Origin: a virus
Length of the DNA: 34,884 nt
Strand: one strand, 5' to 3'
Virus record (IMG/VR): IMGVR_UViG_3300032236_000163
Coordinates: 1-34,884 of that record
Positions within the stretch are counted from its first letter, which is position 1. Every line of letters starts with the position of its first letter. Made by a program: the position numbers and the translations under genes. Positions 1 to 34,884 of the stretch are shown here, one piece after another. The notes beneath the pieces were generated by a model. The model saw nothing but the letters and a program-made list of their open reading frames with translations, was not told the DNA's origin and did not search any database.

Positions 1-88
1 CCTTTCTTAATAAAAAATTCAAAAAGTTATCAATATTCCAGCCAATGACAAATCCAATAAAAACATAAAACCAATCTAAATATGTCAT
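1..88 (-). CDS. Small membrane protein, 3' end cut by the window edge
   Basis: This is the 5' part of a 33-residue reading frame whose complete copy lies at 34748-34849 across the circle junction. It starts with ATG at 88-86 and shares an ATGA overlap with the stop of the gene at 85-336. The visible part encodes one hydrophobic stretch rich in F, I, V and W, so a single-pass membrane peptide is likely. Function unknown. Confidence 0.6.
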   Translation of the reverse strand, partial: MTYLDWFYVFIGFVIGWNIDNFLNFLLRK

Positions 89-123
89 TTTTCTTGTGCC
101 TTTCTTAGTATTGCTCTAGCAAA
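1..123. repeat. Terminal direct repeat, left copy
   Basis: The first 123 bases are identical to the last 123 bases (34762-34884). This means the contig closes into a circle of about 34,761 bp, or that the molecule has a short direct terminal repeat. P22-like phages package by headful and have circularly permuted ends, so an assembly overlap on a circular map is the simpler reading. The repeat falls inside coding sequence and holds no obvious packaging signal. Confidence 0.95.
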
Positions 124-336
124 TTCAATAATTGTTCTATCTGTATCAAGCACAATGCAATTTTCATCCCAAACTTCAATTATTTCCTCGTCTGTTAGTG
201 TCTTTGTTGGATGGGTGTAGAGTGGAATCCAGTTTTTATCTTTAGGATATAAAGAATCGTTATACATAAAATCTTTTTCAGATTGCTTGTATTCCAATCC
301 TGTCGGACACATAAACGCTACTGGTTTATTGTTCAT
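85..336 (-). CDS. Conserved phage protein with N-terminal KPVAFM and LYTHP motifs
   Basis: An 83-residue soluble protein. It starts MNNKPVAFM, has WIPLYTHPTKTLTDEEI in the middle, and ends in a basic helix finishing RKAQEK. Small phage proteins with this PVAxM...PLYTHP...LTDEEI layout are common, but none has a function I can name. I chose the ATG at 336-334 over the one six bases upstream: GGAG lies seven bases before it, and it forms an ATGA overlap with the stop of the preceding gene. It also overlaps the next small membrane gene by ATGA at 88-85, so it is part of a translationally coupled chain. A partial second copy of the 3' end appears at 34846-34884 because of the terminal repeat. Confidence 0.75.
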   Translation of the reverse strand: MNNKPVAFMCPTGLEYKQSEKDFMYNDSLYPKDKNWIPLYTHPTKTLTDEEIIEVWDENCIVLDTDRTIIEFARAILRKAQEK

Positions 337-518
337 TTCCATTCTCCATATTGATCAGCTCTATTGCCTTTAGTCCATTGCTCTTCAAAATCTCTTATTA
401 ACTTCCAATCAAACTTATGCTTATGCATCAACTCTCTAAACTGCCTTAATCCCAAAGTCCTCCTCCAGTAAATAAGCTGCCTAACAGCGCAGCGATGACG
501 ATGAAGCTCTTCATCCAC
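333..518 (-). CDS. Small HRHxCxVR protein (DUF7696-like)
   Basis: A 61-residue, basic, Trp- and His-rich protein. The segment ELHRHRCAVRQ near its N-terminus followed by an FEEQW segment resembles a family of tiny phage proteins with a HRHxCEVR motif (DUF7696-like). That match is from memory and tentative. I chose GTG at 518-516 as start: AAAGGAG sits six bases upstream, a strong ribosome site, and the family tends to begin just before this motif. An in-frame TTG at 542 is possible. The gene overlaps the end of the glycosyltransferase-like gene by 8 bases and the next gene by ATGA. Confidence 0.6.
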   Translation of the reverse strand: MDEELHRHRCAVRQLIYWRRTLGLRQFRELMHKHKFDWKLIRDFEEQWTKGNRADQYGEWK

Positions 519-1530
519 CCAAAGCTCCTTTGATTGTTTCAATAACTTCTCTCTTTTCTTTCAAAATGATTGGTACGTTTGACTGCTGAACTGATAGCAG
601 CTCCAAATACAAAATATTGTTTTCTTGCAAAGTCTTATATAAGAGTTGCAGCTCGTCAGCATTTTTAACAATTTGCATAGGATGAATGTTGTAACCACTA
701 CGGTCTATAGTCTTTTGACAGCGATAGTCATAGACCTGAAGCGTATTGTTCATAACGCATTCATAAAAACGATTTGCCATAAAAGCATAGTTTTCATGAG
801 TCCATTCATCTTCAAAATAAATCGATAATTTAAAGTCTTTGAGGCGCATACCTATTGGTTCAAACATATCAACCTTAGACTCATCCCAAATCAGTTTTTC
901 AATGAATTTAGCTTCAATACCAGCTTCTTGATATTTCAAGTGATTTCTACGGTTTGAGCTGAGTCGATAACCAGCTCCGTTGTAGTCTTTCATATCTTTG
1001 ATGCGATGCTTACGGAAAGTACCGTAGTAAAGGATCTCATCACGATTCCAATGGTCTTGAGTATCTTTAAACGTCTGCTCATCAAAAATAAGCGTATTTA
1101 GGTTGACGGTATGCCATTCGTCAATCCAATCATTCATGGTCTTTTCAGCAATATTCCTGCGTAAAATCCAGCCTCTGTAACCTTCTCTTGGATTATTGCA
1201 AATCATGTGATGCTGTTTTTGATACTTTTCGATCCATTTACGCAGCAAGATATTGCCTTCTACATCATGATCATTCATAAGCCAAAAAACTTTTGCATCA
1301 GGATTTTTATCAAGAATTTCCATGTAAGCGTTGTATTTCATGTACGGAGAGGCATACACGCAAATAATCGCATCGTAGGAGTTGTTGATTACGCTTGGAA
1401 TATGCTCCATATGGCTAATCAAGTCGCAGCCTAATTCATCACGCAAAATGACTGCATTTTTGACATGAACCATAGTGAAGTTGGATTTGATCTCACGCTT
1501 TTCGCAACTCTCGATAATCAAGGTCTTCAA
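511..1530 (-). CDS. Putative GT-B type glycosyltransferase
   Basis: About 339 residues. The N-terminal half looks like an alpha/beta fold: KTLIIESCE start, YDAIICVYASPYMKYN at about 52-67, AKVFWLMNDHD at about 79-89. The C-terminal half has YYGTFRKHRIKD at about 168-179, then LSIYFEDEWTHENYAFMANRF at about 235-255. An acidic motif followed by ANRFYE and a hydrophobic strand is what GT-B glycosyltransferases of phages and bacteria show at the sugar-nucleotide site. Substrate unknown: phage DNA base, virion protein or host surface glycan are all possible. The start is probably TTG at 1530, since GAGGA lies nine bases before it and the start overlaps the stop of the 53-residue gene upstream; the first in-frame ATG is 19 codons later. 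Family call is by motif only. Confidence 0.5.
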   Translation of the reverse strand: MKTLIIESCEKREIKSNFTMVHVKNAVILRDELGCDLISHMEHIPSVINNSYDAIICVYASPYMKYNAYMEILDKNPDAKVFWLMNDHDVEGNILLRKWIEKYQKQHHMICNNPREGYRGWILRRNIAEKTMNDWIDEWHTVNLNTLIFDEQTFKDTQDHWNRDEILYYGTFRKHRIKDMKDYNGAGYRLSSNRRNHLKYQEAGIEAKFIEKLIWDESKVDMFEPIGMRLKDFKLSIYFEDEWTHENYAFMANRFYECVMNNTLQVYDYRCQKTIDRSGYNIHPMQIVKNADELQLLYKTLQENNILYLELLSVQQSNVPIILKEKREVIETIKGALGG

Positions 1531-1688
1531 AATGGAGCATCCTCGAAAACGATCTTAGGCTTTTGTACCTTGACTTTGACATAGCTCCAGCCATTTCTAA
1601 TGGAGCATATTTCCTTGGCTTCATGCAAAGAACGAGTTTTACGCATCAATTCGCCCATTTCGTCATAAATGTAGTATCTGAAAAACAT
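1527..1688 (-). CDS. Small conserved-looking protein, 53 residues
   Basis: A short frame beginning MFFRYYIYDEMGELMRKTRS and ending EDAPF. It has a beta-strand-like start, a charged helix with ARK-type residues, and a basic KVKVQKPK strand, which suggests a compact soluble fold. The start ATG (1688-1686) overlaps the TAA stop of the replication gene as TAATG, and its TGA stop overlaps the TTG start of the glycosyltransferase-like gene. This perfect coupling is the main reason to accept it. Similar small proteins lie beside replication genes in other phages, but I cannot name a function. Confidence 0.65.
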   Translation of the reverse strand: MFFRYYIYDEMGELMRKTRSLHEAKEICSIRNGWSYVKVKVQKPKIVFEDAPF

Positions 1689-2419
1689 TAGGCAGCCTTC
1701 CTTTTTTCTCTTTGAGCAACAATGTAATTTCTCATCTCGTAGTACGAATTAAACCTAGATTTGGCTGGATCTCCGCATTCAGCTCGATAAGCAGCTTCGA
1801 TCTGAGCATCAGTTCCTAAAGGCAATTCTTTTGATTTCTCTTCAGCTTCTTTAATCCATTCCGCTTTAAAGCCTCTCCAGCCTCTTTCACAGCAAAGTGT
1901 CATGACAGCTTCTAGAGTCATATTTGCCTTCTCAGCTTCTCGTTTAAGACCTTTAAGAGCTGTTTCTGTAATAGGTGCTTTATGCTTTTCACGCAACTTC
2001 TTAAAATCTTTAAAAACAGAATCACTAACGCCTTCAGGCGTAATTATTTGGTTCTTGGTTCTTGGTTCTTGGTTCTTGGTTGGTTGAACGGTAGTTGAAC
2101 GCTTGTTGAACCGAGCTTCAGCAGATGCCTTTCCTGCTTTACTGGCTTGGTCTAGACGGTTGTGATACTTCGCAATTTCTTCGTCAACTCGCTTGTTATG
2201 CCACGTTCCATCCTCTTCTAAAACAAAGAATTCCATCAAAATATTTTCTACAACTTCAGGAGTTGAACGGATTCGTCTTGCTACAGTTGAACAGTCGTTG
2301 AACGGTTGTTCATTCATGTAATACAAGTCGATCATCCTTCTATAAGCCAAATCTTCAGCATCAGATAAATGCGCTGTATGACTGACGTAATCTCCAATAT
2401 GGAATGGATAAAAGTTCAC
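1688..2419 (-). CDS. DUF1376 replication initiator (lambda O-like role)
   Basis: 243 residues, start GTG at 2419 with AAGGA seven bases upstream. The first 90 residues fit DUF1376 (YdaU-type): NFYPFHIGDYVSHTAHLSDA, then AYRRMIDLYY and a winged-helix-like region ending in VDEEIAKYHNR. A linker with a short NQEPRTKNQ repeat follows. The C-terminal part (TALKGLKREAEKA...CCERGWRGFKAEWI) is the usual tail of phage replication proteins that sit where lambda O sits. It probably binds the origin and recruits host replication proteins. No helicase loader gene follows it, unlike lambda P. The gene itself carries the iteron-like array described separately, as lambda O carries ori. It is second in the leftward operon after the Cro-like gene. 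Confidence 0.8.
   Translation of the reverse strand: MNFYPFHIGDYVSHTAHLSDAEDLAYRRMIDLYYMNEQPFNDCSTVARRIRSTPEVVENILMEFFVLEEDGTWHNKRVDEEIAKYHNRLDQASKAGKASAEARFNKRSTTVQPTKNQEPRTKNQIITPEGVSDSVFKDFKKLREKHKAPITETALKGLKREAEKANMTLEAVMTLCCERGWRGFKAEWIKEAEEKSKELPLGTDAQIEAAYRAECGDPAKSRFNSYYEMRNYIVAQREKRKAA
2051..2078. repeat. Tandem 7-bp repeat GTTCTTG x4
   Basis: Four perfect head-to-tail copies of GTTCTTG inside the linker-coding part of the replication gene, followed directly by GTTGGTTG and the iteron-like GTTGAAC cluster. Seven is not a multiple of three, so on the coding strand the repeat gives a seven-residue period (NQEPRTK). It may be simple slippage in a flexible linker or part of the origin structure. 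Confidence 0.9.
2083..2303. other. Putative replication origin: six GTTGAAC iterons in two clusters
   Basis: The 7-mer GTTGAAC begins at 2083, 2094, 2105, 2262, 2286 and 2297, all in the same orientation. Within the clusters the step is exactly 11 bp (one helical turn); 2262 to 2286 is 24 bp. A working consensus is GTTGAACGGTT. The copies are read in all three frames of the initiator gene, so protein coding does not explain their conservation. Iterons inside the initiator gene are the known arrangement of lambda ori in gene O; that this is the origin here is inference. Confidence 0.6.
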
Positions 2420-2421
2420 TT

Positions 2422-2619
2422 TTAGTCCTTTTTAAATAGGTCAGGTCTGAGCATTTCACGATTTAAACGGTACTCTGACAGCTCCTCTATATCCTTAATC
2501 CATTTGAACGGAATGTTACTTTTATGCCATTGGTAGACGGTATTTGCTGGTATTCCGAGCTTAGTAGCTAGAGATTCCAGCGTTCTAAACTCGATTTTCA
2601 GTAGATCCATTGGGTTCAT
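2422..2619 (-). CDS. Cro/YdaS-like helix-turn-helix regulator
   Basis: 65 residues. Helix-turn-helix at about residues 14-35: LESLATKLGIPANTVYQWHK. It is followed by IPFKWIKDIEELSEYRLNRE and the C-terminal motif LRPDLF, typical of the YdaS/Cro-type small repressors of lambdoid prophages. The start ATG has AAGGAAG five to six bases upstream. It is the first leftward gene after the divergent control region, the position of cro in a lambda-type switch, and probably binds the dyads between 2660 and 2740 to tune the facing promoters. No partner CI-type repressor is visible in the window, so it may act alone as an early-gene down-regulator. Toxin-antitoxin function (as for YdaS) is an alternative, but no YdaT-like partner is seen. 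Confidence 0.75.
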   Translation of the reverse strand: MNPMDLLKIEFRTLESLATKLGIPANTVYQWHKSNIPFKWIKDIEELSEYRLNREMLRPDLFKKD

Positions 2620-2647
2620 ATACTTCCTTTTCTGTTAAACTTCCTGA

Positions 2648-2677
2648 ACTATACACGATGTGAAAACATTTGTGCAA
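2648..2677 (-). promoter_or_regulatory. Leftward early promoter (PL)
   Basis: On the minus strand: -35 TTGCAC (2677-2672), 18-bp spacer, -10 TATAGT (2653-2648). The start site would be near 2641, about 20 bases before the Cro-like start codon. The -10 neighbourhood TCGTGTATAGT is identical to the facing rightward promoter. Confidence 0.65.
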
Positions 2678-2679
2678 AT
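2668..2679. promoter_or_regulatory. Candidate operator ATTTGTGCAAAT
   Basis: A 12-bp dyad (ATTTG-TG-CAAAT) covers the -35 of the leftward promoter. A related dyad TTTGCAAA lies at 2713-2720 just upstream of the rightward promoter core. Such paired dyads between divergent promoters are where a Cro-type protein would bind. Binding is inferred. Confidence 0.4.
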
Positions 2680-2712
2680 AATGCAAAAAAGCAACAAATT
2701 GTAGAAAATATG

Positions 2713-2738
2713 TTTGCAAAGTAAAAATCGTGTATAGT
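2713..2738 (+). promoter_or_regulatory. Rightward early promoter 1 (PR1)
   Basis: -10 TATAGT at 2733-2738. There is no good -35 at 17 bp; TTGCAA at 2714-2719 is only 13 bp away, so the promoter may be weak or need an activator. It is recognised mainly because GTAAAAATCGTGTATAGTGT recurs almost unchanged before the gene at 3378, and its core recurs on the opposite strand at the leftward promoter. Confidence 0.55.
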
Positions 2739-2788
2739 GTTACTTATCGCAGCACCTTTTATTAACCAAGTGAAGATAGGAAATTAAG

Positions 2789-3265
2789 ATGAAAACAAAA
2801 TTAACAGTTAAATTTAACGGTCAAGAATTTACACGCACTACAGCTCGTAAATACACACACGTTGTTTTAGTCAAAAGATGTGCTGAATATGCTTTGCAAC
2901 GTGCTAACTTAGAAATAGACACCAATGCTCAATATATGGTTGATCATGCACAAGGCAAAGCTGAAGTGTATTCTTGGGAAAAATCTGAAGACATCGCTAA
3001 AGATGTTGCAAAAGGTCAAGCAATCTTAGCTATTGGAATGGAAGCTCACCAAGCTCAATATCGTGCTGCTCAAGTTGCTAAAGTTAAAACAGCAATTGAA
3101 GCTGGTGAATATGAGCAATATTCAGTTGAAGGCTGGAGTGGCAGCTTGGCTTTAGCTCAAAAAGTTGCCTCTGCTGCAAAAAACTATTGCCTCAAACATC
3201 GTAAACATAAATCAGCTTTAGATACAGTTCGTTTTTATGCTGATGTTCAAATCGTAGAAATTTAA
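2789..3265 (+). CDS. Unknown early protein, 158 residues
   Basis: First gene of the rightward early operon, about 50 bases after promoter PR1, with AGGA eight bases before the ATG. It is alanine- and lysine-rich and mostly helical. Residues 1-20 look like two beta strands (KLTVKFNGQEFTRTTARKY); the rest is helix (for example IAKDVAKGQAILAIGMEAHQ) with a closing strand FYADVQIVEI. I see no known domain, membrane segment or catalytic motif. First-position early genes often encode host-takeover or anti-defence proteins, but nothing in the sequence proves that here. It is bounded downstream by a hairpin and a second promoter, so it is a separate transcription unit. Confidence 0.75.
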   Translation: MKTKLTVKFNGQEFTRTTARKYTHVVLVKRCAEYALQRANLEIDTNAQYMVDHAQGKAEVYSWEKSEDIAKDVAKGQAILAIGMEAHQAQYRAAQVAKVKTAIEAGEYEQYSVEGWSGSLALAQKVASAAKNYCLKHRKHKSALDTVRFYADVQIVEI

Positions 3266-3273
3266 TAAAAAAC

Positions 3274-3305
3274 GAGGCTTTGTTGCGTAAAAACATCAAA
3301 GCCTC
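3274..3305. terminator. Hairpin after the first early gene
   Basis: GAGGCTTTG (3274-3282) pairs with CAAAGCCTC (3297-3305), a 9-bp perfect stem eight bases past the stop codon. In the + direction no T-run follows; on the minus strand it is followed by a T-rich run (the complement of AATAAAAAACG at 3264-3273). It may end rightward transcription weakly, protect the 3' end of the message, or stop antisense transcription. Confidence 0.5.
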
Positions 3306-3311
3306 AAATAC

Positions 3312-3340
3312 TTGTGTAAATTTGTGAAAATCTGTATAGT
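3312..3340 (+). promoter_or_regulatory. Rightward early promoter 2 (PR2)
   Basis: -35 TTGTGT (3312-3317), 17-bp spacer, -10 TATAGT (3335-3340). The segment from GTGAAAATC through TATAGTGTTACTTA, and the leader up to GGAAATTTAGATGAAAAC, closely copy the promoter and leader of the first early gene. It drives the small-protein and recombination operon. Confidence 0.7.
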
Positions 3341-3377
3341 GTTACTTAGCAGTTCAATTAATCGAAAGGAAATTTAG

Positions 3378-3554
3378 ATGAAAACTTGTACCGAACTTGG
3401 TTTAACTTTTGACTATGCATTAGTTGAAAAATTCGCAACTCTTTTGCAACAAGGTTATCGCAAAGAAGCAGTTGTTGAAAAAATGGCTCTCCCACAAAAT
3501 TTGTTTGATGCAGTTGTTCAGGCTTATTTTGCTGAAGATGGCGCTGGACTTTAA
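3378..3554 (+). CDS. Small early protein, 58 residues
   Basis: Begins MKTCTELGLTFDYALVEKF and ends YFAEDGAGL. It is helical and mildly acidic; LLQQGYRKEAVVEKMALPQN could be a helix-turn-helix-like pair, but the match is weak. The start follows AAGGAAATTTAG, nearly identical to the ribosome site of the gene at 2789. First gene after promoter PR2. Function unknown. Confidence 0.7.
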   Translation: MKTCTELGLTFDYALVEKFATLLQQGYRKEAVVEKMALPQNLFDAVVQAYFAEDGAGL

Positions 3555-3563
3555 GGAAAAATC

Positions 3564-3644
3564 ATGAAAAAAATTATTGATTGGGTAGGCGTAATTCTTT
3601 TGGGTATTTTGTTTGCAGCTATGTTTGTTTACGGAGGATTTTAA
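3564..3644 (+). CDS. Tiny membrane protein, 26 residues
   Basis: MKKIID is followed by a hydrophobic segment (WVGVILLGILFAAMFVY), so the peptide is essentially one membrane helix with a basic cytoplasmic start. AAGGAAAA lies just before the ATG. Its 3' end contains the GGAGG ribosome site of the next gene. Similar single-helix peptides recur in this phage (7448, 4755, 34748). Function unknown. Confidence 0.55.
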   Translation: MKKIIDWVGVILLGILFAAMFVYGGF

Positions 3645-3646
3645 TC

Positions 3647-3940
3647 ATGGGTATGTCAAGACACGATGCTTACTACGAGTCTGAAGACTACGATGATCGT
3701 TCAGATGAAATTGAGGCACGAGCTTGGGATATGCTCAAAGTTGGTGGTAAGTTTGATTACCGTACTACTTCAGCTATTGCAGAAATGCTTTCCGAGCTTG
3801 GCGTAGACGAGGACAAAGCGATTCAAGACGTTATCGATACAGGAAATTATGAGGCTCTAGGTCGCAAACTAATTTCTATGGCTTGTGATTACATGGAACG
3901 ATTTGCTTTAGATGTAGCTGAATTTGAAATTAACGATTAA
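3647..3940 (+). CDS. Unknown acidic early protein, 97 residues
   Basis: Begins MGMSRHDAYYESEDYDDRSD and is strongly acidic at both ends. The start ATG at 3647 has GGAGG about nine bases upstream; longer in-frame starts would run through the upstream gene. The centre (RTTSAIAEMLSELGVDEDKA) is helical. It lies in the run of small genes before the recombination genes, with short gaps and good ribosome sites. Acidic small early proteins can mimic DNA or bind host proteins, but I see no diagnostic motif. Confidence 0.65.
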   Translation: MGMSRHDAYYESEDYDDRSDEIEARAWDMLKVGGKFDYRTTSAIAEMLSELGVDEDKAIQDVIDTGNYEALGRKLISMACDYMERFALDVAEFEIND

Positions 3941-3950
3941 GGAGTAAGTG

Positions 3951-4160
3951 ATGGAAAAAGAATATAACCGTTCAGAAGTAGCTTGTTATGAGATTTACGA
4001 CCAATTAGACGAAATGTTTAGTTCTTTAGTTATTCTCAAGAGCTTTTTAGACTCTGAAAGCTACAGCAAATATCACGCTAAACATATGATTGATTGTTTA
4101 GTTCGTAGCATGATCAATGCTCAGACAGACATGATGCAGCAAGCCAATTTAGATTTTTAA
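3951..4160 (+). CDS. Unknown small protein, 69 residues
   Basis: Begins MEKEYNRSEVACYEIYDQLD and is mostly helical, with Met-rich MINAQTDMMQQ near the end. GGAG lies six bases before the ATG at 3951; an in-frame GTG directly upstream is less likely. It sits between two genes of the early operon with the same ribosome-site layout (GGAG...GTGATG) as the gene after it. No function recognised. Confidence 0.65.
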   Translation: MEKEYNRSEVACYEIYDQLDEMFSSLVILKSFLDSESYSKYHAKHMIDCLVRSMINAQTDMMQQANLDF

Positions 4161-4170
4161 GGAGAAAGTG

Positions 4171-4722
4171 ATGAGTAAATTTTTAGAACTACGCAAAATC
4201 AACGTAAACGAGCACACAGACCGCAAAGGTAAATTTACATACCTAAGTTGGGCTTGGGCAGTAGATCAGCTCCTACAGCTCGATCCTAGCGCTACATGGG
4301 ATTATAAAGATCCTGTCTATTTCGCTGAAACGCTAATGGTCTTTTGTTCCGTTACCGCTTTTGGTAAAACAATGACAGCGCAGCTTCCTGTTTTGAACCA
4401 CCAAAACAAAGCTATTCAAAATCCTAACGCAATGGATGTAAATACAGCTATGCAGCGTTGTTTAGCTAAAGCTATTGCGCTTCATGGAATTGGTCTGTAT
4501 ATCTATGCTGGAGAAGACGTTCCTGATGAAGATCCAGTAGACCTAACAGATCAAGCAGATATTTGGATTAAAGCAATCAACACAGCGAAAGACATCGATG
4601 AACTCAAAGTCATATACGGTAACGCCTATCACCAGCTCTCAAAAGACAAATCCGCAGTCGCTAAGATTTCCGCAGCCAAAGATGCCAAAAAGTCAGAATT
4701 GGCAACTCAAAGCGATGTTTGA
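4171..4722 (+). CDS. DUF1071 single-strand annealing protein (Sak-type)
   Basis: 183 residues. Residues about 24-140 match DUF1071: YLSWAWAVDQLLQLDPSA, PVYFAETLMVFCSVTAFGKT, LPVLNHQNKAI, then NTAMQRCLAKAIALHGIGLY followed by IYAGEDVP. This family belongs with the Rad52/Sak-like annealases that pair single strands during phage recombination. The C-terminal 45 residues are a Lys/Ala-rich tail. It stands next to a lambda-type exonuclease and an SSB-like protein, the normal set for exonuclease-annealase recombination. Start chosen at ATG 4171, with GGAG seven bases upstream. Confidence 0.85.
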   Translation: MSKFLELRKINVNEHTDRKGKFTYLSWAWAVDQLLQLDPSATWDYKDPVYFAETLMVFCSVTAFGKTMTAQLPVLNHQNKAIQNPNAMDVNTAMQRCLAKAIALHGIGLYIYAGEDVPDEDPVDLTDQADIWIKAINTAKDIDELKVIYGNAYHQLSKDKSAVAKISAAKDAKKSELATQSDV

Positions 4723-4754
4723 TGAAATCTTAAGAAAAGAAAAGGAAGCTCGTA

Positions 4755-4847
4755 ATGTTTAATTTATTAATAACTATTTTGGCAATTACTGGAGCTGTAT
4801 GTTGGATTTTTATGCTTGTCGTACTTTTTTATATTTGGACTGAATAA
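4755..4847 (+). CDS. Tiny membrane protein between annealase and exonuclease, 30 residues
   Basis: Begins MFNLLITILAITGAVCW and is almost entirely hydrophobic, so one membrane helix. AGGA lies eight bases before the ATG, and its TAA stop overlaps the ATG of the exonuclease gene as TAATG. The tidy coupling argues that it is translated. A membrane peptide inside a recombination operon is odd; it may serve only to couple translation. Confidence 0.55.
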   Translation: MFNLLITILAITGAVCWIFMLVVLFYIWTE

Positions 4848-5524
4848 TGACTACATTTACAACTGAAGATCGATTGGCAGCTTATGAACCTATTCCGTTT
4901 GCTGGAATGGTTGCAACTGTGCAACAAGGAACGGAAGAATGGCATGAACTGCGTAGAGGAAAGGTGACAGCTTCTAGAGTTGCTGACATACTTGCAAAGA
5001 CAAAATCAGGCGCTTCAGCTAGTCGAGGAAACTATCTGATTGAGCTTGCTTTGCAACGAGTTACAAAAGCCATAGAAGAATCTTACACCAATGAAGCAAT
5101 GCGACATGGAATCGAAACTGAACCACAAGCACGAGTTGCTTATGAAGTTGCTTCAGGCAATTTTGTCGATCAAGTCGCATTTATTGATCATCCTTCTATT
5201 TCTTGGTTTGGCTGCTCTCCTGATGGACTTGTTGGTAGTGACGGTCTTATCGAGATTAAATGTCCAAACTCTGCTACGCATTGGAGCTATGTAAAAGATG
5301 GAAAACCGCCTCAAAAATATATTATTCAGATGCAAGCTCAGATGGCAGTTACTGGTGCTAAATGGTGTGATTTTGTTAGCTTTGATCCAAGAATGCCTGA
5401 AAGAAGCAAATTATTAATAATTAATGTTCCTAGAGATCCTGAGTTTATTCTTTATATGGAAGCAGAAATTAGGCAGTTTTTAAATGAAGTAGAAGCAGAA
5501 GTTAAATTAATGGAGAGTAAATAA
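4847..5524 (+). CDS. YqaJ-type (lambda exonuclease-like) recombination nuclease
   Basis: 225 residues. EWHELRRGKVTASRVADIL at about 27-45 is the N-terminal YqaJ signature. The PD-(D/E)XK core follows: MRHGIETEPQARVAYE, then FGCSPDGLVG with the catalytic Asp, LIEIKCP with the Glu and Lys, and YIIQMQAQMAVTGAKWCDFV. It degrades one strand of linear duplex ends to give the 3' tails used by the annealing protein upstream. The start overlaps the preceding small gene, and the stop overlaps the SSB-like gene as TAATG. Length is normal for the family. Confidence 0.9.
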   Translation: MTTFTTEDRLAAYEPIPFAGMVATVQQGTEEWHELRRGKVTASRVADILAKTKSGASASRGNYLIELALQRVTKAIEESYTNEAMRHGIETEPQARVAYEVASGNFVDQVAFIDHPSISWFGCSPDGLVGSDGLIEIKCPNSATHWSYVKDGKPPQKYIIQMQAQMAVTGAKWCDFVSFDPRMPERSKLLIINVPRDPEFILYMEAEIRQFLNEVEAEVKLMESK

Positions 5525-5778
5525 TGTCAGTTAAATATTTTGTCAAAGCAGCAGTTTCGGAGTATAAAGATCAAACAGGAGCTGTAAAAAAGAAGTATCA
5601 GTCTATTGGCGTAGTGCTTGAAACCAAACATGGTTTGATGCTTAAGATTGAGAATTTGCCTTTATTCGCTATGAAAGAAGGAGCTATTTTTGCCTACCTG
5701 AATGTTCCTGAAGACAAACCAGCAGGAGCAGCTCCAGCAGCTAATTTAGCTGATATGGAGTCAGATATACCATTCTAA
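5524..5778 (+). CDS. Small SSB-like protein with DIPF tail
   Basis: 84 residues. The N-terminal 50 residues alternate short strands (VKYFVKAAVSEYKD, KKYQSIGVVLETKHG, GLMLKIENLPLF, GAIFAYLNVPE) as expected of a small OB-like fold. An Ala/Pro linker leads to the C-terminal MESDIPF, which closely resembles the acidic tip (DDDIPF) by which bacterial SSB recruits partner proteins. Its location directly after the exonuclease supports a single-strand DNA binding or accessory role. It is much shorter than true SSB (about 170 residues) and has no clear SSB signature, so the fold is inference and the tail is what is seen. Confidence 0.6.
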   Translation: MSVKYFVKAAVSEYKDQTGAVKKKYQSIGVVLETKHGLMLKIENLPLFAMKEGAIFAYLNVPEDKPAGAAPAANLADMESDIPF

Positions 5779-5787
5779 GGAGATGCT

Positions 5788-6000
5788 ATGACCGATCATG
5801 ATCATATTTGGACTACAGCAGGAACTGATATAGAAGAACGCTGGAGAGTTAAATACGGTTGGGTTAGACCGTCAGAGCTACCTGAATACCAAGCGAAATA
5901 CAAATACTTTCAGGAACTGCCTCTACGCAAACTTGACGATCAAGCCAAGCAGCAATATGAGGCAGCTTTGAAAAAAGCTAAAGTAGCAAGAGTGCGTTAA
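5788..6000 (+). CDS. Conserved-looking small protein, last gene of the rightward operon
   Basis: 70 residues, starting MTDHDHIWTTAGTDIEERWR, with WVRPSELPEYQAKYKYFQEL in the middle and a basic helical tail (KKAKVARVR). TAAGGAG lies five bases before the ATG. The EYQAKYKYFQELPLRK segment recurs in small phage proteins near recombination genes, but I cannot assign a role. Its stop overlaps the stop of the convergent leftward gene by four bases. Confidence 0.65.
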   Translation: MTDHDHIWTTAGTDIEERWRVKYGWVRPSELPEYQAKYKYFQELPLRKLDDQAKQQYEAALKKAKVARVR

Positions 6001-6218
6001 TACTTACGCATATTTGGAAGAGGAGCAGCCTTTTGGCTGTTTCCTTTTTCGGCTTTATGAGCCTTTTCCATAGGCAAATTAATATGTTTATCGAGCTTCT
6101 TTTCTAGTCGAACTAGCTCGTTATGCTCTTTTTTCTCATGCTCACGCTCAACAACGTAATGCGCTTTTGTTGTAGGTTTTGCTGGTTTGTGCTGCTTGAT
6201 AGTGAAATTTGTTGCCAT
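5997..6218 (-). CDS. Small basic protein at the end of the leftward operon
   Basis: 73 residues, very rich in Lys and His (KQHKPAKPTTKAHYVVERE, HEKKEHNELVRLEKKLDKH), with a predicted charged helix in the middle and a Pro/Lys tail. It is the last gene of the leftward late operon, following the endolysin by two bases. The rightward terminator hairpin lies inside its 3' end. It may bind nucleic acid because of its charge; nothing more can be said. Confidence 0.6.
   Translation of the reverse strand: MATNFTIKQHKPAKPTTKAHYVVEREHEKKEHNELVRLEKKLDKHINLPMEKAHKAEKGNSQKAAPLPNMRKY
6026..6049 (+). terminator. Rightward intrinsic terminator inside the convergent gene
   Basis: CAGCC-TTTT-GGCTG (6026-6039) is followed by TTTCCTTTTT in the + direction, 26 bases after the last rightward stop codon. 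It would end the early operon. In the minus direction there is no T-run, so leftward reading of the overlapping gene is not stopped. Confidence 0.65.
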
Positions 6219-6220
6219 TT

Positions 6221-6817
6221 TTAAGCTCCTAAAATATCCATAGCTTTATGGATTTTGTTGATTCTATCGTCTAAACCTAATGTACCGCCATTTATTCTTT
6301 TGGTCATGGTTTCCCAATCCTGATTATCTGCAAGAGAATTTAGATTCCTCTTATTGAAAAACCAACCAGCGCTCATACAAGCGTTTTGAGGCTCTAAAAG
6401 CAGCTCAGGAGCGTTTATTAGGTCTACGCCTATGGCATCACCACAAGTTTTATAGTTAGACCGCCCGGTCAGTTGTATAACGCCTCTGCCATGAAAACGC
6501 CAACCATCGCCATCTTCGGTATTTCCAAGGTCAGCTCTACCGCCATAGACCTTATTAGCGATCATCTCAGGATTATTGGCATATTTGTCAGCAGTAGCTT
6601 CATCAGGAAAACGACTATGCCAAGTAGCCATCAAGCCTTTGGCGCTGTAATGCAAGTTTTCTTCCAAGGTCTTAAAATTTCCTGACTCATGCTGACATTG
6701 ACCAATAAATGCAGCTTGGCGAGTTGGCGTATTAATTTCATACTTATCAAAAGTATTGTTTAAAGGATCTAGCCATTTAGCATCAATTCCTAGAGCTTCC
6801 AACTGATCATTCGTCAT
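6221..6817 (-). CDS. GH19-type endolysin
   Basis: 198 residues. It is a chitinase/lysozyme glycoside hydrolase family 19 protein: RQAAFIGQCQHESGNFKTLE carries the catalytic Glu region at about 34-53, followed by LHYSAKGLMATW, RADLGNTEDGDGWRFHGRG (second acidic region) with GVIQLTGRSNYK, and near the end MTKRINGGTLGLDDR. GH19 endolysins cut the glycan strand of Gram-negative peptidoglycan. There is no signal peptide, so release depends on a holin. The gene overlaps the upstream holin-like gene by 11 bases, the normal holin-lysin arrangement. Full length, no broken motifs. Confidence 0.92.
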   Translation of the reverse strand: MTNDQLEALGIDAKWLDPLNNTFDKYEINTPTRQAAFIGQCQHESGNFKTLEENLHYSAKGLMATWHSRFPDEATADKYANNPEMIANKVYGGRADLGNTEDGDGWRFHGRGVIQLTGRSNYKTCGDAIGVDLINAPELLLEPQNACMSAGWFFNKRNLNSLADNQDWETMTKRINGGTLGLDDRINKIHKAMDILGA

Positions 6818-7019
6818 CGCTATTTCCTATTTTTATACCAGTAATTAATCCAATAAATCCACCAACAATTGTTTGAAAAGCTGGCCCTATGATTTGAAAT
6901 ACTTTTTCGTCATCAACATTTGGATCAATAACTGCAAAAGCAAACATAGCAAGCATAGCAACTACTACACAAACTAATGACCAAGCAGCAATCACTAAAA
7001 TATGTTCTTTTTGGTTCAT
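6807..7019 (-). CDS. Holin-like membrane protein, two helices
   Basis: 70 residues. The first hydrophobic segment is at about 7-31 (ILVIAAWSLVCVVVAMLAMF), the second at about 43-64 (IIGPAFQTIVGGFIGLITGI), with short charged ends. Size, two membrane helices and direct overlap with the endolysin gene suggest a holin or antiholin. It also overlaps the 3TM holin gene upstream by ATGA (7019-7016), so the three are co-translated. Which of the two membrane proteins is the pore former cannot be told from sequence. Confidence 0.65.
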   Translation of the reverse strand: MNQKEHILVIAAWSLVCVVVAMLAMFAFAVIDPNVDDEKVFQIIGPAFQTIVGGFIGLITGIKIGNSDDE

Positions 7020-7423
7020 TTTGAAGCAACTCCTTGAACTTTCTCAAAAGTACGCAAACCACCCATACCAAGCATACCCATCATTAATTGCCATAAATTA
7101 TCATCAAGTCCAGGCAATGGAGGAATAACGATTCCAGCAATACCAGCAATAGTTCCTGCTAAAGGTCTTATTAAATATTGATAAGCCAAAGCTAAAGCGC
7201 ATACCCAACCAATAGCTGGTCGCCAACCTGATACAAATATAGATGAATTTGCAGCCTCAACTTTATTAATGTCAGTTTGAGCTGTCATCGTAGCAAGATC
7301 ACCACTTTGCTGAAGTTGCAATAATTTTAATTTTGCATCGGCAGCTTGAGCAGGATCAGGAAAAAAATGATCTATTAATTTACCGCCTAAATCTAAAGCT
7401 GCTGAAATTGGATCTAAAGACAT
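7016..7423 (-). CDS. 3TM-type holin
   Basis: 135 residues. Matches the 3TM holin family (GTA_holin_3TM type): MSLDPISAALDLGGKLIDHFFPDP at the start, a soluble helix (KLKLLQLQQSGDLATMTAQTDIN), SIFVSGWRPAIGWVCALALA as the hallmark WRP segment and first membrane helix, a second hydrophobic segment (LAGTIAGIAGIVIPPLPGL) and a third (LWQLMMGMLGMGGLRTFEK). Members are phage and gene-transfer-agent holins that permeabilise the inner membrane. AAGGA precedes the ATG. It lies two genes upstream of the endolysin. Confidence 0.85.
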   Translation of the reverse strand: MSLDPISAALDLGGKLIDHFFPDPAQAADAKLKLLQLQQSGDLATMTAQTDINKVEAANSSIFVSGWRPAIGWVCALALAYQYLIRPLAGTIAGIAGIVIPPLPGLDDNLWQLMMGMLGMGGLRTFEKVQGVASK

Positions 7424-7447
7424 GATGTTTTCCTTATGCTAAACAAA

Positions 7448-7531
7448 TTAATACGTTCCCAAAATTAAAGTTGCTGCAATAAGCCAAATAGACAAAAGTA
7501 CCAATAACCATACAAATCCTTCATTGTTCAT
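7448..7531 (-). CDS. Tiny membrane peptide of the lysis cassette, 27 residues
   Basis: Begins MNNEGFVWLLVLLSIWLIAA and is one hydrophobic helix with a short polar N-terminus. Its ATG overlaps the stop of the 150-residue coiled-coil gene as ATGA (7531-7528), which strongly suggests real coupling. It may be a lysis accessory or holin regulator; this is inferred only from position between membrane genes of the cassette. Confidence 0.55.
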   Translation of the reverse strand: MNNEGFVWLLVLLSIWLIAATLILGTY

Positions 7532-7980
7532 TCTTTGATTCCCCAAGTCAAATACCAAGCTATTAAAGTTGCCAATGCAAAACAAATCATTTGGACTCTA
7601 CGAACTTCTTTTAAATCATGCTGGTATTCTTCATTTGCTTTGCGTTCCATATTTTCAATATCCAATTTAATTCTTAATACTGCTTCCCATTCTTTTGCAC
7701 CATACTTCTTAACAAAATCAATTTTTAACTTTGCTTCTTGGTCGCTAATTTGTTTCTTTTTATTCCAATCATCCAATGCTTTAATCAATGCTGTTTGTTT
7801 CTTAAATTCTGCTTCTCGTAATGCTCTACGTCTTTCTGTTGCTTTACGTTGAGCTATATCTGCTGCATCTTGCTGAACTCCTTCAATGCTTTTAGATAAG
7901 CCTTTTGCAGCTTCTCTGCTGGCATCAAGACTACCGCTAAGAGCCTTTACTCCTTCCGTAATACCGAATGGATCTGACAT
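7528..7980 (-). CDS. Coiled-coil protein with C-terminal membrane anchor
   Basis: 150 residues. The first 125 are strongly charged and helical (AQRKATERRRALREAEFKKQ, ENMERKANEEYQHDLKEVRR), then one membrane helix (ICFALATLIAWYLTW) and a short charged end. The segment KKYGAKEWEAVLRIK recurs in phage proteins near lysis genes. An N-out/C-anchored coiled coil could be a spanin-like or lysis accessory protein, but the anchor lies at the C-terminus, opposite to Rz, so I do not call it Rz. Coupled downstream to the 27-residue peptide. Confidence 0.6.
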   Translation of the reverse strand: MSDPFGITEGVKALSGSLDASREAAKGLSKSIEGVQQDAADIAQRKATERRRALREAEFKKQTALIKALDDWNKKKQISDQEAKLKIDFVKKYGAKEWEAVLRIKLDIENMERKANEEYQHDLKEVRRVQMICFALATLIAWYLTWGIKE

Positions 7981-8004
7981 ATAGGTTCACTTTCTTTTAC
8001 CGCC

Positions 8005-8235
8005 TTACTTTGAACTGAACCAATGAGCTATGAATCCCACAAGAGAACTAATAGCTGAAATAAAGCCCATGCCCATAAACAAACCGCCACGACCACGATT
8101 GGCAAGACCAACAAGCTCATCAATTGATGACTCCAGCTTATCCATTTTTTTAGACATTTCTTCAAATTTTTGTTCATACGATTCCACCTTATTCCAAAGG
8201 ATTCCGTATTTAACCGGGTCAAGTTCAAAAGACAT
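8005..8235 (-). CDS. Small coiled-coil membrane protein
   Basis: 76 residues beginning MSFELDPVKYGILWNKVESY. A charged coiled coil (YEQKFEEMSKKMDKLESSID) covers about 20-43, followed by GRGG and a hydrophobic helix (LFMGMGFISAISSLVGFIAH) near the C-terminus. The ATG at 8235 is chosen because AAGGTGA precedes it; an in-frame GTG nine bases upstream is possible. This layout (coiled coil then one membrane helix) is common in small phage lysis-region proteins. Exact role unknown. Confidence 0.6.
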   Translation of the reverse strand: MSFELDPVKYGILWNKVESYEQKFEEMSKKMDKLESSIDELVGLANRGRGGLFMGMGFISAISSLVGFIAHWFSSK

Positions 8236-8245
8236 ATTGATCACC

Positions 8246-9013
8246 TTATGCCTTCATGATGTATGCAAGAGCATAATAAGGAGGCAAGTTTTGACCTGTT
8301 CCGCTTGTGCCAGCAGAAGCATTAGTAGTAGTTGTAGCTACAGTAATGCCTGTAGAAGCCGTTGTGGTATTTGGATCACTAGAACCGCCTGAGCCTGTAT
8401 AACCGCCACCTTGACTAAGGCTTGAATTAATTGTTCTAAATTGACCACCGCCTGCTGGTTGATGATTATGCCCAGGGTCTGTAACCACAGAAGTAGAAGT
8501 TGCTGTATGGGTATGGCTTACTACGATTGCATCGGCTGTACCGCCTGTTGCGCCTACTGCATAAGTATTTCCTGCGCCTACAATAAATGAATTGCGTAGG
8601 TCAGGTGTACCGTTAGATCCATCGCATAAATACCAACCGCTAGGAACTGATCCTGTAGATCCTGACCATAACAAAATACAACCGCTAGGAACAGCAGGAG
8701 CGCTTGCAGGAGCATTCTGCAAAATAGGATATAAGTTATCCAAAGTTTGCAAAGAAGTTCCAGTAGCAGTCTGAATAATAAATTTATAGCTATAACCAGT
8801 AAGCAACCAAACTTCGTTAGGAACTCGACCATTAGCATCTAAAACGATAGGATTTGCGTTAGCAGTTGTTCCATTGTTTGTAGTGTAAGTAGCAAGAGGA
8901 CTTGAGCTACCAGCTTGATATGTATAAATTAATCCACCAGCTAAAGGAATACCATTGTTGTCGGTAAATATTTGACCGCTATTTCCTACTGGAGATAAAA
9001 GAACTGATGCCAT
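8246..9013 (-). CDS. Tail fibre protein with collar domain
   Basis: 255 residues. The N-terminal 95 residues match a widespread phage fibre head: GQIFTDNNGIPLAGGLIYTY, then PIVLDANGRVPNEVWLLTGY and SLQTLDNLYPI. A phage tail-collar domain follows at about 105-165: ILLWSGSTGSVPSGWYLCDG, TPDLRNSFIVGAG. The C-terminal region is Gly/Ser/Thr-rich with repeated His pairs (SHTHT, GHNH), typical of collar-type fibres binding metal along the trimer axis. It ends PPYYALAYIMKA, the usual terminal motif. It probably attaches to the virion and binds the receptor. The start overlaps the ejection protein stop as TAATG. Confidence 0.85.
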   Translation of the reverse strand: MASVLLSPVGNSGQIFTDNNGIPLAGGLIYTYQAGSSSPLATYTTNNGTTANANPIVLDANGRVPNEVWLLTGYSYKFIIQTATGTSLQTLDNLYPILQNAPASAPAVPSGCILLWSGSTGSVPSGWYLCDGSNGTPDLRNSFIVGAGNTYAVGATGGTADAIVVSHTHTATSTSVVTDPGHNHQPAGGGQFRTINSSLSQGGGYTGSGGSSDPNTTTASTGITVATTTTNASAGTSGTGQNLPPYYALAYIMKA

Positions 9014-11604
9014 TATTGTTTTCCTTTTTGTATATCCGACAGACTATGTTTTCTTGCAGCAGATCCTAAGTCTAAAGTTTCTCTAAGTTTTGCAGCTTGT
9101 TCTGCTGCTGCTCTTTCTGTTTCTTTTCCTGCTTTCCAACCGCCATAAGTTTTGCGTAACAAAGTACCACCAATACCTAAAGTTTTGGTATTTAAAGCAG
9201 CTTCAGCAGTTCCAAGAGTTACATTTTTAGCAAGTTCTTTTGCTTCATTTTTAGCAGCTTCTCTAGCGCCAACTGATTGAGTATTGCTTGTATTAGCAAA
9301 ACCAGCTCCACCTTTTCTATGCTCAGTCAATCTTGCAACATCTCCAAGATCCTTTACATCAGAAACGTGTTCAGCTTCCATAATGTCTTCTAGCTTAGAA
9401 CCTAAGTTTTTATGTATAAACTTGTTATAAGCAGCTTGACCAAAAGCACCTTTATCGTCAACGATGCCAGCAGTATGTTTTAAATGTTGCAAAGTACCAG
9501 CTTTAATAGCTTGATGACCTTGTGAGTTTTGACCTAATTCTTGAATAAGCCTTTGTACGTTAGCTTTAGAAGCAGCATCTGTATTGCCCAAAACATACTT
9601 TTCAATAAACTTATCAGCTCCAACGTGTTCCATACCGTTTTGAAGTTCATGAATATCTCTAGTATCTTTTGTTGCAGCACGATAAGCTGGATTTGATTCC
9701 AATACTTTATTACGCTCTACAACAGCTTTACGAGCTTCATCTGCCAAAGGCTTAATATGCTCAAGTTCTTTAGGCATAGGAAGATTTTCAAGCTCTTGAC
9801 GAACTAAATGAGCTGCTTGGCGCACATTACCATTACTTGAAGAACGCATTTCCTGAGCCAAATTAGTTCTCAAGTTTTCATAATCTTCAAAAGTCATGTG
9901 ACCTTCTTTTACAAAATTATCTATCTCATGTTTAATTTCTGATAGACCACTTTCGTAATATTTGCTTTTTAATTTAGACTTTAGCGCTTTATCAATATTT
10001 TGACTTAATTGGTTTACATCAATAGGAAATTGACCGCCATTAGCAGCTTCTAAATTACGATATTTATTCTCAATATCAGCAAGTCTTGCAGCATCTTTTT
10101 TGACCAAATCATCAATAGCAATTTGACCTAAATCTTTAATATCTTTTGTAAAGATTTCAGGAGCTGCACGTTCTTGAATGTCATTCATTCCTTGAATTAA
10201 TTTTGGATCTCGTTCAACAAAACGATCTAACAATTCTTCATTGCCAGGCAATGTACGTTGATTCCATTCGTCAGACATTCTTGCAACATCTTCAGAAAGC
10301 TGACCTTTAGTTCCACGCATACCAAACTTATCAAATTTTCTTTGATTTTCAAGAGCTGGAATTTCTAATTCATGAGGAGGAACTTTTTCAAGTTCAGCTC
10401 TGCTCTCAGGACTCATTTGATCCAATAACGCTCTTACTTGGTTTTCATGCTCAGTAGCAGCAGCTCCTACGTTAGGAGCGCCTTGAAACTCTGTTGGAGC
10501 AGCTTCAACGGTAACTTTTGCTTTAGGTTCAGTTGCTTGTTTAGCTTCTTGGAAACCTTCTTGCAATTCTTTCATAGAAGTTTTTGCTTTTTGCGTAACT
10601 TCTCCTGTTTTACCTTTTAAGTAATCTACTGCTTTTAGAATTTCAGGATCTTGGAACGCTTCTTTAGCAATACCTTTTACAGCTCCAGCGCCTTTTTCTA
10701 AAACTTTTCCAGCGACTTTAGCAACAGCATTACCAGCAGGAATTTGTTCAGGATGCATAAATGTGCTTTTTACAGCTTCACCAACTGCTTCGCCTGGATG
10801 TTCATAAAGATTTTGCAAGCCTTGTTTAATAATCTCCATTTTGTTTGGAGCATTAATAAAGTCTTGTACACCTTTAACAAATTTTTCAGATCCAGCACCA
10901 ACACGCTCAACCATTTCTTTTTTGCCTTCAGCGCCACCTAAGTTAGCTCTAGCAGCAAGATATGGAGTGCTATTTTTTAGATCCTCAAGAGTTGTACCTT
11001 CTAATGGTTTTGCTACGTCTTCAACGAATGGTTGCAATTTACTGCCTTGCTCACGCATACGTTGACCTTGAGCAGCCAATCTAGGATTATATGTAGCTGG
11101 TTTGCTAAGATCCGCTTCTTCCTGATCAGGATTTGATACATATTTTCCAAAACCAAAAGCAGGATTTTCTTCACTATATGGATCTACAGCAGAAGGAGCT
11201 TTGTAAGCTGGATTTGCTTGAACATGAACAGGATCTTTTTTGCCAAAAGGCTTATGCAAACCATGTTTATGCAGTAAATCTTCAGGAAAAGTTTGTGAAA
11301 TATCAACTGCGTTTGTATGAAACATCTGTTGATTTGGATAATCATCAGGATTGACAGGCATATAAATGCCTTTTTCGCCACGCTTATGGCGCTCATACAA
11401 GTCTTTTGCTGTTTTACGATCTCTAGCATAGCTAGTAACTGGAATATCAGTTCCAGCCTTATTTCTTGGATCTGATAACCATTCTTCGTTAGCATTTTTT
11501 AAACGCTCAGAAAGAACAGGATCAAGACCTTCAAGTTTTAATCCTGATTTCTTTGCATAACTTCCAAAGTTAAACGCAGGATCATTTTCGTAATCGTAAC
11601 CCAT
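9013..11604 (-). CDS. Large ejection (pilot) protein with M15 peptidase-like N-terminal domain
   Basis: 863 residues, in the position of P22 gene 16 (third of three ejection genes; P22 gp16 is about 609). Residues about 25-130 resemble an M15/VanY D-Ala-D-Ala peptidase: DIPVTSYARDRKTAKDLYER, FHTNAVDIS at 95-103, LLHKHGLHKPFGKKDPVHVQ. D101 and H127 fit the zinc site, but the expected first His (two turns before D101) is Met94; H96 is close, so activity is uncertain. The motif ENxPAFxFGxY occurs at 6-16 and again at 145-155, bracketing the domain. The rest is long helical, Lys/Glu/Ala-rich sequence with a Gly/Ala-rich potentially membrane-active stretch near 760-820. The protein is probably ejected into the host envelope ahead of the DNA. 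Confidence 0.75.
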   Translation of the reverse strand: MGYDYENDPAFNFGSYAKKSGLKLEGLDPVLSERLKNANEEWLSDPRNKAGTDIPVTSYARDRKTAKDLYERHKRGEKGIYMPVNPDDYPNQQMFHTNAVDISQTFPEDLLHKHGLHKPFGKKDPVHVQANPAYKAPSAVDPYSEENPAFGFGKYVSNPDQEEADLSKPATYNPRLAAQGQRMREQGSKLQPFVEDVAKPLEGTTLEDLKNSTPYLAARANLGGAEGKKEMVERVGAGSEKFVKGVQDFINAPNKMEIIKQGLQNLYEHPGEAVGEAVKSTFMHPEQIPAGNAVAKVAGKVLEKGAGAVKGIAKEAFQDPEILKAVDYLKGKTGEVTQKAKTSMKELQEGFQEAKQATEPKAKVTVEAAPTEFQGAPNVGAAATEHENQVRALLDQMSPESRAELEKVPPHELEIPALENQRKFDKFGMRGTKGQLSEDVARMSDEWNQRTLPGNEELLDRFVERDPKLIQGMNDIQERAAPEIFTKDIKDLGQIAIDDLVKKDAARLADIENKYRNLEAANGGQFPIDVNQLSQNIDKALKSKLKSKYYESGLSEIKHEIDNFVKEGHMTFEDYENLRTNLAQEMRSSSNGNVRQAAHLVRQELENLPMPKELEHIKPLADEARKAVVERNKVLESNPAYRAATKDTRDIHELQNGMEHVGADKFIEKYVLGNTDAASKANVQRLIQELGQNSQGHQAIKAGTLQHLKHTAGIVDDKGAFGQAAYNKFIHKNLGSKLEDIMEAEHVSDVKDLGDVARLTEHRKGGAGFANTSNTQSVGAREAAKNEAKELAKNVTLGTAEAALNTKTLGIGGTLLRKTYGGWKAGKETERAAAEQAAKLRETLDLGSAARKHSLSDIQKGKQ

Positions 11605-11606
11605 AT

Positions 11607-12989
11607 TTAATAACCTTTAGCGTAATGACCGTTTTGAAGTCTAGCAAGATTAATTGCTTTTTGTCTTAATGTTTTTGCTTCAGCTTCAGTCATTCCTTTT
11701 TCCAACTCTTTTAATTCAAACTCTTTTTCAAGTTTGCTCTTATTGGATTCAAGAATTTGCTGGCGCATAAAAATACGACTGTCATAGTTTTGCGCCCATT
11801 GACGTTGGAATACTTCCGCATTCATTGGGCCGGTAGTTTCACCATGTTTTTTGACAAAATTTTCAAGACCTTGATTGAATTTGTTAACAGCTCCAAGATC
11901 AGCTTCTGCTCTAGCTGTAATACGTCTTAAAGCCTTTTCTGTAATATCTGCTGAACCACTAGCAGCAGCATTAGTTTCAGCTCCTAAATCGGTTTTAACG
12001 CCCATACGTTGAGCAGCTTGTTGCTGGTTTAATGCTACGTTTTTGAGCAACGAGTCGTAATCAGCGCTACCGCCAATCCAACGACCAGCAGCTCTAAGAA
12101 CTTGACCTGGCGCACTACCAGCAGCTTTATAAGCATATTTGTCAATTTCACGCAAAGTTTGCAAACCTTGTTGAACTTTTGGAGTAGTTTCCGCTTGATC
12201 AATAACTAAATTTCTACCGTAGTTATAACGATCTTGTTGAGCTGTGCTTAAGTTGGTAGGAGATGTAGCTCTAAAGCTAGGTTCAATAGGAACTAAATTT
12301 GGTTCAGCAGCAGCAGAAGGAGCAGCAGCTCCTCCAGTTGAAGCAGTTCCAGCAGCTCCTCCACCAGCAGTAGCGCTTCCAGCAGGAACGCCTGATACGT
12401 TAACTGGGTTATATGTTTGAGTTGCTGGAGTTGTAAATCCTTTTTGACCGCCAAGATCTGTAAGAGTAGGTTGATTTTGAGTAGCAATATTTTGCGCTCC
12501 AGCAGCAGACTGAATACCATAATCTAAATGCTGTTTATAGGCGCTAGGTTGAGTCAAAGCAACATGATCCAAAGGAAGCATATGTTGTGCAATATCCGAA
12601 TGACTTAAACCGCTTGCTAACAAATTACGCTTGATGTCATCGTTAACTTTAAGGAGTTTTTCTTGAGCTGCTTTAACTTGAGCAGGACTAGCATTAGGAG
12701 GCAAATTTGCTGCTTCCAATACATCTTTATTGTTTGCATATGGAGTTGCAGCATTTAACATCAAAGCACGTTTTTTTTGCCTTAAGTCAAACTCTGAGTT
12801 TGCAGCGCTTGTTTCTGCTGATTGAGTGTCAGCTTCTGCTTTACGAATAGAAGGAGCATAAAGCTCTTTTTCTTTTTTGTATTGCAAAGATCCACGAGCC
12901 ATTTGGATCATATCGCTCAATGAAGTTTGCTCAGGAGCTTTAATATTGCTATAAATGCTAGAGTCTAAAGAATTAGATAAAGATGCCAT
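11607..12989 (-). CDS. Ejection protein, P22 gp20-like position
   Basis: 460 residues, close to the size of P22 gp20 (471) and in the same gene order. The first 170 residues are helical and charged (SLSDMIQMARGSLQYKKEKE, AETSAANSEFDLRQKKRALM). The middle (about 200-230) is an Ala/Gly/Ser-rich flexible linker, and the C-terminal half is helical (ITEKALRRITARAEADLGAV, RQQILESNKSKLEKEFELKE). No enzymatic motif is seen. Similar proteins in P22-like phages are internal head proteins needed for DNA transfer across the envelope. Assigned by synteny plus composition, not by a sharp motif. Confidence 0.65.
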   Translation of the reverse strand: MASLSNSLDSSIYSNIKAPEQTSLSDMIQMARGSLQYKKEKELYAPSIRKAEADTQSAETSAANSEFDLRQKKRALMLNAATPYANNKDVLEAANLPPNASPAQVKAAQEKLLKVNDDIKRNLLASGLSHSDIAQHMLPLDHVALTQPSAYKQHLDYGIQSAAGAQNIATQNQPTLTDLGGQKGFTTPATQTYNPVNVSGVPAGSATAGGGAAGTASTGGAAAPSAAAEPNLVPIEPSFRATSPTNLSTAQQDRYNYGRNLVIDQAETTPKVQQGLQTLREIDKYAYKAAGSAPGQVLRAAGRWIGGSADYDSLLKNVALNQQQAAQRMGVKTDLGAETNAAASGSADITEKALRRITARAEADLGAVNKFNQGLENFVKKHGETTGPMNAEVFQRQWAQNYDSRIFMRQQILESNKSKLEKEFELKELEKGMTEAEAKTLRQKAINLARLQNGHYAKGY

Positions 12990-12998
12990 TTTTATTCC

Positions 12999-13772
12999 TT
13001 ATTCCATCGATGGAGAATATGGTAGTGGAGCATTTACAGGAACGCTGCTACTTTGAGTAGAAGATCCAAAGTTGCTTAAATTATTTTGTGCTCCTTGGCT
13101 CAAGCTATTTACATAATTATTGCCACCAGTATTTTGAGCGCCCATAAAAGCTACGTTGCCCAAAGTATTTAAACCGTTGGCATAAGCGTTTCCTTGGGCA
13201 ATTTGCGCTCCAGCTTGAGCATTAGCAATACCTTGTGTAATGTTTGCTACGTTTGTAGCTGTACCAAGTTGAGCGTTTGCAGAACCAGTAGCTCCTTGTA
13301 AACCAAGACCAGCAATACCATTCAAGCGATTGTAAATATTAGTTTGATTTGCTTGAGCATTATTAAACGCTTGTTGATAAGCAGTAGAAGCAAAGTTTTG
13401 GTTATATTGATTTAATGCTTGTTGAGCATTACCGCTAACCATACCGCCTGTAGCATTACTTGCTGCTAAATTTCCTTGCTGACCTTGTTGAAGTTGCCAA
13501 GCATAATTAGGAGCAAGATTTGCGTTTAAATCTTGGTTTGTAAAAGGAGTAGTCAAATAAGGCATTTGAGCGCCTAATTGATTTATCGCTGTTTGACCAA
13601 TATTCTGATAAGGTGTGTAATTACCAGCAGCTTGCTGACCAGCAGCTAATAAATTTTGTTGAGCTTGTCTACCAGCAGCAGCTTGTGTATTTGCTGCATT
13701 TTGTGCAGCATCTGCTTGCATTTGACTTCCTACCAAAGAAGCTGCTGCTACGGCTGCGAATCCGAATGGCAT
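12999..13772 (-). CDS. Ejection protein, P22 gp7-like
   Basis: 257 residues, extremely rich in Ala, Gln, Asn and Gly. The N-terminus MPFGFAAVAAASLVGSQMQ is hydrophobic, then Gln/Ala repeats (QNAANTQAAAGRQAQQNLLA), followed by YTPYQNIGQTAINQLG and QLQQGQQGNLAASNATGGMV. This organisation is shared by a very common phage DNA-transfer protein family lying just before the two larger ejection genes, the place of P22 gene 7. The hydrophobic start may act as a membrane-inserting segment; P22 gp7 is processed at its N-terminus. Confidence 0.75.
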   Translation of the reverse strand: MPFGFAAVAAASLVGSQMQADAAQNAANTQAAAGRQAQQNLLAAGQQAAGNYTPYQNIGQTAINQLGAQMPYLTTPFTNQDLNANLAPNYAWQLQQGQQGNLAASNATGGMVSGNAQQALNQYNQNFASTAYQQAFNNAQANQTNIYNRLNGIAGLGLQGATGSANAQLGTATNVANITQGIANAQAGAQIAQGNAYANGLNTLGNVAFMGAQNTGGNNYVNSLSQGAQNNLSNFGSSTQSSSVPVNAPLPYSPSME

Positions 13773-13774
13773 AT

Positions 13775-14095
13775 TTAATCCTTCCTACAAATCAAAACTT
13801 CGTCAATATGGTCTGCATCTGTTTCATTGGTTGCATGAATGCAGAACCAAACACAATCCTCTTTAGATAAAACCAAGTGCTGTAAACCAGCTTTAATTTC
13901 AATACAAGCAGGAGCTGTATAGTCAGTAGTTACACCTTCTACAGTTACGCTTACACTTCCTTTAGACAAAATACTTATATGACTGTAATTGTGTAAATGC
14001 GATCCTGCTACATATCCTGCTGGTATATGCATTTCTTTAGCATATAAACCATCAGAAAAATGATGCTTTTGGTTAAATAATTCGCCTACGTTCAT
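13775..14095 (-). CDS. Cupin-fold protein A
   Basis: 106 residues with a small single-domain cupin. Metal-site motif HLHNYSH with His33, His35 and His39 in GSHLHNYSHISILSKGSVSV, and the second-motif His near 73 (LQHLVLSKED). The end (CVWFCIHATNETDADHIDEV) completes the barrel. The protein shares the HxHxYSH motif with cupin B at 18543-18857, so the two are probably paralogues. It overlaps the 2-oxoglutarate oxygenase gene as TAATG, suggesting a joint role. Likely binds a divalent metal. Enzymatic dioxygenase activity or simple structural or assembly function cannot be separated. Confidence 0.75.
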   Translation of the reverse strand: MNVGELFNQKHHFSDGLYAKEMHIPAGYVAGSHLHNYSHISILSKGSVSVTVEGVTTDYTAPACIEIKAGLQHLVLSKEDCVWFCIHATNETDADHIDEVLICRKD

Positions 14096-14673
14096 TATTT
14101 CACCTTATCTGATCTTATCGTCACGATTAGCAAAATCATGTCTTCAGGAGAGTTATTGGTTACATTGTGAACAATACTGTTATCAAACCAATAAACATCA
14201 CCAATGGAAGGCACAATTTGACCATCAGGAAAGTTGAACGTAGCTCCTTGGTAGTTTTGGATAGGAATGAAATATTTTTCATAATATCCTGCGCTCCAAC
14301 CACTATCTGTATGAGGAAAAATTTGTTTTCCTGAAGGAATCTTAATAAGGATTACAGTTCCAAGTTCTTCACCTTCTACTAATGACATTACGTCAAAAAC
14401 AATAGGTCTTACTTGTGGAAGCTGATAATAGGCTTTCCACCAAACTGGTCTATGTTCTTTATTAAAATCCGATTCCGCATTGATTTGGTCGACATCGCCT
14501 AATTTGTCTTCAATACCGTTATATCTAACCCAAATATCTTTGGTATCTCGATGAGGAGAATCTCCTGTACAACGCTGATTGTATTGACCAAAAAGCGCTG
14601 GTTGCCTCCGCAAAGCTATTTGTAGAGGCATTACATTTAAACCACAAGCGATTTTATTGAAATATTCTGACAT
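14095..14673 (-). CDS. Asp/Asn beta-hydroxylase-like 2OG-Fe(II) oxygenase
   Basis: 192 residues. Contains the iron triad of 2-oxoglutarate oxygenases: His121 and Asp123 in FPHTDSGWSAGYYEKYFIPI, His169 in YWFDNSIVHNVTNNS, and Arg187 (LLIVTIRSD) to hold 2-oxoglutarate. The layout fits the aspartyl/asparaginyl beta-hydroxylase family. IWVRYNG and VWWKAYYQLPQ form the substrate-side N-terminal half. Such oxygenases are frequent in aquatic phages and can hydroxylate protein side chains. Lying in the tail operon, coupled to a cupin and next to tail genes, it may modify a virion protein; that is inference. All key residues are present, so it is probably active. Confidence 0.8.
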   Translation of the reverse strand: MSEYFNKIACGLNVMPLQIALRRQPALFGQYNQRCTGDSPHRDTKDIWVRYNGIEDKLGDVDQINAESDFNKEHRPVWWKAYYQLPQVRPIVFDVMSLVEGEELGTVILIKIPSGKQIFPHTDSGWSAGYYEKYFIPIQNYQGATFNFPDGQIVPSIGDVYWFDNSIVHNVTNNSPEDMILLIVTIRSDKVK

Positions 14674-14688
14674 TTTCCGATTATATTC

Positions 14689-14925
14689 TTAGACGTTGTA
14701 ATAAGGAACTTTAAAAGGCTTTCCTTGAACGGTAATATTAATAAAACCTACTGGTTTTGCTGGAAGAGTTCCAGTTCCAGCAGTAGCGTTTGTAGCGCTG
14801 GAAAAGTTCAAAATATTCAATAAATATTGCTGCCAAGCTCTAGTTGGCATTTTTGTCTGTTCGTCAAGCAAAGGCGTATTTGGATAACTGTTTGACTGAC
14901 TGTTTCCCCAAAGAATATTTGCCAT
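14689..14925 (-). CDS. Small conserved tail-region protein
   Basis: 78 residues, starting MANILWGNSQSNSYPNTPLL, with MPTRAWQQYLLNILNFSS in the middle and ending PVGFINITVQGKPFKVPYY. Proteins with the W.QYL and GFI.I.V.G..FKVPYY motifs are common in phages just after the tail hub gene. It lies where P22 has the tail needle gene 26, but it is far too short to be a needle. It may be a tail plug or connector component. The start overlaps the gp10 stop as TAATG. Confidence 0.65.
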   Translation of the reverse strand: MANILWGNSQSNSYPNTPLLDEQTKMPTRAWQQYLLNILNFSSATNATAGTGTLPAKPVGFINITVQGKPFKVPYYNV

Positions 14926-17054
14926 TAATTTTCTCCTACGCTGGCTTTAAGGTTTGCAGAAATTATGCAAGCAAATATTGGATCAGTAACAACGACCTCA
15001 TAAATACGATCTCTTGCTTGACCTAATCTGCGCCAAATAATACGGTTTTTGTATTTTCCAACTTTGCCTATTTGCGACCAATGTTCATTAGACCAAGTAG
15101 AACCACCATCATTAGACCAACGCAACATAGCTTGAGGAACAGCTCCAGTTGTTTCTTGGTTTAAAGGAGGATCTGTAATTCCTTCTAAACCTACGCCTGG
15201 TTGAAACTGAATCTGCAATTCTTCAAAATATTGACGTTGAAAATCAGTTACTAAATGAGGACATCTGCGAACTCTACGAATTTCATCGCCATTATCGGTA
15301 TAGTTGTTGGGATCTAAGCTGTAAATTTGACCATTTTGGTAATCTCCAACTAATACCAAATTCTGAAATACAGCAGCACAATTTGAACGATGACGATGAA
15401 AATTGTTTTGATTGTCTACAGATAACCATTTATGCCAAAGCTGAGTAGATATGTCATAAACCCAAGTTAAATCAATGCTTGGGAATGTAACTACATAGCA
15501 TTCATGACCTTCTAACTGATATGTATAAGCAATAGCATCGCTAACATTTTGATTTACAAGAGTATTTTCTACTGCATGAGTTGAAATACGTTGTGGAAAA
15601 TAGCCATTCATCATAACTATTTCAGCTTGACCACGATTGTTTTTAGCTACATATGCAAAAGAATTTCCAAGTTTAGCTAATGAAAATTGCGATGCAATTC
15701 CATGCTGCGATGAAGAGCCAGGAATACGCTGGAAAGCAAAAGGAAACGTACCTTGATCTGCCCATACTTCACTAGTAGTTTCACCTAATAAATAGACTTG
15801 ACCATGATCGCAAATCAACGAAACAAGATTGTCAGGCCCTGTAAATTTGCTGGCAAAAGATAATCCATAAGTAATTGGAGAAAGTAGGTTGGATGCAGCC
15901 CATTGTTGTGTATTTGGTCTGTTATAAACAAAATAGTTATCAACAATATCTACTGACGATCCTCCTGTAAAAGCACCGTCAGAACTAGGAATTATGCTGA
16001 AATTTAACAAATACATAGTTTCAGAACCAACTGTTTGACTGTTATTAATTACATAATTGCCAGTATTTCCAGTTCCAGTTCCAAAAGTTAAATTTAAAGT
16101 TAAACCAGTTCCTGATCCATTAGAAGACGTTGAAGCTGCGTTTGCTGGAGTTGATACATAAGCTCCTGAAAACGTCTGAGAAAGCGTAGAAACAGCTCCT
16201 GAGCCTCCAATAGCTGTAACTGTATAAGTAGCAGGACTAGAGCCATAAACGCCTCCCAAAACCGTTATGGTGTCATTTACTGCATAACCAGTTCCTGCTG
16301 TAGCAATTGCCGTACTTAATACAATTCCTGAACCCAATGCTGTAACAATCGTATTTGAAGTAACGCTTGTGCCTTGTACTGTTTGACCTGGATATATAGT
16401 TCCGCTTGATACAGCAGTAACGGTCAAGGTAGTTCCTGACATTGAAGCTGTAATAACACCAGCTACCGCAGCAGAATTCATTTGAATTGCTGTTCCAATA
16501 CTAGCGCTTTGATTAAGAGTCCAAGTTGTTCCTGATCCGCTAACAATTACAGTTTCAGACGGTATTCCAACGCCAAATAAGGCTTGATTTGCAGCGATTG
16601 TTCCACTAATTACACGAGTTACTGTTAGCGTTGTTCCTGAAATTGTTCCTTGAAATACCGCAGCAGCAGGATTAGAAATCCTCCATGTATAGCGATAAGA
16701 ACCATCAACAATGTATACGTTTAATCCATTATCTGTAATGCCTACTTGACCAGTTGAAGTGCTTAATTGACCAACAATAGTAGGAGTAAAGCTAGAATTT
16801 AGAACATACACATAAGATCCGCATACTGCAACGCAATATTGACCACCGCTTACTGTTCTCATACCACGAACAACAGCAGAATTTTGAAGTGTTACTTGAT
16901 TGGTAAGTCCAGGCGTAGGATAAAGAGCAACAACTCCTCTAGCTCCTTGACCTTTAGTTGGATCTATTTCAGGTCTAAAGTTGATACATTCCTGAGCATC
17001 TTGATAGATACTAGGAGCTTCGTAAGATGCGCCAACGAATCCGAAATCAGCCAT
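14925..17054 (-). CDS. Tail hub / DNA stabilisation protein, P22 gp10-like
   Basis: 709 residues versus about 472 in P22. Start (FVGASYEAPSIYQDAQECIN, FRPEIDPTKGQGARGVVALY, PTPGL) and C-terminal half (SSVDIVDNYFVYNRPNTQQW, GSSSQHGIASQFSLAKLGNS, RWSNDGGSTWSNEHWSQIG) match the gp10 stabilisation family, a beta-propeller-like hub that closes the neck after packaging. The extra length is a Thr/Ser/Gly-rich insert at about 132-345, made of the same beta repeat found in the gp4 homologue, plus a second repeat type inside it. The stop overlaps the next gene and the start overlaps the gp4 stop, so the neck genes are coupled. Confidence 0.88.
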   Translation of the reverse strand: MADFGFVGASYEAPSIYQDAQECINFRPEIDPTKGQGARGVVALYPTPGLTNQVTLQNSAVVRGMRTVSGGQYCVAVCGSYVYVLNSSFTPTIVGQLSTSTGQVGITDNGLNVYIVDGSYRYTWRISNPAAAVFQGTISGTTLTVTRVISGTIAANQALFGVGIPSETVIVSGSGTTWTLNQSASIGTAIQMNSAAVAGVITASMSGTTLTVTAVSSGTIYPGQTVQGTSVTSNTIVTALGSGIVLSTAIATAGTGYAVNDTITVLGGVYGSSPATYTVTAIGGSGAVSTLSQTFSGAYVSTPANAASTSSNGSGTGLTLNLTFGTGTGNTGNYVINNSQTVGSETMYLLNFSIIPSSDGAFTGGSSVDIVDNYFVYNRPNTQQWAASNLLSPITYGLSFASKFTGPDNLVSLICDHGQVYLLGETTSEVWADQGTFPFAFQRIPGSSSQHGIASQFSLAKLGNSFAYVAKNNRGQAEIVMMNGYFPQRISTHAVENTLVNQNVSDAIAYTYQLEGHECYVVTFPSIDLTWVYDISTQLWHKWLSVDNQNNFHRHRSNCAAVFQNLVLVGDYQNGQIYSLDPNNYTDNGDEIRRVRRCPHLVTDFQRQYFEELQIQFQPGVGLEGITDPPLNQETTGAVPQAMLRWSNDGGSTWSNEHWSQIGKVGKYKNRIIWRRLGQARDRIYEVVVTDPIFACIISANLKASVGEN
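16020..16661 (-). repeat. Inserted beta-repeat module in gp10 homologue
   Basis: Covers about residues 132-345. Repeat unit 1 is at about 133-192 ([18 protein letters not shown]...). Unit 2 begins at about 199 ([20 protein letters not shown]) and seems to be interrupted at about 241-327 by another Gly/Thr-rich domain (TAGTGYAVNDTITVLGG), then ends with TGNYVINNSQTVGS at about 331-344. The split unit implies nested insertion of mobile beta domains. Confidence 0.7.
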
Positions 17055-18238
17055 TATCTAAAGAACCCACCTGAAAGAATCCAACCAGCATCTTTTTGTC
17101 TGCTGGAAAGAATTGCATCGGAATAACGAGAAGTTTGAGGAGGCTTCATATTGGTACGTTTAATAGTGGCTTTTGCTCCTGCTGCAAAGGTGTTAATCAT
17201 CTGCAATTGAGTTTGAGAAGCCTTTCCGTACATAGGCATTAAACGCTCTGCAAGACACCATCTCATTGCCATATTAAAGCCTTGAGGAAGAGTAATTGTG
17301 TCGTACATCGTGTTGTAACGTGTAAATAAAGTGCTCGCAAAAATATGCATTTCACCTTGTGCAGGATTTGGCCACACAAAAATATTTCCTAAAGGATTTG
17401 CTGGTTGGTAATACAACGCCTTTGGCCATGGGCCGTTAAGCGTTTTTAGACCAATCATTTCATAATTTTCAAGATTAAGAACAGCAACTGGATAGTCCAA
17501 ACCACCGTTGTAAATAGGAACTCCATTAGAAGTTGTATTTACACGAACAAAAGCTGAGTCTATTGATAATGGTCTTTGATAGTAACCAGTAATAGTAATT
17601 GGAGTAATTGTTCCAGTAATAGTTGTGCTGCTTACAGTTTGACTAGTTCCAACCGTATAAGTACCAGTTCCACCTGATCCGCTTACAAAAGCTGTAATAG
17701 TTGTTCCTGTTGTAACTCCTGTACCAGTAAGAACTGATCCAATTCCTATAACGCCTTGAGTTACAGCAGTAACTGTAAGAGTTGTACCTGAAATAGAGCC
17801 AGTAAATATAGGCGCTACAGTAGTTTGACTGGTATTTGTAGTATAAGTACCAGCTTCGTTTACATTACCGCCAGCGCCTGATTTAAAAGCAACAATTGTT
17901 GTTCCTGAGCTAACTCCTGATCCGCTAAGAGTCATTCCAAGAGCAATAGCTCCTGAATTAATTGTGTTTACAGTAAGCGTATTTCCTGTAAAAGTACCAG
18001 TAAAGTTTGACCCAATTTCACCTCCTTGACCGATAGTGTATTGAGTTTGACCATTTACGATTGGAAAAATGATTTCTGTTTTGTAGGAAACCATCATGTC
18101 TTCGTTTGACCATTGATCAAGGATGTCATTGAGCATATCAAAAGCATCTTGAGCTGCATCAGCAGTAGGACTTTCGCCAGCTTCTAAAGCTCCAATGTCT
18201 TTTAAAGCTCTAGTAATAATGTCATATGGTTGAGTCAT
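17054..18238 (-). CDS. Tail accessory factor, P22 gp4-like, with repeat insertion
   Basis: 394 residues, more than twice P22 gp4 (166). Residues 1-78 match the gp4 family: [40 protein letters not shown]. The C-terminal part ([58 protein letters not shown]) continues the family, ending in the basic tail that reaches the portal. Between them, residues about 79-208 hold two copies of a 65-residue beta repeat also found in gp10. In P22, gp4 joins portal to hub and has peptidoglycan hydrolase activity; I do not see a clear catalytic motif to confirm that here. Confidence 0.85.
17615..18004 (-). repeat. Two tandem 65-residue beta repeats in gp4 homologue
   Basis: Unit 1 (about residues 79-143) and unit 2 (about 146-208) both follow the pattern F-x-G-x-(I/F)-x-G-x-TLTV-x(8)-G-x-L-x-GxGV-x-GTTI-x-AF-x-SG, then TYT-x(4)-SQT. 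They share the pattern with the gp10 insertion downstream. Each is framed by gp4 family sequence, so they are insertions. Confidence 0.8.
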
Positions 18239-18247
18239 TTTTAGTCC

Positions 18248-18532
18248 TTAAATCGTAAAAGTATTTGCCAACCAAGGCATTTCTACTTTTTGATCATTTT
18301 CCAATGTTTTTAATTGATTTTCTAGATTTTGTTTAATTTCAATTGGAGCATCATTTTCAATCCAATTGATCAAATCTTGCTCAACAATTTCAGAAAAAGG
18401 CTTGTTTACAGTACCTTCAGAAAAAATATGATTTCCTTCAGTTTCTATTGAATTTTTACCATCAGTTGCAATTAATAAATAATGCACCGATTTAGCTTCA
18501 GAGGTAATTCCTAAAATTTTCCATGTAAACAT
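18248..18532 (-). CDS. Small unknown protein in the tail block
   Basis: 94 residues from the ATG at 18532 (an upstream in-frame start at 18562 would overlap the cupin B gene). Starts MFTWKILGITSEAKSVHYLL and has a short beta-rich N-terminal half, then an acidic helical C-terminal half (NLENQLKTLENDQKVEMPWL). The W-K-I/V...YLLIATDGKNSIETEG pattern resembles small phage tail proteins of the fibre region. No function recognised. Confidence 0.6.
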   Translation of the reverse strand: MFTWKILGITSEAKSVHYLLIATDGKNSIETEGNHIFSEGTVNKPFSEIVEQDLINWIENDAPIEIKQNLENQLKTLENDQKVEMPWLANTFTI

Positions 18533-18542
18533 TTTTTTCTCT

Positions 18543-18857
18543 TTAATATTTGTTTTCTGCAAACAAATTTATAAATACAGTTCCATCTTCTAAAGCCTCA
18601 ATTTCATGCCATTCAATCGCTACCAAATTAATTGGTTGTGTATTTTTTGTAGCTATAATTTCTTTTCCTTCTTTTCTTATAGCGCAAGAGCCATTCAAAC
18701 ACATGGTTACATGAGAATATGAATGATTGTGCGCCTGTAATCCTTGTCCTTTATTTGCATGAAAAATATTAACTGCTGCGCCATCGTAAATAAATTGAAA
18801 TTTTGGTTCAATTTGAACAACTTTACTAAAAGGAATGGTTACATTTTTTATACTCAT
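18543..18857 (-). CDS. Cupin-fold protein B
   Basis: 104 residues. Metal-binding motif HNHSYSH (His43, His45, His49) in GLQAHNHSYSHVTMCLNGSC, and a second-motif His near 84 (IEWHEIEALEDGTVFINLF). The motif and spacing match cupin A at 13775-14095 (HLHNYSH), so the two are likely paralogues about 4.7 kb apart on the same strand. Its ATG overlaps the stop of the preceding gene as ATGA. Likely metal-binding; role in virion assembly or small-molecule chemistry unknown. Confidence 0.72.
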   Translation of the reverse strand: MSIKNVTIPFSKVVQIEPKFQFIYDGAAVNIFHANKGQGLQAHNHSYSHVTMCLNGSCAIRKEGKEIIATKNTQPINLVAIEWHEIEALEDGTVFINLFAENKY

Positions 18858-19174
18858 ATAGTTTGTGTTCCAGTTGTTACTGGTTGATTATTTTGTGCAG
18901 CTTTAATCATTGCTGCTTGTGCTGCTTCAATGGCAGCAAATTGTGTGTTATAAACCGTAACGCAATTATTAGCCCAATTAGGCAATTCATTAATTATTTC
19001 ATTAGCTGGTTTAGTAAAATCAGGATTTTCTATATATTCAATCCACCCAAGATTTACTTTCCATTGCAAAGCATGAACATTGTCAGGAATCCCGACAGAA
19101 GAAAAATCAAGCCCAATTAAAACTGCGCCATCTACATAAACCGCTTTATCTGCATTAATAATGGTTAAATTCAT
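18854..19174 (-). CDS. Probable fibre-associated accessory protein
   Basis: 106 residues beginning MNLTIINADKAVYVDGAVLI, with LQWKVNLGWIEYIENPDFTK in the middle and a helical Ala/Gln-rich C-terminus (FAAIEAAQAAMIKAAQNNQP). Small proteins with the W..G.IEY...P..KP pattern are common next to phage tail fibre genes and are often thought to help fibre assembly. The gene follows the fibre and the Cys-containing protein in one coupled run (TAATG upstream, ATGA downstream). Confidence 0.6.
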   Translation of the reverse strand: MNLTIINADKAVYVDGAVLIGLDFSSVGIPDNVHALQWKVNLGWIEYIENPDFTKPANEIINELPNWANNCVTVYNTQFAAIEAAQAAMIKAAQNNQPVTTGTQTI

Positions 19175-19485
19175 TATTTATTCTCCAAAATCATAGTTTG
19201 TGCCATTTCAGGAACACCAGCAGCAGCTAATAAAACTTTTTGACTTGTTTCATTTGCTTTAACCATTTCATTTCTAAATGATTCAACCGCAGCTCCAGTT
19301 TGTCTTTGCATTTGACTGTTTTCAATCATCATTACTGGCATCCAAGCTATTGCACATCCCCATTCATTTACATCAGTTCCAGTTTGAGGATGCTTTCCTT
19401 TAACTTCAATAAACCATGAACATTCCCACAATTTACATGGTTGAAATCCGTTTAATGGACAATTTGACTTGGATTCTATCTTCAC
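19174..19485 (-). CDS. Small Cys-containing tail-region protein
   Basis: 103 residues, GTG start at 19485 with AAGGA five to six bases before it. Cys9, Cys17, Cys22 and Cys43 in the segments SNCPLNGFQPCKLWECSWFI and EWGCAIAWMPVM could form a small metal or disulfide site. The rest is helical with a Gln/Met-rich stretch. Such CPLN.FQPCK..EC proteins recur near tail fibres in phages of environmental samples, without known function. Coupled to the next gene by TAATG. Confidence 0.6.
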   Translation of the reverse strand: MKIESKSNCPLNGFQPCKLWECSWFIEVKGKHPQTGTDVNEWGCAIAWMPVMMIENSQMQRQTGAAVESFRNEMVKANETSQKVLLAAAGVPEMAQTMILENK

Positions 19486-19494
19486 TTTTATCCT

Positions 19495-22047
19495 TTAGTT
19501 TTTAGTTGCAATGATGCAATCTACATATTGAACATTTAATGTAACTGCCGATGATGTTGCTGAACCTGAAATAGAGTGGCTATGCGAACTACCGCCACCT
19601 TGAGAATCAGTTGAAAAGGATGAAGAAGGTTGAGCAAATCCTGTAAGCGCAGGTTTGGCTGGGCATCTTGGGTAAGAACAGCCATTTTGAACATAATATT
19701 GCGTAGAATGACTGTGTGCCGCAATTTGTGATAATGAAAGCGTTGTAGCGCCAGCACTCAAACCGCTTACGTTAATAGTAGGCGTTTGGTTTGTAAATAC
19801 TGTTGTAAATGCAGTTGAACCACCAGTAGATGCAGTTCCGCTAACAATACGCAAAGCATAATCGTTATAAGTTGTTACTTTAGTCCAACCAGTAGGAGCA
19901 GAAGTTTGTTGGAAAAGCATTGCAGTACCAGCAGGAAAACCACCAACACCAGTTAATCCTGATCCATTTCCTACAAAGTTTGTTGCTGTTAATGTACCAG
20001 TAGAAGGAACAAAACTTAATTTTGTAGAAGATGTTGTTGCAGCATTGTTTCCAGTTGTATTTAAAGATAAAACTGGATAATAAGTAGATGCAGAGCTTGT
20101 ATTGTCAGTAATTGCAATATTTGTTGCGTTTGTAGCTGTTGTAGCTGTTGTTGCAGTTGCAGCATTACCGCCAATAGAAAGACCTGAAGCAGTACCAGTT
20201 AAGTTTGTAGCTACACCGCTAGATGGCGTACCTAATGCTCCACCGTTAGTAATTACAGCACCAGCAGAGCCTACAGCAACCGCTAAGGCTGTTGCAACTC
20301 CAGTACCAAGACCGCTAACACCAGTAGAAATAGGCAATCCAGTAGCGTTGGTTAAAGTTGCTGAAGATGGAGTTCCTAAAGCTGGAGTAACAAAAGTTGG
20401 TGAAGTTGCTAAAGCAACTACAGTACCGCTACCAGTTGTGCTGTAAGAAGTTCCCCAAGCTGATCCAGTTGAATTTGGAATTCCTGCTGCTGGATATACC
20501 ATTCCTGATAAAGTAGTCCAAGTAGGAGCTGCGCTTGATCCTTGGCTTGTTAATACTTGACCTGATGTACCGTAACCAGTTGTTCCGCTTAATGCTGGAG
20601 TTGTGCCTAAGTTTGTAGATAAACCTATTGCACCTGAAGCATTTATAACGTGAGCTGATTGACCAGTTGTTCCCCAAGCAAAATAATGCTTATATCCATT
20701 TCCTGAACCAACTGTTATATCACCATCATGACCTGAAAAGTAAATTCCATTATTAATGCTAAAGAAATCGCTAGGTGTAGATGCACTATATATTGATGAA
20801 TTCATACCGAACTCACCATAATATGTGCTATCTGTTCCTAAATCGTTAGAAATAACGTAATTTGCAGAAGATCCAGCACTAGTAGATTTATTTTGAATAA
20901 CAAGCTGATTGTAAGAACCGCTAGTTGTAGATCCAAAAGAAGCTATGCTATTAGAAGCATTAAAACTCAATACTGGAGTTGTGCTGGTAACAGTATTAGC
21001 GCTTAAAGTAGTAAAGTCACCGCTATTTCTAGTGGTTGCGCCTACAGTACCGTTAATATTAATGCTTGCTGTACCAGTTAAGTTTGTTACAACACCGCTT
21101 GCAGGAGTACCCAAAGCAGGAGTAATAAATGTTGGACTATTAGCAAATACTAATGCTCCTGTTCCTGTTTCATCGCTTACTGTAGCAGCCAAATTCGCTG
21201 ATGTAGGAGTTTGTAGGAATGTAGTCATTCCTGTTGCTAAACCAGTTACGTTTCCAATTGCAGGAGTAATTGTTGTATTTGTAACGCTAGTAATTTGACC
21301 TTGAGCGTTTACAGCAAATACAGGAGTTGCAGTTCCTGATCCATAAGTAGATGCAGCTACTCCAGTATTGGTAATGCTGAATTGATACCCAGTAAGAGTT
21401 AAGCCTGTTCCAGCAGTATAGTTTGCAGCCGTACTGAAATTGCTCCAGTTCATAGCTGTTGTGCCTAATGTACCGCCTGGTTGCGCTGTACAGTACCAAG
21501 CTGAACCATTTTGTGAACCGTATTCTACGAATACCAATGCGCTTACATATTGCGACCAAGTTGTACAACCAGTTGCATATGTCCAAGCACCAGCATTTAC
21601 TTGATAGATACCGTTTTGTGATGATGTTGACTGGTTTTTAACCAATACTGTATTGCCAGCAACAACAGCTACTCCATCAATTGTTTGTGTTCCTGAAAGA
21701 GTAATATTTGACAATGTTGCAACAGTTACAGGAGCTTTCCAACTAATGCCAACAGCATAAGACTGAAGAGTCAAATAGTTAACAATATCGTTTGCACTAG
21801 AAGCAGGAGTTGTAATAGTTCCAGTTGTAGTGCTGATGTTTGTAAAAGCGCCAGTAGAAGGCGTTGTAGCACCAATAGTTGTACTATTAATGGTGCTATT
21901 GATAATGCTTAATCCTGACTGCTGTGGATTAGGAGTTGCATAAAATGGCTGACCTTGACCAATAAAAGTATTAAAACTACCGTCTACATTAAAATACGCC
22001 TGAACAGGCAGTAAGTTTTGTACTGCTGAATTGGATATGCCAGCCAT
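19495..22047 (-). CDS. Long tail fibre protein with collar-type C-terminus
   Basis: 850 residues, Thr/Ser/Gly/Ala-rich. N-terminus MAGISNSAVQNLLPVQAYFN is the virion-attachment part. The middle carries TLSNITLSGTQTIDGVAVVA followed by VKNQSTSSQNGIYQVN (a very common fibre module), then several ALGTPxSGxxTNLTGTA repeats (for example around 305-325 and 625-660). The C-terminus has a collar-type domain: FPAGTAMLFQQTSAPTGWTK, then His-rich IAAHSHSTQYY and SSHSHSISGSA, ending NVQYVDCIIATKN. A Cys-rich patch (NGCSYPRCPAKP) is unusual. It is probably the receptor-binding side fibre. Long open frames on the opposite strand are shadows of the repeats. Confidence 0.87.
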   Translation of the reverse strand: MAGISNSAVQNLLPVQAYFNVDGSFNTFIGQGQPFYATPNPQQSGLSIINSTINSTTIGATTPSTGAFTNISTTTGTITTPASSANDIVNYLTLQSYAVGISWKAPVTVATLSNITLSGTQTIDGVAVVAGNTVLVKNQSTSSQNGIYQVNAGAWTYATGCTTWSQYVSALVFVEYGSQNGSAWYCTAQPGGTLGTTAMNWSNFSTAANYTAGTGLTLTGYQFSITNTGVAASTYGSGTATPVFAVNAQGQITSVTNTTITPAIGNVTGLATGMTTFLQTPTSANLAATVSDETGTGALVFANSPTFITPALGTPASGVVTNLTGTASININGTVGATTRNSGDFTTLSANTVTSTTPVLSFNASNSIASFGSTTSGSYNQLVIQNKSTSAGSSANYVISNDLGTDSTYYGEFGMNSSIYSASTPSDFFSINNGIYFSGHDGDITVGSGNGYKHYFAWGTTGQSAHVINASGAIGLSTNLGTTPALSGTTGYGTSGQVLTSQGSSAAPTWTTLSGMVYPAAGIPNSTGSAWGTSYSTTGSGTVVALATSPTFVTPALGTPSSATLTNATGLPISTGVSGLGTGVATALAVAVGSAGAVITNGGALGTPSSGVATNLTGTASGLSIGGNAATATTATTATNATNIAITDNTSSASTYYPVLSLNTTGNNAATTSSTKLSFVPSTGTLTATNFVGNGSGLTGVGGFPAGTAMLFQQTSAPTGWTKVTTYNDYALRIVSGTASTGGSTAFTTVFTNQTPTINVSGLSAGATTLSLSQIAAHSHSTQYYVQNGCSYPRCPAKPALTGFAQPSSSFSTDSQGGGSSHSHSISGSATSSAVTLNVQYVDCIIATKN

Positions 22048-22056
22048 CTTATTTCC

Positions 22057-22410
22057 TTAGTTCTGATCTACCATAGGCATTACATACAAAGTTCCACTAG
22101 TTCCGATACAAGTAATCGAAAACACAGGAGGAACTGCTAAAACTGTTGGTTGATTCATGCCTGTACCCAACACAAAGCTCTGACTAGTATTGCCACCAGT
22201 AGGTAAAACTGCTGCTGCTGCTGTTGCGCCAGCAGCGCCTCCAGCAGGAGCAATAGTAATAGCTATAGGATTAGCACCAGTATTTAGGAATCCGCAAAAG
22301 TTAACCTGATCGTTTCCGTTAGGAGTGATCGTTACAGCAGTTGAACTAGTTCCTGAAACCGAAATAGCTGTAGTCGGGCCGACAAAACGGTAAGCCGATA
22401 CGTTTGCCAT
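22057..22410 (-). CDS. Small beta-rich putative virion protein
   Basis: 117 residues, Ala/Thr/Gly-rich with alternating short strands: SAYRFVGPTTAISVSGTSST, FLNTGANPIAITIAPAGGAA, ending PVFSITCIGTSGTLYVMPMV. The composition is that of phage head-decoration or fibre-base proteins. It lies between the fibre gene and two other small beta-rich genes downstream of coat. No signal peptide or enzyme motif. Confidence 0.6.
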   Translation of the reverse strand: MANVSAYRFVGPTTAISVSGTSSTAVTITPNGNDQVNFCGFLNTGANPIAITIAPAGGAAGATAAAAVLPTGGNTSQSFVLGTGMNQPTVLAVPPVFSITCIGTSGTLYVMPMVDQN

Positions 22411-22419
22411 AATTTTTCC

Positions 22420-22758
22420 TTAAGCAGCGTTAGTTGGAGCTGGAGCGCCTTCTAGACGAACAACTTGAATTGTATAAGCACCACTTGCTGGTTTTAAAGT
22501 AGCAGTAGCAGTCAAATTACCAAATTGGATAGTTAAAACGCCAGCAGTTAAACAATCAGCTTCAGCAACAACAACACCAGCAGTTTGTGAACCGTTATAA
22601 CCAATAACTTGTACGATGTCGCTAGTTTGAAGACCAGCTACGTTATAGGTTACAGCAGTAGTAGTGTTGGCAGCTAAAGAGTTAGAAGTATTGTCTAAAG
22701 TTGGAACGATATAGAAAGTTTCGTGTGAATTACCACGAGTTACGGTAGTGCTAGACAT
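22420..22758 (-). CDS. Small beta-rich putative decoration protein
   Basis: 112 residues starting MSSTTVTRGNSHETFYIVPT, with NTTTAVTYNVAGLQTSDIVQ and GVLTIQFGNLTATATLKPAS. All predicted strand and loop, Thr/Ala-rich, no helices. It follows a terminator-like region and probably starts a new transcript or reads from run-through. Position shortly after the coat gene suggests a head decoration or head-tail protein; not proven. Confidence 0.6.
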   Translation of the reverse strand: MSSTTVTRGNSHETFYIVPTLDNTSNSLAANTTTAVTYNVAGLQTSDIVQVIGYNGSQTAGVVVAEADCLTAGVLTIQFGNLTATATLKPASGAYTIQVVRLEGAPAPTNAA

Positions 22759-22778
22759 AATTTTTCCTTTGCAAAGAA

Positions 22779-22792
22779 AGCCTAATTAGGCT
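22779..22792. repeat. Perfect palindrome AGCCTAATTAGGCT
   Basis: A 14-bp perfect palindrome some 20 bases upstream of the start codon at 22758, and just downstream of the coat-block terminator. In the leftward direction it is followed by TTCTTT, so it could be a second weak terminator, or an operator for the following genes. Confidence 0.45.
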
Positions 22793-22816
22793 CTTTAATT
22801 ATATTGCTTAATAAAA

Positions 22817-22844
22817 GAAAAGCCACCTTTTTGGGATGGCTTTC
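22817..22844 (-). terminator. Leftward intrinsic terminator after the coat block
   Basis: AAAGCCA (22819-22825) pairs with TGGCTTT (22837-22843), with two inner C-G pairs. Read leftward, the stem is followed by TCTTTTATT. It lies downstream of the coat and 146-residue genes, so it separates them from the fibre genes and may keep coat expression highest. Confidence 0.65.
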
Positions 22845-22877
22845 CTATGCTTCTTTTTGGTTTTTTCTAACTTTTAA

Positions 22878-23318
22878 TTAGAAATAGCCTGGGCTCAAAT
22901 CGTAACCATAAACATAAATGTCTACAGTTGCAGTTGCTGTTGCAGATGAGATATTTACATACAATGTTTGAACAGTTTCTGCTGTGTTAGGAGTAGAAGT
23001 TGCTGAAACAGTTACATAAGATGGAGTAGTTTGACCACTTAAAGCTGCTGAAGTCAAAATTGCATTACCACCTTGTGATTTTGCTGTGTAAACACCCAAA
23101 ACAACAGAAGCTACTGATTGTGTTGCACCGTTGTTGTTTGCGTTAGCAACTACAACTGATGTTGGAACAAAAAGTGAGCTATTGTTTACTTGGATTGGAA
23201 TATCACCCAAAGCAGCTACGCTTAAGCCTTTTTGAACAGCTACAACACGCAGAGCTTGTTGACTGTTTAGGTTCGATGGATGAGTTGATTGAGTTGTTGC
23301 TGGTCCTGGATTTGCCAT
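22878..23318 (-). CDS. Putative head protein following coat
   Basis: 146 residues starting MANPGPATTQSTHPSNLNSQ, then QALRVVAVQKGLSVAALGDI and a strand-rich C-terminal half (TSAALSGQTTPSYVTVSATS, TATATVDIYVYGYDLSPGY). The fold looks like a small beta-sandwich, as in head decoration proteins. It lies 27 bases after the coat stop, before the terminator, so it should be made at levels like coat. P22 itself has no such gene here. Confidence 0.65.
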   Translation of the reverse strand: MANPGPATTQSTHPSNLNSQQALRVVAVQKGLSVAALGDIPIQVNNSSLFVPTSVVVANANNNGATQSVASVVLGVYTAKSQGGNAILTSAALSGQTTPSYVTVSATSTPNTAETVQTLYVNISSATATATVDIYVYGYDLSPGYF

Positions 23319-23345
23319 GATTAAATTCCTTTATTAGTTAAAAAA

Positions 23346-24587
23346 TTAAGCTGCGATACGGCAAGCTAATTCAGGATACAAGTTTGCCCAACCATACAGA
23401 ACATCTAAACGAGTCGGAATGGAATCGTTATTTATGGTGTATTGACGAACTACACGCATTGACAGACCAATTTCTTTGTCAGAAGCACGACCAGCAAAAT
23501 GAACTCCTTCAGGAAGTTCCAGGTCAGCTACTGCTAATGTAAAGGCATTGCGATGCATCATGATGTTTTGTGGAGAAACTGCGCCTGTGTTGTTGAATGG
23601 AGTTACAACAGCAGTTGTGCTTGTAGAGCCAACAACTACGTTTTGGAACTGACCAGCAGTAATAACAGCAGGAGAAACTGTGATGTTAGTAGCTGAAGTA
23701 CCTACTGAAGTTGTAGACAATACAACGAAGTTACGCAACTTGTTAGAACCGTAAGCTGCACGATTCTGTGGGTTGGCTGCATAAACGCCAGCGATTGTGA
23801 ATGTGTCACCAGCATTCAATGTAGAAGCAGAAGATGCTTTGATTTGAATGGTAGATGAAGAAGCCCAACCTGAAGTCAAATAACCAACAGCAGCAGTTGT
23901 ATCAGCAGATAAAGTGTTACCTGAATAGCTACCGAATGTCTGTGCTACCACGTTTTGGTCAAGTTTCCAGTTAACGCCAGCAGAATCACGACCCATCAAG
24001 CCTTTACGATACTGTTCGCCAATTGCTTCTTGTGGAACGAACAAACCTTTCAAGCTGTCAACGATAGTTGCAGATGTGAATGGCTCAACGATGCATGATC
24101 TACGACCATCACGAGGAGCGCCTTCAGAGTCAAGGTAAGCACCAGCAGTCAGGTAAGTGATCAAACCAGTTGGAGGAGTACCAGCTACACCAACGATGTT
24201 TGCTGTGTTTGAAGCAGCTTGTTGCATACCATCACGATCAATCTTGTTGGCAATAGCAGCTACGGCTGGTTTCAATACACGATCAGAGAACATATCCAAG
24301 CTCAAAGCCAAGTCCTGGGTAGTAAATTGGGTATCCACATGGAACTGTGTTGACAAAGTTACAGGAACTGAAGTTTCGTTGAAGTCTTCTACGTTAAGCG
24401 CTGGGCCTGTAGTACCAATGAAACGACCAGGTTTTCTTACGTTAACGGTTGCGCCAATCTTGGCCCCAACAACAGCGAACTGATCATCATAATTACGATC
24501 AACTTCAGAAGTGAAAGTTAGTTCGTTTTCGAGAACCATAAGGGCCTCGTTAGTGATCTTGCTAATGGTTAATAAATTATTACTCAC
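23346..24587 (-). CDS. Major capsid (coat) protein, P22 gp5-type
   Basis: 413 residues, near P22 coat (430). It starts NNLLTISKITNEALMVLENE and has FTSEVDRNYDDQFAVVGAKI, RKPGRF, TQFHVDTQFTTQDLALSLDM, then IANKIDRDGMQQAA, all hallmarks of the P22 coat family (HK97 fold). A central region around 225-310 is Thr/Ser/Ala-rich and should correspond to the inserted domain. The C-terminus has MRVVRQYTINNDSIPTRLDV and YGWANLYPELACRIAA. The start is GTG at 24587, with AGGA about eight bases upstream. Encoded right after the scaffold gene as in P22. Confidence 0.92.
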   Translation of the reverse strand: MSNNLLTISKITNEALMVLENELTFTSEVDRNYDDQFAVVGAKIGATVNVRKPGRFIGTTGPALNVEDFNETSVPVTLSTQFHVDTQFTTQDLALSLDMFSDRVLKPAVAAIANKIDRDGMQQAASNTANIVGVAGTPPTGLITYLTAGAYLDSEGAPRDGRRSCIVEPFTSATIVDSLKGLFVPQEAIGEQYRKGLMGRDSAGVNWKLDQNVVAQTFGSYSGNTLSADTTAAVGYLTSGWASSSTIQIKASSASTLNAGDTFTIAGVYAANPQNRAAYGSNKLRNFVVLSTTSVGTSATNITVSPAVITAGQFQNVVVGSTSTTAVVTPFNNTGAVSPQNIMMHRNAFTLAVADLELPEGVHFAGRASDKEIGLSMRVVRQYTINNDSIPTRLDVLYGWANLYPELACRIAA

Positions 24588-24618
24588 GATAATTCCTTTT
24601 TTAAATTAAAAAAATTAA

Positions 24619-25551
24619 TTACCTAATTCGACCAGCTCTACGAGCTTCTTTCCACGCTTGGTAACTTCCATGAAACTCACCATCTGAGCCTATAGGAGAT
24701 TCCATTGCGCTTCCAGTTCCTCTAATAGGACTAATTGGACTAGGCGCTTTTGACTGCCTAGCAACAGCTTTAGGTTTGGCTTCGACAGGAGCTTCTTTAC
24801 GCTCAAATCTAGCTTCCAATTTCCCAATCTCTTTCAAAGCCTTTGCAGTTGGCATTGCTGACAACTTGTTAGCGTAATCGTCATCTGATGCTAGGTGATA
24901 CAAGATTTCAGCTCCTGTATCGCTCTCTAGAATCGCATCTCTTACGGCATCACTTACTTGTACCGTACTAGAAGCAACCATTTCATCAAAATCAGGCAAT
25001 TCGGCTTTCGCTTTCTCAATTTTGTCGTTCCAAGCCTTTAGGACTTTGGATCGCTCTTCTTCAAGTTTGCGATTGACTTCTTGCTGATCACGCTCATACA
25101 AAGCCTTCTCGGTAGACCATTCTGCTAAAGCCTTCGCATATTCAAAGGCATCATCAAACTGATCTGCTCTCGGTTCTGCTCCAATCGGATCAACTTGTTT
25201 TGGTTGTGTTGACCGACCTTCGTATTCCTTAAGTCTAGCTTCCAGCGCTTCTTTCTCAGCTTGGGCTTTAGCAGCGTTTTCTTCTGCTTGTTTCCTTGCT
25301 TTAGTTAGCTCTGAAAACCGTTTTTCGAGTTTAGGATTTTGTTTCCGTTCTTCTGTTGCTTTCGTTTCAGGTTCATTCTCTTGTTCACTCTCACCTTCTG
25401 CTTCTTCAATCGGCTCTGCTTCTACAGGAGTTTCCTCAACTGTTTCAGCAGCCTCAACTGGAGCATCATCGGTAGCTAAACCAAGACGATTCATGTTCCA
25501 TTCAACTAAATTCTCACTTGTTACTACATTTCCTGCTTCACGATCTGACAT
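24619..25551 (-). CDS. Scaffolding protein, P22 gp8-like
   Basis: 310 residues (P22 gp8 is 303). Very acidic residues 30-75 (EAAETVEETPVEAEPIEEAE), then a coiled coil of Lys/Glu/Ala at about 75-115 (RFSELTKARKQAEENAAKAQ) and a helical region to 240. The C-terminus ends SYQAWKEARRAGRIR, a basic helix expected to dock on coat, as the P22 scaffold tail does. N-terminal NVVTSENLVEWNMNRLGLA resembles a short peptide in two neighbouring proteins (see findings). Immediately upstream of coat. Confidence 0.85.
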   Translation of the reverse strand: MSDREAGNVVTSENLVEWNMNRLGLATDDAPVEAAETVEETPVEAEPIEEAEGESEQENEPETKATEERKQNPKLEKRFSELTKARKQAEENAAKAQAEKEALEARLKEYEGRSTQPKQVDPIGAEPRADQFDDAFEYAKALAEWSTEKALYERDQQEVNRKLEEERSKVLKAWNDKIEKAKAELPDFDEMVASSTVQVSDAVRDAILESDTGAEILYHLASDDDYANKLSAMPTAKALKEIGKLEARFERKEAPVEAKPKAVARQSKAPSPISPIRGTGSAMESPIGSDGEFHGSYQAWKEARRAGRIR

Positions 25552-25640
25552 GAGTTTTCCTCAAGAATTAACCCATTGAACCCAATGGTAGGTAATACAT
25601 AAACAGTTTTACTACACTAAAAAATCAAGTGCAATATTAT

Positions 25641-25859
25641 TTAAGACATTCCAGCAATATTTGCTAATGAATTTCCAGTAGGCATTTGCTGTGGAGCTTG
25701 CTGTGAAGTTTGCTGCTGATCATCTTTAGGAGCAGCTTGCTTTTTAGGCAGCTCATACCATTCAGGTTTTGTATGTTCTTCGTCTTGATAATGATGTTCG
25801 TAATTATGGAATTGTTGCAAATAATCTTCCATTCCAAGACCGTTTTCTGATGTAGGCAT
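25641..25859 (-). CDS. Small acidic/Gln-rich protein in the head block
   Basis: 72 residues, low complexity: a His/Tyr/Glu-rich first half (EDYLQQFHNYEHHYQDEEHT) and a Gln/Pro-rich second half (KDDQQQTSQQAPQQMPTGNS) ending LANIAGMS. Starts with TAATG overlap to the GP88-like gene. It looks like a disordered linker or scaffold accessory. A 90-base gap to the scaffold start follows, with a short dyad CCATTG-AACC-CAATGG at about 25573-25588. Confidence 0.55.
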   Translation of the reverse strand: MPTSENGLGMEDYLQQFHNYEHHYQDEEHTKPEWYELPKKQAAPKDDQQQTSQQAPQQMPTGNSLANIAGMS

Positions 25860-27043
25860 TATTTCTCCACTTCTCCATTATTGTTGAGAATGATATTTCC
25901 ACGCTTTTGCTTGGCAATTCTGACTTCTTTATTGGTAGCAATAGGATTACCGTCTTCATCCTTAACTTGCTTACCGCCTTCCATTTTAAACTGTGGTTCG
26001 TAATGAACAAAGAAGCCATTAGAGTTTTTAGCTGCTGTTTTATCGCCATGAGTTGCAGCTTTACGAGCTAGACCGACAATTACGCCTTTTTCATCCAAAG
26101 GTCTAAAATCATGCTCGTCACCACTAATTACTTTGTATTTCTTACCAGTTTCTTCGTCATGAACGATTTCAGGAATGGCTTTGGAATGACTAAATGCCAT
26201 CGCCACGTTCTGACCTTGTTCCAGCTTATTACGCATGGAATGCCAGTTTTGATGCTCATTATCAATATCAACCTTAACGCCATTGTGTCCTGCTGGTTGG
26301 CTTACGCCTGTAGAGCTGTAGGTTAAATGGTGATTAGGAGCAACTGGTTTGCTATTGTTCTTGGTGTAATCGTAAAAAGTCACGTCAGGATGAGCTTCCA
26401 TCAACGATTGGAACATTTTAGGATGCAAGTCAGACAGTACGTTTAAGCGTACTCCTAAGTGATTTCCTTCATATTCTGCCAATGTTTTAGCTACTTGGAT
26501 CTGATCGTATAAGCGAGTTGCAAATTCACGAGGATTTCGCAGCAATGCCTGAGTTTTTTTAAAGTTTGCGAGCCTTGGGCCGAGCATAGCTTCAAGATCA
26601 CGACCACCACCAAATTGGAAGTAACCACCTGAAGTCTTTCCTAGACATTCCTTTTTGCAAGACTTGGAATTAGGACAAGTGCTGAATTTACCTTCCTCAT
26701 AAGCAGGAGAAAGCGATAAACCAGTAGTTTCCACGCCTCTTCCATCAGGCATTTCTACTTCACCTTTACCGCCAGCCTTTTGGAGCTTACGGTTTTGGCT
26801 TAATAAATCGATGACTTTGCCTTCTTTATTGCGACCAATATGCGATGCCATTACTTCAGCAGCCTTCTTACTGTTCGCTACACGCTCTTTAGTTGGTAAT
26901 GACCTATGGTAAGCAATAGCTGCATCAAATTCACGCTTCAGATCGTTGATATTAGGCTGTGGATGCTGTTTTTGCAGCAATCCACGCTTCTCCATCTCTT
27001 GACGGTTGAACTCTTCTCTATTGGCGCTGGTTACGGTAGCCAT
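25859..27043 (-). CDS. GP88/DUF7227-like protein with Cys cluster
   Basis: 394 residues. Pattern resembles the phage GP88-type family: LSPAYEEGKFSTCPNSKSCK then KECLG with Cys123, Cys129 and Cys133, a GG-rich loop, GVRLNVLSDLHPKMFQSLME at about 197-216, FYDYTKNN at about 223-230, HHLTYSSTGVSQ at about 238-249, then VKVDIDNEHQNWHSMRNKLE and a regular alpha/beta C-terminal half. The Cys spacing (C-x5-C-x3-C) suggests bound metal or an iron-sulfur cluster. Biochemical activity of the family is not known to me. It sits between portal and scaffold genes, an odd place for an enzyme. Its first residues contain TSANREEFNR, shared with neighbours. Confidence 0.65.
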   Translation of the reverse strand: MATVTSANREEFNRQEMEKRGLLQKQHPQPNINDLKREFDAAIAYHRSLPTKERVANSKKAAEVMASHIGRNKEGKVIDLLSQNRKLQKAGGKGEVEMPDGRGVETTGLSLSPAYEEGKFSTCPNSKSCKKECLGKTSGGYFQFGGGRDLEAMLGPRLANFKKTQALLRNPREFATRLYDQIQVAKTLAEYEGNHLGVRLNVLSDLHPKMFQSLMEAHPDVTFYDYTKNNSKPVAPNHHLTYSSTGVSQPAGHNGVKVDIDNEHQNWHSMRNKLEQGQNVAMAFSHSKAIPEIVHDEETGKKYKVISGDEHDFRPLDEKGVIVGLARKAATHGDKTAAKNSNGFFVHYEPQFKMEGGKQVKDEDGNPIATNKEVRIAKQKRGNIILNNNGEVEK

Positions 27044-27348
27044 TATTTTTTCTTATTAAGAGCTTTTTTAATGAATTCTTCACGATTTTCTGAAGTCACC
27101 ACAGAACGACTAGGTTTCTCCATTTTTTCACGTTTTTTTGCACGTTCTTCGTAAGCCATTTTTGCTGTATCAAAGGCATCTTCCTTGTCATCACCATGAT
27201 AGGACACAGGCCCTTCGCCCATATGTTTGCCATTTTCATAATGGTGAACTTGATACTCTTCCCATTCCTTGTTGTGCCTTACTTCTGCACGATGAGGCTC
27301 ATCACCAAATTTCTTGATAAGTCTTGTTCCTAGTGTTGGACTTTTCAT
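27043..27348 (-). CDS. Small charged protein between portal and GP88-like gene
   Basis: 101 residues starting MKSPTLGTRLIKKFGDEPHR. Middle HNKEWEEYQVHHYENGKHMG with a repeated charged beta pattern (like a small two-stranded domain), then a basic helix (AYEERAKKREKMEKPSRS) and the tail VVTSENREEFIKKALNKKK. The tail closely resembles the N-termini of the GP88-like protein and the scaffold. ATGA overlap with portal and TAATG with the next gene. Function unknown; the tail suggests interaction with a shared head partner. Confidence 0.62.
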   Translation of the reverse strand: MKSPTLGTRLIKKFGDEPHRAEVRHNKEWEEYQVHHYENGKHMGEGPVSYHGDDKEDAFDTAKMAYEERAKKREKMEKPSRSVVTSENREEFIKKALNKKK

Positions 27349-29459
27349 ATTGCTCTTTCTTCGGTTTCAATTGCAGCTCCTCTACGAGCTTGGGAGTCTA
27401 TTTGCGCCAAAAGCATTGCAAATTGACCTTTAATGTACTCAATATCGATTTGAGTTTGAGTTTTAACTGCTGTATCTTCTGCTGTAACTTGAACTCTAGC
27501 ATCTGTATCTCTCCGCTTGGTTTCGTTGGACATTTCAATATCATGCGCTCTAGCTGTAACTTCCATGAGCTTGCGTTTGGTTTCAGCTTCTTGCTTAACG
27601 CCTTCAATATCTTGACGTTGCTTGATCATCATCTGTAGCTGCTGAACTTGTTGCTGTAATTGCTGAACTTGAGCTGCGCCTTGCTTGAGCTGCATCTGAA
27701 CTTGTGGAGGAACATCTGACTTATCGTCAATTTGTGCCATAGGATTGACTGCTGCCAATCGATCCGCAATGATGTCTGCGCCAGGGAAGTCCATATTACG
27801 GAAGATTAAGTCACCAGCTTGCTGCATCAGATTAGGATCAGCAGTTAGCAATGTCATCATTGAGTCGACTGCTTCTTGGCGCTTGGAGTTGTAGCCTGGT
27901 CCTGTTTCCATCACAACATCGTATTTGCCAACAGAAACATCGTTCAGAATTTTCTCAACACCTTGTTCGTCAGTTGAACGCTGGTTCAACGTCACTAGCT
28001 CAGGTTTTCCGTCATCACCAATAATTCGCAATACACGCTCTGTATCGTAAATCTTAGGAACAAGATCCAAAATGATGCGACCAGTATAGGCAATGGAGCG
28101 AGTCAAGTTATCGTAATAATGGTAGTTAACCATATCGATTTGCTGCTGCTGACCAGCTAATGCTTTGCCTGAGATATTGCCTTGAGGCAGCTCTGACGGA
28201 TCAAAGATACCAACTACAGCTTGCAAGTCAGCGCTCATACCTTGAAGCGCAGCCATTACTCCTGCTGGAGGAGGCTCAGGTTGCATACGCTGTGGAGGAG
28301 GCGCATCTTTACCGCTAATGTCTGTTTGCTTATAGGTCAAATACGCCATTGACTTGACGTTTGCCATTGCCCAATCATTTTCATGACCTTCATCTTGACC
28401 TTCTGCCATAATCCACTTGGCTTTAGGAGCAAGAGCTACAGACTCGGTAAGGCTGGTTGCCCAATAGTTATACATACGCTGTGGATCTTTTGCCATACGC
28501 ACAATACCAAATTTCTTATGCTTAGAATCGATAATGGCTTGCTGACCATACACAGGAACGATTGGAATGTATTTACCAGCCCAAATACCTTCTTCAAGGA
28601 TTTGCATAGCTGTTAGCTTGCACCAATGAATTTCCTTCTTATAAGAATCTCTGCGATTGACTTCAAAAATACCAGCCAACTTCATCATTTCAGCATCAGG
28701 AAGCTCATCTTCATAAACGCTTGTACCGTCAGACAATAGAACCAATTTGGTCTTTTTCTTTACGGTATAGAAGTATTCAGCAATACGAATATCTTCCTTC
28801 ATTACCCATTCGTTGTTGGTGTCACCAGTTCCACGAGCACTAAAACCTTGATCAATCTCTGCCCAAGGATACATAGTCTTAAAGTTCTTTTTGCTTACGA
28901 CTGTAGTGATCAAAGCCTTCTCAGCATCTGAACCATCAGGAAGTTGTGAATTAGGATCGAAATAGACTGTAAATGGATTCTCAATAGGCTTGATGTAGAT
29001 TTCTTGCTCAAAGCTGTCAGGAGATGAATAATCGGTAGTGATACGCCAATATCCCCAACCCATTGTTACTGCGTATTTGAAAGCCTCATCATAAGCATGA
29101 TCGGCATTGGATTGAACTTCAATGTGACGGCAAACGCCTGTAAGGATTTCAGCAAGTTTTGCATCAGATTCGTTGTTCATTCCATGAACTTTAATTCTCG
29201 GTCTTTGCTGGCGCTGCTGGTTACATATTTGACTGATATAAGCTGATAGCTTATTAATGGTTAAACAAGGTCTTGCTTCTAAGTTGCGACTGTTTTGCGT
29301 TTCAACTGGCCACTGATCACCACCAATTCCAAATCTGACATCATCAAGAGCTTCTGCTCGATTGTTTGAGTCAGCATCGCCACATAGTCGGAGAAACTGT
29401 TTAGCTTCTTCAATACGACCATCATTTTCCATGTCATTGATGCTATCGTAATCTGCCAT
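27345..29459 (-). CDS. Portal protein, P22 gp1-type
   Basis: 704 residues (P22 portal 725). Family features include RFGIGGDQWPVETQNSRNLE, ARPCLTINKLSAYISQICNQ, QRPRIKV and YAVTMGWGYWRITTDYSSPD in the first third; VYFDPNSQ and YPWAEIDQGF follow; later GIVRMAKDPQRMYNYWATS, ISGKALAGQQQQIDMVNYH and VVMETGPGYNSKRQEAVDSM (wing/stem region). The C-terminal 110 residues form a Gln-rich coiled coil (QGAAQVQQLQQQVQQLQMMI), likely the helical barrel as in P22. Forms the dodecameric DNA gate bound by terminase and later by gp4. Three bases after the TerL stop. Confidence 0.93.
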   Translation of the reverse strand: MADYDSINDMENDGRIEEAKQFLRLCGDADSNNRAEALDDVRFGIGGDQWPVETQNSRNLEARPCLTINKLSAYISQICNQQRQQRPRIKVHGMNNESDAKLAEILTGVCRHIEVQSNADHAYDEAFKYAVTMGWGYWRITTDYSSPDSFEQEIYIKPIENPFTVYFDPNSQLPDGSDAEKALITTVVSKKNFKTMYPWAEIDQGFSARGTGDTNNEWVMKEDIRIAEYFYTVKKKTKLVLLSDGTSVYEDELPDAEMMKLAGIFEVNRRDSYKKEIHWCKLTAMQILEEGIWAGKYIPIVPVYGQQAIIDSKHKKFGIVRMAKDPQRMYNYWATSLTESVALAPKAKWIMAEGQDEGHENDWAMANVKSMAYLTYKQTDISGKDAPPPQRMQPEPPPAGVMAALQGMSADLQAVVGIFDPSELPQGNISGKALAGQQQQIDMVNYHYYDNLTRSIAYTGRIILDLVPKIYDTERVLRIIGDDGKPELVTLNQRSTDEQGVEKILNDVSVGKYDVVMETGPGYNSKRQEAVDSMMTLLTADPNLMQQAGDLIFRNMDFPGADIIADRLAAVNPMAQIDDKSDVPPQVQMQLKQGAAQVQQLQQQVQQLQMMIKQRQDIEGVKQEAETKRKLMEVTARAHDIEMSNETKRRDTDARVQVTAEDTAVKTQTQIDIEYIKGQFAMLLAQIDSQARRGAAIETEERAI
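27973..27990. repeat. Inverted repeat of the iteron core inside portal gene
   Basis: GTTGAAC (27973-27979) and GTTCAAC (27984-27990) form a perfect 7-bp inverted repeat with a 4-base centre. It is the same 7-mer as the iteron-like array at 2083-2303 but in inverted form. Could be coincidence; the coding strand reads LNQRST here. Confidence 0.6.
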
Positions 29460-29461
29460 AT

Positions 29462-30757
29462 TTATCCCATCCAGCTTCCCATAGGAGCATAATTTTTCTT
29501 AACTGGTCTTGGCTTACGAGGCTCATTGACCATTAATCCAAGCATTCGGAATGCATCTGCTCCATGAGAATATTGGTCATGAATAGGCTTTTGACTAAAC
29601 ATACCAGTTTCAGGATCGACATCATACCGATAATGCCTTAGACAGTTTAGACCATCTTCGCATTTTTGCCTATCAAAATAACATTTATTGAATATTGTTC
29701 TTGCAGCATTTATTGAGTCAACAACAGGAACTCGCTCAAGGATTTGTATTTTTGCTCCTGAAGCTCGGAATATTTCTTCAATAGACCTTCCAGTTCCCAA
29801 GTTCTTTGCTGATGCATCATGAGGCAAATAATGTGTGTCATAGACATATCCAAACTTCTGTATCTCCGCTAAATACCAGCTTATTGTCTGCTGGTTGTTT
29901 TCCAAATATCTAATGATATGGATAGACTGACCTATGAATTGGAAAAAAAATATGCTCGTATTATCTGCCCAACCAAGATCCCACACAGTAAAAACAGGCT
30001 TGGTTGCATCATATGGAACATTGGTGATCCTACCGTCTATCTCAGCAAATTCGACTTGTTTGCCAAAAATAGCGCCATCTATCTGAGTTCTAGGAATGCC
30101 TTCCCATACGTTGGCATAAGCTGCTGGATCTCGTGCTTTTAGCGCTCTACGCTCAAAATCCAATACTTCAGGAAACCAAGGATTATCTTTATAGTCGACC
30201 TTAACGACTACAGCTCCTTCAGGAGGAGCAACCACAAAGCGCTTCCAAGTTTCGTCTGTTGGCAGCTCAGGATTGAAGCTAACCCATATCTCAGAGCCTT
30301 CTTTACGGATCGTAGGAATTAAAACCGACCATGAATTGGAGCTGACTGAGGAGGCTTCTTCCACCCAACAAATATCGATTCCTTCGATAGATTTTACGTT
30401 GTTGGTATTGTTTTTAATGCCTACAAATAGAAATTCAGTACCATTTTTGCCTCTGATAGTGGTCTGAGTAATCTCGTAGAAAGACTCTAGATTTAGCTCA
30501 TAGATTTGGTCTGATAGCAGCTTATGAACCGAATCCTTCATGGAAGTCATGAATTCACGAGCACAAAGAATACGCATAGGCTTTCTAGTGCCTTTAGCTA
30601 ATAAAGCTCGTGCAAAACACCATGATTTTGCGCCTCCTCGCCCACCATAATAAATTCGGTAACGAGCTGAAGGAGGATCAAATAAACCTTCAAACTTCCT
30701 TGGGAAGCGTATTTTCGATACCGCTTCAGCGATCTTCGAATCGACTTGGATCTGCAT
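29462..30757 (-). CDS. Terminase large subunit
   Basis: 431 residues. ATPase domain: Walker A-like GGRGGAKS at 38-45, coupling ARE at about 66-68, Walker B IDICWVEEA at 127-135 with the catalytic Glu pair, motif III-like WVSFNPE at 158-164. Nuclease domain: VWDLGWADNTS with Asp260, YLPHDASAKNLGTGRS, and HDQYSHGADAFRM near the end, the RNase H-like metal ligands. It drives packaging into the portal and cuts the concatemer by headful. All key residues are present. Overlaps the small subunit gene by 32 bases. Confidence 0.95.
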   Translation of the reverse strand: MQIQVDSKIAEAVSKIRFPRKFEGLFDPPSARYRIYYGGRGGAKSWCFARALLAKGTRKPMRILCAREFMTSMKDSVHKLLSDQIYELNLESFYEITQTTIRGKNGTEFLFVGIKNNTNNVKSIEGIDICWVEEASSVSSNSWSVLIPTIRKEGSEIWVSFNPELPTDETWKRFVVAPPEGAVVVKVDYKDNPWFPEVLDFERRALKARDPAAYANVWEGIPRTQIDGAIFGKQVEFAEIDGRITNVPYDATKPVFTVWDLGWADNTSIFFFQFIGQSIHIIRYLENNQQTISWYLAEIQKFGYVYDTHYLPHDASAKNLGTGRSIEEIFRASGAKIQILERVPVVDSINAARTIFNKCYFDRQKCEDGLNCLRHYRYDVDPETGMFSQKPIHDQYSHGADAFRMLGLMVNEPRKPRPVKKNYAPMGSWMG

Positions 30758-31148
30758 CTACAAAAGACAGTTCTAAGCCTTTGATTAGTGGAGCGCCATC
30801 AGCACCAGTTATCTCTTGCTTAAGTTTTTCTGAGTATTTCTTAGGAAATCTTGCAGCCATTGATCTAGACCATAGTCCTACGTTCAATCGCTCTCCATCT
30901 TTATGCTCTACAAGATAGCTTTGAGCATGATCTTCCCACCAAATCATCTCTTGGATCTTCGCTTCCTCCAAGGCATGACAAAATTCTTCGTGATCTTCCA
31001 TCCAACGCAGGATTGTTCTGTAAGTAACTCCTAACTTTCCAGCAATTTGCTCTCGTGATTTGCCTAGCTTTCCAAGCGCAATCACTTCCTCGCAATATTT
31101 AGGATCATAGGCAGAAGGTCTACCTACAGCGTTAGGAGTATCAGACAT
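30726..31148 (-). CDS. Terminase small subunit
   Basis: 140 residues. N-terminal GRPSAYDPKYCEEVIALGK precedes a helix-turn-helix at about 30-51 (SREQIAGKLGVTYRTILRWM), followed by an amphipathic helix (EEFCHALEEAKIQEMIWWED) and RLNVGLWSRSMAARFPKKY. The C-terminal TGADGAPLIKGLELSFVDAD would contact the large subunit. It recognises the packaging site and sits upstream of TerL as in P22-like phages. Start TAATG-coupled to the preceding gene. Confidence 0.88.
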   Translation of the reverse strand: MSDTPNAVGRPSAYDPKYCEEVIALGKLGKSREQIAGKLGVTYRTILRWMEDHEEFCHALEEAKIQEMIWWEDHAQSYLVEHKDGERLNVGLWSRSMAARFPKKYSEKLKQEITGADGAPLIKGLELSFVDADPSRFEDR

Positions 31149-31393
31149 TAGGCTACGTTTTGTTCAGGATTTACAGGAGCATCTGTAGGCTCAGGAGTAC
31201 CCAATACAACTGGAGTTGGATCTGCTCCTACTTCAGCTTGTTGTTCAACTGATGCTGCTTGAATAGCTTGAGCTTGTGGTAATGCTTGTGAATGGATTTT
31301 GGCAATCAATGGAGCTACTTCAGCATAAGCTGCATTACCTAGATGTTTGAGCATTAGCTCTACCTCAGCGAGAGTGTGGTTTAAATTGATCAT
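31148..31393 (-). CDS. Small helical/Ala-rich protein upstream of terminase
   Basis: 81 residues starting MINLNHTLAEVELMLKHLGN, helical for 45 residues (AYAEVAPLIAKIHSQALPQA) then a Val/Pro/Glu-rich disordered tail. Similar short proteins (NL...EVELILN.L...PY.EV..LI.KI..QA) precede terminase genes in several phages. Perhaps a packaging accessory; unproven. ATGA overlap with the upstream basic protein. Confidence 0.65.
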   Translation of the reverse strand: MINLNHTLAEVELMLKHLGNAAYAEVAPLIAKIHSQALPQAQAIQAASVEQQAEVGADPTPVVLGTPEPTDAPVNPEQNVA

Positions 31394-31542
31394 TTTTTAC
31401 CTTTCTTGGTTGATTTCTTAGCTGCTTCACGCTTTTCTGAATAAGCAATAGCGAGAGCCTGAGCTTTTGGTTTTCCTGCTTTCAGCTCTTCCTTCAGATT
31501 AGAAACAAAAGCCTTTTTACTGGTTGATTTTTTCAATGGCAT
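31390..31542 (-). CDS. Tiny Lys-rich protein, 50 residues
   Basis: Starts MPLKKSTSKKAFVSNLKEEL and contains GKPKAQALAIAYSEKREAAK, then a KKSTKKGKK tail. This pattern (AGKPxxQALAIAYSxKR) is very common in environmental phages just before terminase genes. Highly basic, so nucleic-acid or DNA-capsid association is possible. TAATG overlap upstream, ATGA downstream; no longer frame competes with it. Confidence 0.7.
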   Translation of the reverse strand: MPLKKSTSKKAFVSNLKEELKAGKPKAQALAIAYSEKREAAKKSTKKGKK

Positions 31543-31820
31543 TATTTACATCCCCAATTTTTAAGTGATGCCTTGGCTCTAGGCGCATCGCCTTTTGCCT
31601 TTTTGACAACTCCTTCCATTCTTGCACAAAAGGAGGCTTTTCTACCTTTATCCTTCTCCGTTTTAGGATTAGGCGCAGGAGGCTTTAAATGACTGCCATT
31701 CTTGGCGTTGTATTCTGCTCTACCTTTAGCAGTCATACCAGCGCCTTTTTCAGTCGGATTGTAGGTTTTACCTTTTCCTGTCGTTTTATGTGGAATAGGT
31801 TTGTCGTGTTTAGTAGCCAT
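31542..31820 (-). CDS. Conserved small basic protein with SFCARM motif
   Basis: 92 residues. The C-terminal half has GRKASFCARMEGVVKKAKGD followed by SLKNWGCK, matching a small phage family with a (S)FC-RM...LRKWxC signature (DUF6321-like, from memory). The N-terminal half is Lys/Pro/Gly-rich and likely disordered (HKTTGKGKTYNPTEKGAGMT). The two Cys could bind metal. Part of the basic-protein block. Confidence 0.68.
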   Translation of the reverse strand: MATKHDKPIPHKTTGKGKTYNPTEKGAGMTAKGRAEYNAKNGSHLKPPAPNPKTEKDKGRKASFCARMEGVVKKAKGDAPRAKASLKNWGCK

Positions 31821-32110
31821 TACTTTTTTGCAGTCTTTGCAGATTCTTTGAACGCTTTAGCAGTAGGAGCGCCTTTAGTACCAACTTTACGCATTTTCTC
31901 TACTGGTTTACCTTCAGCTTTTTCTTTTTTAATGCGCTCTTGTTTAGCATGAATATTTGCATATAAACCATTTTTTGCCATTTCTTTACTCCTAGTCGTA
32001 GCTTTTTTCAAAGCTGGTTTAGTTTTGACTACTGGAAAATCAGGAACTTTATTAGCTTCTGAATAATTTTGAGCTTCAGATTTAAACCAATTTAATATTT
32101 TCTTAAGCAT
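31820..32110 (-). CDS. Small Lys-rich protein with GLYANIHAK motif
   Basis: 96 residues from the ATG at 32110, which is preceded by GGAGGAG at ideal spacing. N-terminal MLKKILNWFKSEAQNYSEAN is an amphipathic helix. The C-terminal 55 residues (AKNGLYANIHAKQERIKKEK) match short phage proteins with MxKxGLYANIxxKR. Both parts are strongly basic. Its start overlaps the end of the GroES-like gene by 8 bases. Confidence 0.65.
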   Translation of the reverse strand: MLKKILNWFKSEAQNYSEANKVPDFPVVKTKPALKKATTRSKEMAKNGLYANIHAKQERIKKEKAEGKPVEKMRKVGTKGAPTAKAFKESAKTAKK

Positions 32111-32417
32111 TTTGCTCCTCCTGCATGAAGCAGACATCTTGCCAGCTCATGATTAGATAACGCTCATTATCTTCGAAATATTCAGTAAATTTCAAATATT
32201 CGTCTTTTTTGTCTTTTGCCATAGTTCCGAAACGAACAAAAGCTCCGACCTCTACAGGCATTACTTCACGTCTTCCATTCGGCAATTTCTTACCAGTTCC
32301 AACAGCAACAACAGTTCCCATATTGTCAACTTCATCCATAACTACTTGAATTAATTGACTTTTTACACGTTCAATTGGTTTTACAACGATTTTATCGCCT
32401 AGTGGTTTTAAGTTCAT
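32103..32417 (-). CDS. GroES-like co-chaperonin
   Basis: 104 residues. Begins MNLKPLGDKIVVKPIERVKS, which is the GroES start (KPLxDxxxVKP), followed by the mobile-loop region, then GTVVAVGTGKKLPNG and VMPVEVGAFVRFGTMAKD, the second GroES barrel half. LIMSWQDVCFM occupies the C-terminal strand. The GGIVL of the bacterial mobile loop is replaced by a QLIQVV-like sequence, so GroEL contact may be altered. A phage GroES could help fold coat or other proteins with host GroEL, as T4 gp31 does. Encoded just upstream of the terminase block; TAATG-coupled to the preceding gene. Confidence 0.82.
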   Translation of the reverse strand: MNLKPLGDKIVVKPIERVKSQLIQVVMDEVDNMGTVVAVGTGKKLPNGRREVMPVEVGAFVRFGTMAKDKKDEYLKFTEYFEDNERYLIMSWQDVCFMQEEQNA

Positions 32418-32593
32418 TATTGCATCCTAAAATGTTGGGTTTCATCGATTCGGTTTGCAGCGTTTAAGCGATCAACAATAATCATTACGTCTTGCATTAT
32501 TTCGCTTGCACGATCATCTCCGTTGGTTTTGCAGATAAATTCCACGCAACCATCATCGTTAACTTCTATAGTGATATGCGCTACAGAACTCAT
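32417..32593 (-). CDS. Small unknown protein, 58 residues
   Basis: Starts MSSVAHITIEVNDDGCVEFI and has strand-loop-strand-helix shape (ASEIMQDVMIIVDRLNAANR) ending HFRMQ. Start overlaps the preceding stop as ATGA, and the stop overlaps the GroES start as TAATG, so it is translated in the chain. Two Cys (CVEFIC) could bind metal. No family recognised. Confidence 0.6.
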   Translation of the reverse strand: MSSVAHITIEVNDDGCVEFICKTNGDDRASEIMQDVMIIVDRLNAANRIDETQHFRMQ

Positions 32594-32883
32594 GATTGAA
32601 CCTTTTTAGGTCTGCCTCTAGGTTTAGGCTCGGTTTTTCCAGCTTCTTCTATTAATTTTTTGCGCTTTTCTACGCTTTCCTCGGAAATAAATTGTATTTC
32701 CATGTCTTGAATCATGGTTTCAAATACAGGATTTGGAGGAGTTTTGGCAAAATCTCCGCACCAATCAGAACCATGTCGGTTTTGATAAGTTGGATAACGT
32801 CTGCAAGTTCCCATGATGTTGCTTTCAGCATCATAGAAATATATACAGGAATTACAGCATTCTTTAGAATTATTTCCAGCCAT
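32590..32883 (-). CDS. Cys-rich small protein with AT-hook-like tail
   Basis: 97 residues. Cys9, Cys10, Cys13 and Cys27, then WCGDF (Cys42), form a likely zinc-binding knuckle (NSKECCNSCIYFYDAE, GTCRRYP). The C-terminal end reads KPRGRPKK, an AT-hook core (RGRP) that binds the minor groove of AT-rich DNA. The combination suggests a DNA-associated small protein, fitting the AT-rich genome. Function inferred only. Confidence 0.65.
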   Translation of the reverse strand: MAGNNSKECCNSCIYFYDAESNIMGTCRRYPTYQNRHGSDWCGDFAKTPPNPVFETMIQDMEIQFISEESVEKRKKLIEEAGKTEPKPRGRPKKVQS

Positions 32884-32910
32884 TAGTTCTCCGATTACTA
32901 GTGGTTAGAG

Positions 32911-32932
32911 ATGCCTTGTCCGTGCAAGGCAT
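32911..32932. terminator. Hairpin at the end of the 72-residue gene, T-run on the other strand
   Basis: ATGCCTTG (32911-32918) and CAAGGCAT (32925-32932) form an 8-bp stem. A T-run (TTTTTT) follows only in the + direction; leftward it is preceded by A-rich sequence. It lies just past the stop at 32942. It may stop antisense transcription or protect the message. Confidence 0.45.
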
Positions 32933-32941
32933 TTCGCTTTT

Positions 32942-33160
32942 TTAACGATAGTTACTACGGTCATGCTCGTAGCAAACGCCTTCAGTACGACCAGTATTGA
33001 ACAATTTGTCCTTACCAACCATATCTTCTTTGCCCATTGCTACGCCATTACGCATAGATTCTTTACGTTCACCTTTGGTGTCAGCTTTAGCTACGCCTTT
33101 TGGCATTTTTTCGCCTGACATACCTTTAGAGCCTACAAAGTCTTGTTTAATTACTTTCAT
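32942..33160 (-). CDS. Small basic Gly/Lys/Met-rich protein
   Basis: 72 residues from the ATG at 33160 (AAGGA six bases before it); an upstream in-frame start exists but lacks a good ribosome site. Contains KQDFVGSKGMSGEKMPKGVA and a Gly/Lys-rich middle (NGVAMGKEDMVGKDKLFNTG). It is basic and likely disordered. It is flanked by hairpins on both sides, so it may be a separate transcription unit. Function unknown. Confidence 0.58.
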   Translation of the reverse strand: MKVIKQDFVGSKGMSGEKMPKGVAKADTKGERKESMRNGVAMGKEDMVGKDKLFNTGRTEGVCYEHDRSNYR

Positions 33161-33182
33161 GATGTTCCTTTTGATCAAAAAG

Positions 33183-33199
33183 ACTAGAAAAATTCTAGT
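33183..33199 (-). terminator. Leftward terminator after the nuclease block
   Basis: ACTAGAA (33183-33189) pairs with TTCTAGT (33193-33199) with an AAA loop. Read leftward it is followed by CTTTTTGATC. It ends the transcript carrying the three nuclease-like genes or reduces read-through into the small-protein and terminase block. Confidence 0.5.
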
Positions 33200-33213
33200 T
33201 TAGACATTTTCTT

Positions 33214-33507
33214 CTAATGGTTGGAATTGTCAAGCATCTTAATTAATCTAATAGCAGCATCGACAGAATCAACTCGACTTATTGCTCCTCCACGCCATTC
33301 TTGCATAAACTTGATCTGAGGCTCTGTGTAGGAGGCTTTGGTATCACGCTTAACTTCCACGAGGCAACTGACTCCTTTGTACCCAATAAGCAAATCAGGA
33401 CACCCACGACCCACAGTAGACAAATTAAGCACACTAGCGCCAAGAGCGATAAACGTGTGAATAATTGTTTTTTGATTTTCATCAACTCGTTTTTTGTAGT
33501 AAGTCAT
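33214..33507 (-). CDS. VRR-NUC family nuclease
   Basis: 97 residues, the size of stand-alone viral VRR-NUC proteins. Core: GRGCPDLLIGYKGVSCLVEV then KRDTKASYTEPQIKFMQEW. These hold the PD...(E)xK nuclease residues: Asp in CPDLL, Glu-x-Lys in VEVK, and Gln in EPQIKF. The family includes structure-specific and Holliday-junction nucleases. It may resolve branched DNA before packaging. It overlaps the HNH gene by 26 bases. Confidence 0.88.
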   Translation of the reverse strand: MTYYKKRVDENQKTIIHTFIALGASVLNLSTVGRGCPDLLIGYKGVSCLVEVKRDTKASYTEPQIKFMQEWRGGAISRVDSVDAAIRLIKMLDNSNH

Positions 33508-33775
33508 CGGTTTTTTCTATCAACTGTTCAGGACTTATTCCCCAGTATTTAGTGAATCCTTTAGCACCCAAGCTGTGATAACTGGCATCTCCAAGCCGAT
33601 GATGGTAGGCGCACAATGGAATGGCTTTGGCGTTATTTCTAGATCCGCCATACCTCCTAACGTGATGGATCTCAGTTGGTGTATCGGTTGTTTCAATTCC
33701 ATTTTGCCTGCACAATATGCAGCCCAATCGTGCCAATTTTGCATAGTGTTCTCTTTCAGAACGGTTCATCGCCAT
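33482..33775 (-). CDS. HNH nuclease, Ref (RecA-dependent nuclease)-like
   Basis: 97 residues. Zinc/HNH core: LGCILCRQNG (Cys-x2-Cys), TEIHHVRRYGGSRNNAKAIP with catalytic His pair, LCAYHHRLGDASYHSLGAKG with the third HNH segment and the YHSLG loop, then FTKYWGISPEQLIEK. The LCxxHHxxxxxSxHxxG...F pattern fits the P1 Ref-like group of RecA-dependent nucleases. Probably cuts or nicks DNA at recombination or replication intermediates. In the same coupled group as the VRR-NUC and PD-(D/E)XK-like genes. Confidence 0.8.
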   Translation of the reverse strand: MAMNRSEREHYAKLARLGCILCRQNGIETTDTPTEIHHVRRYGGSRNNAKAIPLCAYHHRLGDASYHSLGAKGFTKYWGISPEQLIEKTDDLLQKTS

Positions 33776-34277
33776 CTAGCCAATTATCAAAAGACTTCTC
33801 AGTTACAGGAGCTGGAATGCTGTTTTCAGATCCTAGAGGATGCAAGTTGGCTTGAGGACACCAAAATTGCTCTTCTCGATCTTTATCAACTCTTTTCCAA
33901 TATTCAGGTTTTTTGCCTTCTAAAGCATAAATCCATCCTCTGATTGTATAAGTTCCATTGATTCCTGTAAGCAAATAAAATTTCCGATCATCAGGATCAT
34001 CAGGTTTTATACGCAAATCTCCCCAATCTCTTGGAGTTGATCTGACTTCTGAATCGCCTACATCAGGATGTGGCCAGCTAGTTTTGCTCCAATAAAGACC
34101 TAAGTGTTTGGCAAAAGCGCATTCCGCTAAAGCTCCCTCAATATGCCTTTGCCAAGCTCCAAACTGAGTTTCCCCAGTATTGGATCTCTTTTTTCTTTGA
34201 ATATCTTCGATCTGTCGCATCATTCCGATTTGAGCAGCAAAAAATATCTCCGCATCAGTTAAGCTAATTGTGGTCAT
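33756..34277 (-). CDS. Putative PD-(D/E)XK-like protein
   Basis: 173 residues from the ATG at 34277, with GAGG nine bases upstream; a TTG at 34292 is also in frame. RHIEGALAECAFAKHLGLYW carries a conserved helix Glu. DVGDSEVRSTPRDWGDLRI is a D...ExR(K-like) strand pair, then KPDDPDDRKFYLLTGI and the GWIYALEG strand. This E...D...E-x-R layout resembles phage PD-(D/E)XK-fold proteins. It overlaps the HNH gene by 20 bases. Enzymatic activity is inferred from pattern only; a structural role is possible. Confidence 0.5.
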   Translation of the reverse strand: MTTISLTDAEIFFAAQIGMMRQIEDIQRKKRSNTGETQFGAWQRHIEGALAECAFAKHLGLYWSKTSWPHPDVGDSEVRSTPRDWGDLRIKPDDPDDRKFYLLTGINGTYTIRGWIYALEGKKPEYWKRVDKDREEQFWCPQANLHPLGSENSIPAPVTEKSFDNWLDGDEPF

Positions 34278-34422
34278 GAGCAATATCCTCAAGCCTTAAA
34301 GCGTTTTCTACCAACTCATTGGCTATACCAACCGCCAAAGCCTGATCTTGATGGATCATAGCTCGGTAATATTCATCCAAAAGCCTTTTAACTGTTAAGT
34401 ACGGTACGCTGAAGTCTTTCAT
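34264..34422 (-). CDS. Small helical protein, 52 residues
   Basis: Begins MKDFSVPYLTVKRLLDEYYR and is all helix (ALAVGIANELVENALRLEDI), ending AHDHN. It overlaps the PD-(D/E)XK-like gene by 14 bases and the upstream gene by a few bases. A VPYLTVKRLLDEYYRA pattern occurs in other small phage proteins of recombination regions. Function unknown. Confidence 0.58.
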   Translation of the reverse strand: MKDFSVPYLTVKRLLDEYYRAMIHQDQALAVGIANELVENALRLEDIAHDHN

Positions 34423-34751
34423 ATTGTTCCTTTTCTACGGTTGGAGGATAAAGTTTGCCAAAGTTCGGTAATTCGAATTTCGGTATTGCGTTTGTTATCT
34501 AAAATTTTAAAGTCACGATAAGCCTCAGTCCAAAGCTCAACGGCATTATCAAATTTAAGGCTCGCTACGGCTTTTGCTTCTCTTTCTGCTACTGTGCCTT
34601 CAGCTACAAGAAAAGAATGCGCCTTGGCTTGTTTAATGCCTTCTTCAAGCCTTTTTACTTCAGATCCCAATACTGCATGGTCTTCGTCTGTAGTTGATAG
34701 GTAAATCAACGCCTTTTCTACTCTGTCTTCATCTAATTTTTCTAAACTCAT
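34419..34751 (-). CDS. Conserved coiled-coil phage protein in the nuclease block
   Basis: 110 residues beginning MSLEKLDEDRVEKALIYLST. Helical throughout: HAVLGSEVKRLEEGIKQAKA, then EGTVAEREAKAVASLKFDNA and a long helix ending TELWQTLSSNRRKGTI. Proteins with AL.YL..TDE..A.L...V..LE and GTVAEREA are frequent beside phage recombination genes; no activity is known to me. The start overlaps the preceding stop as ATGA. Confidence 0.7.
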   Translation of the reverse strand: MSLEKLDEDRVEKALIYLSTTDEDHAVLGSEVKRLEEGIKQAKAHSFLVAEGTVAEREAKAVASLKFDNAVELWTEAYRDFKILDNKRNTEIRITELWQTLSSNRRKGTI

Positions 34752-34849
34752 TTCTCTTGTGCCTTTCTTAATAAAAAATTCAAAAAGTTATCAATATTCC
34801 AGCCAATGACAAATCCAATAAAAACATAAAACCAATCTAAATATGTCAT
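34748..34849 (-). CDS. Small membrane protein across the circle junction, 33 residues
   Basis: Begins MTYLDWFYVFIGFVIGWN and ends LLRKAQEK. It has one hydrophobic segment, then a short basic tail. Starts inside the terminal repeat (ATG 34849-34847, ATGA with the stop of the gene at 85-336 on the circle) and ends with an ATGA overlap to the 110-residue gene. Its C-terminal RKAQEK and the surrounding bases repeat those of the gene before it, suggesting a small duplication. Confidence 0.6.
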   Translation of the reverse strand: MTYLDWFYVFIGFVIGWNIDNFLNFLLRKAQEK

Positions 34850-34884
34850 TTTTCTTGTGCCTTTCTTAGTATTGCTCTAGCAAA
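34762..34884. repeat. Terminal direct repeat, right copy
   Basis: Identical to bases 1-123. It contains the 5' part of the 33-residue gene and the last codons of the gene whose main copy is at 85-336, so genes run continuously across the junction. Confidence 0.95.
34846..34884 (-). CDS. 3' end of the KPVAFM-type protein (repeat copy, partial)
   Basis: The last twelve codons and stop of the 83-residue protein, present a second time only because the contig ends overlap. The full gene is at 85-336. Not an independent gene. Confidence 0.85.
   Translation of the reverse strand, partial: FARAILRKAQEK

Follow-up and report, generated by a model that had tools for sequence, protein, structure and literature searches.

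A short peptide of the form V-T-S-x-N-x-x-E-[FWY]-x4-[LM] is shared by the scaffolding protein of a P22-like podovirus and by two otherwise unrelated proteins encoded beside it, and the same tag recurs in other phages on what amounts to 27 unrelated protein families in addition to the scaffold. A sequence-only reading had drawn attention to the peptide in the three proteins of this one phage and proposed it as a possible capsid-targeting tag; the shared tag is confirmed, its extent is larger than first noted, and the proposal is supported. Judging from sequence comparison, we think that the tag is probably a portable procapsid-incorporation signal, which would mimic the docking peptide of the scaffold and load virion-delivered proteins into the head. 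This reading is supported by the restriction of the tag to the head block, the unrelatedness of the families that carry it, its varied position within them, the small size and basic character of the carriers, and the matches of carriers to large portal-adjacent proteins.

The window (the whole stretch of DNA analysed, 34.9 kb) is the record of a P22-like podovirus: it carries the P22 portal and coat families with a scaffold between them. The head module lies on the minus strand in the order terminase, portal, 101-aa protein, GP88 protein, 72-aa protein, scaffold, coat. The block is bordered upstream by the P22-like portal protein (27345..29459, minus strand; PF16510, 4.9e-180) and downstream by the P22-like coat protein (23346..24587, minus strand; PF11651, 1.4e-33), next to which lies the gene for the head scaffolding protein (24619..25551, minus strand; phrog_8865, 3.3e-42). 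The first of the two non-scaffold carriers, p101, is a 101-aa protein of unknown function (27043..27348, minus strand; phrog_7884). The second is a 394-aa protein that belongs to the GP88 family, as judged by a profile match over the domain (25859..27043, minus strand; PF17338, 6.7e-20, 72 bits against a cut-off of 24), and has a TIM-barrel-like predicted fold. Adjoining the carriers is an untagged 72-aa protein (25641..25859, minus strand), the family of which is a partner gene of GP88 in several lineages. Elsewhere, the window encodes a GroES-like co-chaperonin (32103-32417; PF00166, 4.7e-9), and genes for a cupin (PF07883) and an Asp/Asn beta-hydroxylase-like protein (PF05118) adjoin the predicted ejection-protein genes (13775-14673).

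The tag occupies residues 84-99 at the C-terminus of p101 (VTSENREEFIKKALNK; 27052..27099), residues 4-19 at the N-terminus of the GP88-domain protein (VTSANREEFNRQEMEK; 26987..27034) and residues 10-25 in the N-terminal part of the scaffolding protein (VTSENLVEWNMNRLGL; 25477..25524), in each case on the minus strand. All three thus fall within positions 25460-27110, where the sequence-only reading had placed them, and the gene order agrees with its statement that the three genes lie between portal and coat. In a position-weight model built solely from other phages, with the window excluded, the tags of p101, GP88 and scaffold score 38.5, 34.9 and 29.9 bits, respectively, as compared to 6.2 bits for the next-best gene among the 58 ORFs of the window and 11.0 bits for the best score in 20 shuffled proteomes; a chance origin of the three tags is rejected on these numbers. 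Where the tags agree in residue, their codons differ at 5/8, 4/6 and 3/5 positions in the three pairings, and since this is over half of the codons, a recent DNA repeat or duplication as the source of the shared peptide is ruled out. We also considered the 72-aa protein as a fourth carrier and rejected it, its MPTSEN start being outside the pattern and the conserved N-terminus of its family being different. The predicted ejection proteins of the window are untagged by the same model, so the tag does not mark internal proteins in general.

Scanning viral contigs at the DNA level for VTSENxxEF and VTSENxxEW, which yields a motif-selected sample, returned 161 contigs, the window included, that carry P22-like head genes together with the tag. 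The tagged genes shown among them lie between portal and coat, except for one gene located between TerL and portal in contig L068. A further 15 contigs have a motif match and no head genes; these matches are mostly mid-protein, lower in score and in unrelated families, and were used as background. Because the motif scans select for the motif, we took a second, tag-blind sample of public contigs gathered by scaffold body search alone. Here, the tag is present in 63/63 distinct full-length scaffolds and in 24/29 genes between portal and scaffold, vs 3/340 genes elsewhere. Of these three, one is a cut-off scaffold, one a p101 gene with its upstream portal beyond the contig end and one a homologue of the L068 TerL-portal gene. 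The Fisher p of 1e-29 for this enrichment is inflated by the relatedness of the phages, and the family count is therefore the safer measure. A degenerate DNA pattern for the tag gave 29 matches in 24 long related records (0 for the reversed-pattern control), at one site per record or at two sites 0.3-1.6 kb apart; two of the 24 records have no match because of variant residues. Used as tblastn queries, short tag peptides matched only two GenBank records, both of them scaffolds. As for whether the motif is equally common in non-head proteins, it is not: across the 161 head-gene contigs and 24 long records the tag occurs only in the portal-coat block, apart from rare cases between TerL and portal. 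Nearly all of these data are metagenomic contigs, many of them related, and the gene calls are mechanical.

Such placement could mean that the tag docks to the portal, and not to coat or scaffold, and concentrates its carriers at the portal vertex. While tagged genes do directly follow the portal gene, and one tagged family (L068 and L308) sits between TerL and portal, gene order by itself is a weak argument, and incorporation of the ejection proteins in P22 requires the scaffold, not the portal (PMC8402733); we consider portal docking improbable. Many phages have a tagged scaffold and no cargo gene, so the first role of the tag lies in the scaffold.

Once the tag is masked, the non-scaffold carriers constitute 27 unrelated families (of 30 components, L119, L184 and L278 were discounted as background, coming from contigs that lack head genes). 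Most families have the tag at the N-terminus; the p101 family and L304 have it at the C-terminus, and in the L079/L141 family it is internal. The carriers have a median length of 125 aa and are basic, with a median pI of 9.2 vs 5.5 for 268 genes of the same size. Recognised domains are GP88, GNAT (L273, PF13508, 1e-6) and ASCH (L207, PF04266, 9e-5), and the window carriers are single-domain proteins; a few carriers are only 56-80 aa long and have no recognised domain. Tags of some GP88 relatives (L004, L005) are degenerate, and in three homologues of a tagged family the tag is no more than a doubtful variant. In four contigs (L312:2093-2284, L317:528-716, L337:2423-2623 and L358:6815-7006), homologues of a tagged family start with MKKEDHAAYVSKELSKK or similar, which may be a strongly diverged tag, and the body of a 144-aa protein that ends in the tag (L304:1687-2121) is ADP-ribosyltransferase-like by eye, with no Pfam match.

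Could the tagged small proteins be assembly factors instead, competing with scaffold docking or modulating it – in the control of capsid size or of scaffold release, for example – and then leaving the head? The presence of the peptide on the scaffold and the 56-80-aa carriers would fit such a role, but not the interchange at the locus of 27 unrelated families, including GP88 and the enzyme-like GNAT and ASCH domains, nor the many relatives that do without any such gene; the basic character of the carriers is, furthermore, as expected of DNA-associated internal proteins. We regard assembly factors as unlikely.

Scaffold tags mostly read VVTSENLAEF..[KR]LGLA and cargo tags VTSEN[RK]xEF....[LM], with R/K in the latter where scaffold tags have mostly L/S/Q/A. 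Since the cargo tags have a consensus of their own that is shared from phage to phage, they form a subclass instead of repeating the tag of the scaffold next to them; the two kinds of tag may not be equivalent. Among scaffolds, 61/61 retain the core T-S-x-N-x-x-x-[FW], and in pairwise comparison the mean amino-acid change of the whole 17-residue tag is below that of the linker. By nonsynonymous/synonymous ratio, however, the tag does not fall below the scaffold body, as several of its positions vary freely and the core alone is invariant. The cargo subclass and the core bear on the least likely of the rival explanations, in which partial duplication of the start of the scaffold gene left the peptides behind as inert relics. 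Although the carriers do adjoin that gene, the cross-phage cargo subclass (R/K after TSxN), the differing codons, the C-terminal and internal tag locations and the invariant core all speak against inert relics, to which we give almost no credence.

The C-terminal and internal positions also disfavour a processing or turnover signal, i.e. a host degron or protease site by which the scaffold would be cleared and the small proteins affected too. Scaffolds must exit the procapsid, and the targeting peptide of T4 is also a cleaved propeptide (PMC5694885), which lends this idea some appeal; however, there is no Peptidase_S78 match in the window record while control genomes were matched, and degradation would leave the swapping basic proteins beside the scaffold unexplained. 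More broadly, no prohead protease was found in searches for the S78 and S77 families, the latter search having been run without a working control. A processing signal is, in our opinion, highly improbable.

In an AlphaFold model of the L343 scaffold+coat read-through, the tag is predicted as a short helix (residues 15-22, pLDDT ~62) between low-confidence stretches, and is followed by a confident helical scaffold body flanked by low-confidence linkers. The mean pLDDT of this model is 51, and its coat part, predicted with 33 similar sequences, is too poor to place the docking of the tag. The model of the GP88 protein is good (pLDDT 87), with the tag as a low-confidence tail (pLDDT 57-68). The TIM-barrel-like domain predicted for this protein (25859-27043) has an invariant or near-invariant C-x5-C-x3-C; a fold search returned no PDB match at E < 0.001, and while radical-SAM barrels (QueE, viperin, TYW1) came top in VIA-align, their Z of only ~5 is within the range of common arrangements, and we rejected an assignment of GP88 function by fold.

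Returning to the incorporation signal, we infer docking, encapsidation and delivery of the tagged proteins as follows. The scaffold tag would act as a short helix for docking, carried on a flexible tail, and small cargo proteins with a variant of the tag would bind to a similar site within the procapsid during assembly, either on the coat inner face or on the scaffold core. The cargo would be enclosed at shell closure, remain with the DNA and be delivered at infection. Counting against this reading are the untagged ejection proteins predicted in the window, the phages that have a tagged scaffold but no cargo gene, the R/K difference between cargo and scaffold tags, and the degenerate or doubtful tags of some relatives of the carriers. 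By our estimate, the coat is the foremost, if tentative, candidate for the partner of the tag, the scaffold body a somewhat less plausible one and the portal a doubtful one.

The bodies of GP88, ASCH (L207), GNAT (L273), p101 and L324 match domains of untagged proteins of 657-1097 aa (E 1e-145 to 3e-8), which are encoded near the portal in a different, tag-less lineage; the body of p101 also forms one segment of a 657-aa protein from another lineage of phages. In outgroup P22-like phages the tag is absent and there is mostly no gene between portal and scaffold; of those inspected, L151 has a single untagged gene there. Partial forms of the tag, VVTSESLMQQLTG and VVTSENLMQHITG, are present in Xanthomonas phage PBR31 and in Paraburkholderia prophages, where no gene intervenes between portal and scaffold. 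It is conceivable, although we would not yet favour it, that the tag amounts to a scaffold-derived encapsidation code, whereby the tagged lineage loads rapidly exchanged effectors via the docking peptide of its scaffold and other lineages load the same domains by unrelated means, that is, as large fused proteins and possibly through another terminal motif. If so, virion-delivered effectors would be recognisable in the sequences of uncultured phages.

The GP88 loci of another lineage (L028, L029, L031, L033, L043, L044, L047, L056 and others) have a different recurring N-terminal peptide, e.g. DIVNKALSLT or KAIRRALMIA, and proteins adjoining these GP88 proteins have similar C-termini, HAVDKALRLTVGM and PIVKRALELL; this pattern, which was defined after looking, is ~6x denser at protein ends than inside. 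Two annotations also deserve comment. In L150 (MW202557.1, record 1615-2538) a hypothetical protein is annotated on the minus strand, and the scaffold reads on the opposite strand (locus 4704-5555); in L144 (MW202674.1, locus 5934-7449) the P22 coat is annotated as two CDSs with a small gene between them, possibly reflecting an insertion, a frameshift or an annotation error.

Which phage proteins travel in the virion is usually learned phage by phage via mass spectrometry. If our explanation is true, a peptide marker would list candidate injected proteins from metagenomes of uncultured phages, and foreign proteins could be loaded into P22-like shells by means of the tag, as a compact handle of natural origin. 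A tag shared with the scaffold also yields a testable model of cargo selection in P22-like heads; we found no earlier description of a scaffold-shared cargo motif in the open-access literature searched.

Among known systems, encapsulins use short cargo-loading peptides to direct unrelated cargo into an HK97-fold shell. The likeness drawn here is one of working, and encapsulins, unlike the tagged phages, are bacterial compartments without a scaffold. In phage P1, no more than 30 aa from the N-terminus of DarB suffice to load a reporter into the capsid; among the Dar proteins, that study saw no consensus (PMC9024508), whereas here one pattern is common to many families and the scaffold. Incorporation of the P22 ejection proteins gp7, gp16 and gp20 depends on the scaffold, and that of gp7 and gp20 also on their N-terminal part (PMC8402733); the proposed signal agrees with this scaffold dependence. 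The head of the window phage is likewise P22-like, but ejection proteins form a DNA conduit and are encoded elsewhere, and the predicted ones of the window are untagged.

Polyvalent proteins, as described by Iyer et al. 2017, are multidomain proteins predicted to be packaged and injected (PMC5512222). Our carriers resemble them in that GP88, ASCH, GNAT and other carrier bodies are domains of large untagged portal-adjacent proteins in another lineage, and in that the window carriers are encoded beside virion genes, between portal and coat; they differ in that every domain stands alone as a small tagged protein, and is not one of several effectors on a single polypeptide. In T4, the CTS, a short conserved peptide on IPI, IPII, IPIII and Alt, directs diverse internal proteins to the inside of the scaffolding core, and this cargo makes up a variable anti-host set (PMC3012670, PMC5694885). 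The tag has no sequence similarity to the CTS, the N-terminal 30 residues of ipII and ipIII scoring -15 and -18 in the tag model, below the shuffled maxima. Both systems attach a short common peptide to otherwise unrelated head-region proteins, but in ours the peptide spans 27 families, can be C-terminal or internal, and is carried by the scaffold itself.
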